The translations under genes were made by a program, and so were the position numbers. Source: a virus. Taken from it: a DNA stretch of 39,982 nt. The stretch spans positions 1-39,982 of IMG/VR virus record IMGVR_UViG_3300040801_001104. One strand, 5' to 3'. Position 1 is the stretch's first letter; every line of letters starts with the position of its first letter. Under the pieces are notes generated by a model. It saw only the letters and a list, made by a program, of their open reading frames with translations, did no database searches and was not told the origin of the DNA. Below, piece after piece: positions 1 through 39,982 of this stretch.

Positions 1-485
1 GCAGCGCGTTTTTCAGTGGTTTTCAGTTCGTTCATCATGAAATCGAGCTGCGCGTCAGGGTCAGACGGGTCGACACCCCGCTTCTTGGCGAACGCTTCAT
101 ACTGTCGGCGGCGCGGTCCGGTCAGCTGATAAAGCCCGAACCCGCCGCGCGAACCTTCTACCAAAGGCTCGATCTCGTTGATACCTGGTCTCAGACCAGA
201 TTCGTCTTTCATGTTCCAAGCGAAGGCGGTGGCGATGTGAGCCGGCATGCCTCGCTTGACCAGACCGTTGATAACCCACTCTTCCGAAACGGCGTCCTTG
301 CTCATCGGGCGGTCGGGCTCGGGAGCTTCGGGTTGTACAGGGCGTACCTTGTCGATCAGTGAATCCCACGCTGAGCCTGTGTTTTCACTGGCGGGAGCGC
401 CGGTCGCACGCTGCCACATGGTTTCGCCGCCGGAGCTGCCCCCGACGTAGTCACCAGTTTCTAGGTATCGCTCCCATGCTCCCAT
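1..485 (-). CDS. Phage tail lysozyme-type protein, 5' part only
   Basis: This leftward frame starts at an ATG at 485 behind an AAGGTG ribosome-binding site and is cut by the window edge after about 161 codons. Residues from about 75 onward resemble the phage tail lysozyme family (Phage_lysozyme2). The visible features are a segment GMPAHIATAFAWNMKDESG with the likely catalytic Glu, then FGLYQLTGPRR and an 'EAFAKKRGVD' stretch. Members act in virions, cutting peptidoglycan locally during DNA entry. The first 70 residues are Gly/Ser/Pro-rich and look like a linker or docking arm. It overlaps the end of the upstream zinc-protein gene by 25 bases and is the last visible gene of the virion block. 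The C-terminus is unknown, so total length and any extra domain cannot be judged. A free endolysin is less likely because of the flexible N-terminus and the structural context. Confidence 0.7.
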   Translation of the reverse strand, partial: MGAWERYLETGDYVGGSSGGETMWQRATGAPASENTGSAWDSLIDKVRPVQPEAPEPDRPMSKDAVSEEWVINGLVKRGMPAHIATAFAWNMKDESGLRPGINEIEPLVEGSRGGFGLYQLTGPRRRQYEAFAKKRGVDPSDPDAQLDFMMNELKTTEKRA

Positions 486-664
486 ATCACCTTCAGCCCT
501 TCCATCTCATTGCCACAGTTGTGACACTCGACGTCAAAACCGTATCTTTCACAGTCGTCGCTGACAAGTCGCATAGCGCGCGATTCGCAGTTTGGACACA
601 GCGCTTGCTCCACTTCGACGTTGTGCAGGCGGCTCGGGAACGCGACAACATTGACGTCGCTCAT
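461..664 (-). CDS. Small zinc-ribbon protein (67 aa)
   Basis: A 67-residue protein with two CxxC pairs (CPNCES near residues 23-28 and CHNCGN near 47-52), spaced as in a zinc ribbon. Its start ATG overlaps the stop of the upstream basic-protein gene (TAATG), so translation is probably coupled. Its 3' end overlaps the tail lysozyme gene. The fold suggests nucleic-acid or protein binding. No specific family is recognised. Its position among virion genes could mean a minor virion or assembly factor, but that is inference. Confidence 0.6.
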   Translation of the reverse strand: MSDVNVVAFPSRLHNVEVEQALCPNCESRAMRLVSDDCERYGFDVECHNCGNEMEGLKVIWEHGSDT

Positions 665-969
665 TACCGTAACGCCCGCGCTGCTTTCGCCCGATCCATC
701 GCGGTGCCTTTCTTGTTCTGCTCGGCCTTACGTTTGCGTCCGGCAGCCAAAGAGGCCTTCACCTTGCCCATGAAGCCTGTCGCCTTCTTGGCGGCTGGTC
801 GCTTGGACTTGGTTGGGGCAGCGGACTTGCGGGAAGCGGGAGCGGACTTCTTCGTGGAAGCTTTCTTGCCGCGCGGACCGCCACGCGTCTTCGGACCGTA
901 AGACATGTCGACGTCGGCCATTGCCTTTCTTCTTGTGCGGCTTCTACGCCGTCCTGCACTGCCAGCCAT
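664..969 (-). CDS. Lys/Arg/Ala-rich basic protein (101 aa)
   Basis: The start at 969 is chosen for the AAGGAG box six bases upstream. A second start at 921 behind AGAAAGG would give 85 residues. The protein is very basic and low in complexity, with several Lys-Lys pairs, a segment of alternating Ala/Pro/Lys/Ser and the run SKRPAAKKATGFMGK. It looks like a histone H1 C-terminal tail. The likely property is non-specific DNA binding. Lying among ejection and lysozyme genes, it may be packaged or help condense DNA, but no catalytic motif is visible and its role is unproven. Confidence 0.6.
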   Translation of the reverse strand: MAGSAGRRRSRTRRKAMADVDMSYGPKTRGGPRGKKASTKKSAPASRKSAAPTKSKRPAAKKATGFMGKVKASLAAGRKRKAEQNKKGTAMDRAKAARALR

Positions 970-979
970 GTTTTTCTCC

Positions 980-2044
980 TTACTCCAGCGGTTGCCAATT
1001 TGCGGGGTCTGTCGGATCGGAACCCGGACCTCCAATGTAACGCGCGTTCAACTCGGTGTCGATCATTCCTTGGTAGACCGTCAAAGCCGTTTCCGGCGCG
1101 GAATAGTTCGGATCTTCGCTCGGAGGGGTGACACTTGGGACGACTTCACCGCCCGCGCGACGTATTGCAGCATCACGAAGGCGAATCATGTAGGCTTCGA
1201 GATCGGCAAGTTCGCTCTGATACTTCTCCCACGAGGTGTTGCGGGAAAGGTTAGCGTAGGCTTCGGCGGCGAATTTGGATTCAGCTTCGGTAATCTGACC
1301 GCCGCCTTTCAAAGTCTCGTATGCCTGTGAGCGGATGTCGCCCTGCAACGCGTCAAGACTCGCAACGTAATCTGCGGCAGCAGATCCTGGGGCTGTGCCC
1401 AGTGCGCCGAACCCACCGGAGAACACGCCCCATCCGGGCAGACCAAAAGCGGCCTGACCTCCCGACAGGTTCTCCGTCTTCAGTTGATTGATGCGAGCGA
1501 GAGTATCGTCGAACTTGAGCAGTGCGTTTTCGGTATCGGCCTGGCTTTGTGCGCTTTTCCCGTCGCGGGCGCCCATTCTGCCGGTCGCTATCTTCATTCG
1601 GTCTGACGCCAAAGATTCGTAAATCGTGTCCAGCAGCTGCGGGTTTTCCACGACTTCTGCGCGGAGATTAGGTATGTCTTCCTCCGCAACGCCGATCTTC
1701 GGGAGAACTTCGGCCAGCTCGTCGAACACCTCACCGACGTCGCGACCGGTGTCCCGCCCTTGCCTCACGCCTTGTACGAACTTGAGGAGACCGTCTTCGT
1801 CGCGAGACTGTTGGTACTCCTGCTGCTCCATTTCGAAACGCTGCTGTGCGCGTTGGTTCTGCGCGTCAAGGCGAGGCTCGTTGGCTTCGGCACGTCGATC
1901 GCGACGCAGAGTTGTATACAGCTCTGGAGCGGCTGCCGGACCCTCACCAAACTCTTCACGCGCGGCATTGTAACCACGCGTTTCCTTGATGACATCGTCG
2001 ACCAGCTTGTAGCCGCGAACCGCTGTTTCGAAGAGACTTGCCAT
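980..2044 (-). CDS. Putative internal virion / DNA-ejection protein (354 aa)
   Basis: A 354-residue, mostly helical and Gln/Glu/Arg-rich protein. The N-terminus (MASLFETAVRGYKLVDDVIK) is followed by a charged helical region at about residues 30-120. A Gly-rich patch lies near 195-220. Near 230-295 is the segment GGGQITEAESKFAAEAYANL, which resembles a helical module I have seen in virion-associated phage proteins. It starts just after the stop of the p32-like ejection protein and precedes the basic protein, matching where podoviruses keep internal core proteins. No enzyme motif is seen. Calling it an ejection protein rests on context plus helical composition. Confidence 0.55.
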   Translation of the reverse strand: MASLFETAVRGYKLVDDVIKETRGYNAAREEFGEGPAAAPELYTTLRRDRRAEANEPRLDAQNQRAQQRFEMEQQEYQQSRDEDGLLKFVQGVRQGRDTGRDVGEVFDELAEVLPKIGVAEEDIPNLRAEVVENPQLLDTIYESLASDRMKIATGRMGARDGKSAQSQADTENALLKFDDTLARINQLKTENLSGGQAAFGLPGWGVFSGGFGALGTAPGSAAADYVASLDALQGDIRSQAYETLKGGGQITEAESKFAAEAYANLSRNTSWEKYQSELADLEAYMIRLRDAAIRRAGGEVVPSVTPPSEDPNYSAPETALTVYQGMIDTELNARYIGGPGSDPTDPANWQPLE

Positions 2045-2045
2045 A

Positions 2046-2582
2046 TCAGAACCCGAAAATAGACATGCCAGCGCGTAGAAGTCCGCCGGCAGTGCCTACG
2101 GCGTCCTCCTGCCCTTGACGCGTTGCAGCAGCCGCAGCTCCGCCAGCAGCTCCGCCAGCTCCGCCTACTTGGAAGGCGGATTGAAGTCCGGTTCCTGCGA
2201 CCCCGGAGAGCTGGTCGAGGTAATTACCAAACTCTTCGGACGCGAGATTTTGACCGAACTGCATCAGCTCTTTGGATGTGGCACCGGAGTTGAGAATGCC
2301 TCGCGCTGCGCGGCTCCCCTCGATCGCACCCATACCTCGATCCATGCGGAAATCGAAGCCGGTGCTGTCGCGGAATGTGCTGAACGCTTGTTCGGCAGCG
2401 GCCTGGTCACCGCCGAAACCCAGCAGACCGGCGAGAAGCCCTTGAGCCTGACGGCCCTGTTTCTGGGCTTGTTTGACGTTTTTGTTCTGGCGCAGGTAGT
2501 CGAATCCCTGATTGGCGGCGCCCATCACATCTTCGGACCCGCCTCCAAGTAAACCACCGATTGCCTTTGAGAAGAATCCCAT
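2046..2582 (-). CDS. DNA transfer (ejection) protein, p32-like
   Basis: The start at 2582 (MGFFSKAIGG) follows a GAGGTG box. The 178-residue protein has a Gly-rich hydrophobic N-terminus, then the block STGFDFRMDRGMGAIEGS, AARGILNSGATSKELMQFGQ and a following EFGNYLDQLSG. This is the signature of small phage proteins often annotated as 'DNA transfer protein p32'. The C-terminal third is Ala/Gly/Gln-rich, as expected for a protein that could insert in or cross membranes. The family is thought to be carried in the virion and ejected with DNA. It sits between the HTH-metallophosphoesterase gene and the second putative internal protein. Confidence 0.75.
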   Translation of the reverse strand: MGFFSKAIGGLLGGGSEDVMGAANQGFDYLRQNKNVKQAQKQGRQAQGLLAGLLGFGGDQAAAEQAFSTFRDSTGFDFRMDRGMGAIEGSRAARGILNSGATSKELMQFGQNLASEEFGNYLDQLSGVAGTGLQSAFQVGGAGGAAGGAAAAATRQGQEDAVGTAGGLLRAGMSIFGF

Positions 2583-2635
2583 GAGCCACACCTCGTGTCA
2601 GTTACGTCGACAATACTGTGGTTATGCCACCATTG

Positions 2636-3934
2636 TCAAAGGTCTTCCAGCATTTCCGGGGATACGTTGACCGTGCCGCACCGCCCCCACTTTTCATGGT
2701 ACGTCGAGCCGCGTGCTTCGCGGAGCCCGCCGAACCCGTGCCGCATGGCGTACGAGTCCCGCCCCGCCAGCGTCGGGTGTTGTGTCACCAGTGCGCCGCG
2801 AACCTCCTGTTCGACCGCGTGGTGGAAGTGACCGGTGTGGACATACACCTTTTTCGCCTTGCCCCACAACTCTCTGAACTCGTCTGCAAAGATGGCTACC
2901 AGAGCCTCGGCGTCGCGTAGTTTCTTCGCGCCTTTGAGGTGGCCGTGGTGGATACAATGAAGGATGTCGCCTTGGAGCACCGCGTAGAACGGTTTGGGGT
3001 CGTCGATGACCGTCAACCGGGGCTCCATCTCGTAAGCGACGATAAACAACTCGCGCAGCCAGTTCGAGGATATGATGTCGTGGTTGCCTTCGGCGACGAG
3101 AAGGTTGACCTTCGCATGCGTCTTCAAGGTCATGTCGATCAACGCCCGGGCGATGCGAATCGCGACCTTGTTCATCTTCATCTGGCGACCGTCGCTGTCG
3201 AGAACGTGGCCTGACAGGGTGGTGACGGCTTCCAGCTTGTCGTAGTGGGTCCAGTCACCGAGTAGGACGAGAAGGCACTCATTCGCTCGGGGTGACTGGT
3301 CGACCATAGCTTGCAACGCCTTTACGTAAACGTCTTCGGCGGTCTTGAGATCCCATACGTCTCCTGTCTCTCTGGGCCATGCAAGGGCTCCAATGTGAGC
3401 GTCGGAAAGTATGAATAGGTTTCGCAGCCTCGGGTTAAGAGATGTAGTGTCTCGCACGCTCGGCAGAACTCGTGGGATGTGTTCCTTGAACCCCTCGATG
3501 ATCTGGTCAAAGGCTTCTTTCTGTCTGGCGTCGTCATCTACGGTTATCTGCCATTGACCGATGATCTCCCCGTTGGCGCCATAGTATGTCGAGACGCGTT
3601 TGAGTTTGTCGAGAGGATGGGCGTGGATGGTTTCGTCGCGTTCGGGACGTTCTTCGACGCTGTACCCCACAGGCTGGCCGGCGCTGTTAAGCCGCGTCGC
3701 CACTTTTGTGATGTCGCGGCCCCGTCCAGGTATTTGCCCGTTCGGGATTTCCCGCTCGGTGTTCTTCCGACCGGCTAGCTTCGTAAAATATCGTTGAAAT
3801 CGGCGCTCAACTGATCTCGTAGAAATTCCAAGCTCTTCGGCAATTTCCCGTTGGGACTTGCCTTCTTCCCGCATTTCCAAGAGTAACTCGATACTGCAAG
3901 TTGCGCCACCTTTGGGACGTCCCGTTTCTGACAT
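2636..3934 (-). CDS. HTH-metallophosphoesterase fusion (432 aa)
   Basis: Residues about 12-48 form a helix-turn-helix (QREIAEELGISTRSVERRF), after which comes a linker and a calcineurin-like metallophosphoesterase domain. The metal-binding motifs are complete: DAH at 178-180, GDWTH at 226-230, GNHD at 283-286, HHGH at 329-332 and HTGHFHH at 366-372. The enzyme should hydrolyse phosphoesters using two metal ions. Substrates in the family range from DNA (SbcD/Mre11) to nucleotides and phosphoproteins. The start ATG follows AGGAG. It is unusual for such a gene to lie inside the tail/ejection cluster, and the DNA-binding domain suggests a DNA end or DNA site as target. No capping domain typical of Mre11 is obvious. 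Confidence 0.8.
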   Translation of the reverse strand: MSETGRPKGGATCSIELLLEMREEGKSQREIAEELGISTRSVERRFQRYFTKLAGRKNTEREIPNGQIPGRGRDITKVATRLNSAGQPVGYSVEERPERDETIHAHPLDKLKRVSTYYGANGEIIGQWQITVDDDARQKEAFDQIIEGFKEHIPRVLPSVRDTTSLNPRLRNLFILSDAHIGALAWPRETGDVWDLKTAEDVYVKALQAMVDQSPRANECLLVLLGDWTHYDKLEAVTTLSGHVLDSDGRQMKMNKVAIRIARALIDMTLKTHAKVNLLVAEGNHDIISSNWLRELFIVAYEMEPRLTVIDDPKPFYAVLQGDILHCIHHGHLKGAKKLRDAEALVAIFADEFRELWGKAKKVYVHTGHFHHAVEQEVRGALVTQHPTLAGRDSYAMRHGFGGLREARGSTYHEKWGRCGTVNVSPEMLEDL

Positions 3935-4013
3935 TTACCGCTCCTGTTACGTGCGTTCAAATGGTTACCACGGGTTTTCGCGTAAAAGCTGCGCTTTGTC
4001 AAACTATTGCTCC

Positions 4014-6038
4014 TTATGGGTCAATGACAAATCCAGAGAAGAAAGAGCGTATGGTATTGTTGAGGGTCGAGCTGCCGTTCTGCAAGCGTATTATAGCCTG
4101 TACATAATCGCCGGTCGAAACCTGCATTGGGCCTGACGCCGTGTTACAGTAGATTCCATTGTCGGAGGTGTTTACAGCATCGCTTAATAAGGTGCCACCG
4201 CTATTAAAGTGCCGGATATACACACGTATGTTGCGGTTGGCAGTGATCTGCGCTGCTGCGGCGAAAGTCATGTATTTACCGTTAAGTCCCGCAGGGATGT
4301 CGTACCTATAGTTCGTAGTGTTATCGTAAGCGGATTCGGTATCAAAATCGGGAGTGGCATCAAACTGCATTACGGTTTCGGTTGTGTTTGAAATGGCCTG
4401 TGTAGACGATTTCGTAACACGGAACCCTTTGAACGCGCCTCCGCCCCCTCCGCCCGCCGCTGCGGGAACCCACGTACCGACGCCAGAGACGACCTCATAG
4501 GTCAGGACTTGGCCATCGGTCGCGCCGGTCGTGTCTACGTCCCCCAGATCGCCAAGGTCAGTGACCCCTCCGCCGCCCGCCGCTGCGGGAACCCACGTGC
4601 CGACGCCAGAGACGACCTGATAGGTCAGGACTTGGCCATTGGTCGCGCCTGTGTCGTCGACGTCGGTCAAGTCGCCGAGAGTTATGAATGTGGGAACCCA
4701 TGTACCGACGCCTGAGACGACCTGGTAGATCAGGTATTGTTGGTCCGCAGCTCCGGCGACTGACACGTCGGTCAGATCGTTGAACGCAGAGGCCCCGCCG
4801 CCCGCCGCTGCGGGAACCCACGTACCGACGCCAGACACGACTTGGTATGTAAGGACTTCACCGTCTGCTACACCTGTCGTGTCTACGTCGGTCAGGTCAT
4901 TCAGTGCGGACGCCGCCACGTCCTCCCATTCCGCGTCGTAATTCGTGCTGCTTGACTTCACCAATCTTTGACCAGTGGTGCCGCCAGACGGCAGGAACTG
5001 TTTAACGACATCGAAGTCTGGCTGGACCGACCAGATCGCCACGTTGATGTCCGTCGGACTGTCTCCGTTGGTGAAGTCGGTGGACCCCGAAAACCGGAAC
5101 GGGCTGGCGCTGGTGATCTCTTTTTCGAGTGTAATGGAGCCCGCGCCTCCATAAGCGCCGCTTGACGTGTTTGCGGCGGCGTCTTGACGTTGAAACCCAA
5201 TGGCGAAGTATTGCCCGGCGCGGACCAAGAGTGGGGTGTCGAAAGTAAATGCGTTGTCTGTACCTGTACCAGTGGTGATGTCGCCTGAGACATAATCTGT
5301 TTCGGTTATTTCACTTGCGGTGTCCGAGGCGGTGTTGCCGGTCATGATGGCCGCGAACACTTTACCGTCGTGAGCAATCGCCGTGCGGAACCTTGCCCCC
5401 GTGACGTATATATCGTGGTTGACAAGATAGATGTTCCCTTTGAGGGAATACGCGGAACTTGATGTGGCTAGACTGGTGTTTTGAGCCTGTTGCTCACTGA
5501 CCGAAAAATCGTCGAAGTCCGCGCCGCCGCCGCCGGAGCCCGCTGCAAATTCGAGGCCGGTTTCACCGACATTGACCCGAACGTAAAGACCAGCCTGGCC
5601 CGTGTACGTAGCGGGCGTGTCGTCTTGGTTGATGAATTCGTTTTCGACGTACTCAAGAGCTGTCTCCGCTAGGTTCACCGACACAAGCTGACCGCCGAAG
5701 CCAGTGTAGTTTGCTGGCGTGTCGGTCAGGAGTGTAAAGGTTTCGACTTGGTTGGCCCATATCGGGTCGGCTGACGGCCCTTGCGTCTTCAGGATCTGGC
5801 CGGACGTACCGGCTCCGAGCCGTTCCCAGAGGGTCGCGCCGCGAAAAAGTATGTCGCCGTGGGTGGTGCCGGCGTCGAGGATGTCCAGAACATCGGACAC
5901 CTCTTGCGCGGTGCCGAGGCTTTGGATGGAGGCGTTGGTGTCGATCTGCTCCTGCCACCAGCGCATGAAGAAAGGCGTGGGGCGTCCTTCCGTATCGACC
6001 ATAGGCAGGTTGGGGTTCAGCGGCGGTGTTCGTGCCAT
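4014..6038 (-). CDS. Tail fibre / receptor-binding protein (674 aa)
   Basis: The start at 6038 follows GAAGGGGAG. The N-terminus contains GRPTPFFMRWWQEQI, a motif typical of phage tail and fibre proteins. Two degenerate repeats of the type DTPANYTGFGGQLVSVN / DTPATYTGQAGLYVRVN lie near residues 100-165. A beta-rich domain follows at about 175-350, then four tandem repeats each ending near VVSGVGTWVP. The last ~140 residues (from FKGFRVTKSS) look like a C1q/TNF-type jelly roll, with YDIPAGLNGKYMTFAAAAQI and IRVYIRHFNSGG. This is the usual fibre plan: virion-anchoring N-terminus, repetitive shaft and globular tip. The repeats and tip are probably the host-range region. Confidence 0.8.
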   Translation of the reverse strand: MARTPPLNPNLPMVDTEGRPTPFFMRWWQEQIDTNASIQSLGTAQEVSDVLDILDAGTTHGDILFRGATLWERLGAGTSGQILKTQGPSADPIWANQVETFTLLTDTPANYTGFGGQLVSVNLAETALEYVENEFINQDDTPATYTGQAGLYVRVNVGETGLEFAAGSGGGGADFDDFSVSEQQAQNTSLATSSSAYSLKGNIYLVNHDIYVTGARFRTAIAHDGKVFAAIMTGNTASDTASEITETDYVSGDITTGTGTDNAFTFDTPLLVRAGQYFAIGFQRQDAAANTSSGAYGGAGSITLEKEITSASPFRFSGSTDFTNGDSPTDINVAIWSVQPDFDVVKQFLPSGGTTGQRLVKSSSTNYDAEWEDVAASALNDLTDVDTTGVADGEVLTYQVVSGVGTWVPAAAGGGASAFNDLTDVSVAGAADQQYLIYQVVSGVGTWVPTFITLGDLTDVDDTGATNGQVLTYQVVSGVGTWVPAAAGGGGVTDLGDLGDVDTTGATDGQVLTYEVVSGVGTWVPAAAGGGGGGAFKGFRVTKSSTQAISNTTETVMQFDATPDFDTESAYDNTTNYRYDIPAGLNGKYMTFAAAAQITANRNIRVYIRHFNSGGTLLSDAVNTSDNGIYCNTASGPMQVSTGDYVQAIIRLQNGSSTLNNTIRSFFSGFVIDP
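4441..4920 (-). repeat. Four tandem ~105-123 bp repeats in tail fibre gene
   Basis: The segment encoding GGGAACCCAC-type sequence (the WVP codons read in reverse) recurs near 4464, 4587, 4692 and 4812, giving periods of 123, 105 and 120 bases. Each unit encodes about 35-41 residues, with a variable LTDVDTTGA part, a conserved VLTYQVVSGVGTWVP part and often an AAAGGGG linker. The period variation is in whole codons, so expansions and contractions keep the frame. Confidence 0.85.
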
Positions 6039-6039
6039 G

Positions 6040-6924
6040 TCACTCCCCTTCTACGTCGGCCATCACATACGCAATGAACTTGATTCCACCCGAGTCGTAA
6101 AGTCTGAATATCCGACCTGGTTGACGGAAACGGCCAAGTGATCGGAACTCGATGCGCTGCTCTTTGTCTGATGTCAGGGTCACGGCGCGTGGCGTAGACC
6201 ATGTGGCGCCGTTGTCATCCGAAAACGTCATGTTCAGGACCGGCGGGGTGACGTCGTCGTCAAGTCCTCGGCGGCCCGGTGAGCCAATCATGCGCAGATT
6301 GTATTGACGTATGGCGTCTTCGGACGTGGCGAACAGGACGCCCTGGACCTCGTAAAGGATCGGACGGAAGCCCTCGTCCAGCGTCGCCTCTTCGTCCAGC
6401 GCAACGATACCCCCGTCGAGGAGGCTGCCGCCCACGACCTGCTTACCGCCCCGCCAGTGGAAGCCGTTCTTCATGTTGAAGTGACCTTCGTAGCCCTGCG
6501 TGGACCAGCGCGACCAGCTCTGGGTTTTGAGGTCGTAAGCTAGCGCCCCTTGGTCTCCCATGTCGAGCACGTAGAAGGTGTGACCGTCAAGGTCGAACGT
6601 CCACGCGCGCTGGCGTGGAGTGTCGTCGATACCGATGGTGTACACAACTTGTGGCGACACACCGGCCCACGCGACCTGTCCCGAGGTTCCGCTCTGGATG
6701 AGAACCTGACCGATAATCGACGAGAGCAGCACGCGTTCCGGTATCGACGTCGACACGACTTGAAGGGCCAGTGACGACACCAGCACGCTCTCCGGCTTCG
6801 ACTCCGTGACGAGCTGAACTGCCAGACCCGTCAGGAATCCTTTATTACCCGCATCCGAGCCGGACGTGGACGTGCTCTGTTGAACAACTTGTACGGCCAG
6901 GCCGGAGAGTGAGGCGACGGTCAT
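6040..6924 (-). CDS. C-terminal half of gp10-like DNA-stabilisation protein with N-terminal repeats
   Basis: The first ~90 residues carry five degenerate repeats built around SGLAVQVVQQS, TGLAVQLVTES, SSLALQVVSTS, SSIIGQVLIQS and AGVSPQVVYTI. From about residue 100 the sequence (AWTFDLDGHTFYVL, YDLKTQSWSRWS, FHWRGGKQVVGGS, then RQPGRIFRLYDSGG near the end) matches what I expect for the C-terminal part of P22 gp10-like packaged-DNA stabilisation proteins. That part normally follows directly on the STHAIE-like segment, which here ends a separate gene about 2.4 kb upstream. In P22, gp10 seals the portal vertex after packaging. The gene is coupled to the upstream LamG gene by TAATG. Confidence 0.7.
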   Translation of the reverse strand: MTVASLSGLAVQVVQQSTSTSGSDAGNKGFLTGLAVQLVTESKPESVLVSSLALQVVSTSIPERVLLSSIIGQVLIQSGTSGQVAWAGVSPQVVYTIGIDDTPRQRAWTFDLDGHTFYVLDMGDQGALAYDLKTQSWSRWSTQGYEGHFNMKNGFHWRGGKQVVGGSLLDGGIVALDEEATLDEGFRPILYEVQGVLFATSEDAIRQYNLRMIGSPGRRGLDDDVTPPVLNMTFSDDNGATWSTPRAVTLTSDKEQRIEFRSLGRFRQPGRIFRLYDSGGIKFIAYVMADVEGE

Positions 6925-9278
6925 TACGCAGTCCTGTTAACGCGGATACGACCCCCTGTGATCGTCGAGGGGGTGATTCCAGCTGCGGTGTCAGGGTCTT
7001 CTTCGAATACTTGGCGAAGCCACGCGGGGTTGAGGTCGGTCGCGAGCGCGTCGCCGGTGTCCACACCCGCAGACGGACCGACGAGGTCGAAGCGCAGACT
7101 GGCCGAACCCGCATCTGACTTGTAGCCGCGTCCTGTGACCTGCACACCGAGGATACCCGTGACGTCAAGCGGCAGCCGCTCTACGGCGAAGTCCGATGCG
7201 CCGGAGATGTCGGCGCCGCCTGTGAAGGTCGCTCCGTTCTCGAATGCGCCGTTCGCGAGTGTCTCAGTGGATGCGATCGAGTTGCCGGATGCGCCCAGTG
7301 TGGCCGCGTCGATGAACAGCTGCGGGTCAAATACGGACGAGGCGATCGCGTCGGCGTTGGCAGTCGTGCCTGTACCGTACGCCGTTCCCGCGCCCGCGCC
7401 CGCGTTAATCGCCGCGAGAAGGTTCTGCAGCGTTGCTTCAGTATCAGCGCCGATGTCGACCTCGTTCACGGGGTTCGAGGAGAACGTGGTGCGGAACGTG
7501 TAAGTCTTCGATCCGACCGTAACTGTCTCGCCCGCGGTCGGGTTCGCTGTCAGCGTCAGTATCGCGCTGGCCCGGGTGTTGACAGCCTCAATGTACGTGT
7601 CATCCCATGCGATACGCTGGTTCAGGACCGAGTAGCTGAAGTCGCCGTCGTCAGGCTGCTCTGCTGCCACACCCGATCCAGCGGTCAGGGTGAAGGCGTT
7701 GTTGGATTCGTCGATGATGGCACCGTCGAAGCCAGCCAACAAGCTGACCGAGGCGAAATCGGTGTCGTCGATGGCGTCGCGCCCGAACTGTGCTGTGGGG
7801 GTGGCAAAATCTGTCGTGTAGCGGGCTACACCTTTGGTCAGTCGCACCTCGTCGACGTAGCCGACGAACACGTTGTCAGTGTCCAAGGTCGGGACACCTG
7901 AGACAACATCCCAGCTGGAGGCAATCCCGAACGGGGCGCTACCGGCATGGTAAGTGTTGTTGTCGGTGCGGTCGACGCCTATCTGGGTGCCGTTCAGGAA
8001 CATCCGTGTGGTGCCGACGCCGGATACGACCTCGCGGCACACCGCGATGTGATACCATTTGCGGAAGTCAATATCGACGGGATACTGCTGGATGATCGTT
8101 TCGGTTGTGCCATCGGTCGTAATCGTCCAGCGCAGCGTGTCGTTGGAGCTGTTGAACGAGAGCTTGTACTCGCGATCGTTACCGGTCTCGTCCCATTTCG
8201 AGAACAATATATACTCGTTCGTGGTCGGGATGGCGTCAAACCGGAAGAAGCCTTCCAATGTGAACGCACCTGCACCGAGTTCGAACGCGGTGTTGTCGGC
8301 GATCCGCACACCGGTGGACGCGTCGACATGGTCAAGGATACCGGACCCGAGGTTCTCGCGGGGCTGAGCTGTCCAGCCGCCGCCTTCGTCTTCGTTACGC
8401 ATTTCCTGCGCCGCCACGAACACCTGACCGAGTAAGTCGTTGTTGTACGTTCCGTTCGCATCGCAGATGACGATGTCGCGTACCCAGCGCGTCGAAACAT
8501 CGACTGGGTAATCATCGTTACCCTCGATGCTCATCGACGGCGGCAGAAGGCCGAGGATGTCAATGTTGTTGTTTCCAGTGTCGGTCAAAGCAACGCCGTT
8601 CGCGTCGATCGCGAGGTTGCTCGCGGAGATGTCGCCGACATAGACGTCCACATCCGCAGTCGTGGCGGACGCGTTCGTGACGACCTTGATGTTAATAGAG
8701 TACCACGTCTGCGCTTGGATAACTGGCGATCCAGATACCGCGAGCTGGGTCGGTCCGGTCAGGGCTGTCGTGCCAGAGACCCAGTCGGCGGCGTAAAGGA
8801 TTAGACGGCCCGAGGGGTTCACGCCAAGGTACCCGCGTATTTCACCTGCGGAGTCTTGGAAGCTGCAGATCATGCCCTGGTGTCCTTCGACAGCCGGCAA
8901 TGTGTCGATCGAGAAGGCGATGTGGAAAATGCGGGTCGTTTGGGTGGTGCCGGGAATGGCGATACGCATGGACTGCTCGCCTTGCTGCGTCCACGTTGGT
9001 GAAGAGGAGGAAAACCGTTGGAACGTGGCCGAGGAATAGAGCGCGAAGTCGCCGCGCCGAGCGCCCCATGCGGGAACGCCTATCCCCATCGTACCTTCCA
9101 TCTCCCACCGAGACGCGCCGGATGCGACGGGGTCGTTGGTAAACCCGTCCCCGATAATGTTGAGGCCTTCAGTTTCGGAGAATAGGAAGCCCGCTCGCAC
9201 AAGGCCGACGTTCTCATCGACTTCGGTAGCGGCTCCAGAGCCGTAAATGTCCATTGAGGTTGTGTAAAGCAAAGTCAT
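6924..9278 (-). CDS. LamG-like (concanavalin-fold) virion protein (784 aa)
   Basis: A large beta-rich protein. Residues about 30-270 and 280-470 look like two LamG/concanavalin-like lectin domains. The second contains FTLEGFFRFDAIPTTNEYIL, RKWYHIAVCR and MFLNGTQIG, which is the classic LamG pattern. Residues about 590-700 (GETVTVGSKTYTFRT, then NLLAAINAG and GASGNSIAST) match a small domain common in phage tail proteins. The C-terminus (VQVTGRGYKSDAGSASLRF) looks like a virion C-terminal domain. Such lectin folds usually bind glycans or decorate tails. It lies exactly between the two gp10-like halves, with its start near the first one's stop and its stop overlapping the second one's start, so all three are likely one operon and perhaps one tail assembly. 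Confidence 0.75.
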   Translation of the reverse strand: MTLLYTTSMDIYGSGAATEVDENVGLVRAGFLFSETEGLNIIGDGFTNDPVASGASRWEMEGTMGIGVPAWGARRGDFALYSSATFQRFSSSSPTWTQQGEQSMRIAIPGTTQTTRIFHIAFSIDTLPAVEGHQGMICSFQDSAGEIRGYLGVNPSGRLILYAADWVSGTTALTGPTQLAVSGSPVIQAQTWYSINIKVVTNASATTADVDVYVGDISASNLAIDANGVALTDTGNNNIDILGLLPPSMSIEGNDDYPVDVSTRWVRDIVICDANGTYNNDLLGQVFVAAQEMRNEDEGGGWTAQPRENLGSGILDHVDASTGVRIADNTAFELGAGAFTLEGFFRFDAIPTTNEYILFSKWDETGNDREYKLSFNSSNDTLRWTITTDGTTETIIQQYPVDIDFRKWYHIAVCREVVSGVGTTRMFLNGTQIGVDRTDNNTYHAGSAPFGIASSWDVVSGVPTLDTDNVFVGYVDEVRLTKGVARYTTDFATPTAQFGRDAIDDTDFASVSLLAGFDGAIIDESNNAFTLTAGSGVAAEQPDDGDFSYSVLNQRIAWDDTYIEAVNTRASAILTLTANPTAGETVTVGSKTYTFRTTFSSNPVNEVDIGADTEATLQNLLAAINAGAGAGTAYGTGTTANADAIASSVFDPQLFIDAATLGASGNSIASTETLANGAFENGATFTGGADISGASDFAVERLPLDVTGILGVQVTGRGYKSDAGSASLRFDLVGPSAGVDTGDALATDLNPAWLRQVFEEDPDTAAGITPSTITGGRIRVNRTA

Positions 9279-9280
9279 GT

Positions 9281-10531
9281 TCAGCTCTCCGAGGCGACAA
9301 CCTTGCGGATCGTTTCAGCGACACCGTGGTTGGAAATTTGTTGCGCTTGGCCACCTATAGCATAGACCATGTAGTCTTGGTCAACAAGGAAGATGGTCCC
9401 CTTGATGTTCACAACCGTACCCTCAAGGGCGCCGCGATCGTAAACACGCCCGGCGACGGGGTTGAAAGGCAGGTCGACGTTGCCGGTCGCGTACCAGATT
9501 TCGGTCACCGACTTGCCGATGAACCAAGCGGTATCCTGCACGACCTGAAGGCTCACGATCTCGTCCGGCTTGGATTCAGCCGTGGCAAAGTTCAGGGCGT
9601 CAATGGTCACGGCTGCCGGCTCGACCCAGTAAAAACGATCGGTCCGCCCGATGGCGACGATGACGTAGCTCTTGAGTGTGGCCACCTGAGACGGTGGTAG
9701 GCCGTCTGGCACCTCGACCCCGCTCAGACCGTGGTTGTTGGCGCCGGTCAGTGTGCCGCCCGCCGGGGCCGTCAGGTTGGTTCCTGATGGCGAGACTGTG
9801 AGCGTGTAGTCGTTAGCGGCTGCGGTGTCCAGATTTGAAGTGATGGTAACTTCAGTACCGGACGAGTTAAGCGCTGCAGTAAAATTCTGGTTCTGTCCTG
9901 CAAGTGTGGCAGAATAGTCAACGCCCGAAGTCCCAGTGAAGGAGATGGCGGCGACGAAGTTCGCGAAAGATAGGGCGTATGTGCCAGCAATCGCGATCTT
10001 AAACGGGTTTGCTTCGGTTCCCGAACCGTCAGAAACAACGCCAGATACAGGTGTCTCAAATTCATAATATGTCCCATTCAGTTCAATGGTGTCGCCAGCT
10101 GCGACATCGGTGCCGCCCGAGAAGCTGATGACGCCGGTGGCTTGAGTGCCGCCGCCGTAGAATTGAAGGCGATTGCCGTCCGCGATGAACAGACGTTCGT
10201 AATCGAGACCCTTGACGGAAGACATGCTGACTTCGCCAGAGCCGTATATCACGCCGGTGATCGGGTACGTGGTGCCGTCCGTATCACGCCGGTACAGGGT
10301 ATCCCCCGACACGAAGAAGAGGGCGTCGTTGAAGATACCAGGTTCGGAATAGACCTTGCGGATTGGACCTGTACCGTAGAAGCCCAGTATCTCCGTTGCC
10401 GGTCGGCCCACGGCAGCCCGCTTCTGGCCCTGAAACGGGTTTTCCTCGAAGAACCGGTTGAGCAGCGCGGCGGGAGGCAGGTCGGCGTAGACCCTTTGGA
10501 AATCGGAGAAGCTGAGATCAAGGGGCGGCAT
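9281..10531 (-). CDS. N-terminal half of gp10-like DNA-stabilisation protein
   Basis: The opening (RVYADLPPAALLNRFFEENP) and the propeller blades (FVSGDTLYRRDTDGTTYPI, RLFIADGNRLQFY, DRFYWVEPA, VVQDTAWFIGKSVTEIWYAT, NIKGTIFLVDQDYMVYAIGG) fit P22 gp10-type packaged-DNA stabilisation protein. The frame stops just after QQISNHGVAETIRK, equivalent to mid-protein in the family. An extra domain of about 130 residues (GDTIELNGTYYEFETP through NNHGLSG) interrupts a blade at about 125-255. The missing C-terminal part is in the gene at 6040-6924. Start and upstream stop overlap as TGATG, so translation is coupled to the gp4-like gene, as gp4 and gp10 pair in P22. Confidence 0.8.
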   Translation of the reverse strand: MPPLDLSFSDFQRVYADLPPAALLNRFFEENPFQGQKRAAVGRPATEILGFYGTGPIRKVYSEPGIFNDALFFVSGDTLYRRDTDGTTYPITGVIYGSGEVSMSSVKGLDYERLFIADGNRLQFYGGGTQATGVISFSGGTDVAAGDTIELNGTYYEFETPVSGVVSDGSGTEANPFKIAIAGTYALSFANFVAAISFTGTSGVDYSATLAGQNQNFTAALNSSGTEVTITSNLDTAAANDYTLTVSPSGTNLTAPAGGTLTGANNHGLSGVEVPDGLPPSQVATLKSYVIVAIGRTDRFYWVEPAAVTIDALNFATAESKPDEIVSLQVVQDTAWFIGKSVTEIWYATGNVDLPFNPVAGRVYDRGALEGTVVNIKGTIFLVDQDYMVYAIGGQAQQISNHGVAETIRKVVASES

Positions 10532-11310
10532 CAGAACATCCCCGCGTCAGGGTTCCCGCCGTAGAAGCCAGTGTGGAACGATTGATATGTGGGCGTACCG
10601 GCATCACCGATCAGAACCTCTTGGTTCTGGCGGTACCAGCCGCGTATGAACGAGGTCATTTCTTTATATCTCGCCAAAGTCACCTCGGTTTGTTTCATGC
10701 CGAACGTCGGCGACAGACGCAGGGCCAGGCCGGTGATCCAGTAGTCGTTGAACATCTGCGGGAAGGGCATTTCGCCGCCCAGAATAAGATTCTGTGTCTG
10801 GTTCCAAGAGGCCGTGTCTTCGCGGAACACGTACTCGCGTGTTGGGTTGCGCCCTGCGCCGCGTGGCTCCAGCGTAACCGTAGTGTCGTTGCCGTCCACT
10901 TCGAAAAACATGCCGTTGGCGTCGAGCGTTACGTTAGCGGTGAACCCGGCGTCCACGATCGACATGATCGCGCCGTCCATCGGCTGGTATTGGAAGTAGA
11001 TTGTCTGGGCCGAGGTGTTGCGCAGAAGCACGCGTGACTGCACCGGAGGGTACTTCAGATCCCGCGCGTCACGGGCGTTCGGGTCGCCCGGATACGCTGG
11101 GTGCTGGCGCTGGTCGGGGGAGGTGTTGAACGGGTATGGGATGTACCAAGGCTTGTATTTAATACCTATGGTCGATCCCGCGAGCGAGTTCACCATAGCT
11201 TGGAGCAGACGAAGCGCCTCCGTCTGCTCGTCAGTCGTCGGCGTCTCGCCCTGCCCGATGTAGTTGGACTCGCGGAACGCTGGCGTGATGATGTCAGTCA
11301 GTACCGTCAT
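10531..11310 (-). CDS. P22 gp4-like tail accessory factor (259 aa)
   Basis: A 259-residue protein with an N-terminal helical segment (MTVLTDIITPAFRESNYIG, then EQTEALRLLQAMVNSLAGS) typical of P22 gp4-type head-completion/tail accessory proteins. The middle is beta-rich (NVTLDANGMFFEVDGND), and the helical C-terminus resembles family members (FNDYWITGLALRLSPTFG). In P22, gp4 binds under the portal and gp10 binds gp4, and the two genes are adjacent here as well. Start at 11310 with AGGATC upstream, overlapping the preceding gene by 17 bases. Confidence 0.75.
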   Translation of the reverse strand: MTVLTDIITPAFRESNYIGQGETPTTDEQTEALRLLQAMVNSLAGSTIGIKYKPWYIPYPFNTSPDQRQHPAYPGDPNARDARDLKYPPVQSRVLLRNTSAQTIYFQYQPMDGAIMSIVDAGFTANVTLDANGMFFEVDGNDTTVTLEPRGAGRNPTREYVFREDTASWNQTQNLILGGEMPFPQMFNDYWITGLALRLSPTFGMKQTEVTLARYKEMTSFIRGWYRQNQEVLIGDAGTPTYQSFHTGFYGGNPDAGMF

Positions 11311-11680
11311 CTGTTTGATCCTGTTGGCCGAGGAACTCGTCTAACTCCGTCTTAAGCGCTTCCAGCTTCGGAGTCGACAAGTTCTTGGCGTAGTCCACGT
11401 TATGCCCATCAAGATACGCCATTATTTCTTGGCGGTACTCTTTTTCAGCTTTCTTGGCTTCGCGCTGGGCTTGCTCCGCTTCGAGTCTGGCAGCGGCGGC
11501 GTCTTCCCCCACTTGAACGGCTTCTTCGGCAACACTTTGCCCTTTTTGGACCGCTTCTGCGTGTTCGTAGTAGCCATCTGGACATTCCTCCGCGCAGTGG
11601 ATGATGGTGTGCTTTTCGAGACCGGGTGTGTACACCATCTTCGGGTACTCCACCCACTTGTTCTGGGTCAGTTTCGCCAT
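11294..11680 (-). CDS. Small coiled-coil protein (128 aa)
   Basis: The start at 11680 (MAKLTQNKWVEYPKMVYTPG) follows AGAGGAC and is preferred to a longer reading from 11764, which has no good ribosome site and runs into the terminator zone. Residues about 45-95 are Ala/Glu/Lys/Gln-rich and probably coiled coil. The C-terminal part (NLSTPKLEALKTELDEFLG) has the look of a small SAP- or Ead-like helical domain. It lies between the coat gene and the gp4-like gene, where P22-like phages often have a small head-completion or decoration protein. The function is unknown. Confidence 0.65.
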   Translation of the reverse strand: MAKLTQNKWVEYPKMVYTPGLEKHTIIHCAEECPDGYYEHAEAVQKGQSVAEEAVQVGEDAAAARLEAEQAQREAKKAEKEYRQEIMAYLDGHNVDYAKNLSTPKLEALKTELDEFLGQQDQTDDGTD

Positions 11681-11748
11681 GTCGTTTGTCCTCTTGATGC
11701 GTCCGGGGACGCTGATGCTAGGGTTAATCATAGTGACACATCTTTCAC

Positions 11749-11778
11749 AAAAAAGACCCGCCAAGTCAATGGCGGGTC
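11749..11778 (-). terminator. Rho-independent terminator after coat protein gene
   Basis: Read leftward, an 8-bp perfect stem (GACCCGCC at 11755-11762 pairing with GGCGGGTC at 11771-11778) with an 8-base loop is followed by six T residues. It lies 27 bases past the coat protein stop. It would lower expression of the downstream tail genes relative to coat protein, a common way to obtain many more coats than tails. Confidence 0.88.
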
Positions 11779-11804
11779 TGTTTTCAGGTTTGCAGTGTCA
11801 GCAC

Positions 11805-13136
11805 TTAGGCGGTTCCGAAGAACTTCACGCCCATGCTGCGCTGGCGCGCCTGTGCCTGTACGAACATGTCGACACGGCAACGGTGTGCGCCGGTATCGGG
11901 ATCAGAGTAGAACCACAGCCTCGGCATCAGGGGTGCCGTGCCGTCGCGTTCTGCATCTGCCAGAGAGCGGCGGAAGCCTTGGCCCGTGTAGGGCATGATG
12001 AGTGGCGCCGAGTGGCAGACCACAGCTTCTTTCTTGAACATCAGACGCGGCGTGTAGGTCGTGGAGGCCGCTCCGAGGAACGTGACCGCCGCGCCCGAGG
12101 CCGGAGCTGCGTCAACCGTTGCGTGCGCGCGGTTCACACCGTTTGCACCAGATACCGCCGTACCGCCGCCGACGATGATCGCCGGGTAGATGCGGATGGT
12201 AGCTGCACCGGAAGCGAACGTGGCGCCCGTGATGACCGTGAACTGCTGTGTGAAGCCACGGTTCTGTTCGATCTCAGGGTCGAACGCTTCCACGCCCGCG
12301 ATTGTGAAGACCTCACCGGGATTGATGGTTTGGCCGTTCGTACCCGCGAGGGTGATCTCCTGCGTCATGTAGTAGCCGGCGTTGGAGCCAGCGTCTGCAG
12401 CCGCAGAGTAATCCACGTCTTGGTTCGCGCTCGCGACCGTGACGGTTGCGGTAGGTGTCCGCGAACCGGTCGTGATGCGGCCAAGCTGGTTGGACGCCTT
12501 GATCGGAATGTTGTCCAGAAGACCGCGAAAGCCGTTGCGCATCGCACGAGGAGCTTCCGAGGACAGCGCCGGTGCATCGTTGTAGATGTACTGGGCGAGG
12601 TTCTGGTGGTCAACGTGGGTCAGAACCGCGTTGATGTCCATGTCCGATTCCAGCGAGTTCAGGGCCAGACGGGTACGCGCTTGAGCGAACTCAAGAGGTA
12701 CGTCGATGTCGGAACCCCAATCACCCGTGGAAAGGTGGAAGGTTTTCACCGCAGTGTCGAAGATGTGGTAGTCGATCCGGCTTGCCAAACGCGAGATACC
12801 GTTCATCAGCGCTTTGTTCTTACGCGCGGACTGCAGGTCCGTAACCGATTCGATGTCGGACGCGCCCATCGAAAGTCCGAAGACCTTGTTCAGGGTGAAC
12901 GTCTGAGCGCCAAACACGGTGTCTTGCACGCCCGATGAGAGGTTCGCGACAGCGCCATCGGTTTCAGTGATGACGTAATCGGGACCAACCTGCTCGGATA
13001 CGACAAAGCCGTTGCGGTCGTTCATTTCAGTCGAGTGCATTTCCCACTCGATGAGATCAGAGGAAACCAGGTTGTTCCGCAAGGTCGACATAATCGCCTT
13101 GAGGATCAGCCGGGACTGAGGGACTGTAATCGTCAT
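11805..13136 (-). CDS. Major capsid (coat) protein, P22-like
   Basis: 443 residues, close to P22 coat (430). Residues about 230-310 contain the segment NPGEVFTIAGVEAFDPE followed by GFTQQFTVITGATF and AATIRIYPAIIVGGG, which resembles the inserted I-domain of P22 gp5-type coats. The C-terminal region includes LMFKKEAVVCHSAPLIMPY, as expected for the HK97-fold P-domain end of this family. The order portal-scaffold-coat-gp4-gp10 is the P22 order. The start follows AAAGG. A strong terminator stands just downstream. Confidence 0.85.
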   Translation of the reverse strand: MTITVPQSRLILKAIMSTLRNNLVSSDLIEWEMHSTEMNDRNGFVVSEQVGPDYVITETDGAVANLSSGVQDTVFGAQTFTLNKVFGLSMGASDIESVTDLQSARKNKALMNGISRLASRIDYHIFDTAVKTFHLSTGDWGSDIDVPLEFAQARTRLALNSLESDMDINAVLTHVDHQNLAQYIYNDAPALSSEAPRAMRNGFRGLLDNIPIKASNQLGRITTGSRTPTATVTVASANQDVDYSAAADAGSNAGYYMTQEITLAGTNGQTINPGEVFTIAGVEAFDPEIEQNRGFTQQFTVITGATFASGAATIRIYPAIIVGGGTAVSGANGVNRAHATVDAAPASGAAVTFLGAASTTYTPRLMFKKEAVVCHSAPLIMPYTGQGFRRSLADAERDGTAPLMPRLWFYSDPDTGAHRCRVDMFVQAQARQRSMGVKFFGTA

Positions 13137-13155
13137 TGTTCAAAGCCTTTCCGCT

Positions 13156-14136
13156 TTAGATGCTCCAGAAGGCCTTATCGAACTCGTCTTGATCGTCAGG
13201 CCCATACCGTTTGTCCACTTGCTTCTTCGCAGCCGGTTTTTTGCGGCTTGGCGTTTCAGGTGCGGACGTGCGCTTCTTTCCGGCAGAAGCCTGGGCCGAG
13301 AACCGCTCTTCAAGACGTCCGAGCATTTTAGCCCTATCGCCCTTTTCAAGGCTGACCATCTTGCGAAGCTGGTCAATGTTATTGGCCAAGAAATACGAAA
13401 TGTCAACTCCCTGATCGGAATCGAGAAGATCTCGGGCCAACTCTGGGGTGAAGTTCGTTTCCTCGACGATCTTGAAGTCATCGCCGTATTTCTTGGCGCC
13501 TTCAGACGCCACGGCAGCGTGACGCTTCCGGTAATGCTCGATCAACTCTTTGTTTTTGTCTGTTTCTCCGCGCTTGGAGTACTTCTCCTCCAGTTCGGCC
13601 TCTTTCTGAGCCGCGCGCCAGTCGATCATGGCTTCAGCATACTTCTCGTCGACCTTGCCATACTCGTAGTCGTCGGGATTGGGCTTCGGTTTCGCAGCTG
13701 GTCGCGAAGTGTCAGACTGTTTCGCCTCAAGCGCTTCCAAGCGTTTTTCGAGTTCGAGCGCACGCATATCGGCGTCGAAAGCCTCTTTCTCCGCTTTCCG
13801 TCGCGCTTCGGTGATCTCTTTTATGCGCTCTTCGGCGGTCTGCTTTTTGGGCTTTCCGTCTTCTGCAGCCTTTTTCTTTGCCGCGCGAGCTTCATCGACG
13901 TCGTCATCGTCGCCACCGTCATCGCTGTCCGCAACTCCGGCAGTGTCGTCGTCATCTGGTTCCGTATCGTCGTCGGAATCATCTGCGTCGTCTCGGTCAT
14001 CGTCATCGGTGTCGTCCTCCAACGCGGCAGCGGCTGCGGCTTCGGCTTCGGCAGCCAGGCGCTTCGATTCCTCTGTCATTTCGACAGCGTCTTCATCGGG
14101 CAGCTCGTCGTCGAGCTTGAAGTTACGTACGTTCAT
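13156..14136 (-). CDS. Scaffolding protein (326 aa)
   Basis: Located between portal and coat genes, exactly where P22-like phages carry scaffold. The N-terminal ~100 residues are extremely acidic, with long Asp-rich runs. The centre is a charged helical coiled coil (about 105-150, ALELEKRLEALEAK), and the C-terminus is basic (KKRTSAPETPSRKKPAAKKQ) before a short acidic end (DEFDKAFWSI). P22 gp8 also binds coat through a positively charged C-terminal helix-turn-helix. Scaffold drives procapsid assembly and exits before maturation. Start behind CAGAGGAC. Confidence 0.8.
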   Translation of the reverse strand: MNVRNFKLDDELPDEDAVEMTEESKRLAAEAEAAAAAALEDDTDDDDRDDADDSDDDTEPDDDDTAGVADSDDGGDDDDVDEARAAKKKAAEDGKPKKQTAEERIKEITEARRKAEKEAFDADMRALELEKRLEALEAKQSDTSRPAAKPKPNPDDYEYGKVDEKYAEAMIDWRAAQKEAELEEKYSKRGETDKNKELIEHYRKRHAAVASEGAKKYGDDFKIVEETNFTPELARDLLDSDQGVDISYFLANNIDQLRKMVSLEKGDRAKMLGRLEERFSAQASAGKKRTSAPETPSRKKPAAKKQVDKRYGPDDQDEFDKAFWSI

Positions 14137-14161
14137 TGTAGATGTCCTCTGAGGTTAAAAA

Positions 14162-14344
14162 TCAGTTGCGGCCATTGACCATCTTCTTCTTGCCCTTGTT
14201 CTTGGACGCGATGTTGCCTTTCGGCAGAAGATAATCGGAAAGGACGTCGGCAGTCCCAGAAGGCGACAGCGCGCGGGCTGCCCCTTTGAGCTTACCCATC
14301 ATTCCCCGTACCTTGGTTTTCGCTTTCACTCGTTTGCCGGCCAT
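14162..14344 (-). CDS. Small basic protein (60 aa)
   Basis: The start at 14344 (MAGKRVKAKTKVRGMMGKLK) follows ATGGAG at good spacing; an upstream ATG would add 13 residues. The protein is strongly basic and short, ending KNKGKKKMVNGRN. It overlaps the 3' end of the portal gene by 53 bases. Some phages have small basic proteins next to portal or scaffold. The function is not recognisable. Confidence 0.6.
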   Translation of the reverse strand: MAGKRVKAKTKVRGMMGKLKGAARALSPSGTADVLSDYLLPKGNIASKNKGKKKMVNGRN

Positions 14345-16484
14345 TTGATTGCTCCATTGCTCTGTCTTGTCTGTCCGCGTCATCCACTCGGAAGGCGGCT
14401 TCCATGCCCATCTTTAAGCGGTCATTCTCGTTCTTGTCAACTTTAACACCTGTTTCGGCGGCCTTGATTACAATCTCGTCTTCTTTGTAATCCCGCTCGG
14501 TCTCGGCTTTGAACTTGTCGACGCCGACTTGAGAGCCTGCAACCATCGCCTGTGCCTCGGACTTCATCGCGCGTGCGCGAAGCTCTGCCACTTCGGCCAT
14601 GAGCTTCTCGATGTTCTTGGACATGACCAACTGGTTGATCTGCTGCTCCTGCGCTTGCTGCTGGCGAGCTTGCTCCATCTGCGCTTCCAGCTTGACGCGG
14701 CGCCGTTCGGGAATGCGCTGCAAGTCCAGCATACCCGGAGGCAGCAGCATGGCGAGACGTTCCTCGATCTCGTCGGCGCCGGGTATGTCCATGTTGCGCG
14801 CGATGATGTCGGCGATGTAGTTGCCGAGCTGTGGCATATGGTTCATCAGCGTGAGCATGGTCTCGGTGGCTTCCTCGCGTTTCGTGGCGTAGGAAGGACC
14901 GGTGGTGTACGTCAGTTCGTACTTACCCTTGGTAATGTCCGGTGTCTTGTCGCCGAACTCGCCGTTGATCTCTTGGACCACGACGTCGTCAGTATCGCCC
15001 GTTATCATGATGGACCGGCGCGTGTCGTAGACCTCTGGGATCAGCTGGTTCATGACCCGACCGCACTCGGCCAGAGCCATGTCCATGTTCTCCAGATAGA
15101 TCCTATCGCCAAGCTCAGACACCCGTTGGCGGGCGGTGATCGCCTTGCCCGAGCGTTCGTTCGACTGCACACCCATCGACGCCTCGTGCTTGTTCGTGAC
15201 GTCCTTGATGTCCTGCACGGTCATCTGACCTTCGGTCAGAACGGCTTGGTTAATCATGGGCGGCGGAATAAATTCAGGCTTGGCGCCGTCGCTCTGACTG
15301 TCCCAAAAGAGGACGTTGTCGCCACTCAGGTGAGCGTTCCTGAAGGCGTCGGCCAAGCCTGATTTCATTGCCGACTGGTCGAGAAGCCACTTGGATGCGG
15401 GCGACTTCATCAACTCTTCGGCGAGAATAGAGCGCCAGTAATTGTGGAGGCGTTGGGGGTCTTTGGCGTTGCGGACGAAGCCCCACCGGAAGTTGACGGA
15501 TGCTTCTTTCAGCTTCCAGCCTTCGACGCGGAAATAAGGTACGCGGTCAATGTTGAGACGGAACGGCCCCTCAAGAACTTCTTTGCCGCCCAATACGTGG
15601 CACTCGGCGTAGGGGCGAACCGTCTCCCGAATCATGTACTCGCCGTTCTCGTCAAGTTCAACGCTTTCTTCGATGCGTTTGTCATCCCAGCCCGTGATGT
15701 CGATGACGTCGTTGGTTCCCCGTTCGATCGCTACGGTAGCGGGCTCTTCCTTCATCTGCCAGAAGTGGCAGACGCGAATCATGTCGTCTGTCTCCCAGCC
15801 GTGCGCGGTCATGGTCGAGTAATCGAGTTCATCTGCTGACCAGCCGCCTTCGTCCTTGGCTTCCGGGTACATGTCCTTGAAGTCGGACTTGGTCATCCAG
15901 AACATGGCGTAACAGCGCTTCGCGTCCTTGCCGGTAGGTTCGGACGAACTCCGGTCCCAAATCACCTGGAACGGGTCTTCCATAGCGATCAGTTGCATGT
16001 CCTTCACGAAAAAATCGTACTTGTTCTCGATCAGCTCCAAACCAAAGTTACCCACCCCGCAGATGTAGGCGCCCTCCATCGCTGAATACAGCGCGTGCTT
16101 GGCCGTTGGGGTGCGTACGATAGTGCGCATCAGGCCCTGACGGATCTCGGCGATCAGCTTGGACCCGCCCTTCATAGGCAGGAGCTTCATGGTCGTGTCG
16201 GTTTGCTGCCACGAGCCGAGGTACTGGGCGACAAACGCCGGAAGGCGGTTTACCGTCAGAGTCGGTTTCTTGAGACGCTGACGTCGATTTTTCAGGTTCA
16301 GATCCCACTGGTCGCCGATCGTGAACTGCATGTCCTCGCGCGCGGGTTCGATGTTGTGCCGGTCGGCGTCGACGTCCTTCTGATACTCCTCGCGGACCGA
16401 GCGATAGAACTTGGTTGCGTCTTCCGCGTCGTGTTGGATCGTCCGCTTTGAGCGACGGTCCGGCATCGTATCTGATTTAATCAT
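14292..16484 (-). CDS. Portal protein, P22-like (730 aa)
   Basis: The length (P22 gp1 is 725) and sequence fit P22-type portals: SVREEYQKDVDADRHNIEPA at the N-terminus, GDQWDLNLKNRRQRLKKPTL and VNRLPAFVAQYLG soon after, DPFQVIWDRSS near residue 170, and the wing/crown region with SMGVQSNERSGKAITARQR. The C-terminal ~130 residues are a Gln/Glu/Lys-rich helix typical of the barrel. Portals form a dodecameric ring through which DNA enters and leaves. The start at 16484 overlaps the terminase stop as ATGA. An ATG at 16493 would add three residues. Confidence 0.88.
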   Translation of the reverse strand: MIKSDTMPDRRSKRTIQHDAEDATKFYRSVREEYQKDVDADRHNIEPAREDMQFTIGDQWDLNLKNRRQRLKKPTLTVNRLPAFVAQYLGSWQQTDTTMKLLPMKGGSKLIAEIRQGLMRTIVRTPTAKHALYSAMEGAYICGVGNFGLELIENKYDFFVKDMQLIAMEDPFQVIWDRSSSEPTGKDAKRCYAMFWMTKSDFKDMYPEAKDEGGWSADELDYSTMTAHGWETDDMIRVCHFWQMKEEPATVAIERGTNDVIDITGWDDKRIEESVELDENGEYMIRETVRPYAECHVLGGKEVLEGPFRLNIDRVPYFRVEGWKLKEASVNFRWGFVRNAKDPQRLHNYWRSILAEELMKSPASKWLLDQSAMKSGLADAFRNAHLSGDNVLFWDSQSDGAKPEFIPPPMINQAVLTEGQMTVQDIKDVTNKHEASMGVQSNERSGKAITARQRVSELGDRIYLENMDMALAECGRVMNQLIPEVYDTRRSIMITGDTDDVVVQEINGEFGDKTPDITKGKYELTYTTGPSYATKREEATETMLTLMNHMPQLGNYIADIIARNMDIPGADEIEERLAMLLPPGMLDLQRIPERRRVKLEAQMEQARQQQAQEQQINQLVMSKNIEKLMAEVAELRARAMKSEAQAMVAGSQVGVDKFKAETERDYKEDEIVIKAAETGVKVDKNENDRLKMGMEAAFRVDDADRQDRAMEQSNGRQTSESENQGTGNDG

Positions 16485-18190
16485 AGCATCCATCCGCCGC
16501 CTGAATCGAAAGTCCCGTGCTGTCCACCGCCTGAGAATGGATCGTCCATCGGCTGTTTTGCAGGTACTCCAGTGTTGAAACGATCATTACTCGTCGGCTT
16601 GCTTGGGGTCAAGTCTGTCTGGACGGCCCGATCCGGCACGGCGAAGGTCAAAACAAAGCTATCAGCCGCGTCGGGCGACCTCTGAAGCCTGTTTTTGATG
16701 TCGACTTTACTCTCAAGAACCAAATCGGTGCTCTGGCCGGAGATTCGGACGCCGATCGCGCCTAAGTCCGACTGAAGTTCGTTGTCGTCGGGTATTGAGA
16801 CCCCTTCCGGCAACTGAAGCCAGTCACGGGCGCGCGAATACATCTCCGCGCGGCGGTTCCGTGGGCCTGGCTTGTGCGGGTTGACCTGTTTGGCCTGTGA
16901 TTTGGACCCGAAGTCGACCGGATAGCACTTCTCACCGAGGTCAGGGTATCTCTCGCGCATGCCGGCGAGAAGGGCTTGTCCCCAGCCGCCCGAGTAGTCG
17001 ATGTTGCATCGGTCGATGTTGTTCTCGCGCATCATATCGGCGACGTATTCGACCTGTTCCTCACCGGGCTCCATGCTTTTCCGGCCCTTTTGCCAGTGGA
17101 CCACATGACCTTGTCTGAAGGTGCACATGAACTTATCGCCGCCCAAACCAGCTGGGTCAACGCCCAGAATCCGAGGCCCCCACGCTTTGATGTCGGTGCG
17201 TTTTCGCGCACGCTGGACGAATATCGGCTTGATGAACAGCTCCAGACCCGTCGCTTGGAACGCCTCTGACGGCGAGGATGGGAACTCTTGCATGAACGTC
17301 TGTATGTTGCCGTTCAATTGTTGCTCGACATAGAACCGGCGCCACGCCATTTGATCTAGATCAAGGTCGTACATGTCCGCGATGTCGCGTTCAGACGGCA
17401 GACCATCGCCCTCGGGCTCGCCCCGCAGCTGGAAGCCTACCGGCGCGGGCAGCCGATACTCCGGCGACAAATACCACGGGATGAAGATCGGAATGAACGT
17501 AATGCCCGCGTTCTCGTCGTTGAGCCCCGCCTCGGCCCGCATCCAACGCTGGTGGAACTCGTTGCCTATGCCGTTGGCCGTGCTCTCGACGATCACCTCT
17601 GTGGCGTCGGCCATCGGGATGGAGTTCACGAACCCCGCGAAGGTTTTTTCTGGATTGGGGTAGAAAGCCGCTTCAGATAGGTGAGCGAGTGAAGGCGTTG
17701 CCCCTCGACCAGTTTCTCCAGAACCAGCCGTTGCCACGGCGTAGGAACTCTCATTTGAAAACTTAAACTCTTGTGCACTGGCTCGCTCCGCTTGTAAGGC
17801 CATTGGGTCATTCTTGTGGAAGTTCTGCACCATCGTGAACAAGTCTTTCGACGACGTGGTGACGTGCGCCATCACGACCGCTCGACGGTATTTCCAGAGG
17901 CGTGTTTTCGTGTAAAACCGACCGCCGATATAGGTAGAAGCACCCTGCTTACGACCCTTCAGGATCATCGCGCGGACCATCCGGTGTTCGTGGAGCTGGT
18001 TCTGGATTTTCGCGTGTATGATCTTCTGCGGGTCGTTCAGGGCGAACGGCACAAGGCTGGAGTCCTTTGCCACAACCTTCAAACACTTTTCCATGTAGAG
18101 TGGGTGGGTGGCACGGCTCTCTTGGAGGAACTGCACAATTCGCGCTTCCTCTGGCGACAATCTCACGACGTCTCGGTGGCCCTGCCTCAT
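16481..18190 (-). CDS. terL: Terminase large subunit (569 aa)
   Basis: The ATPase part has an atypical Walker A (KGRKQGASTYIGG, about residues 75-87) and a following VVMAHVTTSSKDLF. The segment TPSLAHLSEAAFYPNPEKTF carries the Walker B/coupling region (LSEAAF). The C-terminal nuclease part starts at GPRILGVDPAGLGGDKF (RNase H-like first Asp) and includes RCNIDYSGGWGQALLAGM and DAADSFVLTF, the latter with the terminal acidic pair. The enzyme pumps and cuts DNA at the portal. The start at 18190 is chosen because it overlaps the stop of the Lar-like gene as ATGA. A longer frame to 18250 would overlap that gene by 64 bases. Confidence 0.88.
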   Translation of the reverse strand: MRQGHRDVVRLSPEEARIVQFLQESRATHPLYMEKCLKVVAKDSSLVPFALNDPQKIIHAKIQNQLHEHRMVRAMILKGRKQGASTYIGGRFYTKTRLWKYRRAVVMAHVTTSSKDLFTMVQNFHKNDPMALQAERASAQEFKFSNESSYAVATAGSGETGRGATPSLAHLSEAAFYPNPEKTFAGFVNSIPMADATEVIVESTANGIGNEFHQRWMRAEAGLNDENAGITFIPIFIPWYLSPEYRLPAPVGFQLRGEPEGDGLPSERDIADMYDLDLDQMAWRRFYVEQQLNGNIQTFMQEFPSSPSEAFQATGLELFIKPIFVQRARKRTDIKAWGPRILGVDPAGLGGDKFMCTFRQGHVVHWQKGRKSMEPGEEQVEYVADMMRENNIDRCNIDYSGGWGQALLAGMRERYPDLGEKCYPVDFGSKSQAKQVNPHKPGPRNRRAEMYSRARDWLQLPEGVSIPDDNELQSDLGAIGVRISGQSTDLVLESKVDIKNRLQRSPDAADSFVLTFAVPDRAVQTDLTPSKPTSNDRFNTGVPAKQPMDDPFSGGGQHGTFDSGGGWML

Positions 18191-18408
18191 GAACCATTCC
18201 AGTACGTTAAAACTTCGTCGTGGGTACGTCCTCGAAACACAACGTGGCACTTCTGAAACCCATCACCAGCTAGTTCTCCGTGATGCGTAAGGGTGAAATA
18301 CTGCGGGTCTGAGTAGCCTTTTACTCCGCGCCAAAGCTGCCCCTGACCCTCAATTATGACATCTGTACCGCCGCAAAACGGGCAGGGCCGTAGTTGTGCA
18401 TCACTCAT
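18187..18408 (-). CDS. Lar-like zinc-finger protein (73 aa)
   Basis: The N-terminal motif LRPCPFCGGTDV and the C-terminal YWNGS match the Lar (restriction alleviation) family, usually PCPFCGG ... C..C ... WN. The second CxxC of the family is not clear here; only one further Cys (KCHVVF) is seen, so zinc binding may be altered. Some Lar-type proteins modulate host type I restriction. It is linked by ATGA overlaps to both the putative small terminase upstream and the large terminase downstream, so an assembly role is also possible. Confidence 0.6.
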   Translation of the reverse strand: MSDAQLRPCPFCGGTDVIIEGQGQLWRGVKGYSDPQYFTLTHHGELAGDGFQKCHVVFRGRTHDEVLTYWNGS

Positions 18409-18854
18409 TCTTCAAACTCCACTAAGTCTGTCCCTTCTAAGTGGACAAAATCGTCCTCTTCGCCGTCGATTGCCGATGTTGGTTGCCGATCTTCCTGCAT
18501 AGCAAAACTTGCTTTTGATTGGCATTCCTCGTCGGCGCCAGTGTTCCAGACATCGCCCTCGTCGATGACCTCGCCCTCGACCGTGTAGTCGCCGTCGATG
18601 ACGTCCATCAGCTGGTCAACCGACCGGTGATGGGTCACCTCACTTTCCCGTGCGATGATCTTCGGGAACAGCTTCGTGTAAAACTCGTCTTTGTTTTCGA
18701 CAGCCCAATTCGCCAGACCTTCAGCGCCGCCGTTCTGCTCAAACGCGAAAAGGACAGCCGACCTTGCATACTTGCCGACCGCCTGATAGATTTCGCCGTC
18801 GAATGCCTTGGGGACACTCGGCGCAGATACCGGCTTGGGAAATTTGTCAGTCAT
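18405..18854 (-). CDS. Putative terminase small subunit (149 aa)
   Basis: Lies directly upstream of the terminase large subunit operon, separated only by the short Lar-like gene. The segment KYARSAVLFAFEQNGGAEGL followed by ANWAVENKDEFYTKLFPKII resembles the helical core found in P22-type small terminases, which recognise the packaging site. The C-terminal half is acidic (about residues 70-149) and may contact the large subunit. No classical HTH is evident. It starts at a TAATG overlap with the 49-aa gene. The assignment is mainly positional. Confidence 0.55.
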   Translation of the reverse strand: MTDKFPKPVSAPSVPKAFDGEIYQAVGKYARSAVLFAFEQNGGAEGLANWAVENKDEFYTKLFPKIIARESEVTHHRSVDQLMDVIDGDYTVEGEVIDEGDVWNTGADEECQSKASFAMQEDRQPTSAIDGEEDDFVHLEGTDLVEFEE

Positions 18855-19003
18855 TACGGCATCGTTTGGGCCAGGAAGGCGTCCACGATGACTATGTCAG
18901 CGGGGGTCAGCCCGTTGTTTACCACGTCTGTAACGACATTCTCGGTTTCTCTGGTAATGAGAAAGTTACGAATGGCGTTGCGCAGTGCCTCAAGCCAAGT
19001 CAT
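18854..19003 (-). CDS. Small hypothetical protein (49 aa)
   Basis: A short frame (MTWLEALRNAIRNFLITRET to the end at AFLAQTMP) with a strong AAGGAAGG box eight bases before the ATG and a TAATG overlap with the next gene. Those signals, and its fit in a tightly packed operon, support it as real. It is amphipathic and helical. No function is apparent. Confidence 0.6.
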   Translation of the reverse strand: MTWLEALRNAIRNFLITRETENVVTDVVNNGLTPADIVIVDAFLAQTMP

Positions 19004-19017
19004 AGATCACCTTCCTT

Positions 19018-19107
19018 TCACAATGGCTGCTCGTTGAGCAGCTTATCAATGGGTATCACAAACCCTATGTACCTCGCAAATCGCGCCCGGACAAGTATCC
19101 GTATCAT
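19018..19107 (-). CDS. Possible very short ORF (29 aa)
   Basis: The leftward frame running from near 19,190 to the stop at 19018-19020 is open and protein-like (ERIEALSPEDYAKMIRILVR). I find no ATG, GTG or TTG with a good ribosome site upstream; the first in-frame ATG is at 19107. It could be a short peptide, a gene remnant, or a gene starting at a rare codon near the AGGTAGGAG at about 19165-19175. Confidence 0.25.
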   Translation of the reverse strand: MIRILVRARFARYIGFVIPIDKLLNEQPL

Positions 19108-19175
19108 CTTCGCGTAGTCTTCCGGCGACAGGGCCTCGATACGCTCTTTTCGGATCTGTGCGGCACGTCGCTCTC

Positions 19176-20030
19176 CTACCTTGTCGCTAAAGGGCCTTCT
19201 TTGATCGCCAAGTAGCCGGACATTGTGCCGGACGCCGTGATGCTGTTTGCCGATGCGATTCCCACTAGTCGTACGTCATGGTTCGGTGGGATGATGATGG
19301 GCGGGTTCAAATTTATCCGCAGCGCGGTCGTGCCGGCGGTGTTTACCGGAAAACGTCCGAAGACCGGTCGGAACACCTGCATCAGGCTGGCGTTGCGATC
19401 CTCAAGGATGAAGTCGACGGCCCCGGCCTGATTCCTCTGCACGCCGAAGGTCAGCGCCGTGACGATCCACGCGTCCTGCGATGAAATCGAAGTTGCGCCT
19501 TTGTAACTCTGGGTCTCGTTGTCTGTCCCTTTGATGACCAGATGCACGAGGTCGTCGTCGTCAGGAACCCCGTTCGTGATCGCGCTGTCCTGATAGAAAT
19601 AAAAATCGCCTTGGCCTGGCGTGTCGCCCTCGTGGAACGCTCGGTTCAACCGGCAGTACGGGCGGTTCAGCGTGACCTTGTTCTGCCCGTTGGCGATACT
19701 GCGGCCAGTCGCAAAGATCAACTCGTCCCCGTTGACCCCGCCCCAGTAATGGCCCTCGTAAACGATGGTGTCGCCGACGTCGGCAGTCGAGGAGCTGGAC
19801 ATGGTATCAATCAGGTTACCATCGTCAGGGCTGAGATACACCTCGTTGACGCCGGGATTTTCCCACACGGTGGTCAACGTATTGGCGGTCATGCTTGCCC
19901 GCCGCCCGAACTTCAGAAGCGCTTTCCGCTTCTTGGTGACCGACCAGTTCTCGCCCCATCCCTCGGCCTGAAGCCGCGCCAGCGCGAGGTCCAGCAGCGG
20001 ATCGCCTGTCTCCCCTCCAAACTTGTTCAT
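19176..20030 (-). CDS. Putative virion structural protein (284 aa)
   Basis: The start at 20030 has an excellent AGGAGG box. The N-terminus is helical (DPLLDLALARLQAEGWGEN), and the rest is beta-rich with repeated hydrophobic strands (VGDTIVYEGHYWGG, NQAGAVDFILEDRNASLMQV, NPPIIIPPNHDVRLVGIAS). The pattern of FRPVFGRFPVNTAGTTALRI suggests a jelly-roll-like domain. Its place at the head of the packaging operon suggests a head decoration or fibre protein. No family is firmly recognised. Confidence 0.55.
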   Translation of the reverse strand: MNKFGGETGDPLLDLALARLQAEGWGENWSVTKKRKALLKFGRRASMTANTLTTVWENPGVNEVYLSPDDGNLIDTMSSSSTADVGDTIVYEGHYWGGVNGDELIFATGRSIANGQNKVTLNRPYCRLNRAFHEGDTPGQGDFYFYQDSAITNGVPDDDDLVHLVIKGTDNETQSYKGATSISSQDAWIVTALTFGVQRNQAGAVDFILEDRNASLMQVFRPVFGRFPVNTAGTTALRINLNPPIIIPPNHDVRLVGIASANSITASGTMSGYLAIKEGPLATR

Positions 20031-20132
20031 ATCGACCTCCTGTGGGTGCGCCCCGCCACCGGAGGACAACGGCGACAGGGCGCTGGCTCTGGCGAACCCA
20101 AGTCCATCAGTAAACTCAAAGCCGCGTTGTGT

Positions 20133-20261
20133 CTAGCCAAAGAGAAAGATCAGGGCGGTTGCGGCGGCCAGCTGAATCGCCGATGCTGTCACGAACCCTC
20201 TGATGAACGCTCGTCGAGCTTTGGCGTCCGCGTCCGGTTTGGTTACGTAAAACTGCTGCAT
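20133..20261 (-). CDS. Small single-pass membrane protein (42 aa)
   Basis: Starts at 20261 (MQQFYVTKPDADAKARRAFI), five bases past the stop of the secreted-protein gene. After a charged N-terminus, residues about 20-42 form one hydrophobic helix ending ATALIFLFG. One transmembrane segment and small size make it a candidate holin-like or membrane-targeting peptide, but a single helix is weak evidence. The ribosome site is poor (GGGAAG), so expression may depend on coupling. Confidence 0.5.
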   Translation of the reverse strand: MQQFYVTKPDADAKARRAFIRGFVTASAIQLAAATALIFLFG

Positions 20262-20266
20262 CACGT

Positions 20267-20623
20267 CTAGCGACTTCCCACGGCGATCAGGCAGACCTCT
20301 TCGGTCGTGGGGTCGAATCCCCAGGCCCAGTACAGGTCGGATGTCGCTACACTGCCTCCATCTCCGAAGACGACGACCTGAGGAAACTGGCGTCCGCTTT
20401 CCTTGTCGTACAGGTTGGCAAACGTGTTGATCGGCGCGGCGTAGCCCTTGACCTCCATGAAGGTACCCCAGTGCTGGTCATAGGCATTCGCGTCTTCGCA
20501 AGAAATGTCCGAGCCGGTGAAGATCGTCTGCGTGTGACCGCTCTCCGTATTTTGCTCGATCGTGCCTGACGCAACTCTGCCGGCCATGCAGACCAGTGCT
20601 GCGATAATCAAAAAAACTCTCAT
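20267..20623 (-). CDS. Secreted protein with signal peptide (118 aa)
   Basis: The start at 20623 overlaps the stop of the winged-helix gene as ATGA. Residues 1-20 (MRVFLIIAALVCMAGRVASG) form a clear signal peptide. The mature part has two Cys residues (SCEDAN and EEVCLIA) that could form a disulfide in the periplasm. No lysis-protein family (spanin, endolysin) is recognised. Coupling to a DNA-binding gene and a small membrane-protein gene is unexplained. Confidence 0.6.
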   Translation of the reverse strand: MRVFLIIAALVCMAGRVASGTIEQNTESGHTQTIFTGSDISCEDANAYDQHWGTFMEVKGYAAPINTFANLYDKESGRQFPQVVVFGDGGSVATSDLYWAWGFDPTTEEVCLIAVGSR

Positions 20624-20931
20624 GTCCAACCTTTCAACGTGTACCCCATACCGGAGTAGTTTATAATTTCAGCGGTCGAGTTGATCGACCTCAAGGCATT
20701 CTTGGCATGCCTCACGTAATTCCGAACCTCGTAATCGCTTGTGTAGGTGTAACCGGCGCCGGACATCCGGTCACAAAGCGTCTCGTAATGAACCAACTTC
20801 CCCTCGTCGACCGCCAAGGCGGCAAGCATCCTGGCCGCTGAGGGCATGCACCGACCGCCTTGCTCACGGATCGACTGCCGGATCTGTATCGCCAGTTCCT
20901 CCAGCGGGGTCAGCGTCGCCAGTGTTGGCAT
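20620..20931 (-). CDS. OmpR-type winged-helix protein without receiver domain (103 aa)
   Basis: Residues about 25-102 match the C-terminal DNA-binding domain of OmpR/PhoB response regulators (Trans_reg_C). VHYETLCDRMSGAGYTYTSD is followed by EVRNYVRHAKNALRSI (recognition helix region), then the wing strand INYSGMGYTLKG, which mirrors the usual 'GxGYxL' end. There is no receiver domain. The likely role is DNA binding, maybe regulating late genes, since it is near the start of the leftward block. It overlaps the upstream gene by 68 bases, with its own GAGGAGGAC ribosome site. Confidence 0.65.
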   Translation of the reverse strand: MPTLATLTPLEELAIQIRQSIREQGGRCMPSAARMLAALAVDEGKLVHYETLCDRMSGAGYTYTSDYEVRNYVRHAKNALRSINSTAEIINYSGMGYTLKGWT

Positions 20932-21334
20932 CTGGGGTGTCCTCCTCGACCAATTTCTTCATCAGCACCCGAAGCTGCGCGCTCTCGCCGCTGAAAAACG
21001 ACTTCATCGTCGGACTGAAAGCCTTGAGCCCGCAGTCCTCGCCGGTCCACATCTGGCACGCGCCTTCGATGCAGAACGCCCCGACCGTCGAAATTTCGAG
21101 ACCGCCCTCGGGTAGCGCGCGGGCCATGCGGTTGAAGCTGTCGTTGGAACCGGGGGTCTGACCAAGGTTGACCCGCGCGTGAGGGCACCATTTTTTGCCT
21201 TCGGGCTGGGGCGGTGTCGTGACGGGCAAAACCAGCTTGGTCCCGGCCTGGCCCATCAGGTCCACGTTGTCCTTGAGCCACTCGGGCAGGTAGCCCGTTT
21301 CCAATATTCGTTGCTTGAGTTCTTCAAGGGTCAT
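20864..21334 (-). CDS. Hypothetical protein, first gene of leftward block (156 aa)
   Basis: Starts with GAGGAC upstream at the edge of the central gap, so it is probably the first gene of the leftward transcript. It contains four Cys residues (CPHA, FCIEGAC, EDCGL), perhaps a metal site, and an acidic, Pro/Thr/Gly-rich C-terminal tail of about 20 residues. MTLEELKQRILETGYLPEWL at the start is helical. No family is recognised. Confidence 0.55.
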   Translation of the reverse strand: MTLEELKQRILETGYLPEWLKDNVDLMGQAGTKLVLPVTTPPQPEGKKWCPHARVNLGQTPGSNDSFNRMARALPEGGLEISTVGAFCIEGACQMWTGEDCGLKAFSPTMKSFFSGESAQLRVLMKKLVEEDTPDANTGDADPAGGTGDTDPAVDP

Positions 21335-21360
21335 CTGGCTGTCCTCGACTGGTTGAAAAA

Positions 21361-21389
21361 TTTGTGGCGGAAAATTTTGGATTTGTCAA
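21361..21389 (-). promoter_or_regulatory. Candidate leftward promoter
   Basis: Read leftward, TTGACA (21384-21389) is a perfect -35 box, followed 17 bases on by CACAAA (21361-21366), a poor -10 match. It is placed correctly 27-50 bases before the first leftward gene. The weak -10 keeps confidence low. Confidence 0.3.
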
Positions 21390-21666
21390 ATGGCTTTGTT
21401 GTTTTGTTTTTGAGTTGTTAAATTCTTGACGGTTGAGAAATTTGGGGGCTAGGTGGTTTCGCAACAATGATGGCCAAGCATGCGATCGGCGGGGCCGGGC
21501 CCCCCTACCTCGATTTCGCCACAATTTTGCCTCAATGTTGCCTTGTTCCTGGATGGCTTCAATAGCTTCGAGGCCTGGCTATTGTTGCGTACACGGACAC
21601 ATTGCATTTTGGCCACACTGTGTTGCGAAACTGACACGCCATCGCGGTCGTCTAGTTTCGTCGTAT

Positions 21667-21703
21667 ATAACGAGATCACGCAAACACGACATAACGAGAT
21701 CAC
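21667..21703 (+). repeat. Two 13-bp direct repeats ATAACGAGATCAC
   Basis: Exact copies at 21667-21679 and 21691-21703, 24 bases apart start to start, about two helical turns and a bit. This is iteron- or operator-like. The first overlaps a TATAAC box. Confidence 0.75.
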
Positions 21704-21720
21704 TAAGTCACGACGTGGCG

Positions 21721-21925
21721 TTGTTGTTAGGTTGTGCTGTTGTTTTGTTGTTGGGTGGTCGGGTGCGCGGCAATGGGTGCGCTAAAGCGCGACGGAAACC
21801 TAACAACAAAACGATAACACGACTTTTTCAGCTTTTCTTTTTTTGTTGAAAAGTTTTGACCTAACAACAGAAAAACACGAAAACGAAAAGCATAGATTCG
21901 GATTCGTGAAATAGCGTTGTTAGGT
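21721..21925. repeat. Four GTTGTTAGGT boxes in two inverted pairs
   Basis: Copies at 21723-21732 (+), 21798-21807 (-), 21859-21868 (-) and 21916-21925 (+). The first two extend to a 13-bp perfect inverted pair (21721-21733 and 21797-21809). Arrangement and number suggest protein-binding sites, or cruciform or hairpin structure. Confidence 0.75.
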
Positions 21926-22158
21926 GTGTTCGTTAAAACAAAAAAAGGTTTTCCGATTTTCTCATGTTTCCTCGACAGCGTTACGCAATGCAGAAACACG
22001 TGTAAAACCAAAGGCTTGAACGACATCGCCGGGCGTTTCCAAATCGCGAACGCGCTGTTTCGTTATTAACGCGTTGTTGTTTTCGTGATTGGCGATAAAT
22101 TGTTATGCACGAAAGGCGCGGTTTTGTCGTTGCCTACAAACACGAAAGAGCGAACGAA

Positions 22159-22503
22159 ATGCGTAAAGTTGAAAAAGAAATGATCCAAGCAATGGCCGGA
22201 AAAGGTCATATGCAGTCGCGCAATACAATGGTCACCACACAAGACGACCTGACTCGCGTGTTCCTGCACGGTAATGAAATAGCAACGTATGACCACGGCC
22301 TGAATATGTTGACCATGACGCTGGCAGGTTGGAACACTGTAACCACACGGTCGCGCCTGAACGCCATCGCGACCGCCTGCAACGTCGCAGGCTGGACACA
22401 ACGCGACTTCGAACCTTTCCACGGTTCTGAACGCGTCGACGAGTCAGACGTGATTGTTAGAACGCTCGTTCAGACTCCCGCATTGCCGTCGTGGGTGCGC
22501 TGA
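22159..22503 (+). CDS. Early small hypothetical protein (114 aa)
   Basis: The start at 22159 (MRKVEKEMIQAMAGKGHM) is chosen over an ATG at 22105, which lacks a ribosome site. The motif FLHGNEIATYDHGLNMLTMT followed by LAGWNTVTTRSRLNAI recalls a small phage protein type seen near the start of early operons in other phages. Its function is unknown. It is the first gene rightward of the central gap and so likely expressed immediately after infection. Confidence 0.65.
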   Translation: MRKVEKEMIQAMAGKGHMQSRNTMVTTQDDLTRVFLHGNEIATYDHGLNMLTMTLAGWNTVTTRSRLNAIATACNVAGWTQRDFEPFHGSERVDESDVIVRTLVQTPALPSWVR

Positions 22504-22504
22504 T

Positions 22505-22585
22505 ATGTTGCGCATTCTCATGAATCCCTACGTCGTTGCGGCGATCGCCGCATATCTCACAATAGGACAAGGAGTCTTGTCATGA
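22505..22585 (+). CDS. 26-aa hydrophobic micropeptide
   Basis: An ATG two bases after the previous stop opens a 26-residue frame (MLRILMNPYVVAAIAAYLTI and six more residues) whose stop overlaps the next ATG as TCATGA. The centre is hydrophobic, suggesting membrane insertion. The tight packing supports it, but it might serve only as a coupling leader. Confidence 0.4.
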   Translation: MLRILMNPYVVAAIAAYLTIGQGVLS

Positions 22586-22899
22586 CCACGGCCACACGGA
22601 AGATAGGATTGAACAAAGGTAAACAGCGTCTTTGGCTTGAGGGCGACATCCTGACTGCGCACGGTTTCACACATGGCGCGCAATGGGTTCTTGTCGAACA
22701 CGTCGAAGGCTTTGACCTTGCGCGCGTCACCACGTCGGACTCCAAGGTCGACGGTCGACGCGTTCGAAGAGTCTCGGGAAAGGCTGGTCGACCGGTGATA
22801 GACATCACTGGCGCGACCGTCTCGAACCTCGGACTCGAGGCTGGTCAACCTGTGACGCTGCGCGCGGAATCCGGTTTCATCACTGTTAGGAAAGGCTGA
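22582..22899 (+). CDS. AbrB/SymE-like fold small protein (105 aa)
   Basis: Two short beta-rich halves. The first has LWLEGDILTAHGFTHGAQWV; the second has RRVSGKAGRPVIDITGATV, then LEAGQPVTLRAESGFITV. The 'hydrophobic-x-G..L...GF..G' pattern resembles swapped-hairpin AbrB/SymE-like domains, used for DNA binding or toxins. Similar two-part proteins occur in phages. A regulatory DNA-binding role is possible but not shown. An AAGGAG box precedes the ATG, and its own stop lies in the next gene's AAAGGCTGAAC leader. Confidence 0.5.
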   Translation: MTTATRKIGLNKGKQRLWLEGDILTAHGFTHGAQWVLVEHVEGFDLARVTTSDSKVDGRRVRRVSGKAGRPVIDITGATVSNLGLEAGQPVTLRAESGFITVRKG

Positions 22900-22903
22900 A
22901 CCC

Positions 22904-23020
22904 ATGAAACACGCCACACGAGTCACACGTCGCCAGTGGTATGATGCAGGCGCGTTCGCTAACAGTGCCTGCATACGTCGCCACAATGGCAAACACTGGG
23001 TTTATTACATACTCAAATGA
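22904..23020 (+). CDS. Small basic protein (38 aa)
   Basis: Frame MKHATRVTRRQWYDAGAFAN continuing to HWVYYILK. It begins after the leader GAAAGGCTGAACCC, which includes the previous stop codon. The same leader recurs before two later genes, which supports real translation. Arg/His/Tyr-rich. Function unknown. Confidence 0.5.
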   Translation: MKHATRVTRRQWYDAGAFANSACIRRHNGKHWVYYILK

Positions 23021-23082
23021 TTGCCTTGCGATGTCGCGCCATGTGCGCGCCATCACCGGACAATCTAGGAAAGGAATCCGAC

Positions 23083-23574
23083 ATGACCTATACACCGCAA
23101 CATCTTGAGCGCTGGACGCGTCCAGACTCGTTTATGCAACACTGTGATGACTGGTTCTATTCGAGCAAGTGTTACGTGTTTATCAGTCAGCATCGCGACA
23201 GCGACAGCGTGACTCGCTCGAACTTTGCTTGCGCGCTGAACGAGCTAGGCGGCGAATCCGACACTGTGAAAGTCATCAGCGAGTCGCACTGGGCTGTTGG
23301 TTGGGTTGAATGGATAGCGATCCATGCCAGCGATTCTATTGCACTGGAAAAGGCTGATGAAATCGCGTGCGCACTCAGCGGTTATCCAATTCTAAACGAG
23401 GACCATTGGTCGGAATTGGAGTGGACTGAAGCATGCGAATATTGGGAATCCATGACGGTTGAATCCCGAATGGAATACTGCCAGCGCGCTGGCGTCTCTA
23501 TCTTTGCCGCGCGGCATGACTGCATGCCATACGACGAATCCGGCATGCTGCAAGAAATTTTGAACGGTTGCTAA
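23083..23574 (+). CDS. Acidic early protein of a conserved phage type (163 aa)
   Basis: The start at 23083 follows AGGAAAGG. The earlier in-frame ATG at 23017 is rejected for lack of a site. Features: Trp/Cys-rich, strongly acidic, with SHWAVGWVEWIAIHASDS and LSGYPILNEDHWSELEW. I recognise this style (GWVEWIAI plus YPxLxEDxxS) from small early proteins in other phages. They are generally of unknown function. Acidic proteins of this size are sometimes DNA mimics or host-enzyme inhibitors, but nothing here proves that. Confidence 0.6.
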   Translation: MTYTPQHLERWTRPDSFMQHCDDWFYSSKCYVFISQHRDSDSVTRSNFACALNELGGESDTVKVISESHWAVGWVEWIAIHASDSIALEKADEIACALSGYPILNEDHWSELEWTEACEYWESMTVESRMEYCQRAGVSIFAARHDCMPYDESGMLQEILNGC

Positions 23575-23588
23575 GAAAGGCTGAACAC

Positions 23589-23888
23589 ATGGAAGAATTG
23601 AACCTGAACAACGCTATTCTCTACGCCGACTCTGCGCGTGGCGTTTACATCCCGCAACACTTTGCGAAAACCATTGAACGCCAGTACGTCGAAGGCGTCG
23701 ACCTGAACGACCTTGACCTATTGGCCAAAGGTCCGAACGACGAGTCCGTGTCCGACATCTATTGGGACGTGTGGACCGAAATCCTGGATCGAGCCAAGGT
23801 CACTGATGGTATGGGAGTCACTTACCTATTGCATCAAGACGGTGACCTTTGGCTTGTACCTGAATCCAACTTTGAAATGGAAGGCTGA
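23589..23888 (+). CDS. Early acidic protein, 'ARGVYIPQHFA' type (99 aa)
   Basis: The start at 23589 follows AAAGGCTGAACAC, the recurring stop/ribosome-site leader. The motif SARGVYIPQHFAKTIERQYV and the end DGDLWLVPESNFEMEG are typical of a small protein type that is widespread in phages and usually unannotated. Very acidic. The function is unknown; its conservation among phages suggests a host take-over or accessory DNA role. Confidence 0.6.
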   Translation: MEELNLNNAILYADSARGVYIPQHFAKTIERQYVEGVDLNDLDLLAKGPNDESVSDIYWDVWTEILDRAKVTDGMGVTYLLHQDGDLWLVPESNFEMEG

Positions 23889-23892
23889 ACCA

Positions 23893-24180
23893 ATGAACGG
23901 ATTGAAATCACTCAAACGGATCATTCGGGAACCATATGTATTTCCTGGAGGCTATCCAACCTATCTGATTACGACTGATGGTGGATGTATATGCAAAGAC
24001 TGCGCGAAAACAGAGTTTAAGACTCTCATGCGGTCGACGCTGCAGAAGTCGCGCGACGCGTCATGGCCTGACGACGGATGGCAGGTTTACGCTGTCGACG
24101 TGAACTATGAATCAGAATTGTATTGCGACCATTGCAGCGCAGAGATTGAATCCGCCTATGGAAACGAGGAGTCAGCATAA
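23893..24180 (+). CDS. Early CxxC protein (95 aa)
   Basis: Contains FPGGYPTYLITTDGGCICKD then CAKTE, and near the end VDVNYESELYCDHCSAEIES. The CxC/CxxC and CDHC pairs probably bind one zinc ion. The pattern PGGYP...DGGC..C.C ... YCDHC...IESAY is one I recall from small phage proteins found with the ARGVYIPQHFA type, just as here. Starts after the recurring AAGGCTGAACCA leader and ends in a TAATG overlap. Confidence 0.6.
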   Translation: MNGLKSLKRIIREPYVFPGGYPTYLITTDGGCICKDCAKTEFKTLMRSTLQKSRDASWPDDGWQVYAVDVNYESELYCDHCSAEIESAYGNEESA

Positions 24181-24524
24181 TGACCATTGAGCCCACACTG
24201 CGCGACCTTGACGCGCGCAACGCTGCACTTGACCAAGTTGAACAATACGACATCCTGAGCGCGCCACCGGAAAGGCTGGTCGCGTATGTCGGGAAACTGG
24301 TCGACGGTTCGACCTGCAGGCGATGGTTGACCACGTGGACGGGTGAAAGGCTTGGCACCATTTATCTAGGTTCAGGCTGGCGAGTCCGTTCGTATATCGG
24401 TTCGCGGCAGTATCAGGCATACGCCACAATTAAAGGCGTGGAATACACTGGTCGAACCTTTGGCGAAGGCTTGTGCATCAGTCTGCGCATGACTGCAGAC
24501 GCGAAAAGAAAGGTAAAGCCATGA
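24180..24524 (+). CDS. Early hypothetical protein (114 aa)
   Basis: Coupled to the previous gene by TAATG and to the next by ATGA. Contains a central strand region (RLGTIYLGSGWRVRSYIGSR) and a basic C-terminus (AKRKVKP). A small Arg-rich beta protein. No family recognised. Confidence 0.5.
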   Translation: MTIEPTLRDLDARNAALDQVEQYDILSAPPERLVAYVGKLVDGSTCRRWLTTWTGERLGTIYLGSGWRVRSYIGSRQYQAYATIKGVEYTGRTFGEGLCISLRMTADAKRKVKP

Positions 24525-24715
24525 CGGTATTGAACGACGCTCAAGACGCCTTCGACCATATATGGGACGTTTTGGCAGACCATAGGGAAACCGCGCTGCT
24601 AGAAGGCGACGATCATTACGACTCCCAATGGGAAACCATATGCGAGGCAATGGAAACCTTGCGCGTCGAACTAGGTCTGCCATCGCCAATCGAACGCGAC
24701 CACGGCACGCCCTAA
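24521..24715 (+). CDS. Early acidic small protein (64 aa)
   Basis: The start at 24521 overlaps the upstream stop (ATGA) and follows AAAGGTAAAGCC. A helical, acidic protein (DAFDHIWDVLADHRETALLE). No domain recognised. The next 95 bases (24716-24810) contain no gene. Confidence 0.5.
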   Translation: MTVLNDAQDAFDHIWDVLADHRETALLEGDDHYDSQWETICEAMETLRVELGLPSPIERDHGTP

Positions 24716-24810
24716 TCGCGCCACCATTGCACTGCAAACTGAAGCTGGACGCGCACTGTTGCGCGCCTGGCACCAATCTCGACCGCGGTCGAAACAACGA
24801 GGACTAAACC

Positions 24811-25530
24811 ATGTTGACACTAAATGAATTTCGCGCGACAGCGCAGTACTATACGCCTAACGACACAGATAGGAATTTTGACACCGTCTGCCGCATATTA
24901 TCGCTTGGACTCGCCGATCTGCAGTATCAGAACGGAAAAGCCTTCCAAGAGATATGTATATTTGCAGACGGTTCAGGCTGGATATATCGCACGCCAGCCA
25001 ACACTTATTGCGCGACTATTGGCAACGAGTCGCTGACAGGTACGTTTGACGATATATCTGCATACGTGTATTTCGACCACTATGCGCGCGAACGAATAGC
25101 GGCGCGCGACATAGCAGACATTCCCGAAAACGATCTATGCGAACTCCTGGACGACTATTGTCGCTGGCAAGGCTGGCGCTATGGCTGCGCGATGGAACTT
25201 TGGCATGAAGTCGGAGACAATGACGTGCGAGCGGTCTACGGTTGCAGTCGCGCCAATCAATGGCTGCAATGGTTCTGCGACACATGGGAAGCATGGGAAG
25301 ACGCGCAGCCTGAACCAGTTCGCGCAGGACGCCAATACTGGTATCCCGCCTATGTGAGCGCCGGACGCTGGATCGTCGCTGGTCCAGTGACTGCTATCAA
25401 ACCCGTATCAGGCGGTAAATGGTTGGTCGAGCATCACGACGAAACGCGCAGTCTGATGGAACTGGATGCGGACCACGACGATCGAGATACGGTCGCGCGC
25501 GAGGTCGATGGCTTCAATTCAAGAGGATGA
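24811..25530 (+). CDS. Trp/Tyr-rich hypothetical protein (239 aa)
   Basis: Starts behind ACGAGGACTAAACC. The sequence is acidic and rich in Trp, Tyr and Cys, with DDYCRWQGWRYGCAMELWHE and WLQWFCDTWEAWEDAQPEP. The C-terminal ~75 residues (RQYWYPAYVSAGRWIVAGPV, then GGKWLVEHHDETRSL) look like a separate small beta domain, so it may have two domains. No catalytic motif is seen. It is the last gene before a promoter-like site. Confidence 0.5.
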   Translation: MLTLNEFRATAQYYTPNDTDRNFDTVCRILSLGLADLQYQNGKAFQEICIFADGSGWIYRTPANTYCATIGNESLTGTFDDISAYVYFDHYARERIAARDIADIPENDLCELLDDYCRWQGWRYGCAMELWHEVGDNDVRAVYGCSRANQWLQWFCDTWEAWEDAQPEPVRAGRQYWYPAYVSAGRWIVAGPVTAIKPVSGGKWLVEHHDETRSLMELDADHDDRDTVAREVDGFNSRG

Positions 25531-25560
25531 GTCTCGAATAAGGCCTATCAATTTCATGTT

Positions 25561-25590
25561 CTTGACACATTGTTACGTCAAGAGTACAAC
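25561..25590 (+). promoter_or_regulatory. Promoter with inverted repeat operator (site 1)
   Basis: TTGACA (25562-25567), a 17-base spacer and TACAAC (25585-25590). The -35 box is inside an inverted repeat CTTGAC (25561-25566) / GTCAAG (25577-25582). Flanks TTCTTGACAC and CGTCAAGAGT are shared exactly with the second site at 31,620. It lies 30 bases before the 25620 gene in a gene-free gap. Confidence 0.6.
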
Positions 25591-25619
25591 TATCTAAAGC
25601 GAATCAAGAGGACGCTATA

Positions 25620-25991
25620 ATGACTGAACGGTTTGACGACTACGCACTGGATAAAGAGTGCAAATCTATCGCGCAGGAAATCTTTGACATCTACAAAGAC
25701 GACTATTGCGAGGATGGCGAAGAGATTGACGCTTTCGACCATACGCTGACGGACTCCGTGTCCGAGCATGTCGATGGCCACGAATTTGTCATCTATCACC
25801 ACAAGGCTCTGCGTTTCTGCGCCGAGTGTGACGTTAGCGACGGTGAGGAATTTCTGGCAGACATTGGCTTGCCGCACGAAATCACGATTCACAATCTCGC
25901 GTCCACGATCCTATACGGCGAGATGGAGTCGCGTGTGCGGCACTTTCTGGAGCAAATTGTCGAAGAATATAACGACAGTATTGAGGACTGA
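25620..25991 (+). CDS. Acidic early protein (123 aa)
   Basis: First gene behind promoter site 1, with an AAGAGGAC ribosome site. Highly acidic (for example DDYCEDGEEIDAFDHTLTD), with a clustered HKALRFCAECDVSDGEEFL region. No family with known function is recognised. The charge would fit a DNA mimic, but that is speculation. Confidence 0.5.
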   Translation: MTERFDDYALDKECKSIAQEIFDIYKDDYCEDGEEIDAFDHTLTDSVSEHVDGHEFVIYHHKALRFCAECDVSDGEEFLADIGLPHEITIHNLASTILYGEMESRVRHFLEQIVEEYNDSIED

Positions 25992-26027
25992 GCACTAACT
26001 GAAACCCATTGAATGAGGACTTAAACA

Positions 26028-26369
26028 ATGGACAGAAATACCTGTAAAGACTTGCGCCCAGCGCTGCAAAAACTACTTGATGAATCCGATCTGGCAAACC
26101 GTTACGAGGTGACAGTCGGTAGCGCATCGTATGACGACGTGCAAGCAACTTTCAAAATCACTTTGAAAGACGCTGGCGCAAAGACGCATGGTCAAGACTT
26201 CGCCGAGCGCGAGGCTGAGCGCCTTGGACTCAAGCTGGTATCTGATAACGGTGCGAGGATCGTCGACTACAATTTCAAGGCTCCAAAGTATCCTTGGATC
26301 GTAGAGAAGGCGGACGGTCGTCGCTACAAGTATCCAGATAGCCTTATCAAGCGCGAGTTTGCGGCATGA
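26028..26369 (+). CDS. Small hypothetical protein (113 aa)
   Basis: Follows ATGAGGACTTAAACA. Starts MDRNTCKDLRPALQKLLDES and contains a beta-alpha pattern (YEVTVGSASYDDVQATFKIT, then GQDFAEREAERLGLK). Proteins with this style occur in other phage early regions. The role is unknown. It is coupled by ATGA to the next gene. Confidence 0.55.
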   Translation: MDRNTCKDLRPALQKLLDESDLANRYEVTVGSASYDDVQATFKITLKDAGAKTHGQDFAEREAERLGLKLVSDNGARIVDYNFKAPKYPWIVEKADGRRYKYPDSLIKREFAA

Positions 26370-26605
26370 GCCTCGACCGTAACATGTACGCATGGCGACA
26401 GCGCTACGACAATGCTGTATCAGGTCATGATACGACCATACAGGATGAGCACATCGCGTCTCTGGTTGACGATGCGCTGCACGAGACAATGGCCATCTTC
26501 AGGGAGGGGGACTGCCCTCTTCCTGGGGATGATCGGATTGAAAACGTGGCCACGCTATTGTTCAAGGTGGCCGCCGAAGCTGCGGAGACTTCAAATGCGA
26601 ACTGA
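26366..26605 (+). CDS. Small hypothetical protein (79 aa)
   Basis: Starts in an ATGA overlap. Helical and acidic (DEHIASLVDDALHETMAIFR), with the end VAAEAAETSNAN overlapping the next gene. No known domain. Confidence 0.5.
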   Translation: MSLDRNMYAWRQRYDNAVSGHDTTIQDEHIASLVDDALHETMAIFREGDCPLPGDDRIENVATLLFKVAAEAAETSNAN

Positions 26606-26981
26606 CATCTATCCCGACATCATCCGCGCCAGCGCTCTACGGGGCGGTCTCAGCGCCCATGAACTGACGATGGCGCGCGAGCTACACCCATCACTCTCGC
26701 ATATCTTTGACCTATTGGAAGATGTGCAAGAGCAGCTAGAAGAAGCGGAGGAGAAACTGACAAGAGAACTCCGCGAACAAGAGGAGGACTATGAGCTAAA
26801 ACTGCGGTCTATCGCGGACATACTCGACGACATTGAGATGAAGTCGGGAGACATCAGAGACATGTCCGAGGAACTCGACGGCATCTCTGCCGAAGTGGAC
26901 CGTGAACTAAGGCGTATCACGAGCGATGCGAATGAAATTGTAACACTCGCCAAGGTGGCGAACGAGGAGACTCAGATATGA
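26595..26981 (+). CDS. Coiled-coil protein (128 aa)
   Basis: The start at 26595 (MRTDIYPDIIRASALRGG) overlaps the previous stop. Residues about 40-115 form a long charged coiled coil (EEAEEKLTRELREQEEDYEL and onward). It probably oligomerises. Coupled to the Gly-rich secreted protein by ATGA. Its place just before two secreted proteins raises a spanin-like or Rz-like idea, but it lacks any membrane segment. Confidence 0.55.
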   Translation: MRTDIYPDIIRASALRGGLSAHELTMARELHPSLSHIFDLLEDVQEQLEEAEEKLTRELREQEEDYELKLRSIADILDDIEMKSGDIRDMSEELDGISAEVDRELRRITSDANEIVTLAKVANEETQI

Positions 26982-27535
26982 AATTTCTTTTACTCACAAC
27001 GTCGGCGGTCTTTATGGCTACCGCAGTATACGCGACCGAGCAAAACGAGTGTCGACCTATTCCAAACACAGGTGGCACAGCATGGCAGGGAGATTGTAAT
27101 GGAAGCGACATCTTTAACGGCGCTGACTCTGGCGCTGACTCTGATGACGGGGATCGCAATTTGCGCGGCACTCAGTCCTCTGGCGGTCCTTCTAATGGCT
27201 CTGGTGGCGCTGGTGGTTCTGGTGGGAATTCTGGCGGTTCTGGCGGTCAGTCCGGTACTGACGACGGCGGATCGGGAGGACATGGAACTGGCGGTGGTGG
27301 TACTGGCTCTGGCGGTGGTACTGGCTCTGGCGGCTCTGGTACTGGTGGATCAGGTGGGTCAGATGGGAATGGCGGCTCTGGGGGCGGTGCTGGTGCTGGC
27401 TCTGGGGGTCAGGGTAATCCTGGTAACGACAAAGGGGTAGGTCGCGCTGGTGAAAACCCGAATGGCAAAGGCGGATGGGGCGGCGGTTCACGCGGCAAGT
27501 CTGACGGTGCCAAGGGCGGCAAAGGTAAGAAGTGA
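26978..27535 (+). CDS. Secreted Gly/Ser-rich protein (185 aa)
   Basis: A signal peptide (MKFLLLTTSAVFMATAVYAT) is followed by a short Cys-containing part (NECRPIPNTGGTAWQGDCNG) and then about 110 residues of Gly, Ser and Asp repeats (GSGG, GGTGSGG). It ends in a basic Lys/Gly tail (DGAKGGKGKK). The base sequence is correspondingly repetitive. It would be exported to the periplasm or membrane as a flexible filament. Coupled by ATGA upstream and by TGATG to another signal-peptide protein. Confidence 0.65.
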   Translation: MKFLLLTTSAVFMATAVYATEQNECRPIPNTGGTAWQGDCNGSDIFNGADSGADSDDGDRNLRGTQSSGGPSNGSGGAGGSGGNSGGSGGQSGTDDGGSGGHGTGGGGTGSGGGTGSGGSGTGGSGGSDGNGGSGGGAGAGSGGQGNPGNDKGVGRAGENPNGKGGWGGGSRGKSDGAKGGKGKK

Positions 27536-27831
27536 TGCGTAGATTTGTTCACATTCTGGTAGTCGCAGCAATCGCTGCGACACCAGCTTCCGCTAAGGGT
27601 CTCACCGAACTTAGGGCCGAAGCCTTCGAACTTTACGATGACTGCACGTCCGCTTGGTTTCATAGCAGTCGTAAGAAGGCTTTAGACCGGCTCATGGATA
27701 TACGTTACGAGATGCTCGTTCAGCTTAACCCGCTCTCACCCCTCTACGACTATTCTATGCTTATCTATGAGTCCGTCGAGTGGCGCACCGAAAGGTGTCT
27801 TGATCTTGTTTATCCTGAAAACGATGGATGA
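27535..27831 (+). CDS. Secreted small protein with signal peptide (98 aa)
   Basis: The start at 27535 overlaps the upstream stop as TGATG. A GTG three bases earlier is also possible. Residues 1-20 (MRRFVHILVVAAIAATPASA) are a signal peptide with an AxA cleavage site. The mature part is helical with two Cys (DDCTSAW and ERCLDLV), probably a disulfide. No lipobox. Function unknown. Confidence 0.6.
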   Translation: MRRFVHILVVAAIAATPASAKGLTELRAEAFELYDDCTSAWFHSSRKKALDRLMDIRYEMLVQLNPLSPLYDYSMLIYESVEWRTERCLDLVYPENDG

Positions 27832-27834
27832 GAC

Positions 27835-27930
27835 ATGTGGGCTGACAACCTAGAAGACTTCATATGGCAGATGCATGGTGTGTCTGTCGTATGGAAGCCT
27901 TCCTTCGACGACGACGAACCCCCATTTTGA
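27835..27930 (+). CDS. 31-aa acidic peptide
   Basis: Frame MWADNLEDFIWQMHGVSVVW ending FDDDEPPF, preceded by GGATGAGAC. It fills the gap between two genes and its stop lies in the ribosome site of the next gene (TGAGGACTGAATA), a common arrangement here. Function unknown. Confidence 0.45.
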   Translation: MWADNLEDFIWQMHGVSVVWKPSFDDDEPPF

Positions 27931-27940
27931 GGACTGAATA

Positions 27941-28774
27941 GTGTTTCAATATCCAAAAACAAAACTGACTCCTGATTGGCTACTACAGTTCAATCAGATG
28001 GCCGAGAGTCAGACTTTCAACCGTGGCCAGTTCGGCATCGCGTTTGACGTCTGGCGCGACAAAGAACATCTGTTCTCCAGTTACACTAGGGAGCAGTCAG
28101 AATCTCTTGAAAGCTGGTGCGAGCGGAACTATCCAGACATAGAGCACCCCGACTATGCGAATTGCGCAATGGGTGCGGGGCCTGGCATAGGCGGGGTCGA
28201 GCGATTCCCTATCCCAACTTGGTTGGCAATAGATCACGGGTACAGTCTGAACGCATGCCAGCTGATCCTGCAAGCCGCCATCGCGACCGCAGCCTATCCG
28301 ACCCTAAAGGTCAAACCGCCGCAGCAGGTGCCGAACCCGAACGCCTTGAGGCAACGCATGCACAACTGGCATAGGGATTGGATGCGGTTGCTTATCGCTT
28401 CGCCCGAGGACGGTATCGTCTTGCGCGCTATCCTCGCACGCTCATCGTGGCGTCCGCCAGAGGCCCCTCAAGCTATCTGGGACGTGTCCCTTTACGAACG
28501 CCCCGCCCCACGACTACAAGCCGACCTGACGCCGTGGTGGGGCGAGATCGAGGCCCCGCAGTGCGACCTGACGGATGTAGAAGGCCGGAAGGCGACGATC
28601 AAAGCGGCCAAGAAAGCGGCCAAACTGAGCGGTATTCCAGGACGGGTCACGCACGAGGAACCGAACTATCTCGTTTACTCACTTGACCATCATCCCTATA
28701 ACTTGGGCATCAAACACAAGTCTGACATAGCCATTCCACCGGCCAGTCGGCGTACAGGATTCTTCAACCTATGA
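27941..28774 (+). CDS. Hypothetical protein, GTG start (277 aa)
   Basis: Starts at GTG behind TGAGGACTGAATA. Trp- and Pro-rich with a segment FPIPTWLAIDHGYSLNACQL, a helical middle (RQRMHNWHRDWMRLLIASPE) and a Lys/Ala-rich stretch (KATIKAAKKAAKLSG). No catalytic signature is recognised. It overlaps the sulfotransferase start by four bases (ATGA), so the two may act together or be co-regulated. Confidence 0.55.
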   Translation: MFQYPKTKLTPDWLLQFNQMAESQTFNRGQFGIAFDVWRDKEHLFSSYTREQSESLESWCERNYPDIEHPDYANCAMGAGPGIGGVERFPIPTWLAIDHGYSLNACQLILQAAIATAAYPTLKVKPPQQVPNPNALRQRMHNWHRDWMRLLIASPEDGIVLRAILARSSWRPPEAPQAIWDVSLYERPAPRLQADLTPWWGEIEAPQCDLTDVEGRKATIKAAKKAAKLSGIPGRVTHEEPNYLVYSLDHHPYNLGIKHKSDIAIPPASRRTGFFNL

Positions 28775-29352
28775 CCACCGTATATAAAGACGTACACCAC
28801 CAGTACATTAACATCCCGAAGTGTGCCGGCACGTCTGTGCTGACCGCGATGGGCCATTTGGAATCTTACACTATCGAGGATGTACGACGTATGGCCAAAA
28901 ACCGTCTGGAGACTGCCGAGTACGATCCGAAAGGCCCGCCAGCCTTCACCATCATCCGACACCCGTGGAGACGATTCGTATCGACGTGGAAGAACAAGGT
29001 GCGTTACCCGCACCGACCGGACACAATGCTACTTAAGATGGGTGTGCCAAAAGGCACAGAACTGGACAAATTCTGCCAGTGGTTCCTGCACCTGTCGCCG
29101 GAAGAGCGGAACGGCGAAGCTCACTTGAGACCGCAACACATGTATCTGCCGGAGAATCTGACGGGGATTGACGTCATAATTCAAGAAGACCTGCCGCTAG
29201 GTTGGTATCGTGGCGGGTATCATGCACTGTACGGCAAGCTGCCTCGGCGGAACTCGACGCGCGGCATGGCAGAAACCAACAGCCCATACCGCAGACAAGT
29301 AGAAGACCTCTATCAGAAGGATATGAAACTATGGTTGGATTCGTTCAAATAA
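28771..29352 (+). CDS. Sulfotransferase-like protein (193 aa)
   Basis: Both PAPS-binding elements are visible: IPKCAGTSV at residues 15-23 (5'-phosphosulfate loop with Lys17) and IIRHPWRRFVSTW at 61-73 (3'-phosphate site with Arg63 and Ser71). The family (sulfotransferase family 2 type) moves sulfate from PAPS to an OH or NH group on carbohydrates, lipids or other molecules. At 193 residues it is shorter than many members, but the core is intact. In a phage it could modify host surface glycans, tail or capsid sugars, or a small molecule. Starts in an ATGA overlap with the preceding unknown gene. Confidence 0.75.
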   Translation: MTTVYKDVHHQYINIPKCAGTSVLTAMGHLESYTIEDVRRMAKNRLETAEYDPKGPPAFTIIRHPWRRFVSTWKNKVRYPHRPDTMLLKMGVPKGTELDKFCQWFLHLSPEERNGEAHLRPQHMYLPENLTGIDVIIQEDLPLGWYRGGYHALYGKLPRRNSTRGMAETNSPYRRQVEDLYQKDMKLWLDSFK

Positions 29353-29408
29353 TCGCCTGGCACCTCTTGGTGTGCGTGCTCGCGATGGCGCTGTATACCA
29401 TATATTGA
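29331..29408 (+). CDS. 25-aa transmembrane micropeptide
   Basis: Frame MVGFVQIIAWHLLVCVLAMA plus LYTIY, overlapping the end of the sulfotransferase gene by 22 bases, with AGAAGG ten bases upstream. It is almost entirely hydrophobic and would be one membrane helix. It could be chance, or a small membrane effector. Confidence 0.4.
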   Translation: MVGFVQIIAWHLLVCVLAMALYTIY

Positions 29409-29480
29409 CGCCAACGCCCCGCCTTGACCAAGATAGTTCTGGCGGACTACAGATAGGTCTCTGGCTTCGAGGACACCAAT

Positions 29481-31616
29481 ATGACAGATACCGCAACAGC
29501 TGCTCTAAACTACGTCGTGCAACGCGCCGTGCCTCCCCAGATCGCTTTCGGGGCAGGGTTCACGGTTGTGGAGGATGCGCAGCTTATTGCCGAGAACTTC
29601 CACCCGCGACCAGCCCTCGTTCTTCCGTACCACGACGAAAATGGACAGCCGCTGGACTTCTGCCGCGTGCGGTACTTCGACCCGCCGTTGGCTGGAGGTG
29701 TGAAGAAGAAAGCGATCCGCTACCAGCAACCGAAGGGGACACCCCCTGAAATATATCTGCCAAAAATCGAGGGGCTTCACTGGTCCAGCGTCATGGCAGA
29801 CCCCTCGATTCCTATTGCGATCACCGAGGGCGAGGTAAAATCGCTGTCGGCGTCAGTTAACTCTGGCGTACCCTTCATCGGGCTCGGCGGCGTTTACATG
29901 TGGGCTGACAACAAACTCCCGATCAAGATGTTCGAGCGGTTCAACTTCGAGCGTCGGGATGTCTACATCGTTTTCGACTCCGACATTGATACGAACCCGC
30001 ATGTCCAACTAGCCGAGGCGCGTCTGGCGTCCTACCTGATGCGCCGGCGCGCCAAGGTGAAGCGAGCGCGACTACCGGCGGGGATGGATGGCGACAAACA
30101 GGGTTGCGACGACTTCATCGCTGCCCACGGGGCCGAGGCGTTCAAAGCGGCGCTGCTGTCGACGGACGGGCTGTCCGACATGGACATCCGCATCATCGAA
30201 ATGAACGAGAAGGTATGCTATCTGGAGCAGGAAGAGAAGGTCATGCCTCTTGACGGTGAAATGCCACTCAGCAAAGCCAGCTTCACCGAGGGTTCGATCT
30301 ATTCGACGTTGAAGGCTCCGGTCTACAACGCCAAGGGAGAGCCGTCGATGAAGAGCGTGGCCAAGACGTGGCTCCAGCACCCGATGGCCCGACGCTACGC
30401 CAACACGATCTTTCGTCCTGGGGCTGCCGAACTGGTCAAGACACCGGAAGGTCTGTTTTTAAACAGCTGGCGCGAACAGCCGTGCAAACAGGGCGACGTG
30501 ACACACTTCCGTGACCTGACGAAGTATCTATTCGAGGAAACACTAGGGGATGACTGGGACTGGCCGATCAAACTACTTGCGTGGAAGGCTCAGAACCAGA
30601 CGCGGAAGGCACCGCTCGCGATCATGCTGATCGGTGAACAAGGCAGCGGGAAATCCCTCTGGGCTCGCATGGTACAGGAAGCCTTTGGGCAATATGGAAC
30701 GGTTAAATCAGGACGTGACCTTGACCAAAGTTGGAATGGCTTCATCGAAAAGTCACTCGTCGCCATCATTGACGATGTTTCAGCAAGACAAATGCGCGCA
30801 AACGTGGAGACTCTGCGTAACTGGATTAGTGAATCCAAAGTCGAGCGCATTGAAAAGTACCTTAAAAACCGCATCGTGGATAACTACTGTCAATTTATCT
30901 TTACCTCTAACCACCGGGATGCCGGGGCGTTTGCGCACGATGACAGGCGGTTTCTCGTCGTCGGCGCGCCGCGGCGATCCAAGGACGCAGATTACTACGA
31001 TCCTCTTTGGCAGTGGACTCTGGATCAGGGTGGCGCGTACATATACAACTACCTCCTGAACTACGATCTGCAGGGCTGGACACCGCCGATCAAAGCGCCG
31101 GACACCGCCGAGAAGAAGATGGCGCACGAGGAAAGCCTGTCAGAGTTCGCGATGCTCGCCCGCCAGATGCGCGAGAGCGACCACCACATCATCGAACAGT
31201 GGCTTCAAACCGCCGAGCAGTGGGCGATGTCCGTGATCGGATCGCCTGGCCATCCCGAAACGCCGCGCGCGAACGAACTGATGCTCGCCATACAACACTT
31301 CCCCATCCGGCCTTGGTACACCGCCGACGAGCTGTGCCACATGTTCCCGCACTTTATCGCGGACTTGCACAACCGGACGAAGAGATTCAGCGTCGCTACG
31401 ATTCCCGGCAAGGTATCGAGCGCGCTGCGTAACGAGGGAATCTATTTCCTCAAGAACAAGGACGATGACAGCGGGTTCCTGTGGAAGGGCCAGCGGAAGC
31501 AATATCTCATCGTCTGCCCCCGCGCCGACTACCCGCCCGAGATGTCTCAGGCCGAGTTTGACGCGCACATGAACACCTTCGGAAATTACAAACCGATTTA
31601 CCGAGGGGCTGCTTAA
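29481..31616 (+). CDS. Primase-helicase with TOPRIM-like and SF3-type domains (711 aa)
   Basis: Residues about 110-220 look like the TOPRIM-type DUF3854 domain (ITEGEVKSL near 113 and YIVFDSDIDTNPHV near 160). Residues about 300-560 carry a DUF5906/SF3-type helicase: Walker A GEQGSGKS near 384, an IIDDVS Walker B near 427 and FTSNHRDAGAF near 475, probably sensor 1. It should open the fork and perhaps make primers. No zinc finger is seen in the N-terminus. It has a CGAGGACACC ribosome site and heads the replication module. Confidence 0.82.
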   Translation: MTDTATAALNYVVQRAVPPQIAFGAGFTVVEDAQLIAENFHPRPALVLPYHDENGQPLDFCRVRYFDPPLAGGVKKKAIRYQQPKGTPPEIYLPKIEGLHWSSVMADPSIPIAITEGEVKSLSASVNSGVPFIGLGGVYMWADNKLPIKMFERFNFERRDVYIVFDSDIDTNPHVQLAEARLASYLMRRRAKVKRARLPAGMDGDKQGCDDFIAAHGAEAFKAALLSTDGLSDMDIRIIEMNEKVCYLEQEEKVMPLDGEMPLSKASFTEGSIYSTLKAPVYNAKGEPSMKSVAKTWLQHPMARRYANTIFRPGAAELVKTPEGLFLNSWREQPCKQGDVTHFRDLTKYLFEETLGDDWDWPIKLLAWKAQNQTRKAPLAIMLIGEQGSGKSLWARMVQEAFGQYGTVKSGRDLDQSWNGFIEKSLVAIIDDVSARQMRANVETLRNWISESKVERIEKYLKNRIVDNYCQFIFTSNHRDAGAFAHDDRRFLVVGAPRRSKDADYYDPLWQWTLDQGGAYIYNYLLNYDLQGWTPPIKAPDTAEKKMAHEESLSEFAMLARQMRESDHHIIEQWLQTAEQWAMSVIGSPGHPETPRANELMLAIQHFPIRPWYTADELCHMFPHFIADLHNRTKRFSVATIPGKVSSALRNEGIYFLKNKDDDSGFLWKGQRKQYLIVCPRADYPPEMSQAEFDAHMNTFGNYKPIYRGAA

Positions 31617-31619
31617 CTT

Positions 31620-31648
31620 CTTGACACTAAGCGTCAAGAGTTTATACT
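31620..31648 (+). promoter_or_regulatory. Promoter with inverted repeat operator (site 2)
   Basis: TTGACA (31621-31626), a 16-base spacer and TATACT (31643-31648), a good sigma-70 match. The inverted repeat CTTGAC (31620-31625) / GTCAAG (31633-31638) straddles the -35 region. It shares TTCTTGACAC and CGTCAAGAGT with site 1 at 25,561, but the arms are closer (7 versus 10 bases). Confidence 0.65.
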
Positions 31649-31676
31649 TCGAATCATCAACTGAGGACACAGAAAC

Positions 31677-32213
31677 ATGACAAAAGACCCTATTATCAGA
31701 GACGTGATGGCGATCATGCTGTCCGTTGCAGACGACACATCCACACCGGAGCCCGTGAAAGCGTGGATCACCTCGCTAGTCGAGCGGCTTATGCAAGCTG
31801 GCGAACCAGATGAGCGCTTTATGAAGGGGTACGAAATCCCTGCGGGCGTGGGCGCCCAAGCCGACGAGTACAGTATCGTTCGTGAAGAGCGACTGCGCGT
31901 ACAGAAAGAGGCCGAAGCCATCAAGGCACGGGAAACCGAACTCTATAACTGCATCATGTCGACGCTCAACGAGAGTACGGACACTGGCGCGATGGGCAAG
32001 CTGTACGGCGTGCAGCGCATTGAGAAGGATCAGGTTCAGGTCAAGGACTGGGACTCTGTCTGGCAGTACATCCAGCAGACCGGCAGCTTCGATCTGCTCC
32101 AGAAGCGCGTCAACGAAAAGGCCGCGAAAGAGCGTTTCGAGAACGGTGAAGCTGTTCCTGGTGCAGAGGTTGTGAAGGTGCCGACGCTGTCCTTCACGAA
32201 GAACCGCTCATGA
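31677..32213 (+). CDS. Conserved phage protein near SSB-like gene (178 aa)
   Basis: First gene behind promoter site 2, with TGAGGACACAG. The middle is charged helix (about 60-100, REERLRVQKEAEAIKARETE). The C-terminal part WDSVWQYIQQTGSFDLLQKR followed by VNEKAAKERFENG resembles a segment I know from replication-region proteins of T7-like and other podoviruses. Function not established; a replication or recombination accessory role is inferred from context. Confidence 0.55.
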   Translation: MTKDPIIRDVMAIMLSVADDTSTPEPVKAWITSLVERLMQAGEPDERFMKGYEIPAGVGAQADEYSIVREERLRVQKEAEAIKARETELYNCIMSTLNESTDTGAMGKLYGVQRIEKDQVQVKDWDSVWQYIQQTGSFDLLQKRVNEKAAKERFENGEAVPGAEVVKVPTLSFTKNRS

Positions 32214-32416
32214 GACAGACAAACCCGTGGAGCATGTTCCACACCGTATGCCTGTTCGCGATCGCGATCACCGTGTACGACGTCTCTGGCATCGGCGAAC
32301 CTCGCAATCGTGCGCCGCTCCCGCAGATTTACAATGCGGCGCCTTCGCCAATCGAACGGTTTGTGCAGTCACAGGCCACAATTCTGAAAACTTTTAAAGA
32401 GGTGACTCCAAAATGA
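32210..32416 (+). CDS. Small membrane-anchored protein (68 aa)
   Basis: Starts in an ATGA overlap. Residues about 8-28 (SMFHTVCLFAIAITVYDVSG) form one hydrophobic helix, and the rest is polar and basic. Ends in an ATGA overlap with the next gene. Unknown function. Confidence 0.5.
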   Translation: MRQTNPWSMFHTVCLFAIAITVYDVSGIGEPRNRAPLPQIYNAAPSPIERFVQSQATILKTFKEVTPK

Positions 32417-33246
32417 ACGATATTGCAAACGTAGGCCCCAACGCTGTCGGCGCGGCCATGTCTCAGCAAGAGTTGAACGACTACTACCGCAAGATGGCCG
32501 AGGCCTATGCCTCGACCGAGCAGCGAGCCAACTCGACCGTATCCGTCAAAAACGGCGTCATGTCGGTCGGCGATCAACCTATTCCTGGTAACCAGTTCGC
32601 TGCCGTTATCCTTGATGCTGTGCGGTTGAACACGTTCTACCGGACGAACTACAACGCGAGCAGCAATGAGCCGCCGACCTGTTACGCCATCGGACGTACG
32701 GACGACGAGATGCGTCCCCACCCCGACATGGCGCGCGACCCGAACCATTTCAAACCGCAGTCTGACGCGTGTCAGGGCTGCCCGATGAACGAGTTTGGCT
32801 CCAACCCGCAGACGGGCAAAGGCAAGGCGTGCGGCAACCGTCGTCGTCTTATCATGCTGCTCGCCGGCACGTACCAGCAGGACGTGAACGGGATGCTGCA
32901 CCTACAGCCGTACACCACTGCGGACCACTACCAATCGACTCCGTTCCTTCAGATGACGCTGGCACCGACCTCGCTGAAGGCGTGGGGTGAGTTCGTCCGG
33001 TCGTCGGCTGCGCAGTATCAGCGTCCGTTCTTCGGTCTGGTGACGCGGGTGTACCTGTACGCACACCCGTCACACGGTAAGGAAGCGATCGGGTTCGAGC
33101 CTCTGGCCCAGATACCAGACGACTGGGCGCACGCGGTCATCCCGCGACAGCAGGAAGCCATGAAGGACATCTTCAAAGGTTACGAGCCTCCGCAGAACCA
33201 GCATCCACAGGGCGGGTTCCATCAAGTGCAGAACCAGCAGAGATGA
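32413..33246 (+). CDS. Putative ssDNA-associated / zinc-binding replication protein (277 aa)
   Basis: A Cys cluster near residues 115-140 (ACQGCPMNEFGSNPQTGKGK, then ACGNRRRL) resembles a zinc-binding loop found in phage proteins encoded beside primases, which are sometimes described as single-strand-binding-like or recombination proteins. The N- and C-terminal parts are beta-rich, with a Gln/Pro/His-rich tail (about 250-277). Position between helicase-primase and polymerase supports a replication role. The exact function is not proven. The ribosome site is AGAGGTGACTCC. Confidence 0.5.
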   Translation: MNDIANVGPNAVGAAMSQQELNDYYRKMAEAYASTEQRANSTVSVKNGVMSVGDQPIPGNQFAAVILDAVRLNTFYRTNYNASSNEPPTCYAIGRTDDEMRPHPDMARDPNHFKPQSDACQGCPMNEFGSNPQTGKGKACGNRRRLIMLLAGTYQQDVNGMLHLQPYTTADHYQSTPFLQMTLAPTSLKAWGEFVRSSAAQYQRPFFGLVTRVYLYAHPSHGKEAIGFEPLAQIPDDWAHAVIPRQQEAMKDIFKGYEPPQNQHPQGGFHQVQNQQR

Positions 33247-34295
33247 GCGCCTATTACAACGAGCATGACCCGCAAGCTGCAGCATGGCTTCGCGAATTGA
33301 TTTCGCGCGGCCTACTGCCAGCCGGGGATGTAGATGAAAGGGACATTCAGGATGTCGACGCGAGAGACCTCGAACCTTACACGCAGTGCCATTTTTTTGC
33401 TGGCATTGGAGGATGGCCGGCGGCGCTCAAATGGCTCGCTGCCTGGCCCGACGACGTTCCCGTCTGGACCGGAAGCTGCCCCTGCCAACCCTTCTCGGGA
33501 GCAGGTAAAGGCCGAGGCTTTCAGGACGAGCGGCACTTGTGGCCCTATCTCTTCCGCCTCATACGTCAGTCACGCCCTCCAGTCTTCTTTGGAGAGCAGG
33601 TTGCCCAGCGCCTTGACTGGCTCGACCTTGTATCGTGTGACTTGGAAGCATCGGACTACGCCGTTGGGTCGGCTGATCTGTGCGCTGCGAGCGTCGGCGC
33701 ACCGCACATCCGGCAACGGCTCTTTTTCGGGGCCGTCGATCTTCGACCTATCCCCGATGGTTGGCTGGGCGAGTCCTACCGCTCATCAGCAGAAGATTCC
33801 GTACAAGCAAGGCGGGAAGTCGACGGAAGCGGAAGCCGTACATTTGATGGGTTGGCCGACTCCTACGACGCGCGACCACAAGGACGGGAAGTGCGAGGGA
33901 ACGGTGGAAGTGAACGCTCTGTTGGGCAGAGCGGTCTGGCTATCAGGCTGGCCCACCCCCACGGCTCAGTCGCCGAACTCATTGAGAGGGAAGGGGCAAG
34001 ACCCGCAAAAGCGAAAGGAGTCGGGCCACACAGTGAACTTAACCGATGCGGTAAACTGGCTTCGGGACTTGTCGGGACCGGCCCGATTGACGCCGCATGG
34101 TCAGATGCTGACTGGCTCTTTGGCAAAGATGGAAAGTGGAGGCCAGTTGAATCCGGCACATTCCCGTTGGTTGATGGGGTACCCGAAAGAGTGGGACGAT
34201 TGCGGGGTTACGGCAATGCAATCGTACCGCAAGTCGCGGCGACATTCATTGAAGCGTTCGCCGAAGCCTTCGACCACGCCTTGAGGACACAATGA
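33243..34295 (+). CDS. C5-cytosine DNA methyltransferase, Dcm-like (350 aa)
   Basis: Motifs in order: FFAGIGG (51-57, SAM binding), GSCPCQPFSGAGKG (77-90, catalytic Cys81), GEQVA (117-121, in place of the usual ENV), IRQRLFF (156-162) and YGNAIVPQVA (323-332, motif X). The region between about 165 and 290 is the target-recognition part and is less orderly. The end DGKWRPVESGTFPL...GVPERVGRLRGYGNAI matches the common prophage Dcm C-terminus. Modification may protect phage DNA from host restriction. An unusual second frame is open through almost the whole gene (see separate entry). Confidence 0.85.
   Translation: MSAYYNEHDPQAAAWLRELISRGLLPAGDVDERDIQDVDARDLEPYTQCHFFAGIGGWPAALKWLAAWPDDVPVWTGSCPCQPFSGAGKGRGFQDERHLWPYLFRLIRQSRPPVFFGEQVAQRLDWLDLVSCDLEASDYAVGSADLCAASVGAPHIRQRLFFGAVDLRPIPDGWLGESYRSSAEDSVQARREVDGSGSRTFDGLADSYDARPQGREVRGNGGSERSVGQSGLAIRLAHPHGSVAELIEREGARPAKAKGVGPHSELNRCGKLASGLVGTGPIDAAWSDADWLFGKDGKWRPVESGTFPLVDGVPERVGRLRGYGNAIVPQVAATFIEAFAEAFDHALRTQ
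33334..34284 (+). other. Second open frame inside the cytosine methyltransferase gene (316 codons)
   Basis: Shifted +1 relative to the methyltransferase, open for 951 bases. Its translation has segments I recall from a separate, common phage protein type: LTGSTLYRVTWKHRTTPLGR and ALRASAHRTSG, then GWPTPTTRDHKDG, SGWPTPTAQS, SGPARLTPHGQMLTGS and GGQLNPAHSRWLMGYPKEWDDCG. The matching DNA in the main frame also reads as recognisable methyltransferase sequence. I see no strong ribosome site for an ATG at 33334, so independent translation is uncertain. It may be an overprinted gene, a frameshift product or a family-wide shadow frame. Confidence 0.45.
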
Positions 34296-36187
34296 TTCCA
34301 CTTTGGACACTAGACTTCGAAACCATGCCGATCGGGCCGCGCCCAGAGCATTATCCGCCGAAGCCGGTCGGGCTGGCTTGGCGTGACGCCTACGGGGAAC
34401 GCGGCTACGAGACGGACTGGGAGAAGATGCGCGAGATTCTTTACTTTGCGCAGGACTGTCAGAAACGCGGCTGCCCTGTCACTTTCCACAACGGTAAGTT
34501 CGACATGCACGTTGCCGCGAAGCACTTCGGGATTCGATTCCAAGACGACGAGTTCCACGACACGATGCTGATGGCGTTCCTGATGGACCCATACGGTCGC
34601 TCTGGGCTCAAGACGTTGAGCGAGAAGTGGCTTGGCTGGGCGGAGGAAGAGAAGGATGCGTGCGTTGAGTGGATACTCGCCAACAAAGACCGTCTGCCAA
34701 CTATACCTTGGATCGTCGATAAGAACGACAAGCCACGTAAACCCTCGAAGAACATCGCTGGAGCGTGGCTCGCATGGGTGCCGGTCGAGATACTGGGACC
34801 ATACGCCATTGGCGACGTAGAGCGCACGTGGGCGCTGGCGCAGACATGGCTGCCGCTCCTCGAACGCACGGGGATGATGGAAGCCTACGACGTCGAGCGC
34901 GCATGCCTACCGATTTTCATGGACAACGAAGAGAAGGGGATGCGCTGCGACCACGGTCAGCTGGGTCAAGACATTGAGATGTACCAGCGCGCGTTCGCGT
35001 ACGCCGAAGAGTGGCTCCGGTGGCGTCTCAACGCGCCTGGCCTGAACCTTGATTCCGACGACGACGTGGCTTCGCTCCTGAAGTCGAACCAGATCGTTAC
35101 CCAGTTCGCCAAAACGAAAACAGGTAAGGACTCGGTCAGCAAAAAGACGCTGCATCCCGAACAGTTCAGTGACCAGCAGGTTGCGCAAGTGCTCGGGTAC
35201 CGTAACAGGCTCAAGACGTGCCTGACGATGTTCATGGAGCCTTGGTATGAACAAGCGACTGCACGACCGGACGGACGGATTTCGACGGACTGGAACCAGG
35301 TACAAGGCGACGGTGGCGGAACCAAGACCGGACGCCCCTCGACTCGGAACCCCAACTTCCTTAACATCAGCAAGCAATTCGAAGGTCTTCCCGATGGCTA
35401 TGAACATCCGTCTTTTCTGGGACTCCCCAATTTACCGCTGGTTCGAAAGTATATTCTCCCCAACGAAGGTGAAGTCATCCTCAAGCGAGACTTCTCAGGA
35501 CAGGAGCTTCACATCTTCGGAGAGTTCGAGTGCGGCGAGCTGCGCGAGCAGTTCCGAAAAGACCCAAACCTCGATGTGCATAACTTTGTCGGGGGTAAGA
35601 TCACCGAACTTACAGGTAACGATTTCCCTAGAGGAAAAGTCAAAATCCTGAACTTCCAGTCGATCTACGGCGGAGGAGTGCCAGCGTGTGCAAACGAGAT
35701 GAGGGTCAGCCATGAAGAAGCAAGAGAGTTCAAAGCGTTCCACGACAAGGCGCTTCCTGGACGTGCCATCCTTGCCAACACGCTTTCATCCATTGTCCGC
35801 CGAGGACAAAGCATCCGTACATACGGCGGTCGTCTGTATCCTCGCCCACCTTTCATCAAGCGGGACGGCGGGAACCTTTCCCCTGCGGACTACCGTCTCA
35901 TCAACTACCTCGTCCAAGGGTCAGCTGCCGACGTCACGAAGCGGGCGATGATAAACCTCGTCAGCGACCCCGCCTACAACAGCTTTTTCATGCTGCAAGT
36001 CTACGACGAGATGAACATCAGCGCGCCGATCGCGGAGGCCTACGAGCAGATGCAGGTTCTCAAGCGCGCGATGGAGAGTGTGCCGCTCAGCACCGGACTT
36101 CCAACAGACGGCGAGTACGGGTTCACGTGGGGCGACATGAAGGAACTGGAAAACGAAGAGGATCTGAAACATGTCATTCCTTTCTGA
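34292..36187 (+). CDS. Family A DNA polymerase with 3'-5' exonuclease (631 aa)
   Basis: Exonuclease motifs: LDFET (7-11), VTFHNGKFDMHVAA (about 65-80) and YAIGDVERTW (about 170-180). Polymerase motif A DFSGQELHIFGEF (near 400), motif B KVKILNFQSIYGG (near 450) and motif C LQVYDEMNIS (near 570), where the usual His of 'HDE' is Tyr. The position equal to E. coli Phe762 is Phe. The size and lack of a 5' nuclease fit T7-like phage replicative enzymes. It starts behind TTGAGGACACA and overlaps the methyltransferase stop by four bases. Confidence 0.88.
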   Translation: MIPLWTLDFETMPIGPRPEHYPPKPVGLAWRDAYGERGYETDWEKMREILYFAQDCQKRGCPVTFHNGKFDMHVAAKHFGIRFQDDEFHDTMLMAFLMDPYGRSGLKTLSEKWLGWAEEEKDACVEWILANKDRLPTIPWIVDKNDKPRKPSKNIAGAWLAWVPVEILGPYAIGDVERTWALAQTWLPLLERTGMMEAYDVERACLPIFMDNEEKGMRCDHGQLGQDIEMYQRAFAYAEEWLRWRLNAPGLNLDSDDDVASLLKSNQIVTQFAKTKTGKDSVSKKTLHPEQFSDQQVAQVLGYRNRLKTCLTMFMEPWYEQATARPDGRISTDWNQVQGDGGGTKTGRPSTRNPNFLNISKQFEGLPDGYEHPSFLGLPNLPLVRKYILPNEGEVILKRDFSGQELHIFGEFECGELREQFRKDPNLDVHNFVGGKITELTGNDFPRGKVKILNFQSIYGGGVPACANEMRVSHEEAREFKAFHDKALPGRAILANTLSSIVRRGQSIRTYGGRLYPRPPFIKRDGGNLSPADYRLINYLVQGSAADVTKRAMINLVSDPAYNSFFMLQVYDEMNISAPIAEAYEQMQVLKRAMESVPLSTGLPTDGEYGFTWGDMKELENEEDLKHVIPF

Positions 36188-36500
36188 AAAAGAAGCGCAA
36201 GTGGCTTCGATACTGATCGACTCGCGTGACGTGGCGACGGTGGCGGAAGAGCACGGCGTATCGGCAGGTACGGTTCGGAACGTGAAGATGCTGAAGACAA
36301 AGATCGCCCGGCGCGTGTACGAGTTGCTGCTGGCACGTCACTACACCGTATGCTTGCTGAACGCTCAACGCAGGTTTACACCTGCGGAGATTCACGCAAT
36401 CAGGTTGAGCAAAGAGCCGAGCACTAAAACCGCCCAGAGATACGGCGTTTCGCCCTCCACCATCCGCATGATTCGAACGGAGAAGACCTATGTCGACTGA
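36171..36500 (+). CDS. HTH DNA-binding protein with two helix-turn-helix segments (109 aa)
   Basis: Two similar helix-turn-helix segments: VATVAEEHGVSAGTVRNVKM (about 21-40) and KTAQRYGVSPSTIRMIRTEK (about 86-105). Between them is a helical stretch. It overlaps the polymerase gene by 17 bases. The likely role is transcription control or DNA targeting. It is a candidate binder for one of the repeat sets in this phage, but there is no direct evidence. Confidence 0.6.
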   Translation: MSFLSEKEAQVASILIDSRDVATVAEEHGVSAGTVRNVKMLKTKIARRVYELLLARHYTVCLLNAQRRFTPAEIHAIRLSKEPSTKTAQRYGVSPSTIRMIRTEKTYVD

Positions 36501-36693
36501 CGCCGTCCATTGCCCAAGGTGCGAGATCAAACTCAAGACCGTTCAGGGCGGGAACATGATTCACGAAGGCCATCTGGCCTACTGGCGCAGGAAGAAGTGC
36601 CGGATCTGCGGGTACATGCAAAAGACCATCGAGGTCAGCACCGCAGCGATCGACACCTTCCATACGAAACCGAGCAGCAAGGACATGTGTTAA
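36490..36693 (+). CDS. Zinc-ribbon protein (67 aa)
   Basis: CPRCEI at 8-13 and CRICGY at 37-42 make a zinc ribbon like that at the start of NrdR, though no ATP-cone follows. Overlaps the HTH gene by 11 bases and the next by one (TAATG). Possibly a small DNA- or RNA-binding factor. Confidence 0.6.
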   Translation: MSTDAVHCPRCEIKLKTVQGGNMIHEGHLAYWRRKKCRICGYMQKTIEVSTAAIDTFHTKPSSKDMC

Positions 36694-37403
36694 TGGCTTA
36701 TACGTTTTCATTCAGCTACAGCAAATTCACGAAGTGGGCCAAGTGTCCGCAAGCGTTCAAGTTCAGCACCATCGACAAGATCGACAAAGACTGGCCTACG
36801 CCGCCGGCTCTGATCGAAGGACGGAAGGTGCACGACGACATCGGCAACTACCTGCAGGGCAAGACCGACGTTATGCCTGAGAAACTCGCCTACCGCTTCT
36901 CTATGCTCGGCGACCAGATTCGCGACATCGCAACAGGTCGGTCGAACGCCAAGAAAGCAATTGTCGAGGAGCAGATGGCCTTCGACGCATCGAAGAAGCG
37001 TGTGAAGTGGTTCGGCAAGAATGCACGCTACCGCTTCATCTGGGACGCCGCAATCTACGACGCGGCGGAGAAGAGCATCACGGCGGTCGACTGGAAGACG
37101 GGGAAGCCCTACGGGTCTTACGACGACCAGATGCAAATATTCTCGGTCCCTGCCTTCTGGGAGTACCCAGAGGTGGAGAAGTTCACTGGATACCTCGCGT
37201 ACCTTGACACTGGGGACATCAGCGATCCGCTCGACTACACCTATACCCGTGAGCAGTTCGAGCGCACCATCTGGCCAGCTTGGGAGCGTCAGATTGCCGA
37301 GTTCGAGGCCGACACGACGTTCGCTCCGACACCAAGCCGCGACGCGTGCCGGTTCTGCGACTTCCACCAGGACCGCAATGGCCCCTGCACCGTAGGAGTT
37401 TGA
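36693..37403 (+). CDS. PD-(D/E)XK exonuclease, RecB/Cas4-like (236 aa)
   Basis: The start at 36693 is set by the TAATG overlap; the open frame continues upstream but inside other genes. It has an N-terminal Cys (KWAKCPQAFKF), the nuclease core RFIWDAAIYD ... TAVDWKTGKPYG with the D-x-K pair, and the C-terminal CRFCDFHQDRNGPC. Four Cys in this layout often hold an iron-sulfur cluster in Cas4/AddB-type nucleases. Such enzymes trim DNA ends in replication or recombination. Located beside a VRR-NUC nuclease and a helicase, it probably acts in the same pathway. Confidence 0.78.
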   Translation: MAYTFSFSYSKFTKWAKCPQAFKFSTIDKIDKDWPTPPALIEGRKVHDDIGNYLQGKTDVMPEKLAYRFSMLGDQIRDIATGRSNAKKAIVEEQMAFDASKKRVKWFGKNARYRFIWDAAIYDAAEKSITAVDWKTGKPYGSYDDQMQIFSVPAFWEYPEVEKFTGYLAYLDTGDISDPLDYTYTREQFERTIWPAWERQIAEFEADTTFAPTPSRDACRFCDFHQDRNGPCTVGV

Positions 37404-37404
37404 T

Positions 37405-37764
37405 ATGACAGCTGAAAAGAAAGTAGCCGACCGCGTGAAGGTCAAAGCCAAAGAACTTGGTCTGCGCGTCATTCGGAATCACAAAGGCAAGGGCGCGGAG
37501 GTAGGCTGGCCTGACTTTTTCGTGCTCGGTCCCAACCGTAACATGCTCGGCGTCGAGACAAAGGCGACTGGCAAGGAAGCGACCAAGATCCAGCTGGAGC
37601 GCGCCCGCGAGATATGCGCATATGGATTCGCGTGGTGCAAGCCAGACAGCGTTGCGGATGTGGACTTCATTTTGACGAACTTCGCGCGGCACTGCATTGG
37701 CGACGGTATCATCAGCCGCGACGAGTGGAACACCATCCAAGAAGCCAGAAAGAAAATGAACTAA
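37405..37764 (+). CDS. VRR-NUC nuclease (119 aa)
   Basis: GWPDFFVLG (near 35-43) and LGVETKATGKEATKIQLERA (near 49-68) give the acidic and Lys residues (PD...E.K) of the VRR-NUC nuclease fold. Phage members cut branched DNA and are often found next to SNF2-like helicases, as here. The stop overlaps the helicase start (TAATG). The partnership would suit replication-fork or recombination processing. Confidence 0.78.
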   Translation: MTAEKKVADRVKVKAKELGLRVIRNHKGKGAEVGWPDFFVLGPNRNMLGVETKATGKEATKIQLERAREICAYGFAWCKPDSVADVDFILTNFARHCIGDGIISRDEWNTIQEARKKMN

Positions 37765-39761
37765 TGCTTGATTTCAACACCCACGCGCACAGCTACCAGC
37801 GCAAAGGCGCGGAGCACCTCTGGAACAGTACGGCCACCGGTGGGGTGGCGACTTTGTGGCTTGATCCAGGTTATGGCAAAACCATGATTGTGCTGCACGC
37901 GTTCAAAGCGCTGTACGACGCCGGTCTCGTCAAGACGATGCTGATCGTTGCGCCGTTGCGCGTGGCTCAGACCGTGTGGGCGCAGGAGATCGAGGAGTGG
38001 GCATCGCTCAAAGGTCTCGTGGCCCAGCGCCTACACGGTCCGAAGAAAGAAACGTGGCTCAAGAAGAGGGACGTGAACGTATGGATCATCAACTACGAGG
38101 GGATACCGTGGGCAGTAAAGATGGCGAGGGCAGGAAAGTTGCCGCCGCTCGACGTGATCTGTTTCGACGAGGTCCGCCGGATGAAGAACTCGCAGGGAAA
38201 ACGATTCAAGGCCGCGCGACCACTTGTCCGACTCGCAAAGTACAAATGGGGTCTGACGGGAACGCCCGTGTCAAATGGACTGATGGATTTGTTTGGCCAG
38301 TTTCTGATCCTTGATGAAGGGCTCGCGCTCGGTAAGTACATAACGAAGTACCGTCAGAATTACTTCGAGCAGGGGTACGACGGGTTCACATGGCTGCCAA
38401 GGCCTGGCGCTAAGGAAAAGATCGAAGAGCGCGTCGCGCCATACGTCTTCCGAGCCGAGGGCTTCCTTGACCTGCCTGAGTTCGTCGACGCTCAGATCCG
38501 AGTGCCGCTCCCCGCTGCGACCAAGAAGAAATACGATGAGCTGAAGAAACACATGATCGCGGAGCTGGAAGGTGACAAACTTACAGCCGCCAACGCCGCA
38601 GTGCTGGTCGGAAAACTGAAACAGATCGCCAATGGACGTGTCTATGACAACGACGGAAACGTCATCGAAGTCCACGAGGCGAAGAAAGAAGCGCTTGAAG
38701 AGTTGGTGGAGGAGCTTGGCGATGAACAACTTCTCATCGCCTACGAATACAACCACGATCTCGCACAACTCAGAGATTTCTTCGGAGAAGATCTTCCCTA
38801 CCTTGGCGCTGGCGTTAATGAGCGTACCGCGATGGCTCACGTCGACGGCTGGAATAAAGGTGAGATTAGAGTTCTTGCGGCGCACCCTGCGTCAGCAGGA
38901 CATGGCCTTAACCTTCAGAAGTCGGGCGCGCATCACATTCTCTGGTTCGGGCCGACTGTTGACCTTGACCACTATATCCAGTTTAACCGACGCCTACTCC
39001 GGCAAGGCAACCAAGCCAGCCACGTAGTCGTCCACACCTTTGTCGCTGAAAACACAGTCGACGAAGCCGTGATTGTTTCCCGTCTGGAAAAAGACGGTTT
39101 ACAGTCTTCGGTACTTAAAGCCTTGACGGCAGAGTTCGGTGAACTTACCGTCGAGGGTGAAATCAAACCCCAAGAGGACCAAACGATGACGAATCTTCAG
39201 TTCAAAAACGATGCTCAGCAGCAGCCCCAGGGAGGTAACCCTTTTGCACAGGCAGCCCCAACTCCTCAACCAGCGCCAGCAGCTCCGACTCCTACGCCAA
39301 CTCAGGCTAGCAACCCATTCGCGGCTGGATCTCAGGCTCCGGCGCAGACTCAACCTGCTCAAGCGGCCCAACCAGCACCTGCGCCAGCAAATCCATTTGC
39401 GCCCACGCCACCTCAAAACAACGGTGGCCAAATCGCTGAAATCGAACAGACTGTTGCCGCGCAGCCCGTACCGCAGCCCGATCCCGCATCGGCACCGCCG
39501 AACCCCTTCGCGGGCCAAGCTGCTCCTGCGGCTCCAGTGGAACAGAATGTGGAAGCGCCGGTCGCGGCACCACAATCTCCGGTCGAGGCTCCTGCTGTTG
39601 AGGCTCCTGCTGTTGAGACGCCAGCGGAAAGTGCAGCTCAGGTTGGGGATGTCACCGAAGCGCAAACTCCTAGACTGACCGAGGTGGTGCCGATAAACAT
39701 CATGGTGCCGCTGGACAAGCTGGACAAGGTCATGAGCGCGATCGGTCGCGCCGTTAAGTAA
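37764..39761 (+). CDS. SNF2-type helicase with a C-terminal NPFA-repeat extension (665 aa)
   Basis: The start at 37764 is set by TAATG. The helicase core has Walker A DPGYGKT (34-40), DEVRRMKN (135-142, motif II), LTGTP (164-168, motif III) and QFNRRLLRQGNQ (near 405-416, motif VI). The core ends around residue 470. The remaining ~190 residues are Pro/Ala/Gln-rich, with NPFAQ, NPFAAG, NPFAPT and NPFAGQ repeats, and close with a short ordered-looking end (PINIMVPLDKLDKVMSAIGR). Family members usually stop after the helicase core, so the tail is unusual. An internal ATG at 39186 could make it separately. Confidence 0.82.
   Translation: MLDFNTHAHSYQRKGAEHLWNSTATGGVATLWLDPGYGKTMIVLHAFKALYDAGLVKTMLIVAPLRVAQTVWAQEIEEWASLKGLVAQRLHGPKKETWLKKRDVNVWIINYEGIPWAVKMARAGKLPPLDVICFDEVRRMKNSQGKRFKAARPLVRLAKYKWGLTGTPVSNGLMDLFGQFLILDEGLALGKYITKYRQNYFEQGYDGFTWLPRPGAKEKIEERVAPYVFRAEGFLDLPEFVDAQIRVPLPAATKKKYDELKKHMIAELEGDKLTAANAAVLVGKLKQIANGRVYDNDGNVIEVHEAKKEALEELVEELGDEQLLIAYEYNHDLAQLRDFFGEDLPYLGAGVNERTAMAHVDGWNKGEIRVLAAHPASAGHGLNLQKSGAHHILWFGPTVDLDHYIQFNRRLLRQGNQASHVVVHTFVAENTVDEAVIVSRLEKDGLQSSVLKALTAEFGELTVEGEIKPQEDQTMTNLQFKNDAQQQPQGGNPFAQAAPTPQPAPAAPTPTPTQASNPFAAGSQAPAQTQPAQAAQPAPAPANPFAPTPPQNNGGQIAEIEQTVAAQPVPQPDPASAPPNPFAGQAAPAAPVEQNVEAPVAAPQSPVEAPAVEAPAVETPAESAAQVGDVTEAQTPRLTEVVPINIMVPLDKLDKVMSAIGRAVK
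39186..39761 (+). CDS. Possible separate 191-aa product from internal start in the helicase gene
   Basis: Codon 475 of the helicase is an ATG preceded by AAGAGGACCAAACG, the same GAGGAC-type ribosome site used before many genes in this phage, at good spacing. From it, the tail (MTNLQFKNDAQQQPQGGNPF onward) would be made as an independent Pro/Ala/Gln-rich protein with four NPFA motifs. This suggests either an ancestral separate gene now in-frame with the helicase, or dual expression. NPFA repeats resemble flexible tails of ssDNA-binding or hub proteins, but the partner is unknown. Confidence 0.5.
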   Translation: MTNLQFKNDAQQQPQGGNPFAQAAPTPQPAPAAPTPTPTQASNPFAAGSQAPAQTQPAQAAQPAPAPANPFAPTPPQNNGGQIAEIEQTVAAQPVPQPDPASAPPNPFAGQAAPAAPVEQNVEAPVAAPQSPVEAPAVEAPAVETPAESAAQVGDVTEAQTPRLTEVVPINIMVPLDKLDKVMSAIGRAVK

Positions 39762-39818
39762 CGCCTCCCCCTGCGCGGCGCTAGGCATGGTGCCGACACC
39801 CAGCCGCGCGGGCAACTA

Positions 39819-39864
39819 GGGCGGCGGTAGTGCGGAGACCCAACATCTACTGCCGCCCACTTTT
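39819..39864 (+). terminator. Hairpin after the helicase gene, terminator-like
   Basis: GGGCGGCGGTAG (39819-39830) can pair with CTACTGCCGCCC (39847-39858) as a 12-bp stem with one G-U pair and a 16-base loop, followed shortly by TTTT. The short T tract makes efficiency uncertain. An additional stem GCGCGGC / GCCGCGC is possible just upstream (about 39773-39811). Confidence 0.55.
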
Positions 39865-39877
39865 CAGAGGACACGCC

Positions 39878-39982
39878 ATGAAAGGCTACCAAAACCGAGA
39901 ATCTGATTCAAAAGCTTCGACCGAGGACTTCCCGACACCGAAGTGGGCGACACGCGCTTTCATAGCGCACTGCATGCCGGAC
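39878..39982 (+). CDS. Putative DNA methyltransferase, N-terminal fragment only
   Basis: Starts behind AGAGGACACGCC and runs off the window after 35 codons. The segment EDFPTPKWATRAFIAHCMPD resembles the beginning of many phage-encoded SAM-dependent DNA methyltransferases ('DF.PTP.WATRALL'). No catalytic motif is in view, so the target base cannot be told. With the cytosine methyltransferase upstream this would make a second modification gene. Confidence 0.5.
   Translation, partial: MKGYQNRESDSKASTEDFPTPKWATRAFIAHCMPD

Follow-up and report, generated by a model that had tools for sequence, protein, structure and literature searches.

A phage locus that probably encodes both subunits of a DNA cytosine-5 methyltransferase in overlapping reading frames

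Multispecific DNA cytosine-5 (C5) methyltransferases of phages (SPbeta, phi3T and rho11s types) are monomeric enzymes read from one frame, in which serial short recognition modules are placed between motifs VIII and IX. C5 methyltransferases that consist of two polypeptides are also known, and for one of them, M.EcoHK31I, the coding sequence of the small polypeptide reportedly lies within that of the large one, in a different frame. The large polypeptide of M.EcoHK31I carries motifs I–VIII and X together with a predicted recognition domain, and the small one carries motif IX (PMC3404938); the 1995 description of this enzyme, with two polypeptides and motif IX on the small one, is cited there. 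In M.AquI, the catalytic core and the recognition/motif IX part are likewise found on separate chains (PMC3404938). An earlier note on the DNA analyzed here had stated that no established description of such a relationship was known, a claim that the M.EcoHK31I precedent shows to be wrong.

The window, i.e., the whole stretch of DNA that was analyzed, comprises 39,982 bases of a virus record, and the locus under study occupies positions 33243–34295 on the plus strand, which is also the strand of all features of the locus described below. We assign a probability of about 0.87 to the reading that the two overlapping frames of this locus code for the two subunits of a phage DNA C5 methyltransferase, alpha and beta, which have independent starts and are parts of one enzyme. 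Frame A (33243–34295, 350 aa) is assigned to the alpha subunit, and frame B, at +1 relative to frame A, to the beta subunit; frame B extends over 951 bases, from an ATG at 33334 to a TGA ending at 34284 (316 aa), and an alternative start at ATG 33352 would give a protein of 310 aa. The open +1 frame had been pointed out in the earlier note, and every segment quoted there from its translation is present at 33334–34284.

Both ends of the alpha gene overlap a neighboring frame by the tetranucleotide ATGA: at 33243–33246 the alpha start overlaps the stop of an upstream open reading frame (32413–33246) that has no Pfam match, and at 34292–34295 the alpha stop overlaps the start of a gene for a family A DNA polymerase (34292–36187). 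Elsewhere in the window, positions 28771–29352 encode a sulfotransferase-family protein (PF03567, 4e-10), and the same phage genome has a P22-like portal and coat. A further open frame of 445 aa at 11601–12938 (plus strand) runs opposite the gene for the P22-like coat protein (11805–13136, minus strand), and has no match in Pfam or PHROG.

Motif content of the two overlapping frames

Frame A, which carries PCQPFS and YGNAIVPQVA, matches the Pfam family DNA_methylase (2.7e-13) and phrog_363 (3.6e-76), in agreement with the earlier identification of the main frame as a C5 methyltransferase with PCQPFS and motif X; phrog_363 was matched by all 56 alphas scanned. The alpha profile matches M.HhaI over profile positions 70–173 (4.7e-17), i.e., over motifs I–VIII, and the predicted alpha structure matches M.HhaI in Foldseek (2e-9). 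The frame A alignment places the motif I region HFFAGIGGW at 33390–33416, motif IV (PCQPFS with the catalytic cysteine; PCQP and S invariant) at 33480–33497, motif VI at 33591–33602, where GEQV with invariant GEQ replaces ENV, motif VIII (RQR) at 33711–33719, and motif X (RGYGNAIVPQVAAT) at 34203–34244. Alpha has the features that define a C5 methyltransferase, namely motifs I, IV (PCQ), VI and VIII and an AdoMet-dependent fold, with motif VI being GEQ and not ENV. Motif IX was looked for in frame A and is absent there; it is found in frame B instead. In the AlphaFold model of alpha, confidence is high for most of the motif I–VIII core and for the C-terminal helix that holds motif X (residues 329–349), and residues 196–289 have pLDDT values below 50.

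When the two translations were searched separately against databases, as the earlier note had proposed, frame B matched phrog_1008 (4e-31) and phrog_31772 (2e-31), both named DNA methyltransferase and matched by 92 and 91, respectively, of the 92 betas scanned, and had no credible match in Pfam or NCBIfam. Motif IX in frame B carries 'GQLNPAHSRWLMGYP'; the sequence GGQLNPAHSRWLMGYPKEW at 34138–34194, directly 5' of alpha motif X in the other frame, matches RLAPAFSEWMMGWPAGW in the one-chain methyltransferase of phage Rita, and the end of beta, GQLNPAHSRWLMGYPKEW, aligns with motif IX of the same enzyme. Profile–profile comparison aligns beta with the region of single-chain actinophage enzymes that spans recognition and motif IX (94.8%, E 5e-8); it also aligns beta with proteins read from the second frame in Paenibacillus (Firmicutes) and in gut phages, which are covered over their entire length (E 1e-25). 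Judged by these sequence relationships, beta supplies the parts that alpha is without, i.e., motif IX and the recognition region, and is not an unrelated protein; the earlier suggestion that the +1 frame represents a different phage protein type is not supported. Beta modeled alone with AlphaFold gave a poor model (pTM 0.30), a structure search with that model returned no structural match, and the beta profile produced only chance hits to PDB sequences. For 'Mte8-like', the name given to frame B in K1 phages, no description was found.

The distribution of motifs over the frames varies among relatives. In Rita and its relatives all motifs are in one frame, and in some actinophages and the locus L346 the second frame holds the recognition region and motifs IX and X, with alpha stopping after motif VIII. 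By their motif assignments, single-chain and M.AquI-like relatives show that motifs IX and X move between frames, and the occurrence of overlapping as well as single-frame layouts points to one superfamily comprising two kinds of alpha/beta overlap and single-chain forms. The M.AquI-like layout, with the recognition region, IX and X in the +1 frame, was seen in L346 and in the actinophage-like contigs L285, L288 and L297–L307, and the overlap with alpha is about 60 codons in the contigs and about 127 in L346. An intermediate was noted in Gordonia phage CheeseTouch (L261, 2315–3349), which has WPTP-like modules in the +1 frame and IX and X in the alpha frame. A very divergent alpha/beta pair (L370) and a second copy occur in the same Enterobacteriaceae genome (G170); the L370 alpha has motifs I–VIII and X, and its beta differs in the N-terminal part (MSWLFSQALAEEYSAATCSDGTQYAQLN...) and ends in GQLNPDWVEWFMGWPIGW. 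Mere pieces of alpha and beta are left in a plasmid of Klebsiella aerogenes (L347, LR134256.1), which may be related to the source of M.EaeI; they form a decayed copy among phage recombination genes in a phage-like region.

Co-occurrence, constraint and the start of beta

Relatives were gathered from viral contigs and from phage and bacterial genomes by queries with one of the two frames or with an alignment of one of them, which gave 255 loci. Both frames are present in all 255, with B at +1 of A and an overlap of more than 300 nt, and the 80 loci picked by frame A alone all carry frame B at the same offset; a match was found in 22 of 295 sampled Enterobacteriaceae genomes, with both frames in every locus examined. 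No locus with one frame and without the other was found among the 255 loci and the Enterobacteriaceae loci examined. In a non-redundant set of 193 loci (75% frame A identity), the median open length of frame B is 316 codons, and B opens a median of 73 nt past the start of A and ends a median of 26 nt ahead of the stop of A; in five loci frame B stops late in the gene and simply ends earlier, with motif IX intact. The proposal that both frames are widespread alternate-frame siblings is thus upheld by their co-occurrence and, as follows, by selection on both.

Shuffling the window locus with the frame A protein and its codon usage held constant put a mean of 6.4 stops into frame B, which was open in none of 400 trials. 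Across the related loci, A-preserving synonymous shuffles predicted 730 stops in B and none was seen, a count that is partly circular in that it used profile-defined B segments taken from the open frame; the count was therefore redone over a region with boundaries set by frame A (residues 117–323), in which all 46 A-selected loci among the 193 have frame B open and none of the 46 has frame C open. The B profile score is 300 bits for the real loci vs. 97 bits after A-preserving shuffles, and 181 of 181 loci beat their own shuffles. The loci share kinship, so that none of these counts represents independent events, and the effects are large. Third-position identity in frame A is 0.35–0.55 over residues 1–84 and about 0.65 over residues 109–156, reaches 0.925 over residues 301–312 (the motif IX region of B), where it exceeds the first-position value of 0.816, and drops to 0.46 at the end of B. 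The third position of A is the second position of B, and the raised wobble conservation is what a second coding frame predicts. The part of frame B that precedes roughly residue 85 of frame A stays open, yet its third-position conservation is not clearly raised. Frame B is a real gene and not a product of chance.

Reciprocal shuffles, in which either frame was held fixed, resolve the constraint along the overlap. Over motifs V–VIII, frame A scores 135.5 vs. 36.5 bits with B fixed, and frame B 113.8 vs. 51.8 bits with A fixed; over the IX/X segment the values are 91.2 vs. 48.8 bits for A and 89.4 vs. 40.2 bits for B. In the middle of the overlap (33735–34094, frame A residues 165–284), B scores 74.9 vs. 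5.8 bits and A just 21.6 vs. 15.8 bits, with 0 stops in A vs. 408 expected. The V–VIII and IX/X segments are thus constrained in both frames, and in the middle, where the constraint falls mainly on B, the roles swap: the recognition-like frame B is the informative frame and frame A a near-unconstrained but open spacer, which the AlphaFold model suggests is probably disordered in alpha.

The beginning of frame B is marked by a shift in stop codon frequency. Ahead of frame A residue 28, frame B stops are more frequent than expected (249 vs. 187), and directly past residue 42 they are nearly absent (3 vs. 87 expected). Of the 193 loci, 186 have a frame B ATG in the stretch from residue 27 to residue 44 of frame A, vs. 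143 expected. The most frequent of these ATGs is at frame A residue 37, where it is created by the use of GAT for Asp in 135 of 175 cases (77%, vs. 39% overall), and a Shine-Dalgarno-like sequence precedes 85 of 120 of these ATGs. At the alignment position of the window's ATG 33352, 85 of 193 relatives have an ATG with a Shine-Dalgarno-like sequence and 35 more have the ATG alone; in the window, AAAGGG (33337–33342) precedes this ATG, and 33337–33354 is the likely initiation site. In L001, N15 and L119, frame B stops occur further down, and an ATG with a ribosome-binding-like sequence is found near residues 94–95. These features fit internal initiation of beta at ATG 33352 or 33334.

Recognition modules and competing explanations

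Between a hairpin and motif IX, betas usually carry 1–5 modules with a GWPTPTA-like start and a spacing of about 36 aa. In the window, module 1 (GWPTPTTRDHKDGKCEGTVEVNALLGRAVWLS, 33850–33945) is 60–73% identical to modules at other array positions in L012, L022, L053 and L187, and module 2 (from GWPTPTAQSPNSLRG... to PARLTP, 33946–34095) is 60–63% identical to the final modules of L177 and L089; a degenerate module 0 (GWASPTAHQQ..., 33763–33849) was spotted by eye in the frame B translation and alignment. A module is shared at 80% identity or more by 215 locus pairs, in 91 of which it has a different ordinal position, and the alpha cores of some module-sharing pairs are just 54–65% identical. 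In the shared modules checked, the third codon position of B is the most divergent, which is the pattern of a normal gene translated in frame B, and in single-chain relatives the modules sit between motifs VIII and IX. Beta thus appears, from these comparisons, to carry the recognition domain as 1–5 swappable modules of about 36 aa, an organization that looks new, and seems to be the half that picks the DNA sites for marking. Because of the analogy with multispecific phage methyltransferases, we infer that each module may set a DNA target. For the family as a whole, we consider it rather probable that in many phage C5 methyltransferases the specificity part, i.e., an exchangeable module array plus motif IX, is a separate +1-frame subunit, that the array recombines between phages with the other frame serving as open spacer, and that databases hold the two frames as unrelated families or miss one of them.

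That frame B is a shadow frame, open merely as a consequence of a conserved GC-rich methyltransferase frame, was among the options considered earlier. It would accord with the frequent lack of annotation and of Pfam or NCBIfam matches for frame B, and the 97 bits retained in shuffled frames mean that part of the B resemblance does stem from frame A. Such an origin is nevertheless refuted by the missing stops, the excess of 300 over 97 bits, the openness of B in loci picked by frame A alone, and the wobble sites of the motif IX region that are better conserved than first positions; moreover, in the middle of the overlap B predicts A and not the reverse, so that it is A that acts as the shadow, and a beta-like recognition and motif IX region stands in frame in single-chain enzymes. 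Programmed ribosomal frameshifting, by which B would extend the N-terminal part of A to give two isoforms, is favored by frames that lie one base apart and overlap over about 950 bases, and a shift at frame A residues 42–84, where B is open and not visibly conserved, would be tolerable. Frameshifting is very unlikely, however, because frame B starts at an ATG cluster with enriched in-frame stops upstream; the codon bias that creates the commonest ATG and the displaced ATGs of L001, N15 and L119 also argue against it, and a shifted product would be without motifs V–VIII and X.

The absence of a recognizable fold in beta alone would suit a separate overprinted protein, e.g., a regulator or anti-restriction factor, that is no part of the enzyme. 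Against this highly improbable reading stand the presence in beta of the motif IX that alpha is missing, the profile–profile match to the recognition and motif IX region of single-chain enzymes, the lack of any single-frame locus among the 255 loci and the Enterobacteriaceae loci examined, and the placement of motif X, too, in the second frame in L346 and the L285 group, which shows that enzyme parts move between frames. It is also conceivable, if somewhat doubtful, that beta is a subunit of which the WPTP modules are structural repeats, with specificity residing elsewhere, e.g., in alpha, as the recognition domain was predicted in the large subunit of M.EcoHK31I (PMC3404938); no solved structure resembling the modules was found. 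The matching alpha region is, however, predicted to be disordered and adds next to nothing past frame B, and the modules, which in single-chain relatives are placed between VIII and IX, differ among themselves in number, sequence and order, as do those of multispecific phage enzymes.

In the preferred reading of a two-subunit methyltransferase, frame A would yield alpha with the AdoMet-binding and catalytic core (I–VIII) and the C-terminal motif X helix, and frame B would yield beta with a helix and hairpin, at least one target-recognition module and motif IX. Ribosomes would start alpha at 33243 and, separately, beta at the internal ATG (33352 or 33334), and we infer that the two chains are expressed, that they assemble as a heterodimer, and that the resulting enzyme methylates phage DNA, most simply as a shield against host restriction. 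Over the central part of the overlap, alpha would need just to stay open, keeping motif X attached. Long same-strand overlaps with demonstrable constraint on both frames are uncommon outside small viruses, and the second frame here supplies what the enzyme encoded by the first frame is missing and is not an unrelated newcomer. Since the partner frame of the module array need just stay open, the family offers a natural experiment on constraint sharing in overlapping genes. If the reading is correct, a phage methylase annotated from one frame is without its recognition part, and predictions of its methylation specificity and of the restriction systems resisted would be misled; codon optimization or recoding that attends to alpha alone would ruin beta unnoticed, and an inactive enzyme would be expected.

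Comparison with annotations and described systems

Annotation of the locus is inconsistent. Both frames are annotated in K1ind2 and PhiXhv-28, frame A alone in N15 and BcepC6B, and the beta frame alone in the Klebsiella phage VLCpiM12a (L012), in PMG1 and in the Stenotrophomonas phage SOVA965 (L260). In the GenBank records of SOVA965 and VLCpiM12a, the beta frame is labeled the methyltransferase and the catalytic alpha frame is unannotated. In the Pseudomonas phage PMG1 (L014), the alpha N-terminal part is in another frame at 1283–1449, an apparent indel or sequencing error, and the annotated beta is intact. PHROG holds phrog_363 and phrog_1008/phrog_31772 as separate 'DNA methyltransferase' families, the descriptions of which give no hint of shared DNA. 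No paper on the wider alpha/beta family was found in a literature search of partial coverage.

Two-frame methylase genes of another kind are known from mycobacteriophage ShiLan, in which a hidden HNH endonuclease is encoded in an alternate frame (PMC11855218). Like beta it is a second protein within a methylase gene; the ShiLan endonuclease, however, belongs to a mobile homing insertion that has no relation to the methylase, whereas beta appears to be an enzyme part. The multispecific phage enzymes share with beta the use of serial modules, a likeness of arrangement and not demonstrated homology, but consist of one chain read from one frame, where two overlapping frames are used here. Single-chain phage C5 methyltransferases such as gp76 of Mycobacterium phage Rita, and M.HhaI-type enzymes, have the same motif set as alpha and beta combined, all in one frame and one polypeptide, and the Rita enzyme has WPTP-like modules and a motif IX homologous to beta.

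The division of the catalytic core and the recognition/motif IX part over two chains is shared with M.AquI, in which, however, the split lies inside the variable region and motif X is on the small subunit, whereas alpha of the window locus keeps motif X; the L285 group and L346 have the M.AquI motif layout, yet with overlapping frames. The closest likeness in motif layout, I–VIII and X on the large and IX on the small chain, is by published description to M.EcoHK31I and its isoschizomer M.EaeI (YGGCCR). The alternative-frame position reported for the small subunit of M.EcoHK31I corresponds to the nesting seen here, with beta at +1 inside alpha. The window locus differs in being an orphan gene of a phage, located in a cluster of replication genes, and its putative recognition domain is placed by sequence evidence in beta as a module array, where that of M.EcoHK31I was predicted in the large subunit. 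The arrangement is thus known in kind from M.EcoHK31I, and its widespread, inconsistently annotated occurrence looks new.
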